A program made the translations under genes and the position numbers. The notes under the pieces are model-generated. The model saw only the letters and a program-made list of their open reading frames with translations. It was not told where the DNA came from and did no database searches. Source: Roseimicrobium sp. ORNL1 (GTDB lineage Bacteria > Verrucomicrobiota > Verrucomicrobiia > Verrucomicrobiales > Verrucomicrobiaceae). Taken from it: a stretch of DNA of 64,000 bases. The stretch covers positions 7,192,001-7,256,000 of the forward strand of contig NZ_CP049143.1 in assembly GCF_011044495.1 (NCBI RefSeq), in the 5' to 3' direction. Shown here in pieces: positions 1 through 64,000 of the stretch. Within the stretch, counting starts at the first letter, position 1. Each line of letters starts with the position of its first letter.

Positions 1-861
1 CACAACACATCATTCCGGCTGCTCATGGTTGCAGCTCTGAGCGCGATGCTAACGCTCATTCCCACCATCGCCAACGCGCAGGCGGTCACCTATACTCAAG
101 GCGACCTTCTCCTCGGATTCCACAAAAATGGAGTCGATTACAATGTCGTAATCAACATCGGCCAAGCCTCGCTTTATCGGGATGCCCCCTCATCGTTCTC
201 CGTAAGCGTCGGTAATCTCGGAACTCTTTTGGGCAGCACCTTCGGTGCGACTTGGTATGAAGACGAAGGCCTTCAGTGGTCTGTGGTCGGCAATCCCAGG
301 GACTTTAACGGAGACAATGCGACCACCGATTACCTCACGTCGCCTCAACCGACGATAGGGATCCAAAGCACTCCCTTGAGCGCGAGTTCGGTCAACCGCG
401 GTCTCATATCCACCCGCTTCCAGACAATGAAGAACCAGTTCATTCTCCAGGACACGGCACTTGGCAATACCTATGCCGTTATCTGGGATCACACCATCAA
501 CAGCACCCCTTATATGGACTGGTCTGAAACGGTCAGCGCGGATGCCCCAAGCGGCTTGGTCTTTGGCGTGTTCAATCCATCGTTGATCGTTGGATCAAGC
601 GGCGACGGTATCGCCTACCCCGGAACCGCGCTGGATCTTTACCGGCTGGCGGGGGGGCAGAACGGCACTAACGGAGTGACCTACGAAGGAACCTTCACCA
701 TAGACAATACCGGGAGTGTCGTCTTCGCTGTGCCCGAACCCGGTCGAGCTCTGCTACTCAGCCTGGGCTTGTGCCTGCCCTTGCTGCGACGTCGCCGTGA
801 AACGCTTGCGTCCGTTACACTGGACGCCGCGCGACAGATGCCAGCGTCCTTGGCTGCCTAA
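1..861 (+). CDS. PEP-CTERM sorting-domain protein (5' end cut by window)
   Basis: This is a secreted protein of unknown function carrying a C-terminal PEP-CTERM-type signal: a VPEPG motif, a hydrophobic stretch (LLLSLGLCLPLL) and an Arg cluster (RRRRE). It is unusual in having about 20 further residues after the Arg cluster. The reading frame is open to base 1, and the bases before the first in-frame ATG (25) encode residues that extend the hydrophobic signal peptide (FRLLMVAALSAMLTL, ending near ANAQA). The true start therefore probably lies upstream of the window. The 278 visible residues after ATG 25 are rich in Gly, Ser, Thr and Asn, as usual for PEP-CTERM exoproteins. In known systems such proteins are processed by an exosortase and go to the cell surface or exopolysaccharide. 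No exosortase is visible here. Confidence 0.85.
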   Translation, partial: HNTSFRLLMVAALSAMLTLIPTIANAQAVTYTQGDLLLGFHKNGVDYNVVINIGQASLYRDAPSSFSVSVGNLGTLLGSTFGATWYEDEGLQWSVVGNPRDFNGDNATTDYLTSPQPTIGIQSTPLSASSVNRGLISTRFQTMKNQFILQDTALGNTYAVIWDHTINSTPYMDWSETVSADAPSGLVFGVFNPSLIVGSSGDGIAYPGTALDLYRLAGGQNGTNGVTYEGTFTIDNTGSVVFAVPEPGRALLLSLGLCLPLLRRRRETLASVTLDAARQMPASLAA

Positions 862-967
862 ATTGATCGCAAAATCCTCCGCTTCCCTGATGACTCTGCC
901 CTGATCTCTTCCTTGCGCACGCGCTCCACGCAGACCAGATTTCCGCGAGCAGGCGCGATTGCGTTGC

Positions 968-1663
968 ATGTGGAGTCACTTTTTTACATTTCTGGCAGGA
1001 GTCATATGCGGCCTTGGTGGGGTGAGCATCTGGTTCGGGCTGCGCTTCTTCGCGGATTTGCGCGCGACGAAGCATGCGGCGGCTGCGGATTTGTTTGCCA
1101 TGCTTCCCGGTGAGCGGGATCAGGCGGCGCTGGCTGCGGTGGAGGCCTGCAAGAACCGGCTGCGCTGGAACAAGAATCCAAATCCGGAGTGGCTGCCGCC
1201 GCTCGTGGATGAGATTCCCAAGCTGGTACGCGAAATCGCGGCGGTGTATCACCCCAACTCACCCCAACCCCTGCTCGCCCCGGGGCTCAGCCATTTCACG
1301 AAGGCCCTGCAACTTGCCGCAACGGACGTGACGGAATTCCTGCAAACACGCACGGTGGGCCGACTGGTGGATGTGAGCGCGCATACGGCCATCAAGACCT
1401 GGGAAAAAGGACGCGAAGTGATCCAACACGAAACCGTGCAGGCCCTGGGCAAGTGGTACCGCCGCATCCTGCCCGTGTGGCAGGTGCTCCGCTGGAACAG
1501 CCCCGTGGTCTGGGCCTCCATGGCCGTGTCCAACATCGCCGCGCGCACGTTGCAGCCCGCCATCATCGACATTGTAGCGCGCCGCGCCGTGGAGCTCTAC
1601 AGTGGACGGGTCGCAGGCACCTTCGAGATGGCGAAGCTGGAAGCTCCGAAGGATGACAAGTAG
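968..1663 (+). CDS. membrane-anchored hypothetical protein
   Basis: A 231-residue protein of unknown function. ATG 968 is preferred over the in-frame TTG at 959. The N-terminus (residues 3-22, FFTFLAGVICGLGGVSIWFG) is one hydrophobic segment, likely a membrane anchor. The rest is a soluble Ala/Arg-rich helical region, with a second moderately hydrophobic stretch around residues 175-195 (SPVVWASMAVSNIAARTL). Codon use and GC content match neighbouring genes. It is co-oriented with the glyoxalase-like gene 59 bp downstream. I recognise no family. Confidence 0.7.
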   Translation: MWSHFFTFLAGVICGLGGVSIWFGLRFFADLRATKHAAAADLFAMLPGERDQAALAAVEACKNRLRWNKNPNPEWLPPLVDEIPKLVREIAAVYHPNSPQPLLAPGLSHFTKALQLAATDVTEFLQTRTVGRLVDVSAHTAIKTWEKGREVIQHETVQALGKWYRRILPVWQVLRWNSPVVWASMAVSNIAARTLQPAIIDIVARRAVELYSGRVAGTFEMAKLEAPKDDK

Positions 1664-1722
1664 GGCGCTGTTTTTCCACATCGCCACTGGACCCGCCATC
1701 CAGCCGCGCCCAAGGTGGATGC

Positions 1723-2112
1723 ATGAGCGCCGAACCCGCCCCGACCACCGCCCGAGTGAGACGCATCAGCCCCATGCTCGCCGTGGCGGACATGGAGGAG
1801 ACGCTCGCCTTCTACACCACGGTGCTGGGTTTCACGGTGACCATGCAGTCGGCCGAGTACTCCATCGTCGCTCGCGATGGCGCCACCATCCACTTCATGA
1901 AGGCCGCGGACGAATCCGTGATGACCGCAGTACGAGGCCACACAGAGGTTTACATCGAAGTGGATGACATCCGCTCCGTGTACGAACACGCGAAGACCTG
2001 CAAGCTGCCGGGACGCATGACGGAGATCAAAGTCCGGGAGTACGGCATGACCGAGTTTCACATCGATGATCCGAACGACTGCCTCGTGTTCGTGGGGCAG
2101 GAGACGCGATAA
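1723..2112 (+). CDS. glyoxalase/VOC-superfamily protein
   Basis: A 129-residue single-domain protein of the vicinal oxygen chelate fold. It shows the usual opening of this family (PMLAVADMEETLAFYTTVLGF, residues about 17-37), a central strand with a possible metal-ligand His (HTEVYIEVDD) and the C-terminal FHIDDPNDCLVFVGQ strand typical of bleomycin-resistance/dioxygenase-like members. Substrate cannot be inferred. The family includes lyases, dioxygenases, and antibiotic- or metabolite-binding proteins. The stop codon lies 1 bp from the end of the convergent phosphatase gene, so the two transcripts must collide or overlap. Confidence 0.85.
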   Translation: MSAEPAPTTARVRRISPMLAVADMEETLAFYTTVLGFTVTMQSAEYSIVARDGATIHFMKAADESVMTAVRGHTEVYIEVDDIRSVYEHAKTCKLPGRMTEIKVREYGMTEFHIDDPNDCLVFVGQETR

Positions 2113-2113
2113 G

Positions 2114-2470
2114 CTATCCGCCAGCGCGGAGTTCCAGCAGCGCTTGTAGTTCCGGCTCGATGGATGCCTGCAGGAGCCGTTGCAGTTCCGGATCGAGATA
2201 GGTGTAGTCATCCGGAACGTCCAGCACCATCACGGGCGGGAGCTGCACCTCACGGAACTGCTCCTGGATGCGAGCCTTCTGCTTGTGCTCCATGACGAAG
2301 ATGACATCCGCCCACGCGACATCGGAGTCGCTGAGCCGCCGCCTTGCTTCCGACCTCACTCCAGCAGAGCGCACCTGCAGGCGCGTATCATGCCGATACA
2401 TGGCCTCCGCGGTGGGACTGCGCCACTGGTTCATGGCGCACACGAAGAGAACGCGGAGAGGATCTGGCAT
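2114..2470 (-). CDS. low-molecular-weight protein tyrosine phosphatase-like protein
   Basis: A 118-residue protein with the N-terminal phosphate-binding loop VCAMNQWRSPTAE (C-x5-R-S) of the COG4551-type small tyrosine phosphatases, directly after the first beta-strand (RVLFV). A DVPDDY motif near residue 86 fits the general-acid Asp region. It is shorter than classical LMW-PTPs (about 150 residues), as is normal for this subgroup. It lies 25 bp downstream of rluE on the same strand, so both may share a transcript. The substrate is unknown. Confidence 0.8.
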   Translation of the reverse strand: MPDPLRVLFVCAMNQWRSPTAEAMYRHDTRLQVRSAGVRSEARRRLSDSDVAWADVIFVMEHKQKARIQEQFREVQLPPVMVLDVPDDYTYLDPELQRLLQASIEPELQALLELRAGG

Positions 2471-2495
2471 GATCGATCAGTGACAGGCTCCTCAA

Positions 2496-3071
2496 TCAAT
2501 CTTGCTGCAGCACCAGCTTGATCTCCACCGGCGTAAGCTCCCGCCACTGTCCCTCTTTCAATCCTGACTCGCGCAACGCAAATGCGCCTATGGCCACGCG
2601 AATCAACCGTAGCGTGGGAAACCCCACGGCCGCCGTCATGCGCCGCACCTGTCGGTTCTTCCCTTCAGTCAGCGTGAGTTCCAGCCAGCTCGTGGGAACG
2701 CTCTTGCGTTCACGAATGGGCGGCACCCGCGGAGGATGTGGTGGGTCAGGCTCCACCAGCGTCGCCTTGCACGGCAGCGAGGTGAAATCCGGCAACTTCA
2801 CACCACGGCGAAGTTTTTCCAGGGCCGCTTCTTCAGGAATGCGTTCCACCTGGGCGTGATACGTGCGCGCATGCCCGTGCCTGGGATGCAACAGCCGCTC
2901 GTTCCACTTTGCCTCGTCGCTCAACAACAGCAATCCCTCCGAGTCCGAATCCAGCCGCCCGATGGGATACACATCCTTGGGAAAGCCAAACTCTGCGAGC
3001 ACGCGATGCGTGGGATGCTCTTTGGTGAACTGCGAGAGCACGCCGTAGGGCTTGTAGAAGGCGAGGAGCAA
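2496..3071 (-). CDS. rluE: 23S rRNA pseudouridine synthase RluE-like
   Basis: A 191-residue enzyme of the RsuA/RluB/E/F pseudouridine synthase family that isomerises a uridine in rRNA. The catalytic-Asp motif GRLDSDSEGLLLL lies at about residues 38-50. The C-terminal ENRQVRRM-like element appears as EGKNRQVRRMTAAVGFPTLRLIR. No S4 domain is present, which suits RluE, the short S4-less member. The start is a TTG at 3071: an in-frame TAA lies 15 nt upstream and no ATG is available before the conserved FYKPYGV block. An imperfect AT-rich inverted repeat lies immediately upstream. Confidence 0.88.
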   Translation of the reverse strand: MLLAFYKPYGVLSQFTKEHPTHRVLAEFGFPKDVYPIGRLDSDSEGLLLLSDEAKWNERLLHPRHGHARTYHAQVERIPEEAALEKLRRGVKLPDFTSLPCKATLVEPDPPHPPRVPPIRERKSVPTSWLELTLTEGKNRQVRRMTAAVGFPTLRLIRVAIGAFALRESGLKEGQWRELTPVEIKLVLQQD

Positions 3072-3079
3072 GAGGGCGA

Positions 3080-3236
3080 AAGGTTATGGGGTTATAAGCT
3101 ACGAGTTAAGGGTGATGAGTGGGGCAAAAGGCCTGCTCGGAGTTGGCTGAAAATGAAATCCGTTGGGTGCGCAGAAGGCAGGCGAGAACATCCAACTCAT
3201 AACCAATAACCCCTAACTTCTCACTACTAACTTTTT
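3080..3236. repeat. imperfect AT-rich inverted repeat between rluE and membrane operon
   Basis: This gap and the end of the neighbouring gene contain reiterated words (GGTTATGGGGTTATAAG; later ATAACCAATAACCCCTAACTT). Read on opposite strands they pair imperfectly over about 25 nt. The local base composition is much more AT-rich than the surroundings. It resembles a degenerate inverted-repeat element. The boundaries are approximate. Confidence 0.4.
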
Positions 3237-4175
3237 CACTCCCGCCACCACCCAGAATACCGGGTTCACAAACAACGCCAGCAACAGCAGTTTGTGATAC
3301 AGGAAGCCGAGCTGCATCACCTCCGTCACGGTGCTGTGGAAAACATACAGCGAGATGCCAAAGAAAAGGGCGATGCGTCGATTGTTCAGGCCGAGGAAAA
3401 CGAGCAGTTCCAGCGGCAGCGCAGCCGCAAGGATCACCGCTGTGATCATGGGATGGTCCACCATCCACTGCCCGATCCAGGCACTGCTCTCGGCAATCCG
3501 TGGAACAAGATGATCATAAAAGCCCATACCCTCTGACTTCACCACCTGTAGGCCGAAATAGGGTGTATCAGAAATCCAGTCACCCTTCGACTCGATCAGC
3601 TTCGTGACAGCGGAGACCACATAGGTAGCGGCCAGAGCCTGACGGCCCCAATCCATCGCGAGTTGCTGCCGGTCAAAACCACGCGGCATGGGGAGATGTG
3701 TGCGCGGTTGAATCGCGGCCCACACATATGCCATCCACTGGGCCAGCAACACCACCGTGAGCACCTGCGTGGTGTGGCCAATGGCACCCTGGGAATTTCC
3801 CAGCACGCCAAGACCTACGCTGGCCACCAGCACGGGAAACAGCGTGAGCACTGGCATCACATTCGCTACATAGAGCAGAAGGCAAGCCGCCCACAGCAGC
3901 GCGAGATACGACGAGAGTTGGGCATCCCCCAGCCAGGTGAAGTCCACCCCCCACACGGCGAGACCATGCGGCTGGGGATATTGATCAAAGGGAGAAGGCT
4001 GGCGCAATGTGAGCCAGGCCGCCCAGGCGATGATGCCGCGCATGGTGAGCGTCTCCCACCACGCATGGCGCATGGGTTCGAGGGCGAACCAGAAGCGCAG
4101 GAAACGCTTCCACAGGGGGGCACTCGAGGGACCGGTATTCTCCTCATGCGGAGCGGCGGTAGCGATCGCACTCAT
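3213..4175 (-). CDS. polytopic membrane protein (HTTM-like)
   Basis: A 320-residue protein with about seven or eight hydrophobic segments, for example GIIAWAAWLTL, LALLWAACLLLYVANVMPVL, ALAATYVVSAVTKLIE and TAVILAAALPLELLVFLGL. The architecture resembles HTTM-domain proteins (the membrane part related to vitamin-K-dependent carboxylases), but I see no catalytic residues that settle this. ATG 4175 overlaps the stop of the upstream gene as ATGA, so the two are translationally coupled. A longer frame upstream is open, but it lies inside the neighbouring gene and is rejected. Partner: the 177-residue protein at 4172-4705, whose product may act with this one. Confidence 0.8.
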   Translation of the reverse strand: MSAIATAAPHEENTGPSSAPLWKRFLRFWFALEPMRHAWWETLTMRGIIAWAAWLTLRQPSPFDQYPQPHGLAVWGVDFTWLGDAQLSSYLALLWAACLLLYVANVMPVLTLFPVLVASVGLGVLGNSQGAIGHTTQVLTVVLLAQWMAYVWAAIQPRTHLPMPRGFDRQQLAMDWGRQALAATYVVSAVTKLIESKGDWISDTPYFGLQVVKSEGMGFYDHLVPRIAESSAWIGQWMVDHPMITAVILAAALPLELLVFLGLNNRRIALFFGISLYVFHSTVTEVMQLGFLYHKLLLLALFVNPVFWVVAGVKKLVVRS

Positions 4176-4705
4176 GACTTCACCTCCCCCACGAGCTTGT
4201 CGCGTTTCACAATCTTCCCATCCTCCAAAGTGATATCGACCTGATAAAGGCGGAACCCGGGATACTTCCGCACTTCTTCCAGTGCCTTGCTGGTGTCGCG
4301 CAATTGCTTGAGCGTCGCGTCGCCGGCAGGGCGGCATTCCTCGCCACTCATCTCCACCAGGCGTTTGCGGTACTTGGTTCCCGCAGCAGTGGCCTCTTCC
4401 TTGAGCCTCCGCACCTCTGCCTTCAGGAACTGGTCATACGTTTTCTTCACTCCTGAACCCCAATTGCCGAACGTGGGAACCAGCGCCACGGGCTTGTCGT
4501 TCAGGTCCGTGACGTACACATAGTACGCCGTCGGCTCGAACGTCGAATACATCGGGAAGTTCGAGAAGGGGTACCACTCCCCGTGCTGCTTGGCATCGGG
4601 GTGGTTCCGCGTGAGGAACGGCACCAGTGCGCCGCTCACAAAAACAAAAAACCAGTGCAGCTTGAAGGGAATCCAAGCAATGCACTGGCGGAGTCGGTTC
4701 ATCAT
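4172..4705 (-). CDS. hypothetical protein with N-terminal membrane segment
   Basis: A 177-residue protein of unknown function. Residues 11-30 (WIPFKLHWFFVFVSGALVPF) form one membrane segment. A YPFSNFPMYS motif follows at about residues 46-55, then a soluble charged region with a helical Lys/Glu-rich section. The PFSNFPMYS-type motif recurs in membrane-associated partners of HTTM-like proteins (recalled, not checked). The stop overlaps the start of the next gene by ATGA, indicating an operon. Start ATG 4705 has a second Met directly after it. Confidence 0.75.
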   Translation of the reverse strand: MMNRLRQCIAWIPFKLHWFFVFVSGALVPFLTRNHPDAKQHGEWYPFSNFPMYSTFEPTAYYVYVTDLNDKPVALVPTFGNWGSGVKKTYDQFLKAEVRRLKEEATAAGTKYRKRLVEMSGEECRPAGDATLKQLRDTSKALEEVRKYPGFRLYQVDITLEDGKIVKRDKLVGEVKS

Positions 4706-4719
4706 TGAGAAGTAGTGGA

Positions 4720-4748
4720 GTGCGCGCCCCGGCTCCCGCTGCGCGCAC
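4720..4748. repeat. GC-rich hairpin between FKBP gene and membrane operon
   Basis: Arms of 8 bp (GTGCGCGC at 4720-4727 and GCGCGCAC at 4741-4748) enclose a 13-nt loop, 19 bp beyond the FKBP stop on the minus strand. There is no T tract, so it is not a classical intrinsic terminator. It may act as an mRNA 3'-end stabiliser. Confidence 0.4.
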
Positions 4749-4766
4749 CTTGCGAAGCGCGGCGCG

Positions 4767-5558
4767 TTACTTGGCTTCGCCGCCGACGTTCAGGAGTTCC
4801 ACTTCGAATACGAGCGTGGAGTTCGGACCGATCTTCGGGGGCTGCACCTGCTCACCGTAGGCCAGCTTGGAGGGGATGTAGAACTTGTACTTGCTACCCA
4901 CGGGCATGAGCTGCACGCCTTCGGTCCAGCCGGGGATCACTTCGTTCAGGCGGAAGGTGGCGGGCTGGCCATGCTTCTCGGAGCTGTCGAATTCGTCGCC
5001 GCTGATGAGCGTGCCCTTGTAGTGCACAGTCACTTCATCGGTGGCCTTGGGCTTGGGGCCGTCCGCCTTCTTGAGCACTTCATACTGCAGGCCGCTGGCC
5101 GTGGTGGTCACGCCTTCACGCTTGGCGTTTGTCGCGAGGAACTTTTCACCCTCTTCCTTGTTCTTGGGGCCGGACTTGGAAAGTTCGTTCATCACCTTTT
5201 CCATCTCTTCCTGGCGCTTGGCCAGTTCCACCCGCTGCTTGGCTTCCATCGTCGCCTGGAAGGACTGCATGGCTGCCATCAATTCAGCCTCGGTGTACTT
5301 GCCATCCTTCTTTTCAGCGAGCGCATCCTTGATGCCCTGCACCAAAGTATCCGGCACGATTTCGATGCCATCGCGCTTGAAATTGGAGCCAATCTGGGTG
5401 CCGATGAAATAGCTCACCTTGTCCTGCTGGGCAGGGTCTTCCTTCGCGGGAGCCGCAGCGGGAGCGGCGGGTTTGGCATCAGCGGGCTTGTTCTCCTGCG
5501 CGCCAAGAGTGGCGACGGTAGCAAGAGCGAGGACAGGGCACAGGAGGATGGATTTCAT
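4767..5558 (-). CDS. exported FKBP-type peptidyl-prolyl isomerase
   Basis: A 263-residue Mip/FkpA-like isomerase. It has an N-terminal signal peptide (about 20 residues, ending near LGAQ), an Ala/Pro-rich linker (residues 21-45), a helical dimerisation region of the FKBP_N type (about 46-145, with KVSYFIGTQIGSNF) and a C-terminal FKBP domain (about 150-260). The FKBP domain includes VTVHYKGTLISGDEFDSS, VIPGWTEGVQLMPVGSK and the LAYGEQ loop. It would catalyse cis-trans prolyl isomerisation during folding of exported proteins. It is divergent from the sigma factor gene across a 356-bp gap. Confidence 0.93.
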   Translation of the reverse strand: MKSILLCPVLALATVATLGAQENKPADAKPAAPAAAPAKEDPAQQDKVSYFIGTQIGSNFKRDGIEIVPDTLVQGIKDALAEKKDGKYTEAELMAAMQSFQATMEAKQRVELAKRQEEMEKVMNELSKSGPKNKEEGEKFLATNAKREGVTTTASGLQYEVLKKADGPKPKATDEVTVHYKGTLISGDEFDSSEKHGQPATFRLNEVIPGWTEGVQLMPVGSKYKFYIPSKLAYGEQVQPPKIGPNSTLVFEVELLNVGGEAK

Positions 5559-5914
5559 GGTAGAGCCCGAAACCTACGCCGCGTGTCGCACGGTCGTCAA
5601 GGAGTCCGCGGATTATTCACCACGTGTAGCAAATCGGGACAAAGCCCTCAAAAGCGGCCGCGAGATGCGCTGAAGTGGCAGCCGGGCTCAGTTGCCCTTT
5701 CACTTCAGATCGAACAGCTTCCACGCAGCATGTTCCAAAGACGCGGAAACTCGTGTCCTACGCGCGCTCCGATTTGACCGTGGGCGGTTGCGGCGGACAT
5801 GTCCAGGCGACAATTTTGCCCCTGAAAGACGTGCTTGGCTTGACCGGTCACCGGGTTTCCTCCGAAACTTGGTCATCCGGTTGAATAACCCCCCCTACGC
5901 TCCCGTCAGTACCC
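5559..5914. other. divergent intergenic region (356 bp) without gene
   Basis: This separates the FKBP gene (minus) from the ECF sigma factor gene (plus) and must hold both promoters. I see no convincing open reading frame, RNA gene or clear -35/-10 pair. A GGAAACT word (5746-5752) and GAAACTT (5864-5870) resemble -35 elements of ECF-dependent promoters (GGAACTT-like), but no matching -10 stands out. Confidence 0.5.
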
Positions 5915-6535
5915 ATGAACGACCCCGCCGTGGCTTCTTCCGCCGCCCAGCCCTCCAGCGAGGTCGCCGACTTGGAACTCGTCAAACGGTGCCAGCGCGG
6001 CGACGCGCGGTCGTTTGATCTGCTTGTCACTCGTTATCGCGGAAAGGTTTACGGCATGTGCTACCACCTTGTACAGAACGACCAGGATGCATGGGACCTC
6101 GCCCAAGAGGCCTTCATCAAGGCGTGGAAGGCGCTGCCCTCGTTCAAGGGGGACTCGTCCTTCTACACGTGGCTGTACCGCATCGCCCACAACACCTCCT
6201 ACGACTGGCTCCGCAAAAAACGGATCCAGAGCGACGGGGAGTTCAACGATGAAATAGGCCGCCCCGTGGCCGCCGGCGCGGAGGCCGTGCCGAAAGGCGA
6301 CTTCGCTCCCGACGAAGCGTTGAAGAACCGCGAGTTGGGTGCACGTATCCATGAAGCCATCGCGCAGCTCAGCCCGGACCACCGCACCGTCATTCTCCTG
6401 CGGGAGGTGGAGGGTCACAGCTACGAGGAAATCGCACAAGCAACCAGCAGCAGCCTCGGCACCGTGATGAGCCGCCTTTTCTACGCCCGCAAAAAGCTTC
6501 AAGAACTGCTCAAGGACACTTATGAAAACGCCTGA
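5915..6535 (+). CDS. ECF-family RNA polymerase sigma factor
   Basis: A 206-residue group-4 sigma factor. Region 2 spans about residues 20-95 (LVKRCQRGDARSFDLLV, DAWDLAQEAFIKAWKAL, FYTWLYRIAHNTSYDWLRKK). Region 4 spans about 140-195 (LSPDHRTVILLREVEGHSYEEIAQATSSSLGTVMSRLFYARKKL). There is no region 1.1 or 3. Its last 14 bases overlap the next gene, which encodes the likely anti-sigma factor. Expected role: redirect polymerase to a small envelope or stress regulon, probably including its own promoter. Confidence 0.95.
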   Translation: MNDPAVASSAAQPSSEVADLELVKRCQRGDARSFDLLVTRYRGKVYGMCYHLVQNDQDAWDLAQEAFIKAWKALPSFKGDSSFYTWLYRIAHNTSYDWLRKKRIQSDGEFNDEIGRPVAAGAEAVPKGDFAPDEALKNRELGARIHEAIAQLSPDHRTVILLREVEGHSYEEIAQATSSSLGTVMSRLFYARKKLQELLKDTYENA

Positions 6536-7172
6536 TGATCAATTGCTGGGCCGCTGGCTCGACGGGGAGCTGACCCCCGAAGAGACCGCCCGCTTCGAGG
6601 CCATGATGGCTGCCGACCCCGCCCTGCGCGAGGAGGCCCAGTCCATGAAAAAGATGGGCGAGGCCATCCGCGCCCACGTGACCATGGAGCGTGAGGTGCC
6701 CCATGCGGACTTCTTCAATTCCCAAATCATGGAGCACATCACGGCCGAGCAGCAGGCTGAACAGCGCGCCAAGACCGGCAGCAAGGCCACTGCCTCCGCA
6801 GGCTGGCTGGACTGGTTGCGCACTCCCTGGGTCTACGCCGGGGCCGCTGCTGTGCTGGTGGCGGGCTTCTTCCTGCTTCAGAATCGTCCGCTGAGCACGG
6901 ATGGCCACACCCAGATCCTGAGCCTCTACGCCCCCAGTGCCACCGTGAAGGCCACGGCCAGCTACAACGCGGACGCGGACGCCACCGTGCTGATGCTCGA
7001 TGGACTCGAAGCCATCCCAGCAGACCGCAACGTGGCCGGGTTCAACGTCCACCACAGCGAGAACGACGCCCAGATGGCGACCACGACGCTCTTTGATGAT
7101 CACGGTGGCGTGCTCCTCGTGATGTCCAAGGATGCCGCCAGCCGACCGCTGGTGATGGGTGCGGGACTCTAA
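6522..7172 (+). CDS. membrane anti-sigma factor
   Basis: A 216-residue protein translationally coupled to the sigma gene (14-bp overlap). The N-terminus (about residues 1-60, LLGRWLDGELTPEETARFEAMMAADPALREE) is the short helical domain typical of anti-sigma factors. A single membrane segment lies at about residues 104-122 (WVYAGAAAVLVAGFFLL), with a periplasmic sensor part behind it. The HxxxCxxC zinc motif of ZAS anti-sigma factors is absent: the protein has no Cys in the N-terminal domain. It is therefore a non-zinc, RseA-like or FecR-like arrangement (inference). Confidence 0.85.
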   Translation: MKTPDDQLLGRWLDGELTPEETARFEAMMAADPALREEAQSMKKMGEAIRAHVTMEREVPHADFFNSQIMEHITAEQQAEQRAKTGSKATASAGWLDWLRTPWVYAGAAAVLVAGFFLLQNRPLSTDGHTQILSLYAPSATVKATASYNADADATVLMLDGLEAIPADRNVAGFNVHHSENDAQMATTTLFDDHGGVLLVMSKDAASRPLVMGAGL

Positions 7173-7189
7173 GCGAAGGTGTGTTCTTG

Positions 7190-7747
7190 ATGCGACCCAC
7201 CACCATCACCTCCCTGCTGGGGCTGGCCTTCATGGCCCTCGCCCCGGTTCTCTCTGCCCAGACCGCGCCGGCACCGGCACCGGCCGCAGCGCCTGTCACA
7301 CCATCCATTTCCGCTGAGAAGACAGCGAAGGACGGCCAGGTGTGGGGTGCCCTCATCTACGGCGCTCCCAAGGCGCCGGAAGGAAAAGGTGAGGCAATCT
7401 CCCCACCCGAATTCCCCGACCTGCAGAAGCGGTTGGGCAAGGCGTTTCCGTTCAAGCATTTCGAAATACTGGGCCAGCACAGCCAGGTGGTCTTTCGCGA
7501 GTACGAGTCCTGGGTTGTCCCGTCCAAGGATGTCTTCCTCAAGCTGGACTCCAAGGGAACCACCGCGGACGGCAGCCTCAATCTGCACCTGCAGTTCTGG
7601 CAGGGACAGCAGGTGCTGGTGAAAACAGACACCGTCCTGCGCAAAGGCAGCCCGCTTTTCATTGGTGGACCGAAGTGGCGGGATGGTCAGATCATTTTTG
7701 TGCTCCTGCTGAAGGACGCTGAAGTCGCGCAGGTGCAGAAGAAGTAG
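7190..7747 (+). CDS. secreted hypothetical protein
   Basis: A 185-residue exported protein of unknown function. ATG 7190 is chosen over the in-frame GTG at 7181 because a GAAGG sequence sits about 9 nt before it and it begins a clean signal peptide (MRPTTITSLLGLAFMALAPVLSAQ). An Ala/Pro linker follows, then a compact beta-rich domain without recognised motifs. It lies 17 bp downstream of the anti-sigma gene on the same strand, so it is probably part of the sigma operon and a candidate envelope component sensed or regulated by that system. Confidence 0.75.
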   Translation: MRPTTITSLLGLAFMALAPVLSAQTAPAPAPAAAPVTPSISAEKTAKDGQVWGALIYGAPKAPEGKGEAISPPEFPDLQKRLGKAFPFKHFEILGQHSQVVFREYESWVVPSKDVFLKLDSKGTTADGSLNLHLQFWQGQQVLVKTDTVLRKGSPLFIGGPKWRDGQIIFVLLLKDAEVAQVQKK

Positions 7748-8008
7748 AGCTACCACTTCGAACTTCTGGAAGGCAACGCCTTCCCAAGGATGGGGGGCAC
7801 TCCTGCCAATAGACGCTAACTTAAGTTGCCTTGGATGTTTGTCCCTCCGGGAGCAAATTCCATCATGCCACATCAATCGAAACGAGCTGATACCCTCACC
7901 ATTCTTAAGTTTGCGCCTATGGCACTCCTGCCCCCTTTGTGCTGAGTGGTGCAGCGAGGAAGCTCAACTCCGGCTCGACACTCTGCGCATCCTGCGCACC
8001 GTGGTTTC
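7748..8008. other. intergenic region with small hairpin
   Basis: A 261-bp gap. A perfect 7-bp hairpin (GGAAGGC at 7768-7774, GCCTTCC at 7778-7784) follows the upstream stop by 21 nt, without a T tract. A 12-bp direct repeat GGCACTCCTGCC occurs at 7796-7807 and 7921-7932. I see no gene in it. Confidence 0.5.
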
Positions 8009-8488
8009 ATGACCTCCACCAAGGGCGCGCGCACGCTTAAAGTCCTCATGGGCCTCGCCCTCATCATCATGGGCGCGATTGCCACCGGAGTGCTTTGGGT
8101 TTCCTACAAACGGGCGGAAGAGACCCGCCACTGGAAGCCCGTGCCTGCGGTCATCACCGTCTCCCTCCTGCTTACCGAGCGCCCCACGCACAACTCCCCC
8201 CTCGCCTACCGGCCGGAGATTCACTACCACTACACGATCGAGGGAAAGCAGCACACTTCCACCCACATCCGCCGCGTGGAAGGCCGCTCCTCCCACAAGG
8301 AAGGCGCCGAGGCCAGGTTGGAAGAGTATCCCGTGGGCAAGGAAGTCACCGCCTGGGTGAATCCCGCCGACCACGACTTTGCGCTCCTGGAGCACTCCTC
8401 ACGCGCTGCCCTCTACAGCATCTGGTTCCCCTGTCTTTTCATCGTGGGTGGCTTGGGGATGATCATCTCGGCGCTACGGCAGAAGTAG
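8009..8488 (+). CDS. DUF3592-like membrane protein
   Basis: A 159-residue protein with an N-terminal membrane segment (residues about 12-32, LMGLALIIMGAIATGVLWVSY), an extracytoplasmic beta domain (WKPVPAVITVSLLL, RPEIHYHYTIEGKQHTS, YPVGKEVTAWVNPADHDFALLE) and a C-terminal membrane segment (YSIWFPCLFIVGGLGMIISAL). This order, with the YPVGxxVTVWVNPxDP-type motif, is characteristic of DUF3592. The function of the family is unknown. ATG 8009 is preferred because an upstream in-frame start would put a charged stretch before the first membrane segment. Confidence 0.8.
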   Translation: MTSTKGARTLKVLMGLALIIMGAIATGVLWVSYKRAEETRHWKPVPAVITVSLLLTERPTHNSPLAYRPEIHYHYTIEGKQHTSTHIRRVEGRSSHKEGAEARLEEYPVGKEVTAWVNPADHDFALLEHSSRAALYSIWFPCLFIVGGLGMIISALRQK

Positions 8489-8503
8489 ACGAAGCGGCCC
8501 TCA

Positions 8504-8660
8504 TCGTGGCCGACTTTCTCCGAAAGTCGCTGCGCCATGCCACACCCACTCGCTCAATACCCCTTCCAGAGTATGGGTCGGGAGTGAGCTGGGTCTCACG
8601 GTAGCCAAAGCATTGGGCAAGCAGCGACGCGCTGCGACTTTCGGAGAAAGTCGGCCACGA
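8504..8660. repeat. REP-doublet-like inverted repeat (27-nt perfect arms)
   Basis: Two perfect 27-nt arms in inverted orientation lie at 8504-8530 and 8634-8660, separated by 103 nt, in the gap between the convergent DUF3592 and helicase genes. Each arm is itself a hairpin: the 8-bp stem CGACTTTC/GAAAGTCG has a 3-nt loop (8511-8518 with 8522-8529). See the findings for the shared architecture at six other sites. Confidence 0.9.
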
Positions 8661-8687
8661 TCGCTGCCAATCCTGCGCTGCGGAGTC

Positions 8688-10889
8688 CTACTCCTCCCAA
8701 CCGCCGAAGGGAGGCTTCTTCTTCTTGAAGCCGCCACCAGAGCTGCCGCCGCTGAAACCGCCGAACTTCTTCTTGGGCCCGTAGCCACCACCACCAAATC
8801 CGCCGCCGCCGTAGCCGCTGCTGCGGGGGCCAAAGGACCGGCGTTCGCGCTGGTCGTAGCCGCCGCCACCGCCCTGGCCACCTTGATAGCCCTGACCTTG
8901 ACCTTGACCGCCTTGCTCACGATCGCGGAACCCGCCACCGCCACCACCGCCGAAAGGACGACGCTGGAATCCACCACCGCCACCGCCGCCACCTTCTGGA
9001 GGTCCGGCAATGTCCATGCGCAGGCTGCGGCCACGGAAGACCGCGCCTGAGATGCCATCCTGCACCTGCTGCACGAACTCATGCGGCACGCCGATGTAGC
9101 TGCACTTCTCAAAGATTTCCACGCGACCAAGGCTGCCCGGAGGCAGGTTTGCGGTGCGGTAAACGGCCCCCACGATGTCGCGAGGCGTGGCCTCGTCCAT
9201 GGCGCCGATGTTGATGAACATGCGGGTGAAATTCCCCGGAGGCTGATGCGGCGCAGGCGGGCCCTGACGGGGGCCGCGCTCATCACGGTAGTTTCCACCA
9301 CCCTGGCCCTGTGACTGATCACGGTCACGGTAGTTTCCACCACCCTGCTCACGCGGATCGCGCTGACGGCGCTCTGGCTTCGGACGGTCCTCAAGAATTT
9401 CCTCGGCCTCGCGGGAGGATTCCGCAATCCAGAGGTGCATCAACGCGCTGGAGATGTCCGTGCTGTTCTGTCCGGCATCGAGAAGGCGCTGGAGGGTGTC
9501 TTCGTGGGACTTGAAGTCGCCCTTGTCGAGCGTAGCCTGGAGTTTCTCGATGAAGCCATCCGTGCGCTTGCCTTCCACCTCTTCACGGGTCGGCACCTTG
9601 GAGCGTTCGATGTTCACCTTGGCGTAGCGCTGGATGCGCTGGAGCAGGAAGATTTCACGACCGCTCACGAGGCTCACGGCCTTGCCCTTGCGCCCGGCAC
9701 GACCGGTGCGGCCAATGCGGTGTACGTAGTCTTCTTCGTCGTAAGGCAGGTCGAAATTCACGACCAGATCCACTTCATCCACGTCGAGACCACGAGCGGC
9801 CACGTCCGTACACGCGAGCACTTCCACCGTGCCGGCGCGGAAATTCTTCATCACGCGGTCACGCATCGTCTGGTTGAGGTCACCATGCAGGCGATCCACG
9901 GCATAGCCGCGTGCCATGAGAGCGTCCGTCACATCGTCCACAGCACGCTTCGTATTGCCGAAGACCATGGCCAGACGGGGATTCTCCATGTCGAGCACAC
10001 GGCAGAGCACCTCGATCTTCGAGCGGCTCATGCATTCGAAGAAGCGCTGTTCGACCGAGGGCACCGTGAGCGCCTTGTGCGAAATGCTCACACGCACGGG
10101 ATTGCGCGTGAAGCTCTCCACCAGCGGGCGGATCGGGCCATCCAGCGTGGCCGAGAAGAAAAGGGTCTGGCGTTCCTCAGGAAGCAGGGAGACGAGGTTC
10201 TCAATGTCCTCGCGGAAGCCCATGTCGAGCATCTCATCCGCTTCATCGAACACGAGCAGCTTGAGGTCATCGAGGATCAGCACGCCCTTCTCAATCAGAT
10301 CGTGAATACGGCCGGGAGTGCCGACAACCACCTGCGCGCCGTCCTGCAGGCCGCGAATCTGGCGGTGATACGTCGCGCCGCCGTACACCGGAAGGGCACG
10401 AATGCCACGCTTGTAGGCCGTGAGCTTGTGCACTTCCTCGCACACCTGCATGGCCAGCTCGCGCGTCGGACACATGATGAGCGCACGCACGCCACGCTCA
10501 CGGGGATCAATCGACTGCACCACCGGAATGGCGAAGGCCATGGTCTTGCCGGAACCCGTCTGGGACTGGCCCACTACGTCGCGACCCTGCAGCGCCGGAG
10601 GGATGGAGCCCGCCTGAATCGGCGAAGGCTGTTCAAAACCAAGGGCTGTCACCGCCTGGAGAATCTCCGGGGCCAGGCCGAGATCGGCGAAAAGGGGTTT
10701 GTCAGAAGCAGGGGCAGCCGGGGCGGGAGCGGGAGCAGCGGCGGCGACAGGACTGGAACTCTCCTGCGCTTCAGGGGCAGGCTGAGGAGCCGGAGCAGGA
10801 GCCGTCGACAGCGGCACGACCTCCGGAGAGGGGGCGGCTGACGTGGCATCCGGCTCAGTGCCGGGCTCAAAAGAAGAGTTACTATCCAT
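8688..10889 (-). CDS. DEAD-box ATP-dependent RNA helicase with DbpA-type RNA-binding domain and RG-rich tail
   Basis: A 733-residue helicase that unwinds RNA duplexes, for example during ribosome assembly or cold adaptation. The N-terminal 65 residues are low-complexity Pro/Ala/Ser. The helicase core follows: Q motif (FEQPSPIQ), Walker A SQTGSGKT, VFDEADEMLDMGF, SAT (LFFSATLD) and motif VI HRIGRTGRAG. A DbpA-like RNA-binding domain lies at about residues 550-625 (RMFINIGAMDEATPRDIVG, CSYIGVPHEFVQQV). The last 100 residues are a Gly/Arg-rich tail ending in a Lys stretch, likely disordered and RNA-binding. A hairpin lies directly upstream of the start (see below). csdA/deaD is the closest functional analogue, but assignment to one of several paralogues is uncertain. 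Confidence 0.95.
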   Translation of the reverse strand: MDSNSSFEPGTEPDATSAAPSPEVVPLSTAPAPAPQPAPEAQESSSPVAAAAPAPAPAAPASDKPLFADLGLAPEILQAVTALGFEQPSPIQAGSIPPALQGRDVVGQSQTGSGKTMAFAIPVVQSIDPRERGVRALIMCPTRELAMQVCEEVHKLTAYKRGIRALPVYGGATYHRQIRGLQDGAQVVVGTPGRIHDLIEKGVLILDDLKLLVFDEADEMLDMGFREDIENLVSLLPEERQTLFFSATLDGPIRPLVESFTRNPVRVSISHKALTVPSVEQRFFECMSRSKIEVLCRVLDMENPRLAMVFGNTKRAVDDVTDALMARGYAVDRLHGDLNQTMRDRVMKNFRAGTVEVLACTDVAARGLDVDEVDLVVNFDLPYDEEDYVHRIGRTGRAGRKGKAVSLVSGREIFLLQRIQRYAKVNIERSKVPTREEVEGKRTDGFIEKLQATLDKGDFKSHEDTLQRLLDAGQNSTDISSALMHLWIAESSREAEEILEDRPKPERRQRDPREQGGGNYRDRDQSQGQGGGNYRDERGPRQGPPAPHQPPGNFTRMFINIGAMDEATPRDIVGAVYRTANLPPGSLGRVEIFEKCSYIGVPHEFVQQVQDGISGAVFRGRSLRMDIAGPPEGGGGGGGGFQRRPFGGGGGGGFRDREQGGQGQGQGYQGGQGGGGGYDQRERRSFGPRSSGYGGGGFGGGGYGPKKKFGGFSGGSSGGGFKKKKPPFGGWEE

Positions 10890-10891
10890 AT

Positions 10892-10919
10892 AAAAAACCC
10901 CCGCTGGTATTTGGGGGTT
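10892..10919 (-). promoter_or_regulatory. leader hairpin immediately upstream of the DEAD-box helicase start
   Basis: On the minus strand the arms AACCCCC (10919-10913) and GGGGGTT (10902-10896) enclose a 10-nt loop. A run of six T (10897-10892) follows, then the ATG at 10889. The G-run that would serve as ribosome-binding sequence forms the 3' arm, and the hairpin plus T tract also looks like an intrinsic terminator. It could be an attenuator or a temperature- or helicase-sensitive translation block. This is sequence-based inference only. Confidence 0.6.
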
Positions 10920-10979
10920 GCCAACCTCTCACCGATGGCGGTATTAGCAAGGTTTTGTTTTTGAGCCGCATTCTACGTC

Positions 10980-11165
10980 ATGAACGACCGCTTGCCACGT
11001 CCTGACGAATCGGAAATCTCACGCCGGGTCGATGAGATACGGAACGGTTCCGTTCGCCTGCTAACGCAGGAGGACTTGGAACGGCGCTTGGATGCAGTGC
11101 GTGCGAAGTACTGTGCTGAAGACCATGATGTTAGAGGCACGCCACAAGAGCAGCGCGGTCATTAA
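10980..11165 (+). CDS. small protein, possible addiction-module component
   Basis: A 61-residue highly charged, mostly helical protein (ISRRVDEIRNGSVRLLTQ, then LERRLDAVRAKY). The pattern resembles the C-terminal part of the short putative addiction-module proteins (pfam09720-like, which have helices followed by a basic LARLR motif), but the match is weak and no toxin gene is adjacent. No Shine-Dalgarno sequence is visible before ATG 10980. It could be a remnant or a spurious frame. Confidence 0.4.
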   Translation: MNDRLPRPDESEISRRVDEIRNGSVRLLTQEDLERRLDAVRAKYCAEDHDVRGTPQEQRGH

Positions 11166-11227
11166 AGAAGCTTCGGCTTCAGCCGAACGGAAGCGGGCCC
11201 TGATTCGGCTGAAGCCGAGGCTACTTT
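11164..11227. repeat. REP-doublet-like inverted repeat, short spacer
   Basis: Inverted arms at 11164-11187 and 11204-11227 (24 nt, two mismatches) are separated by 16 nt, between the convergent small gene and metH. Each arm contains the hairpin TTCGGCT-TC-AGCCGAA (7-bp stem, 2-nt loop). It may also work as a bidirectional transcription terminator. Confidence 0.85.
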
Positions 11228-11236
11228 AGAAACACC

Positions 11237-15094
<3,858 letters not shown>

Positions 15095-15485
15095 GGGAGG
15101 CTGATGTTAGAACCGGGGGCGACTGCTTTCAAGTACGTATCAACGCATCATGATGAGAAGATACGAGGCAGCCCACAGGTTGTCCGCATCACAGCCCCGG
15201 AGGCACCGCCATCGAGCGTGAAAGAGAGGCGTTTAGGGGAATAGTTATTCACAATTTAGGCGGGTCCAGATAAACCAATTCGCATAAGCTCCCCCGGTGC
15301 GCGCCCATGGCGGAAATGTGACCTGAAATCGAAGGTGATTTTGCAACGCTGGATCAGCGTGGAACGCCCATTCCAAGCGGGACGGAGCGACTTTGTGAAA
15401 AATTTCACAAATTAGTCTTGCGACATTTTCCCAGCCCGGCTAAATCATAACCCGCCTTTTGTTTCGGGCCCTCGATCTCACGCTT
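15095..15485. promoter_or_regulatory. divergent metH/atp promoter region
   Basis: A 391-bp gap without a gene. It holds the metH leader (minus; a 10-bp palindrome CATCATGATG at 15146-15155 inside a GTATC/GATAC pair at 15137-15141 and 15160-15164). Towards atpB it holds an operator-like palindrome and a candidate promoter, listed separately. No conserved riboswitch core for SAM, SAH or cobalamin is recognisable. Confidence 0.6.
15393..15446 (+). promoter_or_regulatory. palindrome and candidate promoter of the atp operon
   Basis: An 8-bp inverted repeat TTGTGAAA-AA-TTTCACAA (15393-15410) stands just upstream of a possible -35 TTGCGA (15418-15423) and -10 TAAATC (15441-15446), with the normal 17-bp spacing. 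The palindrome is the size and spacing of a dimeric regulator site and would overlap or abut the -35. The promoter match is moderate (4/6 and 3/6 to the sigma-70 consensus). Confidence 0.5.
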
Positions 15486-16388
15486 ATGCTTCCCGCCGAG
15501 AACCTACCTTTTTCGATGCCCGTCATGCTGGCTGTGGACGCGGCTGCGAGCCCGGTTTTTCCGAAAATCCCATTCGCGGATTTCTTCACGAGTTCCACGC
15601 TGGTGGCGGTCGTTGTGCTTGGCGTTCTGCTCTGGCTCTCGAAGAAGGCCACCACTGGCATGCAGTTGGTGCCTCACAAGGCGCAAAACCTTTTCGAGTT
15701 TCTTGTCGAAGGTCTCTATGGTCGTGTGGAAGGCATCGTCGGTGCGAAGCTTGCTCCGAAGGCCTTCCCGCTTCTGGCCACGCTGTTCCTCTTCATCCTT
15801 GTGTCGAACTGGTTCGGCCTCGTTCCTGGGGTTGGCACCATCGGTTGGGGCCACACGACCGGCTTCCTCACGATTGGCACCGGCGCGCATGACATGACGA
15901 AGCCCATCCTTCGTCCTCCGACCGGCGACTTGAACATGACCATCGGCCTTGCGCTGACGGCGTTCATTGTCTGGCTCTTCATCACCATCAAGGAAATCGG
16001 CGTGTGGGGTTTCGTTGTTCACACCTTCGGACCGAAGGGTGGCCTCAAGGGTTTCATGGGTTTCGTTGTCGGTCTCGTGTTCCTCTTCGTTGGTGCCATT
16101 GAGTTGGTGTCCATTGCGATGCGCCCGCTGACCCTCTCCGTCCGTCTCTACGGCAACATCTACGCCGGTGAGAGCGTGCTCCACGCAATGAGCACGATGA
16201 TGGACGGCAGCGCCCCCTGGCTCAGCTTTTTGGGCAGCGTGGCTCTTCCAATTCCCTTCTACTTCATGGAACTGCTCGTGGGCCTGCTCCAGGCCATGGT
16301 GTTCACCCTTCTGAGCGCGGTGTACATCCAGCTCTCCACCACTCATGACGACCACGGTCACGAGGAAGGACACGGCTCACACCACTAA
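15486..16388 (+). CDS. atpB: F1F0 ATP synthase subunit a
   Basis: A 300-residue membrane protein, first gene of the atp operon. It forms the stator half-channels for proton entry and exit against the c-ring. The C-terminal signature with the essential Arg is visible (SIAMRPLTLSVRLYGNIYAGE, Arg near residue 219), followed by a long membrane segment (FYFMELLVGLLQAMVFTLLSAVYI) and a His/Asp-rich end. ATG 15486 is preferred over the in-frame TTG at 15459; ATG 15516 is also possible. An uncharged hydrophobic segment at the N-terminus may be a signal-like helix. Confidence 0.95.
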   Translation: MLPAENLPFSMPVMLAVDAAASPVFPKIPFADFFTSSTLVAVVVLGVLLWLSKKATTGMQLVPHKAQNLFEFLVEGLYGRVEGIVGAKLAPKAFPLLATLFLFILVSNWFGLVPGVGTIGWGHTTGFLTIGTGAHDMTKPILRPPTGDLNMTIGLALTAFIVWLFITIKEIGVWGFVVHTFGPKGGLKGFMGFVVGLVFLFVGAIELVSIAMRPLTLSVRLYGNIYAGESVLHAMSTMMDGSAPWLSFLGSVALPIPFYFMELLVGLLQAMVFTLLSAVYIQLSTTHDDHGHEEGHGSHH

Positions 16389-16408
16389 GACACAGACTTT
16401 GAGACTTT

Positions 16409-16443
16409 GGCTGCAGGACCATGCGCAACGTGTGGATGCAGCC
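16409..16443 (+). repeat. hairpin in atpB-atpE intercistronic region
   Basis: A perfect 7-bp stem GGCTGCA (16409-16415) / TGCAGCC (16437-16443) with a 21-nt loop, 34 nt before the atpE start. It may influence atpE translation or processing. Confidence 0.5.
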
Positions 16444-16477
16444 GACACAACAAACGCAAACATCCAGAACTAAGAAT

Positions 16478-16732
16478 ATGATCATCGAACTCATGACCAC
16501 GGCCTCTGAGGCCGCCGCCGCCGCTCCCGCCGCCGCCGCTGGCATCACGGGCAACGTCGCCTCCGCAGCCGGCCTTTTCGGCGGCGCTCTTGGCGTGGGC
16601 CTGGCCGGTTCCAAGGCTGTGGAAGCCGTGGGCCGCAATCCCGGCGCTTTCGGTAACATCCTCGTTATCGGCATTATCGCGATGGCCCTTGCAGAAGGTC
16701 TGGGCGTTATGGCCCTCTTCCTTGCTCGCTAA
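16478..16732 (+). CDS. atpE: F1F0 ATP synthase subunit c
   Basis: An 84-residue hairpin protein of the rotor ring. Helix 1 carries the Gly-rich packing motif (FGGALGVGLAGSKAVEAVG), the loop is RNPGA, and helix 2 has the ion-binding carboxylate Glu73 (MALAEGLGVMAL). The helix-1 Gln and the Ser/Thr after the Glu, which mark Na+-binding c subunits, are absent, so proton coupling is likely. ATG 16478 is chosen because an upstream extension would add a polar stretch with no counterpart. The N-terminal Ala-rich segment is longer than in E. coli. Confidence 0.96.
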   Translation: MIIELMTTASEAAAAAPAAAAGITGNVASAAGLFGGALGVGLAGSKAVEAVGRNPGAFGNILVIGIIAMALAEGLGVMALFLAR

Positions 16733-16755
16733 GTCGTTCTTATTTGTTCCTTCCC

Positions 16756-16781
16756 GGTGGGCTGCCGACAGGCGGCCCACC
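16756..16781 (+). repeat. strong hairpin just after atpE
   Basis: An 11-bp stem (GGTGGGCTGCC at 16756-16766 pairing with GGCGGCCCACC at 16771-16781, one G-T pair) with the 4-nt loop GACA, 23 nt after the atpE stop and 41 nt before atpF. There is no T tract after it, so it should not terminate transcription. It is placed where it could protect the 3' end of an atpE-containing processed mRNA. Confidence 0.75.
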
Positions 16782-16822
16782 ACCCCGCCTCTCAAAAAGC
16801 AGCACCTACACCAACCAGCGTT

Positions 16823-17314
16823 ATGTTAGAACAGTTCGGCATCCAGTGGCCCAAAATCATCGCGCAGGTCTTCACCTTCGGGATCGTGTATTTCGTGCTC
16901 AATCGCTACGCCTTCGGCCCGATTGTTGCCATGCTGGAGGCTCGTCGCAAGCGCATCGCCGATGGTGAAGCCAAGCTTGAAAAGATCGCGCGTGACCTCG
17001 CTGCCGCAGAAGAAAATGCGCGCGCCATCATCGACAAGGCCAACACCGACGGCAACCGCCTGATCAAGGAAGCCGGTGAAAGCGCCGCCTCCCTTGCTGA
17101 AAAGAAGAAGCAGGACGCCGTGCATGAAGCCTCCCAGATCCTCGCCAAGGCCCGCGAAGCCGCGAAGCTCGAGCAGGAACAGCTTCTCACCCAGCTCAAG
17201 CGCGAATTCGGCCGCATGGTCGTGGACGCCACGGGTCGTGTGACCGGCAAGGTCCTCAACAGCGACGACCAGGATCGCATCAATCGCGAGACGGCCGCCC
17301 AGGTGGCCCTCTAA
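16823..17314 (+). CDS. atpF: F1F0 ATP synthase subunit b
   Basis: A 163-residue stator subunit. It has one N-terminal membrane helix (residues about 7-24, IIAQVFTFGIVYFVLNRYAF) followed by a long charged coiled-coil (ARRKRIADGEAKLEKIARD onward) ending in a delta-binding region. ATG 16823 is chosen since an upstream in-frame ATG (16757) would add 22 residues overlapping the hairpin. Only one b-type gene is present, so a b homodimer is expected. Confidence 0.94.
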   Translation: MLEQFGIQWPKIIAQVFTFGIVYFVLNRYAFGPIVAMLEARRKRIADGEAKLEKIARDLAAAEENARAIIDKANTDGNRLIKEAGESAASLAEKKKQDAVHEASQILAKAREAAKLEQEQLLTQLKREFGRMVVDATGRVTGKVLNSDDQDRINRETAAQVAL

Positions 17315-17363
17315 TCCTGTTCCTCCCTTCCCGAATCCCCTTTCCCCTTAGCAGAGACCGGAC

Positions 17364-17762
17364 ATGAAAATCGACAAAAACTCCGCCCGCGCCGCACGCC
17401 AGCTCATGCGCGCTTGTGTGGACCAGTCTGGCCGTCTCCAGCAGCCCCGCGTACGCGCCGTGGTGAAGCGCCTCTCCGAGGAGAAGCCCCGCGGCTACCT
17501 GCGCATCCTCGCCGGCTTCGAGCGTCTGCTCCGCCTTGAGGTGGAAAAGCGCCACGCGCTCATCGAAAGCGCCGCGCCTCTGGGCACCGCGCTTCGCGAA
17601 AAGATCCGCGCCGACCTGCAGGCCAAGTTCGGCACCGATCTCGATTTCGAATTCACCGAAAACCCCGGGCTCCTCGGTGGCCTTCGCGTGCAGGTGGGCA
17701 GCAACGTGTGGGACGGCAGCGTCCTCGCCAAGCTCGAAGCCCTTCGCAACAGTCTCTCCTAA
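17364..17762 (+). CDS. atpH: F1F0 ATP synthase subunit delta, short form
   Basis: A 132-residue subunit that links b to the top of F1. The C-terminal half is canonical ([45 protein letters not shown]). The N-terminal helical domain that binds alpha is only about 60 residues instead of about 105, so the protein is some 45 residues shorter than E. coli delta (177). No upstream in-frame start or frameshift would recover the missing part: the preceding 49 bp are intercistronic. Confidence 0.9.
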
Positions 17763-17830
17763 GCCAAGCCCCAGCAGCAGCGCCCCTTCCGGCCAGTTTC
17801 AGAATCTTTACTTCAACCGCAGTCAAATCC

Positions 17831-19360
17831 ATGAGCAGCATCCTCCAGGAAATCGAAAGAGAAATCGCCGGACTCAAGACGGCTGTCACCAGGTCCAATG
17901 TGGGCGTGGTCCGTGAAATCGGGGACGGCGTGGCGAAGGTCGAAGGCCTGAGCGATGTGATGCTCAACGAAATGATCGAGTTCCCCGGCGGCCTGTACGG
18001 TCTGGCGCTGAACCTCGAAGAAACCGAAGTGGGCTGCGTGCTTCTCGGCTCCGGTGAAAAGATCAAAGCCGGTGACGAAGTGAAGACCACCGGTCGTCTC
18101 CTTTCCGTTCCTGTCGGCAAGAGCCTCCTTGGCCGCGTGGTGAACGCACTCGGCGAAGCCATCGACGGCAAGGGCGACATCAAGGGTGACGCTGAGTACC
18201 CCGTTGAAAAGATCGCTCCTGGTATCATTACCCGTAAGTCGGTGTCCGTGCCTGTGCAGACCGGCATTCTCCCCATCGACGCGATGATTCCGATTGGCCG
18301 TGGCCAGCGCGAACTCATCATCGGTGACCGCTCCACGGGCAAGACCACCATCGCGGTGGACACCATCATCTCCCAGGCGAAGCAGAACAAGGCTGCCGAA
18401 CAGGGCAAGCTGCAGGGCCACAAGCCCCTCTACTGCATCTACGTCGCCATCGGCCAGAAGCAGTCGAACATCGCCCGTGTGGTGAAGACGCTCGAAGAAG
18501 CCGGCGCCATGGAATACACCGTGATCGTCAGCGCTTCCGCCTCGGACTCCGCGGTGAACCAGTACCTCTCCCCCTACACCGGCTGCGCCATCGGCGAGTG
18601 GTTCATGGACCAGGGCCAGGATGCGCTCATCGTGTTTGATGACCTTTCCAAGCAGGCCGTCGCCTACCGCCAGGTCTCCCTGGTGCTGAAGCGCCCCTCC
18701 GGTCGTGAAGCGTATCCCGGCGACGTGTTCTACCTCCACAGCCGTCTGCTTGAGCGCTCGGCCCGTGTGAACGAAAACTACGGCGGCGGTTCCATCACCG
18801 CGCTTCCCATCATCGAGACGCAGGCGGGTGACGTGTCCGCGTACATCCCGACGAACGTGATTTCCATCACGGACGGCCAGATCTTCCTCGAAACCGACTT
18901 GTTCTACCAGGGCATCCGCCCCGCCATCTCGGTGGGTCTCTCGGTGTCCCGCGTGGGTTCCGCCGCCCAGACGAAGGCCATCAAGAAGGTGGCCGGTACC
19001 ACCAAGCTGGACCTTGCGCAGTTCCGCGAACTCGCCGCTTTCGCCCAGTTCGGTTCCGACCTCGACGCCGGCACGAAAGCCAAGCTCGACCGCGGTGCCC
19101 GCATCGTGGAACTCTTCAAGCAGCAGCAGTACCAGCCGAAGAGCCTCCCCATCATGGTGGTGAACCTGTACGCCATGCAGAACGGCTTCTTCGACGACGT
19201 GGCCGTGGATCGCGTGCGTGAGTGCCAGGCCAAGCTGGAAGAATACTTCACCACCCGCAAGGAAGCCCTCCTCGACCGCATCGGCAACGAGAAGGCCCTC
19301 GACAACGTGGCAGATGAACTGAAAACCGCGGTCACCGATTTCAAGGCGACCTGGAAGTAA
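17831..19360 (+). CDS. atpA: F1F0 ATP synthase subunit alpha
   Basis: A 509-residue nucleotide-binding F1 subunit. Visible are the P-loop [11 protein letters not shown], the catalytic-interface Arg region ([25 protein letters not shown], then [14 protein letters not shown]) and an N-terminal beta-barrel ([14 protein letters not shown]). ATG 17831 is taken as start. An upstream in-frame extension into the atpH end is rejected because it lacks homology-like composition. Confidence 0.98.
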
Positions 19361-19409
19361 GTCCCTCCTGCTGCAGTCTCCGGTCTCAAATTTCGAATCT
19401 TAGCGCCCA

Positions 19410-20306
19410 ATGCCCTCCACCCGCGACATCCGCCGCCGCATCAAGTCGGTCAAAAACACGGCCCAGATCACCAAGGCCATGCAGCTCGTCGCGGCTGCGA
19501 AGATGAAGAAGGCACAGGACCAAGCCACCAATGGCCGCCCCTATGCCGAGCTTCTGAACAAGGTGCTGGTAAGCTTGCGCGAAGGCATTGAAGAAGGCAG
19601 CCATCCGTACTTCACGGAAGGCAAGGGCGGCAAGACCCTCGTCATCCTCATCACGAGCGACAAGGGCCTGTGCGGTGCGTTGAACACGAATCTCCTCAAG
19701 AAGCTCATCGCAGCGGACCTGCAGGGTGAAGTGGAGTACGTGACCATCGGCCGCAAGGGCGCCCAGTCCCTCTCCCGCCTGCGCAAGAAGCTCATCGCTG
19801 ACTTCCCCATCAAGGACCCCGCCAAGTTCCTGGAACTGCGCACCGTGGGTAACTTCGCACAGGAGAAATTCCTCACGGGTGAGTACTCTAAGATCCTCGT
19901 GGCCTTCAACAACTTCATCAACACCGTGACCATCGTCCCCACGGTGGAGCAGCTTCTCCCGGTCAATCCCGTGACCCTCGGCGGCAAGCGCGACTTCGAA
20001 GGCATGGCCGGTATCTATCAGGCGAAGGAAGCCTCTGCCGGCGACAATCCTGAGTACCTCTTCGAGCCGGACGCGAAGACCGTCTTCGACACCATCCTGC
20101 CCCAGTATGTGAACAACACGCTCTGGCAGATGCTTCTGGAAGCGCGCGCATCTGAGCACTCCAGCCGAATGGTGGCGATGAAGAACGCGACCGACAACGC
20201 GAAGCAGCTTATCAAGGACCTGACGCTCGAGTACAACAAGCTCCGCCAGGCTGCCATTACCAACGAACTTCTCGAAATCACGACCGCCAAGATGGCGCTC
20301 GCATAG
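19410..20306 (+). CDS. atpG: F1F0 ATP synthase subunit gamma
   Basis: A 298-residue central stalk subunit. The N-terminal helix MPSTRDIRRRIKSVKNTAQITKAM and the C-terminal helix (MKNATDNAKQLIKDLTLEYNKLRQA, ITNELLEITT) form the rotor coiled-coil. The central domain has the conserved SDKGLCGALN motif. Length is normal (E. coli 287). Confidence 0.97.
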   Translation: MPSTRDIRRRIKSVKNTAQITKAMQLVAAAKMKKAQDQATNGRPYAELLNKVLVSLREGIEEGSHPYFTEGKGGKTLVILITSDKGLCGALNTNLLKKLIAADLQGEVEYVTIGRKGAQSLSRLRKKLIADFPIKDPAKFLELRTVGNFAQEKFLTGEYSKILVAFNNFINTVTIVPTVEQLLPVNPVTLGGKRDFEGMAGIYQAKEASAGDNPEYLFEPDAKTVFDTILPQYVNNTLWQMLLEARASEHSSRMVAMKNATDNAKQLIKDLTLEYNKLRQAAITNELLEITTAKMALA

Positions 20307-21809
<1,503 letters not shown>

Positions 21810-21860
21810 GCCTGAAGGCCCCATCTGGTCCCTGACAAACGATTCTCCTTATAGCAACCC

Positions 21861-22277
21861 ATGCCTCTCCAGCTCGAAATCGTCACTCCTGAAGCCCGGA
21901 TCTTCTCTGGAGAGGTGGATACGGTGGTGCTGCCCGGCTCCGATGGTGAGCTGGGCATCCTGCCCAACCACGTGCCTCTGGTCACGACGCTGAAGCCCGG
22001 TGAGCTGGTCTATTCCCAGACCGGCAAGTCCGAGTACTTCGCCGTGGGCACCGGCTTCGTGGAAGTCACCGGCGGCCGCGTGTCCGTGCTTACGGACATG
22101 GCCAAGGGTGAAAGCGAAATCGATGAGAAGTCCGTGGAGGACGCCCTCAAGCGCGCGCAGGAACGCCTCGAATCCATCAAGCACGATTCCCACACGGAAG
22201 AAGTCGCCATGGTGCAGGCGATGATCCAGAAGTCCATGGCGCAGCTCCACGTGAAGCGCCGCCGCAAGGGCATCTAA
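21861..22277 (+). CDS. atpC: F1F0 ATP synthase subunit epsilon
   Basis: A 138-residue subunit, last gene of the operon. It has an N-terminal beta sandwich (LEIVTPEARIFSGEVDTVVLPGSDGELGILPNHVPL) and a C-terminal helical hairpin (DALKRAQERLESIK, MIQKSMAQLHVKRRRKG). It couples gamma rotation to F1 and may inhibit hydrolysis. Length and order are typical. Confidence 0.97.
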   Translation: MPLQLEIVTPEARIFSGEVDTVVLPGSDGELGILPNHVPLVTTLKPGELVYSQTGKSEYFAVGTGFVEVTGGRVSVLTDMAKGESEIDEKSVEDALKRAQERLESIKHDSHTEEVAMVQAMIQKSMAQLHVKRRRKGI

Positions 22278-22320
22278 ATCATCACGGCACATCCAGTCGT
22301 CGATCCCATCCGATTCCCCG

Positions 22321-22349
22321 CAGGAGGCAGAAATGCCTCCTGTTTTTTT
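22321..22349 (+). terminator. intrinsic terminator of the atp operon
   Basis: A perfect 9-bp stem CAGGAGGCA (22321-22329) / TGCCTCCTG (22334-22342) with GAAA tetraloop, followed by seven T. It lies 43 bp after the atpC stop. Confidence 0.95.
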
Positions 22350-22436
22350 CTCTGCTTCAAACAAACCATCTTGTCTTTTGGTTTGGTTTTGACTGACAAT
22401 CGTCGTTAATCCCTGGCGCATCACCTTCCTCATTGC

Positions 22437-23390
22437 ATGCCCTTTCGCCGGTTCGCCCTCTTGCTCTGCCCCGCCCTCGTCCTTGCGATGCTGGCGCCTG
22501 TTTCGTGTAGCAAGGAGACGGAGAAATCGCCACCGAAGGGCCCGTCGAGTGTCTGGCGCGTCGAGAAAAACGGGAACCACATCTACATCGGTGGCACCAT
22601 CCACCTGCTGCGTGAGCAGGACTATCCCCTGCCCATGGTGTTTGAGCAGGCCTATGCCGGCAGCTCCAAACTGATCTTCGAACTGCCGCCGGATGCGGAT
22701 GAAGACGGCGCCATCATGGTGCGCATGCGTGAGATGGGCGCCTTTGCTGAAGGCGATAACCTGGGCGTGCACGTGGGCCCTGAAACGCTCAAGAAAGTCC
22801 ACGCGTGGGCTGACAAGAGCGGCTACCCAAGAGCGGCGGTGGACAAGCTGCGTCCGTGGTATCTGGCGCTCACCATCGCCGCCACGGAATACAGCAAGAT
22901 GGGAGCAAATCCCACCTACGGGGTCGATGCCCAATTCGAGGAACGCGCCAAGAAAGACGGCAAACCCGGGGAAGGCCTGGAAACCATCGAGTTCCAGCTC
23001 AGCATCTTCTCAAACCTCAACGACGTGCTGCAGGAGGAACTGCTCCTGCAAACCTTCAGCGAAGCGCAGACCGCCTCCAAGGACTTCGAAGAACTCATCG
23101 CCGCATGGAAGTCCGGCGACATGCCAAAGCTGCAGGAATTCCTGTTTCGCGACGCAGACAAGTATCCCGAGCTGATGGAGGATTTCCTCTTCAAGCGGAA
23201 CAAGGCCTGGATCCCTCCCCTGATGAAGTATCTGGAAAAAGGCGAGACCGTCTTCGTGCTCGTGGGCGCCGGTCACTTGGGTGGCGAACAAGGCTTGCTT
23301 AGTCTCTTGAAGAAAGAAGGCTGCACCATCACCCAGCTCGGCGTGGGTGAAACGCCAACGAAGAAGGACAAGAAGTCGCGGAGCGAGTAG
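22437..23390 (+). CDS. TraB/GumN-family lipoprotein
   Basis: A 317-residue protein with a lipoprotein signal (FALLLCPALVLAMLAPVSC, Cys about residue 24). The TraB/GumN signature follows: GGTIHLL near residue 52, a central YGVDAQFEERA and the C-terminal VGAGHLGGEQGLLSLL. The family (related to Tiki and erythromycin-esterase folds) has conserved His/Glu residues suggesting metallohydrolase activity, but bacterial function is not settled. The C-terminus is Lys-rich. Confidence 0.88.
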   Translation: MPFRRFALLLCPALVLAMLAPVSCSKETEKSPPKGPSSVWRVEKNGNHIYIGGTIHLLREQDYPLPMVFEQAYAGSSKLIFELPPDADEDGAIMVRMREMGAFAEGDNLGVHVGPETLKKVHAWADKSGYPRAAVDKLRPWYLALTIAATEYSKMGANPTYGVDAQFEERAKKDGKPGEGLETIEFQLSIFSNLNDVLQEELLLQTFSEAQTASKDFEELIAAWKSGDMPKLQEFLFRDADKYPELMEDFLFKRNKAWIPPLMKYLEKGETVFVLVGAGHLGGEQGLLSLLKKEGCTITQLGVGETPTKKDKKSRSE

Positions 23391-23732
23391 TGGCTCTTGG
23401 TCAGGAGCGATTGCCCGCGAGTGCATCGTCGAAATGAATCGCACTGGAGCCCCTGAGGCACCATTCGCTCTGAACGTTAGCGTTCCTCAATCCAAAATGG
23501 ACGGTAGGGATGCGCTCCTGCGCGTCCGTAGATCGCGGGCGGAGGTGGAGGGAGATGCCACGTGGCGAGGCCGTTTGGTGTCGCAGCTCCGCACCGCCTC
23601 CGCCCATCTAAAGCGGGACGCGCGGGAGCGCATCCCTACCGTCCCTTTTTTGAAGGGCGTTTGCCTTGAAGGACGTAGTTCGTGGAACTGCTTCGTCGGG
23701 GCACTGTAGGTGACCCATTTCACGCACAACTG
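23391..23732. other. intergenic region without gene, holding a long inverted repeat
   Basis: The gap between the convergent TraB-like and cytochrome c genes. No credible coding frame is present. Its content is the inverted-repeat element at 23499-23644 and the cytochrome terminator at 23733-23764, listed separately. Confidence 0.6.
23499..23644. repeat. REP-doublet-like inverted repeat (29-nt arms, nested)
   Basis: Arms at 23499-23527 and 23616-23644 (29 nt, one mismatch) are separated by 88 nt, between convergent genes. Each arm folds by itself (stem GGATGCGC/GCGCGTCC, 4-nt loop, one G-T pair). The spacer continues the pairing with GGGCGGAGG (23537-23545) / CCTCCGCCC (23597-23605) and ends in the palindrome GCCACGTGGC (23557-23566). 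The whole 146 bp could form one long branched hairpin. Confidence 0.9.
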
Positions 23733-23764
23733 AAAAAGGGGTCGCGGAGTGCCTCCACGACCCC
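23733..23764 (-). terminator. intrinsic terminator of the cytochrome c gene
   Basis: On the minus strand a 12-bp stem (23764-23753 with 23749-23738, one mismatch) with a 3-nt loop is followed by five T (23737-23733). It lies 21 bp after the cytochrome gene stop. Confidence 0.85.
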
Positions 23765-23785
23765 TGACGAGGCGCGCCTCGCAAA

Positions 23786-24247
23786 CTACGCCGCCGGCTT
23801 CAGGCTGCGGAGATAGGCCACCACCGCCTCAGCCTCGTCGCGCTTGAGGCGGTAAGGCGGCATGGGAGGCAGCACCGGCACGCCGGAGGGACGTTTACCG
23901 GTCATCAGGAACTCAATTGCCTGCTCATCCGTGGGCAAGGTAGGCAGACCCGCAATCGCAGGAGCCGCCGGATTCCAGGGCATCTCCATCAAGGGTTTGA
24001 AACCCAGGGGAGAACCCTGCAGCCACTTGCCTTTGTCGAACTCACCGCTGGGAAGCCGGGCGGAATGGCAATCGGCACACATGGCAATGTTCTCCACGAG
24101 GTGCTTGCCACGCTCCACCTTGGATTCCTGGGAAGAATCGCCTGTGGCAACGGAGGAGCCGGCGGCTCGTTCACACTGGGTGGTCACGACGGTGGCTGCG
24201 GCCAGGGCTGCAAGACTGAGGGTGAGGGGAAGGGTGAGTTTCTTCAT
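23786..24247 (-). CDS. exported monohaem cytochrome c
   Basis: A 153-residue protein with a signal peptide (MKKLTLPLTLSLAALAAATVV) and one haem-binding CADCH motif at about residue 55, with a possible distal Met in PPMPPY near residue 130. It resembles class-I cytochromes c in which a short N-terminal helix (ERGKHLVENIAMCADCH) precedes the haem site and the domain ends with AVVAYLRSL. It would carry electrons in the periplasm; the redox partner is unknown. ATG 24247 is chosen because it opens the signal peptide. Cys34 (TTQC) does not form a good lipobox. Confidence 0.9.
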   Translation of the reverse strand: MKKLTLPLTLSLAALAAATVVTTQCERAAGSSVATGDSSQESKVERGKHLVENIAMCADCHSARLPSGEFDKGKWLQGSPLGFKPLMEMPWNPAAPAIAGLPTLPTDEQAIEFLMTGKRPSGVPVLPPMPPYRLKRDEAEAVVAYLRSLKPAA

Positions 24248-24612
24248 TTCTAAGCGTTGGATGTGCTGCCTCCGCAAATGCTCCGCCCTCGCGCCTTGGT
24301 GAGGGGAGCGAAAGCTGGATGACGTGCGGATTCAAACATTGCATGTGGCAACGTTTGCGTACGTGACAGAAAAAATCGCCCCCACCCGCGGAGCAAAAAC
24401 CTCCCTCCCAAACGGTGCTTTTGTGACCGGGTTCCCTGCACCTGTGCTGCGGGCGACCTTTCCTGAAAGGCCACCCTGCTGGGGCGCGATTTGTTTTCCC
24501 GCCTTGGCGACCGGCTCTTCTGCTGATCTTCATTGACGCGGGGAAGGTCATTTTCCATCATCAGACCCCTCACAAATCCGTCCGTAAGTCAGTTTCCCCA
24601 ACCGCCGTCCAC
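24248..24612. promoter_or_regulatory. divergent cytochrome c/acs leader region
   Basis: A 365-bp gap without a coding frame. Towards acs there is a 6-bp hairpin CCTTTC-CT-GAAAGG (24457-24470) inside a longer region of imperfect pairing (AAAATCGCCCC near 24370 with GGGGCGCGATTTGTTTT near 24482). It may form a structured 5' leader of acs. I recognise no known riboswitch. Confidence 0.5.
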
Positions 24613-26574
24613 ATGAGCTCCGACTTCAAGTCCGTCCTGCACGAAACCCGCGTGTTCCCCCCGTCCGAGGAATTCAAGGCCAAGGCACGCATCAGCAGCA
24701 TGGAGGAGTACAAGAAGCTGCACGCCGAATCCCTGGACTCCCCCGAGACCTTCTGGGGCCGTGAAGCGGGTGAACTCAAGTGGCAGCAGCCCTGGACCCA
24801 GCTCCTGGACTGGAAGCCGCCTTTTGCGAAGTGGTTCGTGGGTGCCAAGGTGAACGTCGCGGAAAACTGCGTGGACCGCCACGTGGAAGCCGGACGCGGT
24901 GACAAGGTGGCCATCCTCTGGGAAGGCGAGCCGGGAGACACCCGCAGCATCACCTACAGCCAGCTCAAGGATGAGGTGTGCAAGTTTGCCAATGTGCTGA
25001 AGGCGCAGGGCATCAAGGCCCATGACCGCGTGCTCATCTACATGCCCATGGTCCCTGAGGCCGCCGTCGCCATGCTGGCGTGTGCGCGCATCGGTGCCGT
25101 GCACAGCGTGGTCTTCGGTGGCTTCAGCTCAGAGAGCATCAAGGACCGCCTGCACGACAGCGGCGCGATTGCCGTGGTGACGGCGGATGGCGGCTATCGC
25201 CGTGGCAAGGTGGTGCCTCTCAAGGCGAATGTGGACACCGCGCTGAGCAGCGGCGAGTCCAAGGTGCAGAAGGTCATTGTACTCAAGCGCACCGGCCAGG
25301 ACATTGCCATGCAGTCCGGCCGCGATGTGTGGTGGCACGCCGCCGAGGCAGAAGTCGATGCGAACTGCCCTGCCGAGGGCTTCGACTCCGAGCACCCGCT
25401 CTTCATCCTCTACACCAGCGGATCCACCGGCAAGCCAAAGGGCATCCTGCACACCAGCGGTGGTTACCTGGCAGGCACCTACCTCACCAGCAAGTACATC
25501 TTCGACATGCGTGATGACGATGTCTACTGGTGCACCGCCGACGTGGGCTGGATCACCGGTCACAGCTACATCGTGTACGGCCCGCTCGCGAATGGTGTGA
25601 CGGCCCTCATGTACGAAGGCGCTCCTGATACGCCGCACTTCGGCCGCTTCTGGGAAATCGTGGAGAAGTACAAGGTCACCATTCTCTACACCGCACCCAC
25701 CGCCATCCGCGCCTTCATCAAGTGGGGCGATGAGCATGTGACGAAGTATGACCTCAGCACCCTGCGCCTGCTCGGCAGCGTGGGTGAGCCCATCAATCCC
25801 GAAGCGTGGATGTGGTATCATCAAGTCATCGGCGGTGGTCGCTGCCCGATTGTGGACACCTGGTGGCAGACGGAAACCGGTGCCATCATGATCACCCCGC
25901 TCCCTGGCGTCACTCCCACGAAGCCCGGCACCGCCACGCTGCCCTTCTTCGGTGTCGATGCCGCGGTGCTCGATGACGACGGAAAGGAAGTGGGTCCGAA
26001 CGAAGGCGGCAAGCTCGTCATTCGCAAGCCCTGGCCCTCCATGCTGCGCACCATCTACGGTGACGCCGAGCGCTATGCCGACACCTACTGGGGCACCTAT
26101 CCCGGCATCTACCTCGCGGGGGACAGCTCCCGTCGTGATGAGGACGGCTATTTCTGGATCATGGGCCGTATTGACGACGTATTGAACGTCTCCGGTCACC
26201 GCCTCGGCACCGCCGAAGTGGAGAGCGCGCTCGTGAGCCACGCTTCCGTCGCGGAAGCCGCTGCCGTGGGTCGCCCTGACGAGATCAAGGGACAAGCCGT
26301 GGTGGTCTTCGTCACGCTGAAAGCTGGCGTGGAAGCGAATGACGGTCTCGCCAACGAACTCAAGAAGCATGTCGGCAATGTCATCGGCGCCATTGCGCGC
26401 CCGGATGATGTGCGCTTCGCCGCCGTGCTGCCCAAGACCCGCAGCGGTAAAATCATCCGTCGTCTCCTCAAGGAAGTCGCCGCTGGCGGCCAGGTGAAGG
26501 GTGACACCACCACCCTCGAAGACTTCGGCGCGGTCGCAGCGCTGATGCAGTCGCAGGGTAAAGACGAAGAGTAG
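24613..26574 (+). CDS. acs: acetyl-CoA synthetase (AMP-forming)
   Basis: A 653-residue enzyme converting acetate, ATP and CoA to acetyl-CoA. The N-terminal ACAS_N region carries the early motif [17 protein letters not shown]. Adenylation motifs are [17 protein letters not shown] (A3), WWQTETG and [20 protein letters not shown]. The C-terminal [10 protein letters not shown] contains Lys613, the position acetylated for regulation in other bacteria. Length matches the family (652 in E. coli). It probably allows growth on acetate released from polysaccharide fermentation (inference). Confidence 0.97.
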
Positions 26575-26595
26575 GCAATCCTTCCCAGCCACCCG

Positions 26596-27627
26596 ATGAA
26601 ATGGCCTGACATGAGACAGCAGATGGTGATGAGCTTTCTGCTGCTCATGGGGGTGGCGGGGATCACGGGCCGCGCCGTGTCACAAGAGCCCAACGGCTCA
26701 CCATCCGCGCACACCATCGCGTCTTTTCTGGCAGCCGATCTGCCTGACTTCCAGATCCAGAACCTGGATCTGGAAGCCGCTGTTGAAGCGCTTCGCACTG
26801 CAGTCACCAAACACACCTCATCCACCGCACCTGCCATTGGTGTGATACGGTATGATGGTAATCCGCCCACGGAGGCCAATCCGTGGCAGATGCGTGAGTC
26901 CATTTCGCTGGCTCTGGGAAAGTGTTCCGCGGCCGACGTGCTGCACTACCTGGCGGAAGGCACGGGGTTTGTCACCTACGCCGATAGGTGGCGGGTAGTG
27001 CTTTACGAGGTCCCGGTCTCGACGGCATCCAGGGCAGGAACACTTTCGCCCAACCTCAAAGGTACCATGAGCGTGCGGGAGTTCGCGAAGCTCAAGCTCC
27101 CCAAGTTCCGGTGCGAGAACGCGTCCGCACAAGAAGCTGTACGGATTCTGCGAGAAACTTCGGCGAAAGTCTCCGGGAAGCAGAGTCCTCCCGTGGTGGT
27201 GATCCGTTTCCGGAGGCCGGAGGCTCCGCCTGTTGTCGAGGCAGACAGGGCAACGCCCGTGAGCTTTGACTTAAAGGACCTGCCCGCCGTCGATGTCCTT
27301 CGTTACATCGGCGAACTATCCGGCTGCACGATCGAATTCCGCGATACCTGCATGGTGATCCGTGAGGTTGCCACGCTCTACCACCCCAAGCATCTCCGGC
27401 AATTCCAACTCACGGAACTCGAAGCCGTGTGGGGCAAGGCTGGCAGACCTGTCGAGGATTGGCTTGTGCAGAAACTCACCGACATTCCGGTGCTGGACAT
27501 CGGCTACAACGAGCGCACCGGTCAGGTGTTCATCGTGTGCCCACCGGAGTACATGGGTGCGATCTTGCGAGGCCCTGACAAAGGCGGCAGCAACAAAAGC
27601 AAAAAGCCCTTGGGAAAAGGCTCGTGA
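26596..27627 (+). CDS. secreted protein with duplicated STN/secretin-like domain
   Basis: A 343-residue exported protein, 21 bp after acs. A signal peptide (residues about 10-30) is followed by two copies of a module of about 90 residues (49-138 and 168-258). Each copy has the order LP-x-F (short strand), a helix EAAVEALR / EAVRILR, a strand VIRY / VIRF, an ISLALGKC / VSFDLKDLP turn, then a helix DVLHYLAE / DVLRYIGE and a final strand VVLYEV / MVIREV. This resembles the small alpha/beta STN (secretin/TonB N-terminal) fold. I infer protein-protein contacts in the periplasm. The C-terminal 80 residues are unrelated and end in a Lys/Ser-rich tail. Confidence 0.7.
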   Translation: MKWPDMRQQMVMSFLLLMGVAGITGRAVSQEPNGSPSAHTIASFLAADLPDFQIQNLDLEAAVEALRTAVTKHTSSTAPAIGVIRYDGNPPTEANPWQMRESISLALGKCSAADVLHYLAEGTGFVTYADRWRVVLYEVPVSTASRAGTLSPNLKGTMSVREFAKLKLPKFRCENASAQEAVRILRETSAKVSGKQSPPVVVIRFRRPEAPPVVEADRATPVSFDLKDLPAVDVLRYIGELSGCTIEFRDTCMVIREVATLYHPKHLRQFQLTELEAVWGKAGRPVEDWLVQKLTDIPVLDIGYNERTGQVFIVCPPEYMGAILRGPDKGGSNKSKKPLGKGS

Positions 27628-27646
27628 GTCGACTTCCCCGGAAGCT

Positions 27647-27676
27647 CGCCGGTAAGATATCGAAGCACTACCGGCG
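27647..27676. terminator. possible bidirectional hairpin between convergent genes
   Basis: An 8-bp stem CGCCGGTA (27647-27654) / TACCGGCG (27669-27676) with a 14-nt loop lies between the ends of the STN-like gene (27627) and the glycosyltransferase gene (27683). There is no T tract on either strand. Confidence 0.5.
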
Positions 27677-27682
27677 TGCATG

Positions 27683-28609
27683 TCACCCCCGGATCGGCAC
27701 GGGAGGCAGAAACGCCAGAACTTCCTCCAACGGCTTCGGCCCCGTCTTCTTCATCGCACGCTGCACACGGTAGACAGACATGGCAACAGCCTGCCGAGCG
27801 CATTTTCCCCGGAGGATGGCACTCCAACCCGCCAGCATGCCACGCGCGTGATTGGGCCAGCGTTTACCTGCCCCGGCGGTGGCCCGCAGGCCGTTCCAGG
27901 TCGTGGCCAGCAGATGCACCAGCAGCCAGCGCGTGGGCACGTTATGCCATGCAAAGCAAAGATCATTGCGCCTGCCGTAGAAGTCGGCTCTGGCGCCCAC
28001 TCGAAATGCAGACTCCAGATGATGCATCGCATCTGCGGATCCGGCGCGAGTGATCCAGCCGCGCTCCGCCAGCCTCAGGCAGAGTTCACCCTCCTCGCCC
28101 ATGTAAAAGAACTCCTCGCGATATCCACCCACCTCCAAGAATGCGCTGCGAAGCACGGCGTGAGCACAGCCTACGAACGCATGGATGGCCCATATTCCGG
28201 TCCGCTCTGGCGCTGATTGCAGGACTTCCGGACCGATGTTTACATTAACGTAGGGGATGCCGACAGCGCCGATGCTTGGATGGTTGAACTCCTTCAGCGT
28301 TTGCTCGACGGTGTGTGGCGAGACAAAAACGCAGTCGTCGTCCGGGCAGAATACGATCTCACAACGCGCCATTTCCACGCCCCGATTGCGTTGGAAGGTT
28401 GGGCCGCGATTCGTCGCGAGCCGGTGATAGGCGACGTCTGGAAACTCCCCAGTTACCATGGCGTCGGTTCCATCCGTGGAGCCGTCATCCATCACGAGAA
28501 TTTCCACGGGGACGGATTGTACCCGTGCCGATTGCAAAACCTGGCGCAACTCCTCTCGTCGATTCCTCGTCGCGATGACGATGGTTGCGGCGGGCTTTGA
28601 GGAGTTCAT
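27683..28609 (-). CDS. family 2 glycosyltransferase
   Basis: A 308-residue GT-A fold enzyme: nucleotide-binding start TIVIATRNRREELRQ, DDGSTDGTD near residue 42, the metal-binding DxD-like CPDDDCVF (about 88-95) and an acceptor/catalytic region GGYREEFFYMGEEGELCLRL. The last 80 residues include a partly hydrophobic helix (WLLVHLLATTWNGLRA) for membrane association. Donor and acceptor are unknown. It stands alone, not in a polysaccharide cluster. Confidence 0.9.
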   Translation of the reverse strand: MNSSKPAATIVIATRNRREELRQVLQSARVQSVPVEILVMDDGSTDGTDAMVTGEFPDVAYHRLATNRGPTFQRNRGVEMARCEIVFCPDDDCVFVSPHTVEQTLKEFNHPSIGAVGIPYVNVNIGPEVLQSAPERTGIWAIHAFVGCAHAVLRSAFLEVGGYREEFFYMGEEGELCLRLAERGWITRAGSADAMHHLESAFRVGARADFYGRRNDLCFAWHNVPTRWLLVHLLATTWNGLRATAGAGKRWPNHARGMLAGWSAILRGKCARQAVAMSVYRVQRAMKKTGPKPLEEVLAFLPPVPIRG

Positions 28610-28786
28610 CGAACGTCAGGACAATTAAGCAAAAATCCGGAACCGAATCTTAGCCAAAGTCGCGCACCTCTCCATGCAAAAGTATTGTGACTAAATGGGA
28701 AGTGCACTTGGGCGCACGCACGAGTAATGGTCCCCTTCTGGTCGGGAACCACGACGACGTAGTCGGCGGACTACTTTCCCGCTTTC

Positions 28787-29902
28787 TTAGACGTTGAAGC
28801 GCCACTCGACGACGTCGCCGTCCTTCATGACGTACTCCTTGCCTTCGATGCGGAGCTTGCCCTTCTCGCGGCACTTGGCGTAGGAGCCCAGTTCGGCGAG
28901 GTCGTGGAAGGCCACGATTTCCGCGGCGATGAAGCCACGCTCGAAGTCGCTGTGAATCACCCCAGCCGCCTGCGGGGCCTTCATGCCTCTGGTAATGGTC
29001 CAGGCGCGCGTTTCCTTCTCACCGGTGGTGAGGTAGGTCTGCAGGCCGAGCAATTCGAAGGCGCCCTTGATGAGGCGGGAGACGCCGCTGTCCTTCACAC
29101 CGAGGTCGGCGAGATAGGCGGTGGCTTCTTCGCCCGTGAGATCGATGAGTTCACTCTCGATGGCGGCACTCACCACCACGGCGGAGGCGGCGTGCGCATG
29201 GCTCACGTATTCGCGCACCTTGCTCACCATGGGATGCTTGTCCGGCTCATTGCTGGCCGCGGCGAGTTCGTCTTCAGAGACGTTGCAAGCGTAGATCACC
29301 GGCTTGCCGCTCAGCAGGAAGAAGCTTCTCAGCAGCTTCGCCTCATCGTCCGAGCACTCGAGCGTCACGGCGGGCTTCAGGGCGTCGAAGTGCGGCAGCA
29401 AACGTTCACACAAGGCCAGCTCGGCCTGCGCTTCCTTGTTTCCGCGCTTGGCTTCCTTTTCCACGCGGCCCTTGCGCTTGGTGATGCTCTCCATGTCCGC
29501 GAGGATGAGCTCGGTGTTGATGACCTCAATGTCGCGCACCGGGTCCACACTGCCGTCCACATGGTGGATGTCGGAGCTCTCGAAGCAGCGCACCACGTGC
29601 ACCACGGCGTCCACCTCACGGATGTGGCTCAGGAACTGGTTCCCCAGGCCCTCGCCCTTGCTGGCGCCCTTCACAAGGCCCGCAATGTCCAGAAACTCAA
29701 TGGCTGCCGGGATGAGCTTCTGCGAGCCGCTGATCTTGCTCAGGACTTCGAGACGCTCGTCCGGCACGATGACGACACCCTGGTTGGGCTCGATGGTGCA
29801 AAAGGGATAGTTCGCCGACTCCGCCTTCCTCGTGCGCGTGACCGCGTTGAAGAGCGTGGATTTTCCGACGTTGGGGAGACCGACAATGCCTGCGCGTAAC
29901 AT
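28787..29902 (-). CDS. ychF: ribosome-binding ATPase YchF
   Basis: A 371-residue Obg-family P-loop NTPase: G1 GLPNVGKST, the G3 region LDIAGLVKGASKGEGLGNQFL, the NxxE element YACNVSED in place of NKxD (which explains ATP rather than GTP preference in this family) and a C-terminal TGS domain ending VMKDGDVVEWRFNV. It binds ribosomes and is linked to translation and oxidative stress. Length is standard (363 in E. coli). A 177-bp gap without a gene lies on its 3' side. Confidence 0.97.
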   Translation of the reverse strand: MLRAGIVGLPNVGKSTLFNAVTRTRKAESANYPFCTIEPNQGVVIVPDERLEVLSKISGSQKLIPAAIEFLDIAGLVKGASKGEGLGNQFLSHIREVDAVVHVVRCFESSDIHHVDGSVDPVRDIEVINTELILADMESITKRKGRVEKEAKRGNKEAQAELALCERLLPHFDALKPAVTLECSDDEAKLLRSFFLLSGKPVIYACNVSEDELAAASNEPDKHPMVSKVREYVSHAHAASAVVVSAAIESELIDLTGEEATAYLADLGVKDSGVSRLIKGAFELLGLQTYLTTGEKETRAWTITRGMKAPQAAGVIHSDFERGFIAAEIVAFHDLAELGSYAKCREKGKLRIEGKEYVMKDGDVVEWRFNV

Positions 29903-30015
29903 GGGGCGCGGAGCTTACCGAGAAGCGGGCGGGGTGCGAGGGGAAAATGAGTCACACATGCCCGGCATTGACACTTGCGCCATGCCTCTGCCTATTGGCC
30001 CAAATCTGGCTACCC

Positions 30016-30645
30016 ATGGGCGACCTCCCGAGCATCCCAGCACTGATCCAGCGAACGAAGGCCCTGGCGGCACTTGACCTCATCATGTCCCCGGAGTGGG
30101 CATTCCGTTACTTTTCCTTCAACTGCCAATGGGCCGATGGCGAGCAGATGGCCAGCATGCGGGACGGGTCCGGTGACGACTGGTTTATGGTCTTCCACAA
30201 GGATGGGTGGGGTGGACTCAAGGGACTGACCCATGAGTCCCACGCCTGGAGCGAGGGAGGCGGGGAACTTTCGGCTGCCCTGCAGTCCGTCATTCCCTCC
30301 GCGCTCAGCACCTTTGCCACGGAGCCCGCGTTTAGTTGGAACCAGACCAGCTTTGCGTACTTCCATGAGGCCTCCGCGAAGAAGTGGACCCGCGCCAATG
30401 ATCTCACGCCATTTGCCGAACTGGATCCCGCTGAAGGCGATGTGATTTCTGTCTTTGACGTCGGGCCGGAAGCCTACGTCACCTTTGCGAAGGACTACTA
30501 CGAAGTCGAGATACCCCTGAAGACGGTCACCAAGATTTACAACCTCGCGCCCATTACCAAGGACATCGTGAAGTCCCTGAATCCAGCAGTGTCGCTGAAG
30601 GACATTGAAACCGAACTCCGCGAGGGCATCGGCTACCCCGCCTGA
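30016..30645 (+). CDS. conserved-looking hypothetical protein
   Basis: A 209-residue protein of unknown function. ATG 30016 is preferred to the in-frame ATG 29947, because the upstream 23 residues are Cys-rich and atypical. It has Trp-rich motifs (SPEWAFRYFSFNCQW, MRDGSGDDWFMVFHKDGWGG, GLTHESHAW) and acidic patches. No membrane segment is present. The MRDGSGDxW block is reminiscent of small immunity-like or SMI1-like proteins, but I cannot assign it. Confidence 0.7.
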   Translation: MGDLPSIPALIQRTKALAALDLIMSPEWAFRYFSFNCQWADGEQMASMRDGSGDDWFMVFHKDGWGGLKGLTHESHAWSEGGGELSAALQSVIPSALSTFATEPAFSWNQTSFAYFHEASAKKWTRANDLTPFAELDPAEGDVISVFDVGPEAYVTFAKDYYEVEIPLKTVTKIYNLAPITKDIVKSLNPAVSLKDIETELREGIGYPA

Positions 30646-30728
30646 CAGCAACCGTTTTGTCACGCACGGCAGCCCCGCCCTTGGGAAACCGCCTTGCGTC
30701 GCCTCGCCGGGACTCGTACCATGGCCCT

Positions 30729-31070
30729 ATGGGCGAGCTCTACGACGACAGCGTTTTCAAGAAGCGTGAAGAGGCCATGCAGAAGCAGGCCAAAAGCCAG
30801 AACCTCCTCTTCATCGGCGTCATCATCCTCATCGCGCTCGTGGCGTGCGGCGCCTTCGTCTGGAAGATGAAGTTCAGCCCCGAGAACCGCATCATCAATA
30901 TCAACAAGGCCTCCGTGGAAGAGCTGCAATACCTTCCGGGAGTCGGCCCCGCCGTGGCCAAGGACATTGTGAAAGGCCGCCCCTACAAGACTCCCGAGGA
31001 CCTCAAGAACGTAAAAGGCATCGGTGACAAGACCTACGAAAAGATGGCTCCTCGCGTGAAGGTGGACTAA
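30729..31070 (+). CDS. ComEA-like helix-hairpin-helix membrane protein
   Basis: A 113-residue protein: a short cytoplasmic N-terminus, one membrane segment (about residues 28-48, LLFIGVIILIALVACGAFVW), then a ComEA-type helix-hairpin-helix domain (ININKASVEELQYLPGVGPA, VKGIGDKTYEKMAPRVKVD). ComEA proteins bind double-stranded DNA in the periplasm during natural transformation. Alone, without comEC nearby, the role is open. The INKAS start and paired GVG/GIG hairpins are intact. Confidence 0.88.
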   Translation: MGELYDDSVFKKREEAMQKQAKSQNLLFIGVIILIALVACGAFVWKMKFSPENRIININKASVEELQYLPGVGPAVAKDIVKGRPYKTPEDLKNVKGIGDKTYEKMAPRVKVD

Positions 31071-31105
31071 GCGCTGGAACTCACCCAGCGCCCGAAGTTC
31101 ATCCC

Positions 31106-31210
31106 ACCGTCCTACCGCTCACCGTCGCACCGCTTACCGTCCTACCGCTCACCGTCGCACCGCTTACCGTCCTACCGCTCACCGTCGCACCGCTCACCGT
31201 CGCACCGCTT
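31106..31210. repeat. tandem array of seven 15-bp units
   Basis: Seven contiguous copies of a 15-bp unit fill the gap between the convergent ComEA-like and GX3-lipoprotein genes. Two forms alternate: ACCGTCCTACCGCTC and ACCGTCGCACCGCTT. The order is a-b-a-b-a-b'-b, with b' ending in C. The array stops at ACCGG, 6 bp before the next gene's stop. There are no spacers of unique sequence, so it is not a CRISPR array. Confidence 0.95.
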
Positions 31211-31215
31211 ACCGG

Positions 31216-31665
31216 TTAGTTCTCCCGGCCCTCGCGGTAGCCCTTCGTGTATCCCTTCCGGAAATCAGACTCAGTCGCTGGCGAGTACTTGTGCTCATGG
31301 CGCTGGTAGTAGGGGCTACGGCCGCTCTCAGCATCCGCCTGTCCCGCCTCCTCGCCATCTTCGTACACGCGGTCTTTGATTTCCGCATTGGCATCCGCCT
31401 GGTCTTCTCCGGCCTCGTAGCCGAGATCATAACCGCGCTCATAGGCATCTTCCGTGGCCTTCGAGTACTCGTAGTGGAAGCGCTCGTAGTCATCGTCACG
31501 CCCGCGCCGACCATCCTGGAACCCACGATGGTAGCCCTGGCGATACGCGGACTCCTTCGCGCCGCTGTAGACCTTGCTCCCCGGTGCAGGCGCTGGGCGG
31601 GAGGCGCAGGACGATGCCAGCAGGGCAAAGGCTGCCAGCGGGAGGAGGAATGCGGAGTGCTTCAT
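31216..31665 (-). CDS. lipoprotein with GX3-type repeats
   Basis: A 149-residue lipoprotein (MKHSAFLLPLAAFALLASSC, lipobox Cys20). The mature part contains three copies of a Tyr/Gly motif: AYRQGYHRGFQDG, AYERGYDLGYEAG and DFRKGYTKGYREG, that is G-x3-G-x3-G with aromatics, separated by acidic linkers. G-x3 periodicity is the hallmark of deca-GX3 helical motifs (Yae1/Lto1-like), although function transfer is not justified. ATG 31665 starts the signal peptide. Probably anchored in the outer membrane or the periplasmic face. Confidence 0.8.
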   Translation of the reverse strand: MKHSAFLLPLAAFALLASSCASRPAPAPGSKVYSGAKESAYRQGYHRGFQDGRRGRDDDYERFHYEYSKATEDAYERGYDLGYEAGEDQADANAEIKDRVYEDGEEAGQADAESGRSPYYQRHEHKYSPATESDFRKGYTKGYREGREN

Positions 31666-31758
31666 GGTCGTGTCGTATCGTCGTGCTCGTTCGGACAATG
31701 GTGCAGAGAAAAAGTTCGGCAGTATCGCACGGGTTGCAAGCGCGGCCACTTTACCTCG

Positions 31759-32274
31759 TCAGGCTCCCGCACCCAGCAGGTCTGCCCACGGAGTCACCTT
31801 CTTCTCAAAGTCCTTCACAAAGCTGCGCTTCCCCTTCTGCACCACGGTATGCCCTTCCGCTTCGAGCAGCCGCTGCAGTTCCTCCAGGCCGCCCGGGTAT
31901 TTCGGATTGAGCTCGCCACGCGCCTTCAAGGTGCGCCAATAGGGTGTAATACGCCCTGCCTCACCCGCAGACGACTCCGCGGCGGCATGCGCCGAAGTCC
32001 ACGCGAAGATGCCGGTGGTGATGGGACACGCCGTGGTGGTGCCGTGCTTCTGCGCCAGCGCACGTCGCAGTTCATCAATGGTCGTGACGCGTCCCTTCCG
32101 CACCTTCTGCATCAGCGCATTCACCTCGCGTGGGGCTCCAATGACAAAGGTTCCCGTACCCCAGCTTTTCGTGAGATTGTCCGGAATGGGTGCTGTCTTC
32201 GGCAGGCCCTTGTCATCCTGTAGCTTTTCATTCCACGTTTTCTTGGGCTTGGATTTGGACTTGAGCGTGGCCAT
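31759..32274 (-). CDS. alkyltransferase-like (MGMT-fold) protein
   Basis: A 171-residue protein resembling the DNA-binding half of O6-alkylguanine alkyltransferases: VRKGRVTTIDELRRALAQKHG matches the PxGxVtTYgeiA helix region. The active-site segment PCHRV is replaced by ACPITTGIFAWTSAHAA. RITPYWRTLKARGELNPKYPGG and LEAEGHTVVQKGKR follow, as in proteins annotated MGMT family (recalled, not checked). Activity is uncertain because the surroundings of the Cys differ. N-terminal 30 residues are Lys-rich. ATG 32274 is the best start. Confidence 0.7.
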   Translation of the reverse strand: MATLKSKSKPKKTWNEKLQDDKGLPKTAPIPDNLTKSWGTGTFVIGAPREVNALMQKVRKGRVTTIDELRRALAQKHGTTTACPITTGIFAWTSAHAAAESSAGEAGRITPYWRTLKARGELNPKYPGGLEELQRLLEAEGHTVVQKGKRSFVKDFEKKVTPWADLLGAGA

Positions 32275-32300
32275 GGTCGGACCTCTGTGAGGGGAGAGCA

Positions 32301-33200
32301 TCACTTCATCACTTGCTTAAAATGCTCCTGCATCACCGGCATGAGCACGTCCGGATGATCCGTGGCGAAGGACTCCACGCCCAACGATAGGAGCTTGCGA
32401 TAGATGTCCGTTGTATCCGCGCCCCATGGCAGGGATTGAAAGAGAATCTTCCGTGGCTTCAGCTCCGCGCCTACCTCGCGCAGGAAGGCTTCAGACGGCT
32501 CAAAGGTCTCCCATCCTGTGGCACCCTTCGGCCGGCGCACATGAATCTGCACCTGCGTGATGTCGCGGAAGTTCTCCTTCTTGAGCGCCTCGATGCGCTC
32601 GCGCAGGCTTGCTTCGCTGCCACCCATCCAGTGCAGCGTGTTCGATGCTGGCAGCAGGGACTTCCACTCGTGAATCACTTTCATATCCGTGGAGGCCAGA
32701 ATCACCTGCGGCGCGACTTCATACTGCTTCACGAGATCCGCCAGGGCCGACAGACTCACCTGCTTGATGTCCAGATACAGACGACGCTCCGGCTTGCCCT
32801 TCATCACGGCGAAGATATCCGCCATGCTGGAGACCTTCCGCCGCTCAAAGCCGGCACCCCCTTCCGCCCCCACTTCCAACTGGGACAACTCCGCAAAGGT
32901 CACCTCCTTCACGCCCTGCTTCTTCTGCACGTCTGTCGCTCCGTGCACCACCCGGGAGAAGTCTCCATCGTGAAACGCGACCATCACGCCGTCCTTCGTG
33001 GTGCGCACATCCGCCTCGGGAATGGTCCCCAGCTTCCAGCCAAGCTCGAATGCCGCAATGGTATTCTCCGCAGCAAGCACGCCCGCTCCGCGATGGCTCT
33101 GCACGATGAACGGAGGAACGGACGCCGGCTTCTCACCGGACAGGGATGGAATGCCTAAGACGAATGTCAGAAAAGCAAGAAGCGCGGCGGCAGGTCTCAT
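32301..33200 (-). CDS. exported glycerophosphodiester phosphodiesterase
   Basis: A 299-residue periplasmic enzyme hydrolysing glycerophosphodiesters. It has a signal peptide (MRPAAALLAFLTFVLGIPSLSG) and a GDPD barrel with catalytic SHRGAG, AENTIAAFELGW, EADVRTTKDG and the general-base VAFHDGDFSRVV. A TDHPDVLMPVM motif closes the barrel. The gene ends 26 bp before the start of the alkyltransferase-like gene on the same strand, so they may be cotranscribed. Confidence 0.92.
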   Translation of the reverse strand: MRPAAALLAFLTFVLGIPSLSGEKPASVPPFIVQSHRGAGVLAAENTIAAFELGWKLGTIPEADVRTTKDGVMVAFHDGDFSRVVHGATDVQKKQGVKEVTFAELSQLEVGAEGGAGFERRKVSSMADIFAVMKGKPERRLYLDIKQVSLSALADLVKQYEVAPQVILASTDMKVIHEWKSLLPASNTLHWMGGSEASLRERIEALKKENFRDITQVQIHVRRPKGATGWETFEPSEAFLREVGAELKPRKILFQSLPWGADTTDIYRKLLSLGVESFATDHPDVLMPVMQEHFKQVMK

Positions 33201-33339
33201 GTGGGTGGAAGCGTGAGGTGGATCGCCCGGGATTGCTATCAGCGTCCACATCACTCAACGCAACGAAAGCTGGCAAAGTTCACATCCGTTGACTGGTGCT
33301 CTTCACTTTTCGTTCTCCGTTGCGTCCCGCCCATCTCTT

Positions 33340-34410
33340 ATGATCCGTCACGCCTTTGCCCCCTGTCTTCTTTTCGTCGCTGGCATCCTGCTTTCACACG
33401 CCGCCCTGGGTGCGGATCCACTGGATGCTGCGCCGGAGGGCAGCTTCTCCATCGTCGTCATTCCAGATACTCAAGGCTATCTCGGCCAGGGCACCAAACG
33501 CACGCCGGACAGCACGGATCCCGTGACCAACCCGGTCTTCGACAATCATGTCCGCTGGATCACGGAGAACCTCAAGTCCCAACGCATCGTCTTCGTCTCG
33601 CACGTGGGTGACATCGTGGACAAGAACAACAAAAACGAGTGGGCCGTGGCGCGAAACTGCCTGGACGTCCTCCACGGAAAAGTCCCCTACAGCCTCACGG
33701 TCGGCAATCACGACATGAAAGGCTCCGGCGACTCCACCCTCTTCCAGAAACACTTCGGCGCGGAACGCTTCCGCGAATTCCCCTGGTACGGCGGCGCTTT
33801 CGAGCCTACTCGGCCCACACCCGAATTCTCCGGGAACAATGCCAACAGCTACCAGCTCTTCAGCGCGGAAGGCGTCGATTTCATCCACCTCAGCCTCGAG
33901 TGCAATGCACCCGACGACGTGCTCGCGTGGGCCGATGCGCTGCTGACCAAACACGCCAACCGCCGCGCCCTCATCACCACGCACATGGACCTGGGCATTC
34001 TCGAAGAGCCCAAGACCAAGGAGGGATTCATCCATGATCCCAAGGGGCGCATGCGCTGGACGAAGAACCACGGCAAGCGTGGCAACACCGCCGAGCAGAT
34101 GTGGGACAAGCTCTACCGGAAGCACGAAAACCTCGGCTTCATCTTCTGCGGAGACCAGAGCCGGTGCACCGCGATGAAGCTGGAGAGCAAGGGTGACCAC
34201 GGGAACACCGTGCACTCCTACCTCTCGGACTACACCTCCTCCGGCCCGCTACGCATCTACCGCTTCCTGCCCAAGGAGAATCGCGTGCAGGTCATCACGT
34301 ATGACACGACCCTGAACGAGGTCACTACCACCACGGAATACGTGAAAGACAAGGCCGAGCACCAGTTCAGCGTGCCGTACCAGCTGACGCCGGCATCACC
34401 GCGCTCGTAG
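33340..34410 (+). CDS. secreted calcineurin-like metallophosphoesterase
   Basis: A 356-residue exported protein (signal MIRHAFAPCLLFVAGILLSHAALG). Metallophosphoesterase motifs are VIPDTQGY, HVGDIVDKNN, GNHDMKG (residues 122-125 GNHD) and ITTHMDLG. The final metal-binding GHxH motif is replaced by CGDQSRCTA (271-275), so two His ligands are missing. It probably belongs to a variant subgroup, and substrate is unknown. ATG 33340 is selected since it opens the signal peptide. Its stop is 6 bp from the stop of the convergent diadenylate-cyclase-like gene. Confidence 0.88.
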   Translation: MIRHAFAPCLLFVAGILLSHAALGADPLDAAPEGSFSIVVIPDTQGYLGQGTKRTPDSTDPVTNPVFDNHVRWITENLKSQRIVFVSHVGDIVDKNNKNEWAVARNCLDVLHGKVPYSLTVGNHDMKGSGDSTLFQKHFGAERFREFPWYGGAFEPTRPTPEFSGNNANSYQLFSAEGVDFIHLSLECNAPDDVLAWADALLTKHANRRALITTHMDLGILEEPKTKEGFIHDPKGRMRWTKNHGKRGNTAEQMWDKLYRKHENLGFIFCGDQSRCTAMKLESKGDHGNTVHSYLSDYTSSGPLRIYRFLPKENRVQVITYDTTLNEVTTTTEYVKDKAEHQFSVPYQLTPASPRS

Positions 34411-34416
34411 CAGCGC

Positions 34417-35730
34417 TCAGATCGCCGTGTGCAGCCAGAAGGTCACGGTGTCATTCACATTCGCGATCATGCGCACCTGGCCGTCCTGGGAGATGACGTA
34501 GCCCACCACCTGCGGCTCCACGGCGCAGAGGCGGTAGAGGGAGCGGTGGCGGGTGCCGTCGTTCTGCACATTCCACCGGCTCACGAGGTTGCGGTCCAGG
34601 TCGTGGGACTGCTCCACGTGCACCACATTCATGTCCACGCGGATCTCGCCGCCGAAGCCGACCACATTAAACCCGTGCTCGAGCACCAGGGCGCCATCCA
34701 CCTGCATCATGTCTGAGTACAGGCGGGCGAGCTCGAAGAAGGACTCCTCGAGATTGTCCAGCTCGGGGTCGGTGCTCTTCTTGAAGCAGTTCCACGCGTC
34801 TTCCACGGAGGAGCCGCCGGGGCACAGTTCTCCGAGGCGGCGCAGCATGGACTGGATGAGAAACTTCACCCGGTTGCCGGCGGATTCTGAGGCTGCGAGG
34901 TATTTGCAGTCGATCCAGCGCTCGGCCACGGACAGGGACTCCTCGGCACTCTTCGTCATGGGGATGATGACCAGGGTGCCGCCATGGCCGCTGGCGCGCA
35001 CGAGGCTGACGATGCGCCGGAGGAACTGCAGGGCGATGCGATGAATGAGCTCTGCATACGCCTCGATGGTGAGGGTCTCGGGCAGGGTGTGGGACCAGCT
35101 CTCCCGCACGAGGCGGTGACGCAGGTCGGCGAACCGCTCGCTCATGAGTCCGGATTGGAAAACATCCATGCGTGGCCCGTGGAACTCCCGCCCACGCCAC
35201 TCGGCGAGCAGCTCATAGTTCTGGTAAAAGAGGAGCCACCCCGGATCGCGCACATGAATCGAGGGGAACGGCATGCTGATGCCGCCCGGCTTGCGGCCCC
35301 CGGCCATCAGGTTCAACCAGCGAGGCCCTGTGTTCAGGATGCCCCAGATGCGGAAGCCGCGGTCTTTCTCCGGCCACACGGCGATGATGGAATGGAAGTA
35401 GCTCGCCGCAGGACTGAGCCGCTTGATTTCACCTGCGGTGAAGGCGTGCGTGCTGGCGAAACGAATGGCGTGGATGCCATCCGGAGGTCCCTCCAGCGCG
35501 GTGAAGTCATCCGGCGGGGCAATGAGGATGCGCGCCCGCACCACGCGGCCTTCCTCCTTCAAGAGGCTCGCGGTGTAGAGCAGGTCACACAGCGCCCGAA
35601 TCTCCCCGAGTGAGGGCGAGTCCTCCCGGCCACCGACCATGTGCGAAATCTGTGCCACCAAACTGGCGAGCGAGGGCTCTGGTCCGGCCATGGATGACGC
35701 AGGTCTGAGAGCGGGGGTGAGCGTGGCCAT
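34417..35730 (-). CDS. DAC (diadenylate cyclase) domain protein with large N-terminal region
   Basis: A 437-residue protein. The C-terminal about 95 residues look like a DisA_N/CdaA catalytic domain, which makes cyclic di-AMP from two ATP: DGA at 345-347 (VDGALVLEHG) and GTRHRS at 392-397 (NDGTRHRSLYRL), followed by GYVISQDGQVRMIANV in the place of VSEETGxIxxA. The N-terminal about 340 residues carry no membrane helix or DisA HhH domain. They match in general plan the sensor-type N-terminal domains called DACNV (recalled, not checked) and include HAIRFASTHAFTAGEIKRLS and RDPGWLLFYQNYELLAEWRG. ATG 35730 is selected; the frame is open further, but that stretch overlaps the start of the divergent cytochrome gene. 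Confidence 0.8.
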   Translation of the reverse strand: MATLTPALRPASSMAGPEPSLASLVAQISHMVGGREDSPSLGEIRALCDLLYTASLLKEEGRVVRARILIAPPDDFTALEGPPDGIHAIRFASTHAFTAGEIKRLSPAASYFHSIIAVWPEKDRGFRIWGILNTGPRWLNLMAGGRKPGGISMPFPSIHVRDPGWLLFYQNYELLAEWRGREFHGPRMDVFQSGLMSERFADLRHRLVRESWSHTLPETLTIEAYAELIHRIALQFLRRIVSLVRASGHGGTLVIIPMTKSAEESLSVAERWIDCKYLAASESAGNRVKFLIQSMLRRLGELCPGGSSVEDAWNCFKKSTDPELDNLEESFFELARLYSDMMQVDGALVLEHGFNVVGFGGEIRVDMNVVHVEQSHDLDRNLVSRWNVQNDGTRHRSLYRLCAVEPQVVGYVISQDGQVRMIANVNDTVTFWLHTAI

Positions 35731-35922
35731 GTTGCAAAATGAAATACGAGGGAACTCCTTCGTTGGAGCATCTCCAAGGCATTCCTGCTCAATCTGGCAC
35801 ACCAGTGGCTGATCCGTCAATTGATGGGACCGTCCCGGAGGATTGGGTTGCCCGGAGAGAATCGTCCGCAAACTGGCGAGAAGAATCACACCCTCTGGGT
35901 GCGTTCTCACTATTCCACGAGC
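35731..35922. promoter_or_regulatory. divergent promoter region between DAC and PSCyt1 genes
   Basis: A 192-bp gap of lower coding quality between divergently transcribed genes. It must contain both promoters. I could not place a convincing -35/-10 pair. Confidence 0.4.
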
Positions 35923-38085
35923 ATGCGGTTTTTTCTTTCCTTTCCCCTCGTCATTCTGGCAGCTTCCGTGGCTGGCGGTGGTGCGGCGTGGGCAGAAGGC
36001 AAGCCGGTGGGCTTCAACAAGGACATCCGCCCCATCCTGGCGACCAAGTGCTACGCCTGCCACGGCCCGGACGAAGACAAGCGTGAAGGCGGGCTGCGCC
36101 TGGATGTGCGGGCAGAAGCGGTGCCGGAGGCGATTGTCCCCGGTGACCCGGAGAAGAGTGAAGTCTGGGCCCGCATCATCACCCACGATGCGGATGACGT
36201 GATGCCGCCGCCGTCTTCACCGAAGCAACTCACGGAGAAGGAGCGCACGCTGCTCAAGACCTGGATCCAGCAGGGTGCAAAGTACGAGGAGCATTGGTCC
36301 TTCCTCCCCATCCAGCGGACATCCCCTCCGCCCGTGCAGCAGGTCGCGGGCGTGCGGAATACCATCGACCTCTTCATCCGCGCAGAGCTGGAGAAGCACC
36401 ATCTGCCCATCTCGCCGGAGGCAGACGCCATCACCCTGCTGCGTCGCGTTTCGCTGGATCTCACGGGCCTACCGCCTTCACCCGCTGAGGTAAAAGCCTT
36501 TCTCAGTGACAAGCGACCCGATGCCTACGAGCGCACCGTGGAGCGCCTGCTGGACTCACCGCACTTCGGCGAGCGCTGGGGCCGCCACTGGCTGGACATG
36601 GCGCGGTATGCCGACAGCAACGGCTTCCTCGGGGATGCGGTGCGGCCCAATGCCTGGCGCTATCGCGACTGGGTCATCAATGCCATCAATCGCGACCTGC
36701 CTTTCGATGAGTTCACCATCGAGCAGCTCGCAGGCGATCTCCTCCCCGAGGCCTCGGTGACCCAACGCGCCGGCACCGGCTTCCATCGTAATGCCGCGCT
36801 CAATACCGAAGCGGGTGTCGATAAGGAAGAAGCGCGCTTCCAGAACCTCGCCGACCGCGTGAATACCACCGGCCGTGTGTGGATGGGACTCACCCTCGGC
36901 TGCGCGCAGTGCCACACGCACAAGTACGATCCCATCACCATCCGGGACTACTACAGCACCTACGCCTTCTTCAACAACACGGTGGACAAGGACGAGTCCG
37001 ACACGAAGACCCCCACCCTCGCCGAGACAGACAAGAATCGCCGTGAAAGCTATGTGCACATGGCTGGCGACTACGCACGCCGCGGCCCCACCGTGGTACC
37101 CGCCAGCCTCTCCGCGCTGCCGAAGATGAAACAGCCGGAGGTGGGCGAGGCCACACGGCTCGACTTTGCCCAGTGGCTCGTGTCCCCCCAGCATCCACTC
37201 ACCAGTCGCGTGGCGGTGAACCACATCTGGAGCAAGCTCTTCGGCGTGGGCATTGTGGCCACGCCAGATGACTTCGGTGTGAGCGGCGAATCCCCCTCAC
37301 ATCCCGCACTGCTGGACTGGCTGGCCACGGAGTTCATGCGCAACGGATGGAGCCGGAAGGAACTCATCCGCCTCATCGTCACCTCCGCCACGTATCGCCA
37401 GTCCTCGGCGCATCGTGAGGACCTCGTGGAGATCGATCCCCTCAACCGCCTGCTGGCCCGGCAGAATCGCTTGCGCCTGGAAGCCGAAGTGCTGCGTGAC
37501 GCTGCTCTCACCACCAGTGGTCTCCTCACTCGCGACATCGGCGGCCAGAGCATCCGTCCACCGCTGCCGGGTGACATCTTTGATGTGGGCCGCTCCGTGA
37601 AGTGGGAGGTGAGCAAGGGACAGGAGCGCTACCGCCGCGGCCTCTACATCCTCACCATGCGCAGCATTCTCTATCCGATGCTGACCACCTTCGATGCGCC
37701 TGACGCTGCCGATGCCTGTGTGCGCCGTGAGCGCAGCAATACCCCACTGCAGGCGCTCACGATGATGAATGACCCCGTCTTCGTGGAGGCGACGCAGGCA
37801 CTCGCGCATCGCGTCATGCGTGAAAGCAAGCGAGACACCAATGCCCGCCTGAAGCATCTCTTCCGCCTCTGCATGATGCGTGAACCGCGTGCGGATGAAA
37901 TGGAACGCCTCCACGCCTTCCATGCGGAGCAGGCCGAGCGCGTGCGTGCCAGTGGCAAAGATGCGCTGTCCGTGCTGGGCATCGTGAAAGACTCCACTCC
38001 AAACGCCGATGCCCAGGACACCGCCACGCTCATCGCACTCGTCCGTGTGCTCATGAATCTGGATGAGTTCATCAATCGCGAGTAG
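35923..38085 (+). CDS. PSCyt1/DUF1549/DUF1553 secreted cytochrome-type protein
   Basis: A 720-residue exported protein of the planctomycete/verrucomicrobial type. Signal peptide MRFFLSFPLVILAASVAGGG; haem motif CYACHG (residues about 44-48) in a PSCyt1 domain ending VPGDPEKSEVW; DUF1549 (VSLDLTGLPPSPAEV, HWLDMARYADSNGF) with a second CxxCH-like LGCAQCHTHKYDPI; and DUF1553 (FAQWLVSPQHPLTSRVAVN, IVATPDDFGVSGESPSHP). Such proteins are encoded next to DUF1501 genes, as here, and are thought to take part in extracellular polymer or redox chemistry, but no reaction is known. Confidence 0.92.
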   Translation: MRFFLSFPLVILAASVAGGGAAWAEGKPVGFNKDIRPILATKCYACHGPDEDKREGGLRLDVRAEAVPEAIVPGDPEKSEVWARIITHDADDVMPPPSSPKQLTEKERTLLKTWIQQGAKYEEHWSFLPIQRTSPPPVQQVAGVRNTIDLFIRAELEKHHLPISPEADAITLLRRVSLDLTGLPPSPAEVKAFLSDKRPDAYERTVERLLDSPHFGERWGRHWLDMARYADSNGFLGDAVRPNAWRYRDWVINAINRDLPFDEFTIEQLAGDLLPEASVTQRAGTGFHRNAALNTEAGVDKEEARFQNLADRVNTTGRVWMGLTLGCAQCHTHKYDPITIRDYYSTYAFFNNTVDKDESDTKTPTLAETDKNRRESYVHMAGDYARRGPTVVPASLSALPKMKQPEVGEATRLDFAQWLVSPQHPLTSRVAVNHIWSKLFGVGIVATPDDFGVSGESPSHPALLDWLATEFMRNGWSRKELIRLIVTSATYRQSSAHREDLVEIDPLNRLLARQNRLRLEAEVLRDAALTTSGLLTRDIGGQSIRPPLPGDIFDVGRSVKWEVSKGQERYRRGLYILTMRSILYPMLTTFDAPDAADACVRRERSNTPLQALTMMNDPVFVEATQALAHRVMRESKRDTNARLKHLFRLCMMREPRADEMERLHAFHAEQAERVRASGKDALSVLGIVKDSTPNADAQDTATLIALVRVLMNLDEFINRE

Positions 38086-38107
38086 CCGACCGATTTCATC
38101 CCTCACC

Positions 38108-39580
38108 ATGTCCCCCGCCGAATACTTCACCCAGACGCGCCGCGATTTCCTCGCGACCTCCGCGTGCGGACTCGGCGGACTCGCCCTGGCTTCGCTGCTC
38201 CAGCAGGATGGCTTGCTTGCCTCAGAGGTACCAGCAAACCCACTCGCCACGCGCAGGCCCCACTTCGCGCCGAAGGCGGAGCGCTGCATCTTCATCTTCC
38301 TGGAGGGTGGCCCCAGCCAGATGGACCTCTTCGACCCAAAGCCGCTGCTGAACAAGTATGATGGCCAGCCGCTGCCGGACTCGCTGGTGGGCGATCAGAA
38401 GTTCGCCTTCCTGCAGAAGGAAACGGCCACCGTCATGGGCACGAAGCGCGTGTTCAAGAAGCACGGCCAGTGCGGCATGGAGATCTCTGATTTGCTCCCG
38501 CACATCGCCACGTGTGCGGATGACATCGCACTGGTGCGCTCCATGCACACCACGCAGTTCAATCACCTCCCCGGCCAGCTCATGCTGAACTGCGGTGCAC
38601 CGTTGCTTGGCCGTCCCAGTATTGGCTCGTGGGTGACGTATGGCCTGGGCAATGCCTCCCAGGAGCTGCCCTCTTATGTGGTCATGGTGAGTAAAGGTCG
38701 CGGCCTGCCGGGCGGGAGTTCCACGTGGTCCAGCGGCTTCCTGCCTTCCCCGTACGGTGGCGTGATGTTCCGCAATGGCGCCTCACCCGTGCTGAATCTT
38801 TCCAATCCCGATGGCATCACGAATGAGATGCAGTCCGCCAGTCTCGGCGCGCTGAATGACTTGAACCGCCTGCGTCATCGCTACGTCGGTGACCCGGAAA
38901 TCGCCAGTCGTATCAACAGCTACGAGCTCGCCTTCCGCATGCAGAGCGCTGCTCCGGAGTTGGTGGATATCAAGGGAGAGTCCGCCTCCACCCTGGAGGC
39001 CTATGGCATCAATCGCTCCGAGCCACCCATCAAGAGCAACCTCGGTGGCATCGGCCTGTACCAGACCTTCTCACGCCACTGCCTGCAGGCGCGGCGCATG
39101 GTGGAGCGCGGCGTGCGTTTTGTGAATATCATCCACGCCTCGTGGGATCATCACAGCGCCTTGGATCCCCAGTTGGCGCACAATTGCCAGATGGTGGACC
39201 AGCCCATCGCGGCATTGCTGAAGGACCTGAAGCAGCGCGGCCTGCTCGATACCACGCTCGTGGTCTGGGGCAGTGAGTTCGGCCGCACGGCACTCGGTGA
39301 GAATCGCCCCGGGTTCAAGAAGGTCACCGGTCGTGATCACCATCCCGGTGCCTTCAGCCTGTGGATGGCCGGCGGCGGCATCAAGGGCGGCCAGGTCTAT
39401 GGCGAGTCCGATGACTTCGCGTGGAAGGTCACGCGCGACCCGGTCTCCATCCACGACTTCCACGCAACGATCCTGCACCTCTTCGGCATGGATCACAAGC
39501 GCCTCACCTACCGCTTCCAGGGCCGCGACTTCCGCCTTACGGATGTGCATGGCGAGGTAGTGAAGGGGTTGCTGGTGTAG
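38108..39580 (+). CDS. DUF1501 Tat-exported protein
   Basis: A 490-residue partner of the DUF1553 protein, 22 bp downstream. The Tat signal is TRRDFLATSACGLGGLALASLL. The fold is alkaline-phosphatase/sulfatase-like: EGGPSQMDLFDPKP, LVRSMHTTQFNHLPGQLM, HASWDHHSALD and LVVWGSEFGRT motifs place Asp/His ligands as in that superfamily. Activity is unknown. Folded export through Tat suits a metal-loaded enzyme. ATG 38108 is chosen; the longer frame overlaps the previous gene. Confidence 0.93.
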   Translation: MSPAEYFTQTRRDFLATSACGLGGLALASLLQQDGLLASEVPANPLATRRPHFAPKAERCIFIFLEGGPSQMDLFDPKPLLNKYDGQPLPDSLVGDQKFAFLQKETATVMGTKRVFKKHGQCGMEISDLLPHIATCADDIALVRSMHTTQFNHLPGQLMLNCGAPLLGRPSIGSWVTYGLGNASQELPSYVVMVSKGRGLPGGSSTWSSGFLPSPYGGVMFRNGASPVLNLSNPDGITNEMQSASLGALNDLNRLRHRYVGDPEIASRINSYELAFRMQSAAPELVDIKGESASTLEAYGINRSEPPIKSNLGGIGLYQTFSRHCLQARRMVERGVRFVNIIHASWDHHSALDPQLAHNCQMVDQPIAALLKDLKQRGLLDTTLVVWGSEFGRTALGENRPGFKKVTGRDHHPGAFSLWMAGGGIKGGQVYGESDDFAWKVTRDPVSIHDFHATILHLFGMDHKRLTYRFQGRDFRLTDVHGEVVKGLLV

Positions 39581-39595
39581 AGCGCGCTTCCTTTC

Positions 39596-39762
39596 GAAAG
39601 GAGCGTGGACACTCTTGTCCGCCGTTCTGTGGCGCAGCGACCTCCAGCATGAGGAAGCCGCTGGTGACGCCTCTGGAGCAACTGATGGAACGCGGCCTTG
39701 CCTGCCGGATGCAAGAGGGTGGTGCGTCAGGGATGGCGGACAAGAGTGTCCGCGCTCCTTTC
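39596..39762. repeat. REP-doublet-like inverted repeat (28-nt arms)
   Basis: Arms at 39596-39623 and 39735-39762 (28 nt, one mismatch) are separated by 111 nt between the convergent DUF1501 and PQQ-propeller genes. Each arm contains GTGGAC/GTCCGC (in arm 2 a perfect GCGGAC/GTCCGC) with a 6-nt loop. Confidence 0.9.
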
Positions 39763-39783
39763 AAATGCCACACTTCTCTCGTG

Positions 39784-41358
39784 TTACTTCCCCACTCCTC
39801 GCAAATCATAACAAAGAATGCGTGGGCCGCTGCTGCCCAGCTCCTTCTCATCATCATTCTGCATCACATAGAGCAGCCCTTTGCTCACTGCAGGCAGACA
39901 CCACGTATGTGGCGCAAAGAAAAGGGGCACACGTGCTTCCACCTTGGCGCCGGAGGGTGAGAGATCCATCCAGAGCAACGACCCCAGTTCACTGAGCACC
40001 AGGAACTTCCCATCCACCCTCAGCAAACTCGCCCGCTGGATGCCCAGCACGGGAGCACTGCCCGGCCTGCCGCCACGTCCTGGACGCGCCAGCGCGGTCT
40101 CCTCCCAGATCACATCTTCACGCCACTTCTCCTCGCCTGTGTCCGCATTCACACACACCAGCTTGGAAGACTGCTGCAGTTCGCCATCGATGGCATAGAG
40201 ATAGCCATCCAAATAAACCGGGTTCATCCAGTGCGTGGCCAGGCGCACGGACTTCCAGACCTCCTTCGCCTTGAAGTTCTCGTCGAACTCCAGCATCACG
40301 CCCCCGAGGGGACGTCCCTTCGGATAGGCCGTGGAAATGAAGACGCGGTTCTTCTCCGGGATGACCACCGGGGAACTCGCCGTAGCCGAGGTGTAGTCAT
40401 CCGCCCGCCACGGGACGCGATCGTGTACGGTGCCATCCTTGGGGTCGATGCAAAGCAAGCCACCGGTAGCCGGATTGCTCTCGCCTCCGGTGAAGACAAA
40501 CACCTTCTTCTTCCCATGCATGGTGGCAGCCACGGGTGTGGCATAGCTGGCGCCCCACGAGTCCTTCACACCCCAGAGCAGCTTGCCGGTCTTCAGGTCA
40601 AAGGCGCCGACACACAGCCCCGGAGTCGCGAGCTTCTTCGCGCGGTCTTCCATGTCATCGGTGTCCAGCGCCATCTCCGCCTTGCCACCCACGTTCACAA
40701 TCGCCATGCCATCCATGAGCAACGCCGAGCCACCATGGCCAAAGAAATCCTGCGGCACCAGAAACTCCTTCCGCAGGTCCCGCTGCCAGGCAACGCGACC
40801 GGTCTTCAAATCAAGGCATGTCATCATGCAGGTGACCCCGATGGTCACCACCCGGCCATCCGCAATGGCTGGCGACCCACGGGGGCCATTCGCATAGCCG
40901 AAGCGATCCTTGTAGCTGATGGGGTACTCATGCACCCAGTACCGCTTCCCCGTCTCCGGGTGCAGGCATTCGATGACCTCCTTACCCTCCTCGGCATGGA
41001 AGATCACCAGGTGTTCACCGCTGATGGCGGGCGAGGTATAGCCATCACCTTTACGCACCTCCCACACTTTTGCGGGACCGCCTTCAGGCCAGGTGTGCAG
41101 CAAAGGCGTCTCCGGAGAGGTAGCGTCGTCCTTTGGTCCAAGGACAGCAGGCCAGTCCGAAGTCACCGCGTCCTTGGCGAGCATCTTCGGCGCGGCATGA
41201 AAGGTCAGCCGGTCAAAAGCCGAAGCCTCGGGCGCCGATACCTCGCTCAATTCGGCGGCTTTGGGTGGACTGGGATCTTCGCCAAACGGCTCCGCCGCAC
41301 CTGCCACGCCAGCGACTGCGCAGACAAACAAGACAATGGACAACACCTTCATGCGCAT
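39784..41358 (-). CDS. exported PQQ-like beta-propeller protein
   Basis: A 524-residue secreted protein. Signal peptide MKVLSIVLFVCAVAGVAGA; the mature part is a multi-bladed propeller of the PQQ-binding-like type: repeated LDLKTGRVAWQRDL, FDLKTGKLLWGV, VNADTGEEKWREDV and CLHPETGKRYWVHEY blades. Dehydrogenase active-site residues are not evident, so a scaffold or carbohydrate-linked role is possible. The start is ATG 41358 (or 41352). It is divergent from the Dabb lipoprotein gene, with only 3 to 15 bp between starts. Confidence 0.85.
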   Translation of the reverse strand: MRMKVLSIVLFVCAVAGVAGAAEPFGEDPSPPKAAELSEVSAPEASAFDRLTFHAAPKMLAKDAVTSDWPAVLGPKDDATSPETPLLHTWPEGGPAKVWEVRKGDGYTSPAISGEHLVIFHAEEGKEVIECLHPETGKRYWVHEYPISYKDRFGYANGPRGSPAIADGRVVTIGVTCMMTCLDLKTGRVAWQRDLRKEFLVPQDFFGHGGSALLMDGMAIVNVGGKAEMALDTDDMEDRAKKLATPGLCVGAFDLKTGKLLWGVKDSWGASYATPVAATMHGKKKVFVFTGGESNPATGGLLCIDPKDGTVHDRVPWRADDYTSATASSPVVIPEKNRVFISTAYPKGRPLGGVMLEFDENFKAKEVWKSVRLATHWMNPVYLDGYLYAIDGELQQSSKLVCVNADTGEEKWREDVIWEETALARPGRGGRPGSAPVLGIQRASLLRVDGKFLVLSELGSLLWMDLSPSGAKVEARVPLFFAPHTWCLPAVSKGLLYVMQNDDEKELGSSGPRILCYDLRGVGK

Positions 41359-41373
41359 GCCATGGTAGCGAGT

Positions 41374-41787
41374 ATGAAGTCCCATGCGAGCCTCTTTGCC
41401 GGAATGTGCGCCTTGATTTGCGCCTCCCTCTTCACCTCCTGCGCCAGCGTCTGCCCTGTGGGCAAGGCCTCCCCCGGTCAGGTGGAGCATGTGGTGCTTG
41501 TGTGGCTGAAGGACGCGGGCAATGAAGCCAAGCGCTCGGAACTCATCACCGCCGCAAAGGGATTCAAGCAACAGATCCCCGGCATCATCTCCATCAGCGC
41601 CGGCACTCCCCTGCCCAGCGACCGCCCGGTGGTGGACGACAGCTTTGATATCGGCCTCGTCATGCGCTTCGAGAGCAAGGAAGCCCTGGCTGCCTACGAG
41701 AAGCATCCGGTGCATGTGAAGGCAGTGAAGGAAGCGCTCGCTCCCGCCTCCAAAAAGCTCCAGGTGTATGACGTGGTGGTGCGATGA
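41374..41787 (+). CDS. lipoprotein with stress-responsive A/B barrel (Dabb) domain
   Basis: A 137-residue lipoprotein (MKSHASLFAGMCALICASLFTSC, lipobox Cys). A single Dabb domain follows: QVEHVVLVWLKDAGNEAKRSELIT, IPGIISISAGTPL, FDIGLVMRFESKEALAAYEKHPVHVK. The fold is a small dimeric ferredoxin-like barrel; no catalytic role is evident. ATG 41362 in frame is an alternative start giving four more residues. Divergent with the PQQ-propeller gene. Confidence 0.85.
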   Translation: MKSHASLFAGMCALICASLFTSCASVCPVGKASPGQVEHVVLVWLKDAGNEAKRSELITAAKGFKQQIPGIISISAGTPLPSDRPVVDDSFDIGLVMRFESKEALAAYEKHPVHVKAVKEALAPASKKLQVYDVVVR

Positions 41788-41901
41788 GGCGAAATCGTCA
41801 TGAACAAAAAGTTCATGACATGCGAATCACGTAGAAGAATCACACGGGGATCACGCTTCTGTCATTGACTCTGGCATGGTCCTTGCCACCATGCGCGCCC
41901 G

Positions 41902-42468
41902 ATGTCTGCTTCGCGAGCCAAGAAAGAGCCGCTCTACCTCGTACGGAACTCCACCATTCATGGTCGTGGTCTGTACGCGCGCTCCTTCATTGAGAAAGAC
42001 ACTTGGATCGTGCAGTACGTGGGCGAGAAGGTGGACAAGGATGAAAGTGACCGGCGCGCCAATGCGCTGCTCGAATCCTCCAAGGAGAACGGTGGCGCCA
42101 AGGTGTACATGTTCATCCTTAATGACAAGTGGGACATCGATGGCGACGTGGAATGGAACGACGCCCGCCTCGCCAACCACTCCTGCGATCCCAATGTGGA
42201 AGCACAGACGTGGGAAGAGAAGGAAATCTGGTTCGTGGCCCTGCGCGACATCGAGGCCGGTGAGGAACTGACCTTCAACTACGGCTTCGACCTCGAGCAT
42301 TGGGAGGAACATCCCTGCCGTTGTGGCACCGAACGCTGCATCGGTTACATCGCCGCCGAGGAATACTGGCCCACGCTCAAGCGCAAGATCGCCGGCAAGA
42401 AAGCCGCCGCGACTCGCAAGCGCAAGATGGCGTCCTCCGCCACGGCCCTCACCCAGGCCAGCGAGTAG
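41902..42468 (+). CDS. SET-domain protein lysine methyltransferase with basic tail
   Basis: A 188-residue SET protein that would transfer methyl groups from S-adenosylmethionine to lysine. Motifs: GRGLYARSFI (residues 21-30), the core NHSCDPN (92-98), GEELTFNYGF (120-129) and a post-SET zinc-type Cys cluster CRCGTERC (139-146). The last 28 residues are Lys/Arg/Ala-rich (LKRKIAGKKAAATRKRKM), like histone H1-type tails, which suits binding to nucleic acid. SET proteins occur in several bacterial groups, probably acquired from eukaryotes (established knowledge); the substrate here is not known. Confidence 0.9.
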   Translation: MSASRAKKEPLYLVRNSTIHGRGLYARSFIEKDTWIVQYVGEKVDKDESDRRANALLESSKENGGAKVYMFILNDKWDIDGDVEWNDARLANHSCDPNVEAQTWEEKEIWFVALRDIEAGEELTFNYGFDLEHWEEHPCRCGTERCIGYIAAEEYWPTLKRKIAGKKAAATRKRKMASSATALTQASE

Positions 42469-42572
42469 AACGGGCACGCGAACGCGACACCATACCGGCC
42501 GTTGCCTCGGTGTCCGGCGGTTACGCTTGACTCGCAGGTGCCGTGCATGCACGGCAATGGCAGCATCACACA

Positions 42573-43918
42573 ATGACCCTGCCACTGTCAGCCACTCTCC
42601 TGGCCGCAAGCACCTCCAGCGGGCATACCCTGCCTCCTTCATGGACGGTGCTGCCGTTCGTGGCCCTGCTGCTGTGCATCGCGGTGATGCCCCTGTTTGC
42701 CGCGAACTTCTGGGAGCATCACTATCAAAAGGTGGCACTGGGGTTGGGGCTCATCACGGCGGGTTATTACTTCTTCATTCTGCACGATGCCCCAGCGGTG
42801 CTGCACTCCATGACGGAGTACCTCAGCTTCATGGCGCTGGTGGTTCACTCTTCGTCATCTCCGGCGGCATCAATATCGGCGTGAAGGGCGAAGCCACGCC
42901 GCGGGTGAATGTGGCCTTCCTGCTCTTTGGCGCGGTCATTGCCAATGTCATTGGCACCACGGGGGCGTCCATGCTGCTCATCCGTCCGTGGATCCGGATG
43001 AACAAGTTCCGCATCACCGCCTATCACATCGTCTTCTTCATCTTCATCGTCAGCAACTGTGGCGGCAGTCTCACACCCATCGGGGATCCACCCCTCTTTC
43101 TTGGCTTCCTGCGCGGTGTGCCCTTCTGGTGGATCATGGAGCAGGCGTGGCCAGCCTGGATCCTCTGCGTGGGATTGCTGCTGGCGGTGTTCTACGTGAT
43201 GGACGTCCGCAACTTCAAGCGCATCCCGGTAGAGGTATCCGCGAAAGTGACCGCGGAGGAAACCTGGACCTTTCGTGGCAGGCACAATGTGTTGCTGCTG
43301 TGCCTCGTGCTGGTGGGTGTCTTCCTCCCCCAGCAGTGGCGGCTCGGCACGGCGGCGTTTCACCTGACCGCTGGCTCTGCGCTGATGGTGGTGACCGCCA
43401 TCGTCTCCTACTTCACCACCCCCAAGCCCATCCATGAGGCGAATGATTTCAATTTCCATCCCGTGAAGGAGGTCGGCTGGCTCTTCATTGGGATCTTCCT
43501 CACCATGATTCCAGCGCTGCAACTCTTGGGCTCAGGTCAGGGCATGAACCTCTCCACCCCGCTCAGTGTGTATTTTGCCAGCGGCACCCTCTCCGCCTTC
43601 CTGGATAACGCACCCACCTACCTCGCCTTCCTCGCCGCGGGCATGGGTCGCTTCCACCTGGATGTCGGCAATCCCTCCGACGTGCGGCAGTTTGTAGAAG
43701 TCCATCCCGGCTTTGTTCTGGCCGTGTCACTCGGTTCAGTATTTTTCGGAGCGGCAAGTTACATCGGGAATGGTCCCAACTTCATGGTGAAGGCCATCGC
43801 GGAGAAATCGGGGGTGAAGACACCCAGTTTCCTCGGGTACATCTTCGGCTTCTCCCTTCCCATCCTCGTACCCATCCTGATTGTCGTGGGCTGGTTCATG
43901 CTGCGAAACGCGCACTAA
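42573..43918 (+). pseudogene. nhaD: NhaD-type Na+/H+ antiporter, frameshifted
   Basis: This encodes a polytopic ion transporter but in two frames. Residues from ATG 42573 (SWTVLPFVALLLCIAVMPLF) read to SFMALV at about 42842. The second frame continues GGSLFVISGGINIG and holds the rest, including NVIGTTGASMLLIRPWI and SNCGGSLTPIGDPPLF, the usual NhaD/ArsB-like core. The frame slips by -1 at the GTGG run at 42838-42843; adding one G would restore ALVGSLFVISGG. A sequencing error, a recent mutation, or rarely a programmed slip could explain it. The ends and membrane topology are otherwise normal, so the lesion looks recent. Confidence 0.85.
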
Positions 43919-43994
43919 CCGGAGCGGAGTCTTCCGGAAGAAAGCGGCATGCGCGAGCGCAAGAGGTCGCCTTGAGGGGCCGTTGAGAAGAGCC

Positions 43995-44840
43995 ATGCGC
44001 CGTTTCCTTCCTGCCGCCCTCACCCTGCTCATGACCCTGAGCGCGGGTGTCTCCGCCTCTGCCGAACTGAAAACCGACATCACCTTCGCCAAGGTCGGTG
44101 ACGTGACCCTCACGCTCGATGCGTATGTTCCCGAGGGACCCGGACCTTTCCCCACCGCCATCCTGGTGCACGGGGGCGGATTCACGAAGGGGGACAAGAC
44201 TTCCTACATCACCCCGCTCTTCAAGCCGCTGAGTGATGCCGGCTACGCCTGGTTCACCATCAACTACCGCCTCGCTCCGCAGCATCGCTGGCCGGCCTGC
44301 ATGGACGATGTGGAAACCGCCATCCGCTGGGTGCGGGCCCATGCCGCAGAGTACAAGGTGGATGTGAACCGCATTGCCCTCATCGGTGAATCCGCCGGAG
44401 GGCATCTGGTATCCATGGGTGGCATCCGCGCCCAGGGGGACACGGCTGTGGCTGCAGTGGTGCCCTTCTATGCGCCGCATGATCTCTTCCGCAGAGCGGA
44501 GCAGCGGAAGGAAATCAGCGAAGGCCTGGCCGGTCTGTTCGGAGTCTCAAAGGAGGTGAGCGACGCCAGCCTGCAAACGATGAAGGAGGGCTCCCCCTTC
44601 TACAAGCTCAAGGCGGGCCTGCCTCCCTACCTCCTCATTCACGGGGACAAGGACGACAAGGTTCCCTACGAACAGTCCGTGCTCTTCCAGGAAGCCAGCC
44701 GCAAGCTGGGTAACACCTGTGAACTCATCACCATCCCCGGCGGTGGCCACGGCATGGGTGGCTGGAAGGCCGTTCCCGCAGGCGCGACTTATGCGAATGA
44801 GATGATCACCTGGCTGAACAAGGTGATGGTGAAGAAGTAA
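43995..44840 (+). CDS. exported alpha/beta hydrolase (esterase/lipase HSL-like)
   Basis: A 281-residue secreted esterase. Signal MRRFLPAALTLLMTLSAGVSASA; oxyanion-hole HGGG (VHGGGFTKGD), nucleophile GESAGG (Ser within IGESAGGHLV), acid in IHGDKDDKVPY, base in PGGGHGMGG. NYRLAPQHRWPA is typical of the HSL/BD-FAE family. It likely acts on acyl esters of polysaccharides or small compounds. It starts 77 bp after nhaD. Confidence 0.92.
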   Translation: MRRFLPAALTLLMTLSAGVSASAELKTDITFAKVGDVTLTLDAYVPEGPGPFPTAILVHGGGFTKGDKTSYITPLFKPLSDAGYAWFTINYRLAPQHRWPACMDDVETAIRWVRAHAAEYKVDVNRIALIGESAGGHLVSMGGIRAQGDTAVAAVVPFYAPHDLFRRAEQRKEISEGLAGLFGVSKEVSDASLQTMKEGSPFYKLKAGLPPYLLIHGDKDDKVPYEQSVLFQEASRKLGNTCELITIPGGGHGMGGWKAVPAGATYANEMITWLNKVMVKK

Positions 44841-44874
44841 CAACGCAGACGCGCATGCCGAATTTCACGCATCG

Positions 44875-44956
44875 GCCCTGGGAGCGCTGGCCTCCGGCCG
44901 GCGTGGTACTCGCGACGCACATGAATACGCCGGCCGGAGGCCAGCGCTCCCAGGGC
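44875..44956. repeat. REP-doublet-like inverted repeat (perfect 30-nt arms)
   Basis: Perfect 30-nt arms at 44875-44904 and 44927-44956 with only 22 nt between, between the convergent esterase and EF-hand genes. Each arm holds the stem CGCTGGCC/GGCCGGCG with loop TCC (one G-T pair; 44885-44892 with 44896-44903). Confidence 0.93.
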
Positions 44957-44990
44957 AGTAATCGTGATGGTGCATCACTCTCAACATTCC

Positions 44991-45026
44991 AAAATGAAAA
45001 GGCGTGGAACCGGAGTTCCACGCCTT
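44991..45026 (-). terminator. intrinsic terminator of the EF-hand gene
   Basis: On the minus strand an 11-bp perfect stem (45026-45016 with 45009-44999), 6-nt loop and T-rich tail (44998-44991), 41 bp beyond the stop of the EF-hand gene. Confidence 0.88.
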
Positions 45027-45067
45027 GATTGAGAATCTATCTAAAAGCTCAGTCGCTGTAATCGACC

Positions 45068-46015
45068 TCAGTTCTGCGGAGCAGGAGCAGGGGCAGCAGG
45101 GGCCTCTCCTTCCGGACGGCGTGGACGTTCGCCTTGACCCTCACCCTCGGGGCGCGGACGGGCACCACCTTCGCGGCCGCCTTCACCACCACCGCCGCCA
45201 CGGCGGAAGCCGCCCTGTCCACCTTCACCACCGCGACCGCCACCACCCATCATCTCGCGCAGGCGGCGTCCCATCGCTTCCAACTCTTCCGAGGAGATCT
45301 TGCCATCCTTGTTCTCGTCCATCAGGGCGAACCGCTCATCGCTGGCAGCCTGGAATTCTTCCTTGGAGACCACCTTGTCGTCATTCTTGTCCATGCGGCG
45401 CACGCTGTCAGCCATGAAGTTCATGCCGCCGCCGCCACCAAAGCCACCCTGACGCATGCCGGGGCTGCCGCCACCTTCCCCATCGGGGCGGCGGAAGCCT
45501 TCGGGACGGGGACCACCTTCACCCTCAGGGCGCCGGAAGCCCTCGGGGCGCGGACCACGTTCACCATCAGGTCCGGGAGCAGGCGGAGTGCCGCCTTGGT
45601 TTTCCCCACCGGGACGCGGACGCACACCACCATCACGGTCGCCGCCACCCTCGGGCCGGCGCATGCCTTCCGGACGCTGCTGAGACGCGTCGCGTGCACG
45701 GCGCGCCATTTCCTCAGCTTCGGATTTCTCGATGAAGCCGTCCGAATTCGCATCGATCTTGGAGAAGCGATCCTCGGCGTCCTTCTTCGTGGAGTTTACA
45801 AATTCTTCCTTGGAGAGTTTGCCATCACTGTCGGTATCCGCCTTTTTGATGAACTCACCCAGGCGGTCGCCGCCGGGGGGGCGGCCTTCACCACCACCGC
45901 CGCCGCTACCACTGCCGGGGGGCGGAGGGGGAGGGGGCGCGTCCTGCGCAGGCAGGGTAAGCGAGCCGCAGCTCAGCGCAGCAGCCATGGTCAGGGAAAA
46001 GAATCTTGTTTTCAT
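45068..46015 (-). CDS. exported EF-hand protein with Gly/Pro/Arg-rich linkers
   Basis: A 315-residue secreted protein. Signal MKTRFFSLTMAAALSCGSLTLPAQ. Four EF-hand-like loops lie in two pairs: DTDSDGKLSKEE and DANSDGFIEKSE, then DKNDDKVVSKEE and DENKDGKISSEE. The third lacks the Gly at loop position 6, so it may bind Ca2+ weakly. Between the pairs are repeats RPEGFRRPEGEGG and RPEGFRRPDGEGG, and the C-terminal third is Gly/Arg-rich. Probably a calcium-responsive exported protein; such proteins are common in Verrucomicrobia and Planctomycetes (recalled). Confidence 0.87.
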   Translation of the reverse strand: MKTRFFSLTMAAALSCGSLTLPAQDAPPPPPPPGSGSGGGGGEGRPPGGDRLGEFIKKADTDSDGKLSKEEFVNSTKKDAEDRFSKIDANSDGFIEKSEAEEMARRARDASQQRPEGMRRPEGGGDRDGGVRPRPGGENQGGTPPAPGPDGERGPRPEGFRRPEGEGGPRPEGFRRPDGEGGGSPGMRQGGFGGGGGMNFMADSVRRMDKNDDKVVSKEEFQAASDERFALMDENKDGKISSEELEAMGRRLREMMGGGGRGGEGGQGGFRRGGGGGEGGREGGARPRPEGEGQGERPRRPEGEAPAAPAPAPQN

Positions 46016-46192
46016 CGGGTGCTAAGTTTTGGGTAACGGAGGGTTGAAACTGCTCCTGCCTTGGAAAGTTGCAAAAAGGGACAGCTATCCCAAGGGTCTG
46101 GCCAGGCGGCAGACAGCCACGTGATCAGGGATCGCAGGCTGAGTTCCGCCCGCGTGCCCCGTCTCTCTGGCTGGCTTGCCCTGCTTCCTCTG

Positions 46193-47521
46193 CTACTGCG
46201 CAAGTTCCCGCAGCAGGAACTCATTCAGGCGGATGCCCGCTTCGAAGTTCTCCACCGGGAAATTCTCATTGGGCGCGTGCGCCTGACAATCCGCCAGGGC
46301 AAGTCCCAGCAACAGCGTATCCACACCCAGCACGTCCTTGAAGGCCTGCACGATGGGAATGCTGCCCCCTTCGCGAATCAACGCAGGCTTGTTTCCAAAT
46401 GTTTTCTCCAGAGCACGCTGTGCAGCCATGCCGAAAGGCGAGAAGGGATCCATGAGATAAGGCATGCCCGTGTGGCCAAGATCCACTTCCAGGCGGATGC
46501 CGGGTGGCGTGTGGGCGCGCAGATGTTTCTCCACTGCCCTGAGGATTTCATCCGGCTGCTGATCCGGCACGAGACGGAAGCTGAACTTCGCAAACGCTTC
46601 GCGCGCGATGACGGTCTTCGAACCCTCGCCCTGCCAGCCGCCGCCGATGCCATTCACCTCTGCTGTGGGGCGCGCCCAGCGGCGCTCCAGATCCGTGAAG
46701 CCTGCCTCGCCAAAAAGTTCCGGCACTCCCGTCACCGCCTTGGTCTCCGGTTCGCTGTCACCCAGATTCTTCCACGCCTCGCGCTCCCAGTCCGCGAGCG
46801 GCTTCACGGCATCATAGAAGCCGGGCACCTGCACATGACCTGAAGCGTCATGGAAGCTCGCAATGACTCGTGCAATCGCCGTCGCAGGATTCATCACCGC
46901 ACCGCCCCAGATACCCGAGTGCAGATCCGTGGCAGGACCATGTGCGGTGATCTCCGCGCAGGCGATGCCGCGCAAGCCATACGTGAAGGTCCCCAGGCCA
47001 GGCCCGACCATGCCGGTATCTGAGATGGCGACGACATCGCACTTCAGCAGGTCACGATTCGCTTCCAGGAAGGGCTTCAGATTGGGGCTCCCGATTTCCT
47101 CCTCGCCCTCGAACAGGCAGGTCAGGTTCACCGGCAGATCTCCCTGCTCACGCAGTGTCTTCTCAAGACCGCACACATGCGCCATGAGCTGGCCCTTGTT
47201 GTCCGTCGCGCCGCGGCACCAGATACGGCCATCGCGCAGTGTGGGTTCAAAAGGCGGCGTGCGCCACTCGTTCACCGGCGCGTCCGGCTGCACATCGTAG
47301 TGCCCATACAACAGCACCGTGCGCCGGCCCGCCACATGCTTGTTCTTCGCAATGACAATGGGATGCCGCGGGGTCTCATGCAGCGTGGTGCTCAAGCCCA
47401 TGGTCGTGAGCTTTTGCACCAGCCAGTCCGCACACGCTCTCGTGTCCGCATTGTGCGAGGAATCCGTGGAGACGCTGGGAAAGCGCAGGAGCGTGAAGAG
47501 GTCGTTGAGTTCGGGCGACAT
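46193..47521 (-). CDS. M20-family metallo-dipeptidase
   Basis: A 442-residue cytoplasmic enzyme of the M20/M25/M40 family acting on dipeptides or related amides. Metal-binding and catalytic motifs: LLYGHYDVQPDAP, CRGATDNKGQLMAHV, LFEGEEEIGSPNL and AISDTG, with a dimerisation domain around residues 200-310. The C-terminal His is in LADCQAHAPNENF. It has no signal peptide. The gene ends 178 bp from the EF-hand gene start. Confidence 0.92.
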   Translation of the reverse strand: MSPELNDLFTLLRFPSVSTDSSHNADTRACADWLVQKLTTMGLSTTLHETPRHPIVIAKNKHVAGRRTVLLYGHYDVQPDAPVNEWRTPPFEPTLRDGRIWCRGATDNKGQLMAHVCGLEKTLREQGDLPVNLTCLFEGEEEIGSPNLKPFLEANRDLLKCDVVAISDTGMVGPGLGTFTYGLRGIACAEITAHGPATDLHSGIWGGAVMNPATAIARVIASFHDASGHVQVPGFYDAVKPLADWEREAWKNLGDSEPETKAVTGVPELFGEAGFTDLERRWARPTAEVNGIGGGWQGEGSKTVIAREAFAKFSFRLVPDQQPDEILRAVEKHLRAHTPPGIRLEVDLGHTGMPYLMDPFSPFGMAAQRALEKTFGNKPALIREGGSIPIVQAFKDVLGVDTLLLGLALADCQAHAPNENFPVENFEAGIRLNEFLLRELAQ

Positions 47522-47566
47522 GGTGGAGATGAAGATGGTACGTGTGAAATGAACCGGCCGGGCAGG

Positions 47567-48217
47567 TCAACGAGGCTCCAGTGCCGAAGGTGGCTTCTGG
47601 CCCTGCCACCGCTGGAAATTGTCCCACGCAAAGAGTGCGCACAAGATGGCATTCCAGGCGCTGGGATTCGGGCGAGTCAGCACATAGATGCAGAGCGCCG
47701 CGGCACACAGCATGCCCAAGAGGTAGGCGAACCTTTCACGCCTGGGTCCGAGGATGCCTTTCAGGACCTGACCACCATCGAGCGGATAAATGGGCAGCAA
47801 ATTGATCAGGCCCCAAAATATGCTCACGATCATGAAGCTCATAAAAAATGCCCTGACGTACCAGGCATCCCCTGAGCTGTGCGCAATAACCTGCCATGCC
47901 ACCACACCCACCGCGATCTGCAGAAACGGGCCACCCAGGCTGATGATGATCTGCTGCACTCTCGTGAAACCACGATCCGGAATCGCCAGGCCTCCCATCG
48001 CGTAGAGGACAATCTCCGCTCGCGCCCCGAACTTCCGCTGGAGAAGCGTGTGCCCCAGTTCGTGGATGAGGATGGAAATGAATCCAGCGATCACCCAGAT
48101 CGCCAGCATGGCAAAGCCGTGCGGACCATCCAGCCGGTTCGCCCCGAGCATCGCCATGATCGCCCAAAACATCCAGTGCACGGTCACGGGGAAGCCCAGC
48201 AGGGTGAAGCGAATCAT
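47567..48217 (-). CDS. site-2-protease-family (M50) membrane metalloprotease
   Basis: A 216-residue polytopic zinc protease. HELGH (about residues 52-56, SILIHELGHTLLQRKFG) in a membrane helix; second motif NLLPIYPLDGGQV (about 142-154) gives the Asp ligand. No PDZ or CBS domain. This matches the small SpoIVFB/rhomboid-independent YwhC-like family. Substrate unknown. It is 45 bp from the start of the M20 dipeptidase on the same strand, so the two may form an operon. Confidence 0.92.
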   Translation of the reverse strand: MIRFTLLGFPVTVHWMFWAIMAMLGANRLDGPHGFAMLAIWVIAGFISILIHELGHTLLQRKFGARAEIVLYAMGGLAIPDRGFTRVQQIIISLGGPFLQIAVGVVAWQVIAHSSGDAWYVRAFFMSFMIVSIFWGLINLLPIYPLDGGQVLKGILGPRRERFAYLLGMLCAAALCIYVLTRPNPSAWNAILCALFAWDNFQRWQGQKPPSALEPR

Positions 48218-48626
48218 GCACTAACCTAGGTAACCAGTGAACGAGGTCAATGAGCTTTGCCGGAAGGCGTCGCCGGAGGGCATCGATTTCTGCGGACATA
48301 CGTCCGGCTTCTCCCTCACCAAAAAATTCGGGGGCTGCCCCCCTGAAGAGCAGCCCCCGCAACAACATTACCCAATTTTACCTGAATCACACGTACGTTG
48401 CCGTTCGTGGCTTGCCGCAACATTCTCATCCACACTTCAAACCGAAATTTGCATGAATAATGTCACGGTCGGCGAATTTGATTATAGAAAACGGCCCTCT
48501 AGAGACAAGACTATTTTGGAACTTTCTCCCTTTTGAGAGGCACTTTTCGATGTCGTCATAAACACCGGATTATTGCACACGACGCGCAAGGCAAATAAAG
48601 GTGCAAATATCAACCCTCCGCCCTTT
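48218..48626. other. intergenic region (409 bp) without gene
   Basis: No credible coding frame. It contains the kinase terminator at 48321-48359, a short AT-rich stretch (about 48470-48600) and probably the promoter of the M50-M20 operon. I see nothing else. Confidence 0.5.
48321..48359 (-). terminator. intrinsic terminator of the response regulator-kinase operon
   Basis: On the minus strand the stem CGGGGGCTG (48359-48351) / CAGCCCCCG (48337-48329) with a 13-nt loop, then AATTTTTT (48328-48321). It is 268 bp downstream of the kinase stop and faces only this operon. Confidence 0.82.
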
Positions 48627-51341
48627 TCACATGCGCATGGCGACGTCCTGATCTGGTCGAATGGTGCGGCTAATTACTTCACGCAGCATGTCCAAGCTGA
48701 CCGGCTTGGTGACGAAATCATTCATGCCCGCGTTGATGCACTCTTCACGCACCCCGCTGAGTGCATGTCCCGTCACTGCGACGATTACGGGCTGGTGTTT
48801 CAGCAGGAAATTATTACGAATGGCGCGGGTGGCATCCTGTCCTCCCAGTTCAGGCATCTGCAGATCCATGAAGACCAGATCGTACTGATTGCGCGCCACC
48901 AGTTCCACGGCTTCGCGTCCATTCTCCGCGATCTCCACGTCATTGTAGCCGAGTCGCGCCAACATGAGGCGGGCGAGTTTTTGGTTCATCGGCTGATCCT
49001 CGACGAGCAGGATGCGCGCGGGATGTTCGTTCGCAAAGGACGGAGCGGTGGAACTCGACTCTGCCGAAGTCGATGGCGCAGCCGGCGCCGGTGCAAAGGG
49101 TACCGCTTCTGGTGGTGACTGTGGCAGTGGAGTCATCCCGCCAATGGTTTGCGAGAGGTGTGCTTCCGTGGTGGAGGATGCAGATGCAGGTGCAGGCGGA
49201 GAAATCAGCGGCGGCGCGTTCAGCCTGGCGCGAATCGATGCCATCACCTGGCTCGGCGCCACGGCAATGGGTGCCGTGCGTGGAACAGGAGGGGGCGCGG
49301 AGCAAAGCGCCGCCAGCGAGCGCAGCAGATCCCGCCTGCCCGCCGGCTTGAGCACAAACAGGCACTGCGCGCCCAGTACAGACTGGAAAGTCTTTTTCAC
49401 CTGCTCATGCGCGATCGGAACGAGGCCCACGGCAGCAATGCCCCGAGCAGCCATCTCAAGAGCGAAACGGTTTGCCTCATCTACCGAGAACGATGGAATG
49501 TCGATGATCACGAGCGGCGGCGCGCCGTCGAAGAGTTCCTTCGGGGAGGCGCTGGCCGTCAGCGTACGGGCCTCCGCCATCATGCCAAAATTCCGGCAAT
49601 GATGCAGCACGATGCTGGACGTCGTCTCATGGGGGGAGAGCACCGAGACCGTGCGATTTTTCACCGCGGCAAGACACTGGGCTTCCTCCGCGATGCTGTC
49701 GTTGTCCTCAAGCGCCACCTCGAGGGGGATCTCAAAATAGAAGTTCGAGCCGCGCCCTTCCTCACTCACCACATTGATCTCACCAGACAACAGGCGGCAA
49801 AGCCGGCGGGAGATGGCCAGTCCCAGTCCCGTGCCACCATACTTCCGCGTGGTAGATTGATCAGCCTGGGTGAAGGCCTGGAAGAGACGCGACAGCTTGC
49901 TCGCAGGGATGCCGATGCCGGTATCGCGCACGGAGATCTGCAGATACATCTGCTCACCTCCACCTTGCGGCCGAGGCCGCAACACCGGCTGCGCCAGCGC
50001 CAGGATTTCTCCGCGGTCGGTGAATTTCACAGCATTGCCCAGCAAGTTCACCAGGATCTGCTTCAGGCGCTGGAAGTCACTGGAGATATAACGGGGCAGC
50101 GTGTCGAATACATGGTAATTGAGTTCGAGACCTTTTTCCGCAGCCTTGTAGGCGAAGATGGCCATGGACTCCTGGAAGAGTCTCTCCATTTGCACTGGCA
50201 TGCGCTCGAGCTCCATCTTGGCGGACTCAAGCTTGGAGAAGTCGAGAATGTCATTGATGAGGTGCAGCAGGCTCTCACCGCTGGTCCGGATCATCCTGAC
50301 CAGCTCCTTCTGCTCCGCTCCGAGATTCATGTCCAGCAGGAGCGAAGTCGTACCGATGATGCCATTCATCGGCGTGCGAATCTCATGGCTCATGTTCGCC
50401 AGGAAGTCGGCCTTCGTTTCCATGGCGGACTCCGCCATTTTCTTGGCGCTGATGCATTCCTGGATGAGCGCCTGCTTGCGTTGCTCTTCGGCGGCAAGGT
50501 GCTCAATGGTATCGTTGTACACCCGCGATGCTTCGGAGATGTCATCCGTGCCGGCCGGGGGCAGGCGGTACGTCCAGATGCACTGGCGCAGCGCATGCAG
50601 GCCATCTGCCAGCTGACGCACGCGCATTCCGATTCTGCGGCCAAGCCCGATGGCCAGAAGCAATCCCGGCACCAGTCCCGCTCCCACAGCCAGGGTGATC
50701 GTGGTGACCGTTTTCGGCGCCGCAAGAAGATGCTTGAACTGGAACAGGGGCTGGCGCGCTACGAGGAAACCCGGCCGCGTCCCGTCCGGCAGGACGATCG
50801 GCGCGGCTGCCGTGATCCATTCGGAGAGTTTCCCCTTTTTTCCTTCCGTTCCTTCCGCGTTTACAAAGCGCGAGGACACCGCATAGGGAGCGCCGTCCGC
50901 CGCGAGGATAATGGCCTCCAGCACACTGGCGTCCGGCGACTGGCCATTGATCATCGGCTTGAAGGTGGGCACATCGAAGAAACCCACGCGGGTGAACCGG
51001 CGCTTGGGCTCGAGCTCGCCGGGTGTCTCCCGCACGACTTCCACCAATACTCCAAGCGCGGTGAGCGCATCCGGCCCGCCAAGTTCATTCAACTCGCTTC
51101 GCAGCCGGTCCTCCATCTGCCACGGGAGCGCGGACGGCAGATGCTTCGTCCCCTGCTCCACGAGCATGTGTGCCAGCTCACCCGACGCGGCGGTAGCGAG
51201 GCTGAAAACATGAGATCTCTGGGAGTCCCGCGCGGACTGCACCTGATGCCACGCCACCCCTGCCAGCGCTGCGGCCACCACGACCAGCATGCCCAGCAAT
51301 GAGTTGAAAAAAAGCCGGGTGCTGAGCAGCGTGGACTTCAT
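48627..51341 (-). CDS. hybrid sensor histidine kinase/response regulator
   Basis: A 904-residue membrane kinase. Membrane helix at residues about 10-32, extracytoplasmic sensor domain of about 170 residues, second helix at about 213-235 ([21 protein letters not shown]), HAMP-like linker, HisKA with His319 ([16 protein letters not shown]), HATPase_c ([22 protein letters not shown]). Then a degenerate receiver-like segment (about 560-680, [15 protein letters not shown]) lacking the phospho-acceptor pattern, a Pro/Ala/Ser linker, and a true receiver ([22 protein letters not shown]) with Asp826 ([13 protein letters not shown]). It phosphorylates itself and passes phosphate within the chain or to the response regulator encoded upstream. 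The input signal is unknown. Confidence 0.94.
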
Positions 51342-51407
51342 GGACACCGGATGGCAGCGAGAGCCGGAAGGGGAGACAGCGGAGCGTACCGCTACGGGCA
51401 ACAACGG

Positions 51408-51872
51408 CTAGGCTGCTTTTTTGGAGGAGGAACGCTGTACGTTGCGATCCATGACCGCAGTGAGATCCGTCGCGCTGTAAGGTTTGGGAAGGATGTCATC
51501 AAATCCGAGATTCAGGCAGCTGGCTTTGCTGTCGTCATTCGCGAAGAAACTGCTGCTGGCCACAATGCGGATGTCCGGCTGAATCTGCCGCAGCACATGC
51601 ACTGCCTCCATGCCGGAGATGCCTCCTGGGAGAATCAAATCCAGGATGACCACATCTACCGGTGCACGATGCGCTACGGTGTACTGCAGAAGTTGCTCGG
51701 CCTCCTCGCCGCTGCTGGCATTGAGCACTTCCCAACCCTGGGAAATAAGCACGGTGCCGACCATGGCCCGCAGCACGGGCTCGTCATCCACCAACAGAAT
51801 GCGTCCCTTCGACCCGCCGGGCGAGAGGGGAGCGTCCTCATTCGCAATGAACGCGGGGGAGGTAATGTTCAT
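51408..51872 (-). CDS. single-domain response regulator
   Basis: A 154-residue protein with one receiver domain: ILLVDDEPVLRAM, phospho-acceptor Asp in VVILDLILPGG, SSSFF and the conserved Lys in ILPKPYS. No output domain, so it probably works as a phosphate shuttle or protein-binding switch. The gene precedes the hybrid kinase by 66 bp on the same strand. ATG 51872 is taken; the frame allows three more residues. Confidence 0.92.
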   Translation of the reverse strand: MNITSPAFIANEDAPLSPGGSKGRILLVDDEPVLRAMVGTVLISQGWEVLNASSGEEAEQLLQYTVAHRAPVDVVILDLILPGGISGMEAVHVLRQIQPDIRIVASSSFFANDDSKASCLNLGFDDILPKPYSATDLTAVMDRNVQRSSSKKAA

Positions 51873-52140
51873 GGCTCTCAATACTGCAGGAGTGAAAATT
51901 TCGTATAGTTCTGATTACTATACAGCAATATAGGCCCGGCAGCGTATCTCTTCTATCGTTGTATTGCCAGAAATTCCTTGATTTAGGCCTTTCGGTAAAA
52001 TGTCTGAAGTGTCAGCGCCGTGCGTATTGCACTCTGCGGAGTCCGCATCATTCGCAAAAAAGGTCTCTCTGTCTATCTGGAGAAACTTTTCAAAGCTCGG
52101 TTTAGGTTCAGCCCCCCGGGGAAGAGCTGCTCGGGCCGAC
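51873..52140. promoter_or_regulatory. intergenic region upstream of the response regulator
   Basis: A 268-bp AT-rich gap. A perfect inverted repeat GTATAG (51903-51908) / CTATAC (51918-51923), 30 bp before the response regulator start on the minus strand, could be an operator or part of its promoter. No gene is visible. Confidence 0.45.
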
Positions 52141-52545
52141 CTAGGAAGCCTTGTTCTTCGTGTACACGAGCCCACCCGAAGTCTCATCGTACTTGATGTA
52201 CGCCTGGGCGGCCGCGATGTCGTGGGGGGAAAGACCCGAAACGCTGAAGCGCTTGTCCTTGAATACGCCATCATCCACCTTCACGCCATCAGCGTCCGTA
52301 ATGTCAGCCACAATGGTGTCGACGTCAGTGCCGGAGATGGTGGCGCCAGCAGCGGAAGCAGCGGCATACACGGACACGATGCTTTGAGCGTTACGCTGGT
52401 TCTTTTCTTCCTTGGTGCCGCTATTAATCCCACCAAGCTGAGGAATGGCGATGGCAGCGATGACTCCGATGACCCCGAGCACTGCTAAAATCTCAACAAA
52501 GCTGAATCCCTGTGCGCTGGCGTTATTCAGGGATATTTGCTTCAC
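52141..52545 (-). CDS. type IV pilin/pseudopilin-like protein
   Basis: A 134-residue prepilin-like protein. The type III signal is NASAQGFSFVEILAVLGVIGV: cleavage after Gly, then a Phe at +1, Glu at +5 and a long hydrophobic helix ending IAAIAIPQLG. The rest is a small globular domain with ADITDADGVKVDDG and GGLVYTKNKAS. It is isolated: no other pilus or type II secretion gene is next to it, so the machinery must be encoded elsewhere. It could be a minor pseudopilin. Confidence 0.88.
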   Translation of the reverse strand: MKQISLNNASAQGFSFVEILAVLGVIGVIAAIAIPQLGGINSGTKEEKNQRNAQSIVSVYAAASAAGATISGTDVDTIVADITDADGVKVDDGVFKDKRFSVSGLSPHDIAAAQAYIKYDETSGGLVYTKNKAS

Positions 52546-53007
52546 AGGGGTATTTGATGTCGTGTGGTTACTACTATCGGGACAGGCAGCTCGCTAAATG
52601 AACGCTCCATTCCCAGGAGTTTCGGTTAACGTAAAGAAAGATTTATACCCATCCCATGGTTTTGCAAAGGAAAGCTAAAAACTTTCACCTGTCGTTCACC
52701 TTGCTTTGACCGTTTTTCCTAAAAAGCTGCTCCGCGCTTTTGGGAAAGATGGCATCGCCCAAGCTAAAAACTGGGTCGTACAGTGGGTCTCCATAAATCC
52801 CGGTCGCACATCCTAGTGGCATGATGATGAGCAATTTAAGAAACTGGTCGCTCTGGGAGGGAGGCTGGCGACGGAAACGGCAAACATCGCCCCCTCTGCC
52901 CGGCGCCCCCTTCTCAAGTGGCGATAAATCTGGCGGATTTTGCCGTTGGAAATTTGCCCCTCAGGGCATATGTCCCCTCCCCTTTCTCTACCCCATTTCT
53001 ACCTTTC
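52546..53007. promoter_or_regulatory. divergent pilin/GTPase intergenic region
   Basis: A 462-bp gap between the pilin (minus) and the COG0523 GTPase (plus). I find no gene. The word AAGCTAAAAACT occurs twice (52672-52683 and 52760-52771), and the GTPase gene has in-frame codons upstream of its chosen start, which I do not believe are translated. No zinc-uptake-regulator box is obvious. Confidence 0.4.
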
Positions 53008-54183
53008 ATGACCGCATCCGCTCCCACGAAACAGGCCCGCTACATCATGATTGGCGGATTTCTCGGCGCCGGCAAAACCACGAGCATCGGGAAGCTGGCC
53101 AGGCACCTTTCCGACCAGGGGCTGAAGGTCGGCCTGATCACCAATGACCAGGCTGGCGGACTCGTGGATACCAAGCTCCTGCGCAGCCAGGGCTATGCCA
53201 CGGAGGAGATCGCCGGCGGCTGCTTCTGCTGCCGCTTCAACACCCTCGTGGATGCCGCTTCGAAACTGAACGATTCCACGAAGCCGGATGTGTTCATCGC
53301 GGAGCCGGTGGGCAGCTGCACCGATCTGGTGGCCACCGTGACCTACCCGCTGCGCCGCATGTACGGGGAGAATTTTTCCATCGCCCCTCTGAGCGTGCTG
53401 GTGGATCCCGTGCGCGCACGCCGCATCCTCGGCCTGGATGAAGGCGGCACCTTCTCTTCCAAGGTGGCCTACATTTACAAAAAGCAGCTCGAGGAAGCCG
53501 AGGTGATCATCATCAACAAGACGGATGCCGTCACCGCGGAACAACTTCAGGAACTCACTGAAGCCATGCAGAAGGAGTTCCCGGAAGCCAAGGTGGTGCC
53601 CGTCTCCGCCCGGCAGGGCAACGGACTCGACGCCTGGTTCGGCGAGCTGATGACCGGCAGCCAGTCCACCCGCTCGCCCATGGCCGTGGATTATGATGTG
53701 TACGCCGATGGCGAAGCGCTCCTCGGCTGGTTGAACGCCACCGTCACCTTGAAGGCGAAGGAAGACTTTGAGGCGAATGATTATCTGCAGTCCCTGGCAA
53801 AAGCCATCCAGCAGCGACTGCGGTCCCAAGGCGCCGAGATTGCCCACCTGAAGATGACCTACAGCCCCGACGACGGCATCGCGGGTGAAATCGCCTCCGT
53901 GAATCTGGTGCGGACCGACAATGTCCCCGAAACCGGCATGGAACTCGACGAGCCCAGCACCGGCGGGCAATTGATCGTAAACCTCCGCGCGGAAACTGCG
54001 CCGGATGAACTCGTCGCCTCGCTGAAAGCCGCGCTCGAAAGCGTGACCTCCAACGTGTCCGATCTCACCGCCACCCTCGATCACGAAGAACACTTCCGCC
54101 CGGGCCGTCCCGAGCCCACGCATCGTGATGGTGAAGCTCCCGTGGTGAAGGGTGGATGTGTGCCTGGGGCGGGATGCTGCTGA
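53008..54183 (+). CDS. COG0523/CobW-family P-loop GTPase (metallochaperone-type)
   Basis: A 391-residue G3E GTPase. Walker A GGFLGAGKTTS; the signature metal-binding CxCC appears as GGCFCCRFN (about residue 68-72); IAEPVGSC; NKTD base-recognition motif (INKTDAV). The C-terminus ends in a second Cys cluster, GGCVPGAGCC, and lacks the long His-rich loop of some zinc members. Family members deliver Zn, Co or Fe to client enzymes. The metal cannot be told from sequence. ATG 53008 is selected as the first with a good family-like N-terminus (RYIMIGGFLGAGKTT). Confidence 0.9.
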   Translation: MTASAPTKQARYIMIGGFLGAGKTTSIGKLARHLSDQGLKVGLITNDQAGGLVDTKLLRSQGYATEEIAGGCFCCRFNTLVDAASKLNDSTKPDVFIAEPVGSCTDLVATVTYPLRRMYGENFSIAPLSVLVDPVRARRILGLDEGGTFSSKVAYIYKKQLEEAEVIIINKTDAVTAEQLQELTEAMQKEFPEAKVVPVSARQGNGLDAWFGELMTGSQSTRSPMAVDYDVYADGEALLGWLNATVTLKAKEDFEANDYLQSLAKAIQQRLRSQGAEIAHLKMTYSPDDGIAGEIASVNLVRTDNVPETGMELDEPSTGGQLIVNLRAETAPDELVASLKAALESVTSNVSDLTATLDHEEHFRPGRPEPTHRDGEAPVVKGGCVPGAGCC

Positions 54184-54214
54184 CCAAGTGCGTCCCCTGC
54201 ATTGCAGGAGAAAT

Positions 54215-54407
54215 GAGGCTTTGCCAAAGTGGCTCACGCTGCCCTCAGCGTGAATCTTAACCCAAGCGCGAAGCGCCTAATTTCAAGACGGCCAGCTATC
54301 ATCCCAGCGCTGTAGTTCCCTCGCTGTTACAGTGCTGGAGATAGCGACCTCAGGGATCCTGCCACAGTTCACGCTGAGGGCAGCGTGAGCCACATTGGCG
54401 AAGCCTC
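54215..54407. repeat. REP-doublet-like inverted repeat (40-nt arms, largest)
   Basis: Arms at 54215-54254 and 54368-54407 (40 nt, two mismatches) separated by 113 nt, between the convergent GTPase and Doc genes. Each arm includes a perfect 8-bp hairpin TCACGCTG/CAGCGTGA with a 4-nt loop. Inside the spacer CTATCATCCCAGCGCTGTA pairs imperfectly with TACAGTGCTGGAGATAG, giving a nested second stem. Confidence 0.92.
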
Positions 54408-54445
54408 GTTTCATTACAAAGACGCAGCTTTCACTCCCAGTGGTT

Positions 54446-54841
54446 TCACATCTGGCCAGCGCTTTGCCTCAAGAACGCTGCCAGTTCAGCTTTGCCCATC
54501 CGTCGCTCCGCAAAGGCAATGATGGCATCGTAGATTGCATCGTCATGCGTGTTCGACACGTGCACGCCATTGCCTTCTAAAAATACCAGCATCGCAGCAA
54601 CAGCAGTTCGCTTGTTGCCATCAAAGAATGCTTGGGCCTGCGCGAGATGAAACGCATAGGCCGCAGCAACGTCGAAGAGATCGCCTCCACCGTAGAACAA
54701 CGCATTCTCCGCAGAAGCCAACGCGGAGTGGATCAAGCCATCATCGCGGACGCCTCGCAGCCCGCCGAACAGGTGCAAAGAACGCTCCTGAAGCACATCA
54801 AGGATCTCGCGAAAGAGGAACTCCGGTTGCTCAGCGTTCAT
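54446..54841 (-). CDS. Doc-like (Fic-fold) toxin with altered active-site motif
   Basis: A 131-residue death-on-curing family protein. Fic-fold helices and the motif AQAQAFFDGNKRTAVAA: Asp74, Gly75, Asn76, Lys77, Arg78 and Thr79 match HxFxDGNKRT, but the catalytic His position is Gln70. Doc normally transfers phosphate from ATP to EF-Tu with this His. The protein may therefore be inactive, differently catalytic, or simply a Q-type subgroup. It overlaps its small upstream partner gene by 4 bp (ATGA), the classic toxin-antitoxin arrangement. Confidence 0.85.
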   Translation of the reverse strand: MNAEQPEFLFREILDVLQERSLHLFGGLRGVRDDGLIHSALASAENALFYGGGDLFDVAAAYAFHLAQAQAFFDGNKRTAVAAMLVFLEGNGVHVSNTHDDAIYDAIIAFAERRMGKAELAAFLRQSAGQM

Positions 54842-55044
54842 TGTGCCAGCCTTCTGAACAGGTCCGCATGTTCCGCAAACACACGCTCTACGATCGTTTC
54901 CACCTTCTCCAGGGACATGCGGCGCACTCCAGACTGTTCGTCCCCAGACATGGAGAGTTCTTCCAAGGTGCGATTGCCTTCGTCACCTTGCGTTGAGGCA
55001 GGCCCCTGCATGTTCCCTCCATCGTTCATAAGGCCGCGAGCCAA
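54838..55044 (-). CDS. probable antitoxin of the Doc-like protein
   Basis: A 68-residue acidic protein encoded just before the Doc-like gene, overlapping by 4 bp. A flexible N-terminus (MNDGGNMQGPASTQGDEGN) precedes a C-terminal helix MSLEKVETIVERVFAEHADLFRRL that could dock on the toxin. It lacks an obvious DNA-binding Phd fold. TTG 55044 directly after the stop of the previous gene, with GGGGGAGG overlapping it, or ATG 55029, is the start. Confidence 0.65.
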   Translation of the reverse strand: MARGLMNDGGNMQGPASTQGDEGNRTLEELSMSGDEQSGVRRMSLEKVETIVERVFAEHADLFRRLAQ

Positions 55045-56196
55045 TCACCTCCCCCTCAGCCACTTCACCCAAAACGCCGCACCGCGCTCCAGTTCTGCAA
55101 CCTCGATCCACTCGTCCTTCGTATGCGCCTGGGCGATGCTTCCCGGTCCCATGGCGATAGCAGGCACGCCGGCCTCCGCGAGAAAGGCGGCATCACAGAA
55201 CCACGGCGCGCCTGTCAGCGCAGCACCATGCTCCACGAGGGACTTCACAAACGGATCCTCCGCGGAAGTATCCAGGCAGGGAGACAGCGCACCACATGGC
55301 GTGACCTTCGCTCCCGGGTCGAGCTGCGCCACGAAGGCCTTCAGCATTTCGTGCGGACCACCGTGATCCCGCACCGCCGGATTATAACGGATGTCCACCG
55401 TGAGACGGCAGTGATCCGCCGTGATATTCGCCCGCGTGCCGCCGCGAATCATGCCCAGGCTGATCGTGCTGCGGCCGAGCCACGCGTCATCGCCACAATT
55501 GGCAAGCTGCACACGGAAATCTGCATCGAGTGCCTTGATGAGTTTTGCCATCTTCACGATGGCATTCTCGCCCAGCTCCGGTCGCGAGCCATGGACTGCG
55601 ATCCCGAACGTTTCCACGTCCGCCCACAAGCAGCCCTTGTGTTTGAAGACCGTCTTCAGATCGGTCGGCTCCGCAATGAGCGCGAAAGCATAGTCCTTCC
55701 CGTGATGTTTCGCAAAATGCCGTGAGCCATGCTGGTCCGATTCCTCGGACATGAAGCCGGCGAAATGCACCTCGACGGGAAGCGCTGCAAGCTCGTCGCG
55801 CATTTCCCACAGCGCCCAGAGCATCGCCGCCATGGGCCCCTTGGTATCGCACGCGCCGCGTCCCCAGAGTCTGCCCTCACGCACCTCGGCGCCAAAGGGG
55901 TCAATCGTCATGCCGCCCACCCCCACTGTGTCCAAGTGCGGACCGAAGACGATGCGCGGCTTCGGCTTGCCATCCTTGGAAGGCTCCGAGCGGAAACGGC
56001 CAATCACATTCGGCCTGCCTGGCAACACTTCCTCAATCGCCACTTCGGCTCCGCACTTCTTGAGAAACTCTCCCACATACGCCGCCACCTCCGCTTCACC
56101 AGTCTTGTCGACACCGGGATCCCCATCGGGATTTACCGAAGGAATGCGGATCAACGCCTGCGCGAGTTCAACAACGGACTGGGGAAAAGCAGCCAT
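55045..56196 (-). CDS. M20-family ArgE/DapE-type deacylase
   Basis: A 383-residue metal-dependent amidohydrolase. Motifs: FGPHLDTVGVGG, GRGACDTKGPMAA, MSEESDQHGS, IAEPTDL, with a dimerisation domain in the middle and AHTKDEWIEVAELE near the end. Such enzymes remove acyl groups from ornithine, diaminopimelate or peptides; the substrate cannot be assigned. ATG 56196 (MAAFPQSVVELAQALIRIPS) is preferred; ATG 56223 and further upstream starts are open. It ends directly at the antitoxin gene, so they may be cotranscribed. Confidence 0.88.
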   Translation of the reverse strand: MAAFPQSVVELAQALIRIPSVNPDGDPGVDKTGEAEVAAYVGEFLKKCGAEVAIEEVLPGRPNVIGRFRSEPSKDGKPKPRIVFGPHLDTVGVGGMTIDPFGAEVREGRLWGRGACDTKGPMAAMLWALWEMRDELAALPVEVHFAGFMSEESDQHGSRHFAKHHGKDYAFALIAEPTDLKTVFKHKGCLWADVETFGIAVHGSRPELGENAIVKMAKLIKALDADFRVQLANCGDDAWLGRSTISLGMIRGGTRANITADHCRLTVDIRYNPAVRDHGGPHEMLKAFVAQLDPGAKVTPCGALSPCLDTSAEDPFVKSLVEHGAALTGAPWFCDAAFLAEAGVPAIAMGPGSIAQAHTKDEWIEVAELERGAAFWVKWLRGR

Positions 56197-56309
56197 GCAC
56201 CCTAGCAGTAGCGCAGCGCCCATGCCGAGCCAAGTGCGAGATTGTGAATGCCCACAGGAGGTTGGACTTTCCAGTCCGACAGCGGTCGTTGGGCCTCTGG
56301 CCTGCCGGT

Positions 56310-57095
56310 TCACACCTCGGCCTTCTTCACCGCAGTCCCCAACAATTCCCTCCACCGCGTGAACACCACCGCGGCATACGAGGCCGCATCAATCTGGTAG
56401 GCTCCCAGCGCATACCCATCGTTCGCCTCGATGAGTGCCGTCTCGCCACTGCCGAGCACGCCGAAGTCAATGCCATACGCGGCCGGCGCCGTTCCTGAGC
56501 GCCGATAATCCGCAACTGCTGACTCCACCACGGCACGGTCCAACTTCATCCAGGGTTCGCCGGCGTACCAATCCATGGCCAGGATGGCCTCGCCCGCGAC
56601 ATACACCCGGTATTCGGTGGCCCACTCCACGACCTCAGAACACCACACCGACTCACGTCTGCTGGTACCACCGATCACATACAAGTCGTTCGGCGAAGCA
56701 AAGACTCTGCCTGTAAAAGACTTCCGCCGCTCCGCGGGCTTCGCAAAAACTGGCTCGCCATCCCCCTCATAGACACCCCTCTCCACGGCGGCCAGTGTGG
56801 AAGTCCACACCTTCCGCCGCAGGTAGGCGCGGAGGCACTCCGGGTAGTCATTGGGAACCGGATGCTCAATCCCGAGCTGGCGCATGGCCCCGTGCATCGC
56901 GACCATATCCCCAGCCACAAAACTCGTACCATCCAACGGAAGCTGCCTGCGCTGCATGCGCTTCGCGGTGTATAAAGTCACGGGAATACCCAGCCGTTCC
57001 AATTCAGAACGGAGGAGCTTCTCCTCCTGGCCTAATCGACCATTCCCCTGCTCCTCCAAGTAGGCATGGGCGAAAGATGGCACATCCTCAGTCAT
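56310..57095 (-). CDS. ATP-grasp protein (R2K-like)
   Basis: A 261-residue ATP-grasp family member. The C-terminal half has the pattern of the R2K clade: SEVVEWATEYRVYVAGEAILAM, AYGIDFGVLGSGETALIEAN and DGYALGAYQI, which place Glu, Asp and Asn metal ligands. Such ATP-grasps ligate unknown acceptors, sometimes peptides or RNA-linked substrates. ATG 57095 overlaps the end of the gene upstream by 8 bp, so they are coupled. The first 100 residues are an unassigned N-terminal domain. Confidence 0.75.
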   Translation of the reverse strand: MTEDVPSFAHAYLEEQGNGRLGQEEKLLRSELERLGIPVTLYTAKRMQRRQLPLDGTSFVAGDMVAMHGAMRQLGIEHPVPNDYPECLRAYLRRKVWTSTLAAVERGVYEGDGEPVFAKPAERRKSFTGRVFASPNDLYVIGGTSRRESVWCSEVVEWATEYRVYVAGEAILAMDWYAGEPWMKLDRAVVESAVADYRRSGTAPAAYGIDFGVLGSGETALIEANDGYALGAYQIDAASYAAVVFTRWRELLGTAVKKAEV

Positions 57096-57858
57096 CAACT
57101 TTGCGACTCTCCTCCCTGTCTCTGCGAATGCCTTGTTTGTCGAACAACGCATTCACCACATCTCTGACCAGCGGCGAGAGCCTCGGCGAATAGCCGATAC
57201 CCTTCGGCGATGGCACGTCCGCCCGTAACTTGGGCATGGACCTGCTAATAGTACCCTCATCCACCGTCATGTCACCGCAGGCAAAACACATAATGAGATC
57301 GACCTCACCACGCGGCGTCGTGAACCGAAACCCATGCCTCGGTTGAAAAACGCACTGCGAAACGTTTCCCGGAATGATCTGTCCCTGCAGGAAGTGGCTC
57401 CATTTCTTGACATCCTCCGGACGTTCCAAAGTGATACTGCCTAACACGGGGCGCTCGTGAAACTCAGGTAGTGTCGACAACTCCCCGCGCCCTTTGTCTT
57501 CTTTACCCGAAATCCAGAAGTCTCCAGGGTGAATCGAGTAGAGCGTCACTTTCGTCGCGCCTTCCAGTTCCGGGGACAATAACTTCCAGGCCAGAGAGGT
57601 TCCCTCAAGAAACACACCGTCGGGATCGGGTGTGCTTTTTATTTCCTCCAGCAACTTTCTCCATTCAACACTCGCCGCGAAAACCTCATCCTTGGTCAGC
57701 TGCGGTGCGAGATCCGGCACCGTCGCGAGCCGCTTCATCGGGTCATCCTGCAGCGCGAGCCATGAATAGTCCGCCCGGAACCAGTGCCACCAACCAGCCG
57801 TCACAGCGATGGCTAAAACCACGACAACGATCAAGCTGACCCGACGGTACTTCCTCAT
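57088..57858 (-). CDS. membrane-anchored hypothetical protein
   Basis: A 256-residue protein with one N-terminal helix (residues about 6-24, VSLIVVVVLAIAVTAGWWHWF) and an extracytoplasmic domain. No family recognised. Two Cys occur in MCFACGD, and the C-terminus is charged (REESRKVDD). It overlaps the ATP-grasp start by 8 bp, so the two may function together. Composition is a little more AT-rich than the neighbours. Confidence 0.7.
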   Translation of the reverse strand: MRKYRRVSLIVVVVLAIAVTAGWWHWFRADYSWLALQDDPMKRLATVPDLAPQLTKDEVFAASVEWRKLLEEIKSTPDPDGVFLEGTSLAWKLLSPELEGATKVTLYSIHPGDFWISGKEDKGRGELSTLPEFHERPVLGSITLERPEDVKKWSHFLQGQIIPGNVSQCVFQPRHGFRFTTPRGEVDLIMCFACGDMTVDEGTISRSMPKLRADVPSPKGIGYSPRLSPLVRDVVNALFDKQGIRRDREESRKVDD

Positions 57859-57920
57859 GCGAGGATCCCAGCTTGCGACAAGACGCCATCGACCGTCAAG
57901 GCCCGATCAGTCGCCAACGC

Positions 57921-58427
57921 TCAAGACATCGATACCAGTTGAGCCTCGACTACCCGTCTTCCTTCGAAGTCCGTGCAGATACAAAAGAAACCCCGTCCCG
58001 CAAGAGGGCCAAAGTCGCAAAGGGAACAAAAAGCACACCGAGATTTGTCAATCTCAGCGATGCCAGAGAAGCGAAACGTCAGATGCCGATTGTTATCGAA
58101 ACCAAGTTCGGGGACATAGTGACTTCGATTGAGAATGAAATCATGAGACCTGCTGTGATCGACTCGTGGGTCGAGGGCAAACAGGCCCTCCAACGAATTG
58201 GATGTTCCACAATCAACAGCCCATTGTCGCAAGGTGATTAGCGGAATGTCCTCGTGTTCCGAGACAGATTGCAGGGTTTGGTCATCCCAGTGGTACGGCC
58301 ATGGAGATGTCCGTCGATCTACCGACAGCCGGGAACATCGCCCCCCTTCTCGGCGCACATAGTTGATGACAAAAGTTTCGTAGGGATGGAGTCCCAGATC
58401 CGTGCTGAGAAAGGTGAGTCGCATCAT
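57921..58427 (-). CDS. hypothetical protein with strong ribosome-binding site
   Basis: A 168-residue protein of unknown family, noticeably AT-rich for the window. Reality is supported by a strong Shine-Dalgarno sequence AGGAG at 58437-58433, 5 nt before ATG 58427 (a second ATG follows directly). Motifs: HPYETFVINYVRREGG, RSHYVPELGFDN and a Cys-rich end (CAFCSLCDFGPLAGRGFFCIC). It lies 33 bp after the epimerase stop on the same strand. A competing plus-strand frame at 57873-58241 is less plausible. Confidence 0.6.
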   Translation of the reverse strand: MMRLTFLSTDLGLHPYETFVINYVRREGGRCSRLSVDRRTSPWPYHWDDQTLQSVSEHEDIPLITLRQWAVDCGTSNSLEGLFALDPRVDHSRSHDFILNRSHYVPELGFDNNRHLTFRFSGIAEIDKSRCAFCSLCDFGPLAGRGFFCICTDFEGRRVVEAQLVSMS

Positions 58428-58460
58428 CGTAGCTCCTCCCCCACGAGACATTTCCCTCGC

Positions 58461-59432
58461 CTACCTCAGCCCCTTCTGCCGCATCTCCAGCCACCACTTC
58501 ACAAACTCCGGGATGCCGGTGTCGATGTGGGTCGTGGGCTTGAATTTCAGCAGGGTGCTGGCCTTGCTCACGTCCGCGCTCGTAAGCGGCACGTCGCCGG
58601 GCTGCTCGGGCATGGCATTGATCTGCGCCTTCTTGCCAAGGGCCTTTTCAATCGCGCCGATCATCTCATTGAGCGTGACCGTCTGCGAGCCACCGAGGTT
58701 AAAGATGTCGCACTTCGGCGCCGCTTGATTCGCGCTGTACTCCAGCGCGCCAAGGATGCCGTCCACGATGTCGCTGATGAACGTGTAGTCGCGGGCCGTG
58801 CTGCCATCGCCATAACGGTCGATGGGCTTGTCCTCATGGATGAGGCGGGTGAACTTCGAAATGGCGAGGTCAGGGCGCTGGCGCGGGCCGTACACCGTGA
58901 AGAACCGCAGGCACACCGTGCGGATATCGTACAACGCGGAATAGTTCGAGCACATCTGCTCGCCCGCCATCTTCGTCATCGCATAGGGCGAGATGGTCTG
59001 CAGAATGGGGTCCACCTCTGCGAAGGGGACCTTCTTGTTCACGCCATACACGGAGCTGCTGCTGGCGAAGACGAACCGCTTCACGCCATGGCGCTTCGCG
59101 GCCTCCAGCATGTTGAAGGTGCCCTTGATGTTGGTATCTATATAGAGCTCCGGCTGTTCGATGCTCGGGCGCACCCCGGCACGGGCGGCGAGATGGATCA
59201 CGGCGTCCACCGGCGCCGCACCATAGGCGCGCTCCACGTCCTCCTTCTCACGGAGGTCACCTTCCACCAGGGTGATCTGGTCCCCGATCGCGCGGATGTT
59301 TTCGCGCTTGATGGCGGGATCGTAGTAGTCGTTGAAATTGTCCAGGATGGTGACGCTGTGCCCGTTGGCGAGCAACCGCTCGGTGGTGTGGGAACCAATG
59401 AAACCGGCGCCTCCGGTAATGAGAACTCTCAT
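58461..59432 (-). CDS. NAD-dependent sugar-nucleotide epimerase (UDP-glucuronate 4-epimerase-like)
   Basis: A 323-residue extended short-chain dehydrogenase. NAD motif ITGGAGFIGSHTT, Ser region ASSSSVYG, catalytic YAMTKMAGE, FTVYGPRQRPDLAISKF and YGDGSTARDYTFISDI, all typical of the GalE/GAE group. Conversion of UDP-glucuronate to UDP-galacturonate is the best guess by motif resemblance; GalE-like activity is possible. It would serve polysaccharide synthesis; no glycan cluster is adjacent. Confidence 0.92.
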   Translation of the reverse strand: MRVLITGGAGFIGSHTTERLLANGHSVTILDNFNDYYDPAIKRENIRAIGDQITLVEGDLREKEDVERAYGAAPVDAVIHLAARAGVRPSIEQPELYIDTNIKGTFNMLEAAKRHGVKRFVFASSSSVYGVNKKVPFAEVDPILQTISPYAMTKMAGEQMCSNYSALYDIRTVCLRFFTVYGPRQRPDLAISKFTRLIHEDKPIDRYGDGSTARDYTFISDIVDGILGALEYSANQAAPKCDIFNLGGSQTVTLNEMIGAIEKALGKKAQINAMPEQPGDVPLTSADVSKASTLLKFKPTTHIDTGIPEFVKWWLEMRQKGLR

Positions 59433-59555
59433 GGGTGGTGGTGAGAAACGTGGGCAGGGTTCGTAGCGGCGTGGGAAGGCTGAGGCAAGCGAAAGTTACC
59501 CCTCCACCTCTGAGCGACATTGCCTCAGCTGGCTTCCTTATCTTTCTTTACTTTA

Positions 59556-59975
59556 TTAGGGTACCGGCGGCGGCACAGCCACTTTGGAGGGTCCGACCAG
59601 TGCCAGGAGAACCGTCCCCAGCAGCCCCAGGAACGTCACCCCCGCGCCAAAGGACAGCGCGAAGGAGCCCCCTTTCATGACACCAATGAGATGATCCGGG
59701 CCGGCGATGCCCGCAGTTCCCAGATTCTCAAAGGCGGCCAGGGTGCTCTGTCCAACTTCAAAGAGGCCCACGACGAGCGGCAGGAGAGACGCCGCAAAGT
59801 AGGCCATGATGGAGGAGGCGTTGCGCCGCCCGACGAGCAACGTCACCAGCAGGGCAAATAGTACCAGAGCCAGGATCAGAATCACCCAGCAGGAAATGCC
59901 ACCAGCCTGCAGCCGCTCCAGCAGGGACGTCTTGTGCACGGCGACGGCAAGTTCAGAAGAGGACTGTGTCTGCAT
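59556..59975 (-). CDS. small three-helix membrane protein
   Basis: A 139-residue protein with three hydrophobic segments: CWVILILALVLFALLVTLLV, MAYFAASLLPLVVGLFEVG and FALSFGAGVTFLGLLGTVLLAL. The pattern (first helix, loop, then two helices with small residues) is reminiscent of MotA/ExbB/TolQ-type channels, but the family signature is not clear. ATG 59975 is chosen, because a longer open frame is the shadow of the Pro-rich gene. Divergent from the Pro/Ala-rich gene, so a functional link is possible. Confidence 0.65.
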   Translation of the reverse strand: MQTQSSSELAVAVHKTSLLERLQAGGISCWVILILALVLFALLVTLLVGRRNASSIMAYFAASLLPLVVGLFEVGQSTLAAFENLGTAGIAGPDHLIGVMKGGSFALSFGAGVTFLGLLGTVLLALVGPSKVAVPPPVP

Positions 59976-60206
59976 GAGGAAGGGGGTTGGGGATGTAATA
60001 AGGGAAATTCCAGACCCGGAGCCCCAAAAGCATGGCGGTTTCGGGGCGCCCATGTCAATCCCCTCATGCATCGGGGCATGCGCCGTGTTCTTCCTGTGAA
60101 ACTTCCTGCCAAAAGAGGAGAATCCCATTGACTCTGCGCGACGAAAACGGCTAATCTTTTTTGAAATACACGGCGGCTCCATGCCTCCGTGACAAATTTT
60201 TGCACC

Positions 60207-61448
60207 ATGGACAACAAGACTCAGCCGACACCGCCGCCAGGACCGTCCCAAAAGACGGCTGCCGTGCCGCTTAAGAAGGAGACCGTGCGCATCACCCTGC
60301 GTGCCCGTCCGGGCGCCGGAATGACGCAGCCGAAGGAGCATACCGCCCCGATCCCGCCGGTGGTAAATACTTCGCCGGTGCCGCGCCCGATCACCACTTC
60401 GGTGACGCCTGCCGGTGCCGCTACCTCGCGCGTCCCCACTACTCCTTCTGGCGCACCTCCGTCGACCATGAACAAGACGGGTCCGGTGACCATTGCGCCG
60501 GTAGCCAGCAAGGCCACTGCGCCCATCCAGCTTCCCAGCTCCCCGCTGCCTCCGGCCGCTGCCCGCCCTGCCACAGCCCCGGTCGTGCTGCCTTCCGGCG
60601 CTCCGCAGCCTGCCTCCCGCACCACCGCTTATGTGAAGCTGGACGCCGTGCCTGCTCCTGCGGCTCCCGGCGCTCCCCGTCCACCGTCCGCCCCGCGCCC
60701 TCCCGGCGCTCCGGCTGCTCCCCGTCCTCCTGGCGCCCCCACTCCTCCGGTCGCTCGTGCCGCTGGTGGTGCAGCTCCTGCGGCTCCCCGTCCTCCCGGC
60801 GCTCCGCCGGCTCCTGGCAAGCCTCCCGGTGCCCCCGGCGCTCCTCCGCGCCCCGGTGGTGCTCCTCCCATGGCTCCCACGGTTCCCCTGCAGAAGGCTC
60901 CCGGTGCCCCTGGCGCACCCAAGCCTCCCGGCGCTCCTCCCACCACGGGACCCAAGATGGAAGCCGGTGCCAGCACCGTGCCCCTCGCCAAGGCTCCCGG
61001 CGCTCCGCCGAAGCCTCCCGGCTCCGGCACCTCTCCGATGGCCAAGGCAGTTCCTGCCGGTCCCGGAGGCACACAGGCACTGCCGAAAGCCACAGTTCAG
61101 CTGGCAAAGAGCACGCAGCCGATGGCCAAGGGTGCCGTCGCCGCTCCCGCCGCCGCCCCGGCCAAACAGCCCGGTCAGGACAGCGCTCCGCTCTATGATG
61201 AGAAGGACCCCGAAGCCGGTCTCGCTCCTCTCGCCATTGTGTGCACCATCCTCGCTGCGGCACTCATGTTCGTGAATCTCGCCGGTTCCGAATTTGTGTT
61301 CTCCGCGCAGGAAGACAGTGACGCCAGCGCCTTCAAGGTGCCCTCCCTGGCCCCTCAGAGCTGGGAACAGGAGAATCCCGACAAGCCCGGTACCTACCGC
61401 AGCACGTTCGATGAGGATCTGAAGAAGATCCGCACCCGCATTCAATAA
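60207..61448 (+). CDS. Pro/Ala-rich membrane protein
   Basis: A 413-residue low-complexity protein. Residues 1-335 are Pro/Ala/Gly-rich with repeated GAPxxP units (for example PGAPAAPRPPGAP), predicted disordered; Cys is essentially absent there. A single hydrophobic segment near residue 345-365 (LAPLAIVCTILAAALMFVNLA) precedes a short acidic tail (SAQEDSDASAF). ATG 60207 is preferred to 60189. The 25-codon frame right after could be cotranscribed. Role unknown; a flexible spacer through the periplasm or a protein-binding hub is conceivable. Confidence 0.8.
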   Translation: MDNKTQPTPPPGPSQKTAAVPLKKETVRITLRARPGAGMTQPKEHTAPIPPVVNTSPVPRPITTSVTPAGAATSRVPTTPSGAPPSTMNKTGPVTIAPVASKATAPIQLPSSPLPPAAARPATAPVVLPSGAPQPASRTTAYVKLDAVPAPAAPGAPRPPSAPRPPGAPAAPRPPGAPTPPVARAAGGAAPAAPRPPGAPPAPGKPPGAPGAPPRPGGAPPMAPTVPLQKAPGAPGAPKPPGAPPTTGPKMEAGASTVPLAKAPGAPPKPPGSGTSPMAKAVPAGPGGTQALPKATVQLAKSTQPMAKGAVAAPAAAPAKQPGQDSAPLYDEKDPEAGLAPLAIVCTILAAALMFVNLAGSEFVFSAQEDSDASAFKVPSLAPQSWEQENPDKPGTYRSTFDEDLKKIRTRIQ

Positions 61449-61469
61449 CATTCCTTCCCGACAAGTCTT

Positions 61470-61547
61470 ATGGTCTTCTCCTGGATTCTTTTCCTTTTGT
61501 CGATCGCCATTCTTGCGCTCAGCATCCTGACCAAGAATCCGCTCTGA
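61470..61547 (+). CDS. candidate 25-residue membrane micropeptide
   Basis: A short frame starting ATG 61470 encodes MVFSWILFLLSIAILALSIL and five more residues, a single hydrophobic helix, then a stop 72 nt ahead of the terminator. There is no clear ribosome-binding site, as in many neighbours. Its position directly behind the Pro-rich gene and before the terminator suggests it could be the last gene of that transcript. Coding status is uncertain. Confidence 0.35.
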   Translation: MVFSWILFLLSIAILALSILTKNPL

Positions 61548-61626
61548 CGAACCGCCTCCCGTCTCCTCGTGCTGAGGGCCTAGTGCCCGATGCACAACAC
61601 GGCAAAACGGACATCGCCTTTTGAAG

Positions 61627-61658
61627 AACGCCGCCCCTCACCGGGCGGCGTTTTTTTT
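61627..61658 (+). terminator. intrinsic terminator downstream of Pro-rich gene
   Basis: A 10-bp stem AACGCCGCCC (61627-61636) / GGGCGGCGTT (61643-61652), 6-nt loop, then a run of eight T (61651-61658, overlapping the end of the stem). Confidence 0.93.
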
Positions 61659-61773
61659 GCGTCCACGCTCCTACCCTCAGTCCATGCAGGGCCGCCGGAG
61701 GTTTCGGTTGATCCCATGCATCCTCTCGCCACGATGTCTGCGTAACCTTCAGCAACCCTAATACTCTTTCCCC

Positions 61774-62097
61774 ATGGCCAGCGAGAACGTCAAAAGCTTC
61801 ACCGATGCCACCTTTGATGCCGAAATCCAAAACGCAGGTGTGCCTGTGGTCGTGGACTTCTGGGCAGAATGGTGCGGTCCTTGCCGCCACTTCGCCCCGG
61901 TTTTCGATCAGTTCGCCACGGAAAACGCCGGCAAGGTGATCGCCGCCAAGGTCGACGTGGACAGCAATCAGAACATCGCCGCGAAGTACAACATCCGCCA
62001 GATCCCCACCTTGCTGTGGTTCAAGGATGGTAACTTCATCGGCCAGACCAGCGCCATGTCCAAGGACGGACTGGTGAAGAAGCTGGAGTCGCTTTAA
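61774..62097 (+). CDS. trxA: thioredoxin
   Basis: A 107-residue thioredoxin with active site WAEWCGPCRH (Cys33-Cys36 region), strand VVVDFWAEW and the cis-Pro QIPTLLWFKDG. It reduces disulfides in cytoplasmic proteins. Length and order are standard, with no signal peptide. It starts 115 bp after the terminator. Confidence 0.96.
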   Translation: MASENVKSFTDATFDAEIQNAGVPVVVDFWAEWCGPCRHFAPVFDQFATENAGKVIAAKVDVDSNQNIAAKYNIRQIPTLLWFKDGNFIGQTSAMSKDGLVKKLESL

Positions 62098-62181
62098 TTC
62101 ACGAGCGAACGTGAAGTCGCGGCGCTCGTGGTTCATACCCGTGAGCAAGAGCCGCCGCGATTCCTGCGCTGTACTCCTTCC

Positions 62182-62493
62182 ATGATCACCATCACCGATG
62201 CCAATTTCGAGGCAGAAGTAAGCGACAGCTCGCTGCCGGTGATCGTGGATGTCTGGGGGGATCATTGTGGCTCCTGCCGCGCCATGGAGCCCGTGCTCAA
62301 GCAGATTGCGACAGAGCGCGAGGGACAGCTCAAGCTCTGCAAGCTGAACCTCTACGACGCCCCGGCAACCGGACTGCGTTTCAATATTCGCGCGCTGCCC
62401 ACCTTCTTGTTCTTCAAGGAAGGAGAACTCGTCGGCAGGCACTCGGGCACCATCTCAAAGGATGGACTCCTGCGCGTCGGCGGGCTCCTGTGA
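62182..62493 (+). CDS. thioredoxin-like protein with CGSC active site
   Basis: A 103-residue thioredoxin-fold protein, 84 bp after trxA. The redox motif is HCGSCRAMEP instead of CGPC, and the second-strand motif (VIVDVWGDHCGSC) has Gly-Asp in place of the usual Ala-Glu. The cis-Pro loop ALPTFLFFKEG is kept. The Ser in the middle should alter reactivity toward a specialised partner. ATG 62182 is selected as start. Confidence 0.9.
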   Translation: MITITDANFEAEVSDSSLPVIVDVWGDHCGSCRAMEPVLKQIATEREGQLKLCKLNLYDAPATGLRFNIRALPTFLFFKEGELVGRHSGTISKDGLLRVGGLL

Positions 62494-62523
62494 CGGATTC
62501 GTATTGCGACCACTTCACGAAGC

Positions 62524-62549
62524 AAAGGCGCGGCATCCCGCGCCTTTTT
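62524..62549 (+). terminator. intrinsic terminator after the thioredoxin pair
   Basis: A 9-bp stem AAAGGCGCG (62524-62532) / CGCGCCTTT (62539-62547) with a 6-nt loop and T run (62545-62549). Confidence 0.9.
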
Positions 62550-62609
62550 CATTTCCCGGCTTGATCCCTCGTTGCTTCTCCGCACCATGCGATCCCACAC
62601 CGACGCCGC

Positions 62610-63587
62610 ATGATCCGCCTCATCACAGAGCAGGGACAGCTCATCGACTGGCAGGATGAGAAGCCCCATCCTCTGCCGGACAACCTCGTGTTTCTTGACC
62701 TGCTCAATCCCGCGCGAGCGGAGGAGTTGGAGGCGGAACAGTGGCTGGAGTACCAGCTCCCCACGCGAGAAGAAATGCAGGAGATCGAGGAGTCCTCGCG
62801 ACTGTATTCGGAAAAGGGCGCCCTCTACATGACGGCATGGGTGCCGGTGGGGCTGGACACGCCAGTCCCGGAAACGTCCGCCATCACCTTCGTGGTGAGC
62901 CCGGACACGCTCACCACGGTCCGCTACTCCGACCCCATGGCCTGGCGTGTCATTTCGGACCAAGTCCGTCGCCAACACACCCTTCCACTCAGCAGTGACG
63001 CGGTCTTCCTTACGCTGCTGGAGTCCATCGTCGCGCGCATCGCGGATACCCTGCAGAACGTGGAGGCGGACCTGCGTCGCATCGCGATGGAGATCTTCCG
63101 GGTGAATCCGAACAAGACGTCGGGTGGCGAAAGCCAGTGTGACCTCAACGAAGTCATCAAGCTCCTGGGCCGCCACAACAGCCTCGTGGCAAACCTTCGC
63201 GAGTGCCTCGTCAGCATCGCCCGCATGCTGCAGTACTTCCTCAACAACGCCGCTCCGTGGATGAAAGGCGAGTTGGCCGCTCTCTTCCGCAGTGTGGCCC
63301 GCGACGTGAAGAGCCTGGATGACTACACCAACCAGCAGACGCAGGAGATGAGCTTCCTCCTCGACAGCACGCTGGGCTTGATCAACATCCAGCAGAACCA
63401 GATCATCAAAATCTTCACTGTGGCCAGCGTGCTCTTCATGCCGCCCACGCTCATCGCCAGCATCTACGGCATGAACGTCGGCCTGCCCGGGGAGAAGGCC
63501 GAGATTGCCTTCTGGGCCGTGATGATCATCATCGTCCTCTCTGCCATCCTGCCCATTGTCTTCTTCAAGAAGAAGAAGCTGCTGTAG
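62610..63587 (+). CDS. CorA-family divalent cation transporter
   Basis: A 325-residue membrane protein. A long cytoplasmic region is followed by two C-terminal helices, with the conserved selectivity motif YGMNVGLPG near residue 289. Family proteins carry Mg2+ or similar ions into the cell as pentamers. The N-terminal motifs (LNPARAEELEAEQWLEYQLP, EESSRLYSEKGALYMT) agree. The Lys-rich end FFKKKKLL is typical. Start ATG 62610. Confidence 0.93.
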   Translation: MIRLITEQGQLIDWQDEKPHPLPDNLVFLDLLNPARAEELEAEQWLEYQLPTREEMQEIEESSRLYSEKGALYMTAWVPVGLDTPVPETSAITFVVSPDTLTTVRYSDPMAWRVISDQVRRQHTLPLSSDAVFLTLLESIVARIADTLQNVEADLRRIAMEIFRVNPNKTSGGESQCDLNEVIKLLGRHNSLVANLRECLVSIARMLQYFLNNAAPWMKGELAALFRSVARDVKSLDDYTNQQTQEMSFLLDSTLGLINIQQNQIIKIFTVASVLFMPPTLIASIYGMNVGLPGEKAEIAFWAVMIIIVLSAILPIVFFKKKKLL

Positions 63588-63606
63588 GTGCGGCTGGGGC
63601 AGATTT

Positions 63607-63756
63607 GGACTGCTGGAGCTTGCTCCAGCTTTCGGGAGCAGAGCTTGCTCTGCGTGAAGCAACCCATGACGTGCCAGATACTCGAAGATTTCGAGTTGCC
63701 TCTGGCTTCACGGCAGCAAGCTGCCTGCGGAAAGCTGGAGCAAGCTCCAGCACTCC
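63607..63756. repeat. REP-doublet-like inverted repeat (27-nt arms, two hairpins per arm)
   Basis: Arms at 63607-63633 and 63730-63756 (27 nt, one mismatch), separated by 96 nt, between corA and the last partial gene (both plus strand). The arm hairpin is GCTGGAGC-TT-GCTCCAGC (8 bp). A second hairpin GCAGAGC-TT-GCTCTGC (63638-63653) follows, and a weaker partner of it lies just before arm 2, so inverted pairing continues inward. Confidence 0.92.
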
Positions 63757-63864
63757 AAGATCGCCACCCAGCTTGCTCTCGCCAGCCGTAGGATTCCCTT
63801 GGCTACAGGGATTTCCCTGCGGTAAGGAACCGGTTCCCGTCCGGCCCCTTCGTTCTGTTCTTGC

Positions 63865-64000
63865 ATGTCCCTCCGCCTCGTCCGCATCCTGCTGCTTGTG
63901 CTCATCGCACTGGAGGGTGCGTTGCTGCTCTTTGGGCCACAGACAAAGGATCACCTCCCTGCCATCCAGGAGGCCCTCGCGGCAAAGGAGAAACCCGATT
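63865..64000 (+). CDS. N-terminal part of a membrane-anchored protein (cut by window)
   Basis: The frame from ATG 63865 is open to the end of the window (45 codons). It begins MSLRLVRILLLVLIALEGAL and continues with a polar, Ala/Lys-rich stretch (QEALAAKEKPD). It is likely a one-helix anchor or signal sequence; nothing more can be said. Confidence 0.55.
   Translation, partial: MSLRLVRILLLVLIALEGALLLFGPQTKDHLPAIQEALAAKEKPD

Follow-up and report, generated by a model that had tools for sequence, protein, structure and literature searches.

A DACNV-domain protein with a divergent diadenylate cyclase domain in Roseimicrobium sp. ORNL1

The gene and its surroundings

Within the window, the whole stretch of 64,000 nucleotides that was analyzed, lies a minus-strand gene for a protein that joins an N-terminal DACNV domain to a C-terminal half related to diadenylate cyclases (DAC); it is called the DACNV-DAC protein below, and its features are listed in Table 1. 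The genome that carries the window measures 7.96 Mb in a single contig. Translation is read from an ATG at position 35730 to a stop codon at 34417 to 34419, and this start is backed by a relative from the same genus, in which the frame is open for just six codons upstream of the same methionine. A 589-amino-acid reading of the open reading frame was rejected: its upstream part overlaps a divergent gene, and the same-genus orthologue does not keep that part open. The dN/dS ratio against that orthologue, the single pair used, is 0.06 (synonymous sites are near saturation in more distant pairs), indicating purifying selection on the gene.

Table 1. Coordinates of the DACNV-DAC gene and of the domains and motifs of its product
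Feature	Window positions	Strand	Remarks
DACNV-DAC protein gene	34417..35730	minus	437 aa; single copy in genome; no conserved operon partner
DACNV domain, residues 37-132	35335..35622	minus	Pfam PF21751, E = 5.3e-24, 84.7 bits vs cutoff of 27
Conserved middle region, residues 136-221	35068..35325	minus	V160, P163 and F200 near-invariant; no Pfam match
Divergent DAC (diadenylate cyclase) domain, residues ~222-437	34420..35067	minus	Pfam DAC in 25/28 members; hhalign E = 6e-7
HGGTL, residues 249-253, counterpart of GALI motif	34972..34986	minus	G250 invariant
DGA motif, residues 345-347	34690..34698	minus	D345 and G346 invariant in 28 members
GFGGEI, residues 358-363, family specific	34642..34659	minus	F359, E362 and I363 invariant
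GTRHRS motif, residues 392-397	34540..34557	minus	G392, R394, H395 and R396 invariant
ISQDG, residues 413-417, replacing (V/I)SEE	34480..34494	minus	S414 and D416 invariant

Upstream and divergent lies a DUF1549/DUF1553 cytochrome gene (PSD1/DUF1553) followed by a DUF1501 gene, and a calcineurin-like phosphoesterase (metallophosphoesterase) gene converges on the DACNV-DAC gene; a GDPD gene is also among the window neighbors. Over the neighborhoods compared, no operon partner was conserved that would point to a shared pathway. Relatives were found in neither viral contigs nor phages, so there is no sign that this is a phage gene, and the lack of PADLOC and PHROGs matches leaves a role in defense without support. 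A ketol-acid reductoisomerase match was dismissed as short and due to chance (NCBIfam E = 0.005, PDB E = 0.57; 15.5 bits versus a cutoff of 713). Elsewhere in this bacterial window, the product encoded at positions 41902 to 42465 of the plus strand matches Pfam SET (E = 4e-25) and is a SET-domain protein.

A DACNV domain joined to a divergent DAC domain

The original prediction described a cyclase motif set behind 340 N-terminal residues of unknown type, which would amount to a novel sensor. A profile search changes this part of the picture. The DAC-like region begins at about residues 222 to 250, leaving some 220 residues ahead of it, and these include a DACNV match that passes the PF21751 gathering score, the sole domain of this protein above a Pfam cutoff and one present in all 28 family members examined. 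Pfam labels DACNV a "probable sensor domain" (PF21751 entry), and two copies on Hymenobacter plasmids carry the NCBI name "putative sensor domain DACNV-containing protein." The domain is thus neither unknown nor novel, and the resemblance to DACNV-type cyclases named in the original prediction was borne out by the same match; by its sequence, the protein belongs to a family already named in databases. The predicted absence of membrane helices and of a helix-hairpin-helix (HhH) also stood, with a best 19-residue hydropathy of 1.29 compared to 2.47 in the CdaA of the same genome and no Pfam HhH match in the protein. No paper using DACNV in this sense was found in the literature searched; the name probably stems from the comparative genomics work of Burroughs and colleagues, which PMC7288161 cites.

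For the C-terminal half, the evidence comes from the family rather than from the single sequence. Against this protein alone, the Pfam DAC model (PF02457) gives an E value of 0.17 and 11.9 bits, below the gathering score of 27, and the other DACNV proteins examined also fall below this cutoff. Across the family, the DAC model matches 25 of the 28 members, at best with an E value of 1.6e-5; any family besides DACNV and DAC is matched by three members at most. When a profile of the C-terminal half was aligned by hhalign to a profile of DisA and CdaA, the probability was 92.2 with an E value of 6e-7, and the score of 49.2 compared with at most 23.9 for 100 column-shuffled decoys and 15.1 for a reversed control; the N-terminal half gave a probability of 0.1 against the same profile. 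The alignment pairs DGA with DGA, RHR with RHR, and SQD with SEE or SRR. A first hhalign comparison using Verrucomicrobial CdaA sequences alone had reached a probability of only 7.8, and the relationship became clear after DisA and more diverse CdaA sequences were added. A profile search of the PDB returned no match for the family, and AlphaFold runs gave pLDDT values of 36.5 for the whole protein and 47.1 for residues 215 to 437, low because just one homologue was supplied in each run. On these profile comparisons, the C-terminal half is a divergent DAC domain, as had been predicted. It has additional residues on either side of DGA: some follow the GALI-like motif, and about 16 precede RHR.

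Conservation within the family follows the active site. The DGA, GTRHRS, and ISQDG motifs lie at the residues originally given, and DGA and GxRHR occur in the order expected of a DAC domain; when the protein was shuffled 200,000 times with its composition preserved, 15 of the shuffles contained a DGA followed by GxRHR at a spacing of 30 to 60 residues. Among 28 aligned sequences with identity down to 21%, 25 columns are invariant, and 12 of these fall in the DAC motifs or in GFGxEI, including the positions marked in Table 1 for the GALI-like, DGA, GTRHRS, and ISQDG motifs. In a wider set of relatives, the aspartate of DGA is missing solely from an apparently broken Hymenobacter volaticus copy. 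That plasmid gene (L021:7809-9147) now consists of two separate reading frames, one annotated as a DACNV protein and the other as a hypothetical protein. In another genome, the DACNV-DAC architecture is part of an 874-residue open frame (L008:1345-3969, genome G007) that continues for about 400 residues past the DAC domain, possibly with an extra output domain.

The third motif had been presented as a departure from the SEE of canonical enzymes. ISQDG is indeed present, and the departure is weaker than claimed. In Listeria CdaA, Ser122 of S-E-E is on a phosphate, Glu123 takes part through its main chain, and Glu124 is on the metal (PMC7288161). S414-Q415-D416 retains the serine and an acid, with Asp416 aligned to the metal-binding Glu124, which suggests that Asp416 could serve as the metal-binding acid in place of glutamate. 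Solved DisA sequences have VSRRR and VSHSM at this motif. Because serine and acid are kept and SEE is not universal, as the S-R-R and S-H-S of DisA illustrate, SQD appears to be a conservative form of SEE.

A second difference lies between DGA and RHR, which are separated by 49 to 51 residues in the DACNV family versus 32 to 33 in canonical enzymes. GFGxEI occurs in all intact members (the first G is S in one, and the third residue is A in one) but is absent from the canonical cyclases compared. By an ungapped residue count rather than a structure, E362 sits 17 residues past the DGA aspartate, at the position of Leu88 in Listeria CdaA, a residue that contacts adenine via its main chain (PMC7288161).

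Pathway context and distribution

To our knowledge, c-di-AMP signaling has been little studied in the phylum Verrucomicrobiota. The genome examined here contains a canonical CdaA (TPLHDGG, GLRHRAG, and VSEETG) and a PgpH-type 7TM-HD protein. Because of this ordinary CdaA, the DACNV-DAC protein would be accessory in this bacterium, whose c-di-AMP supply does not depend on it. A c-di-AMP riboswitch lies in the same genome on the minus strand (G000:C1:6611074-6611244, locus L113). CdaA, the PgpH-type protein, and this riboswitch make up the remainder of a c-di-AMP pathway, a context that favors the function proposed below.

DACNV is patchy, found in 30 of 387 genomes of the order and in 10 of 388 sampled across the phylum. 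Canonical DAC is nearly universal in the order (357 of 387 genomes; 259 of 269 of good quality). Of special interest is one genus, g22, in which all four genomes (88 to 95% complete) have a DACNV-DAC protein and no canonical DAC was found in any of them. If genome gaps are treated as independent, their product puts the chance that all four would miss CdaA through incompleteness at about 3e-5. Six other genomes of the same family, compared directly, all have CdaA. Genus g22 keeps PgpH-type proteins, and in the two g22 loci read, glmM has no adjoining cdaA. Gene content therefore makes the DACNV-DAC protein the only candidate c-di-AMP synthase detected in genus g22. A genome from another family, G302, has the same DAC pattern, and together these cases trace to one or two events in evolution and do not constitute a statistical association. 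Two genomes (G004 and G005) have neither CdaA nor DACNV, so the absence of CdaA is not always paired with DACNV. In Firmicutes, cdaA adjoins glmM, and canonical cdaA adjoins a glmM-like gene in the Verrucomicrobiota loci L106, L109, and L001.

Proposed function and comparison with known cyclases

We propose, with a probability of roughly 70%, that the DACNV-DAC protein works as a soluble synthase of a cyclic dinucleotide, most probably c-di-AMP, and is regulated by its sensor part. DACNV and the adjoining middle region would sense some intracellular (cytoplasmic) signal and control the face-to-face meeting of two DAC domains. One ATP would sit in each DAC domain, where Arg394, His395, and Ser414 would contact the phosphates, Asp416 the metal, and Asp345 the ribose, and the facing domains would join two ATP molecules into c-di-AMP with release of pyrophosphate. 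In this bacterium, such a protein would provide a second, conditional input beside the housekeeping membrane CdaA; in the related genus without detectable CdaA, it might be the sole source of c-di-AMP.

A catalytically silent DAC-fold sensor, binding ATP or c-di-AMP and acting via its DACNV part, would account for the subthreshold Pfam DAC score, the long extra loops, and the bona fide CdaA in most carriers. All active-site motif residues are nevertheless invariant despite low overall identity, and inactive copies tend to have lost RHR or DGA, making this reading improbable. Far harder to credit is the view that an unrelated protein matches the motifs by chance, or that the gene is decaying: the single-sequence DAC match (E = 0.17) would permit it, but it is contradicted by the profile-profile result, the DAC matches across the family, the low dN/dS, and the conserved reading frame.

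Other doubts concern the product. The loop lining the adenine pocket differs, so the substrate may differ as well, and a DAC-fold enzyme whose GFGxEI loop shifts base selection could make another cyclic or linear nucleotide, such as a guanine-containing dinucleotide. The restriction of GFGxEI to this family and the invariant E362 at the Leu88 position speak for such a shift. The Leu88 contact is made by the main chain (PMC7288161), however, and a different side chain might therefore leave base choice unaffected; the match of E362 to Leu88 is a residue count, not a structure; and the remaining motifs all match those of ATP-using enzymes. We consider a changed base unlikely. The broader proposal, that DACNV forms a separate cyclase branch in which GFGxEI reshapes the base pocket, a signal other than c-di-AMP is made, and CdaA has been replaced in genus g22, is quite doubtful.

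As a sensor-coupled synthase for c-di-AMP, the DACNV-DAC protein would be a soluble candidate from a family with neither a PDB match nor a paper in the literature searched. Three points make it of interest: no experiments on the family were found, one genus apparently depends on it, and GFGxEI singles out Glu362 as a candidate residue for base selection. If cells of genus g22 contain c-di-AMP, their DACNV proteins are the candidate source.

Compared to known systems, the DACNV-DAC protein shares with CdaA/DacA the DGA, GxRHRxA, and Ser-x-acid motifs and similar phosphate and metal residues. It differs in having the probable DACNV sensor instead of N-terminal membrane helices, a longer distance between DGA and RHR (49 residues, against 32), GFGxEI where CdaA has A-A/G-C-x-(L/F)-P, and no glmM neighbor. 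Like DisA, it is soluble, with DGA, GTRHR[ST], and a third motif other than SEE, but its DAC domain is C-terminal instead of N-terminal and it lacks an HhH or other DNA-binding part. It differs from CdaS, according to Pfam matches rather than a CdaS alignment, in that DACNV and not autoinhibitory helices precedes DAC.

DacZ_P-type DAC proteins are likewise soluble, with a named probable sensor domain before DAC; their sensor domains are different. Two such proteins, at L097 (genome G168) and L098 (genome G183), combine PTS_EIIA_2, DacZ_P, and DAC, with RHR changed to RHS and DGA to DGC or DGG, and may be examples of dead copies. Both genomes also carry a DACNV gene, with RHR intact in G183; the G168 copy ends early in the retrieved contig. 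The DACNV family (PF21751) itself offers the same N-terminal domain, architecture, and C-terminal motifs, shared by relatives in Verrucomicrobiota and on two Hymenobacter plasmids, and the copy described here is an ordinary member of that family, with nothing to set it apart.
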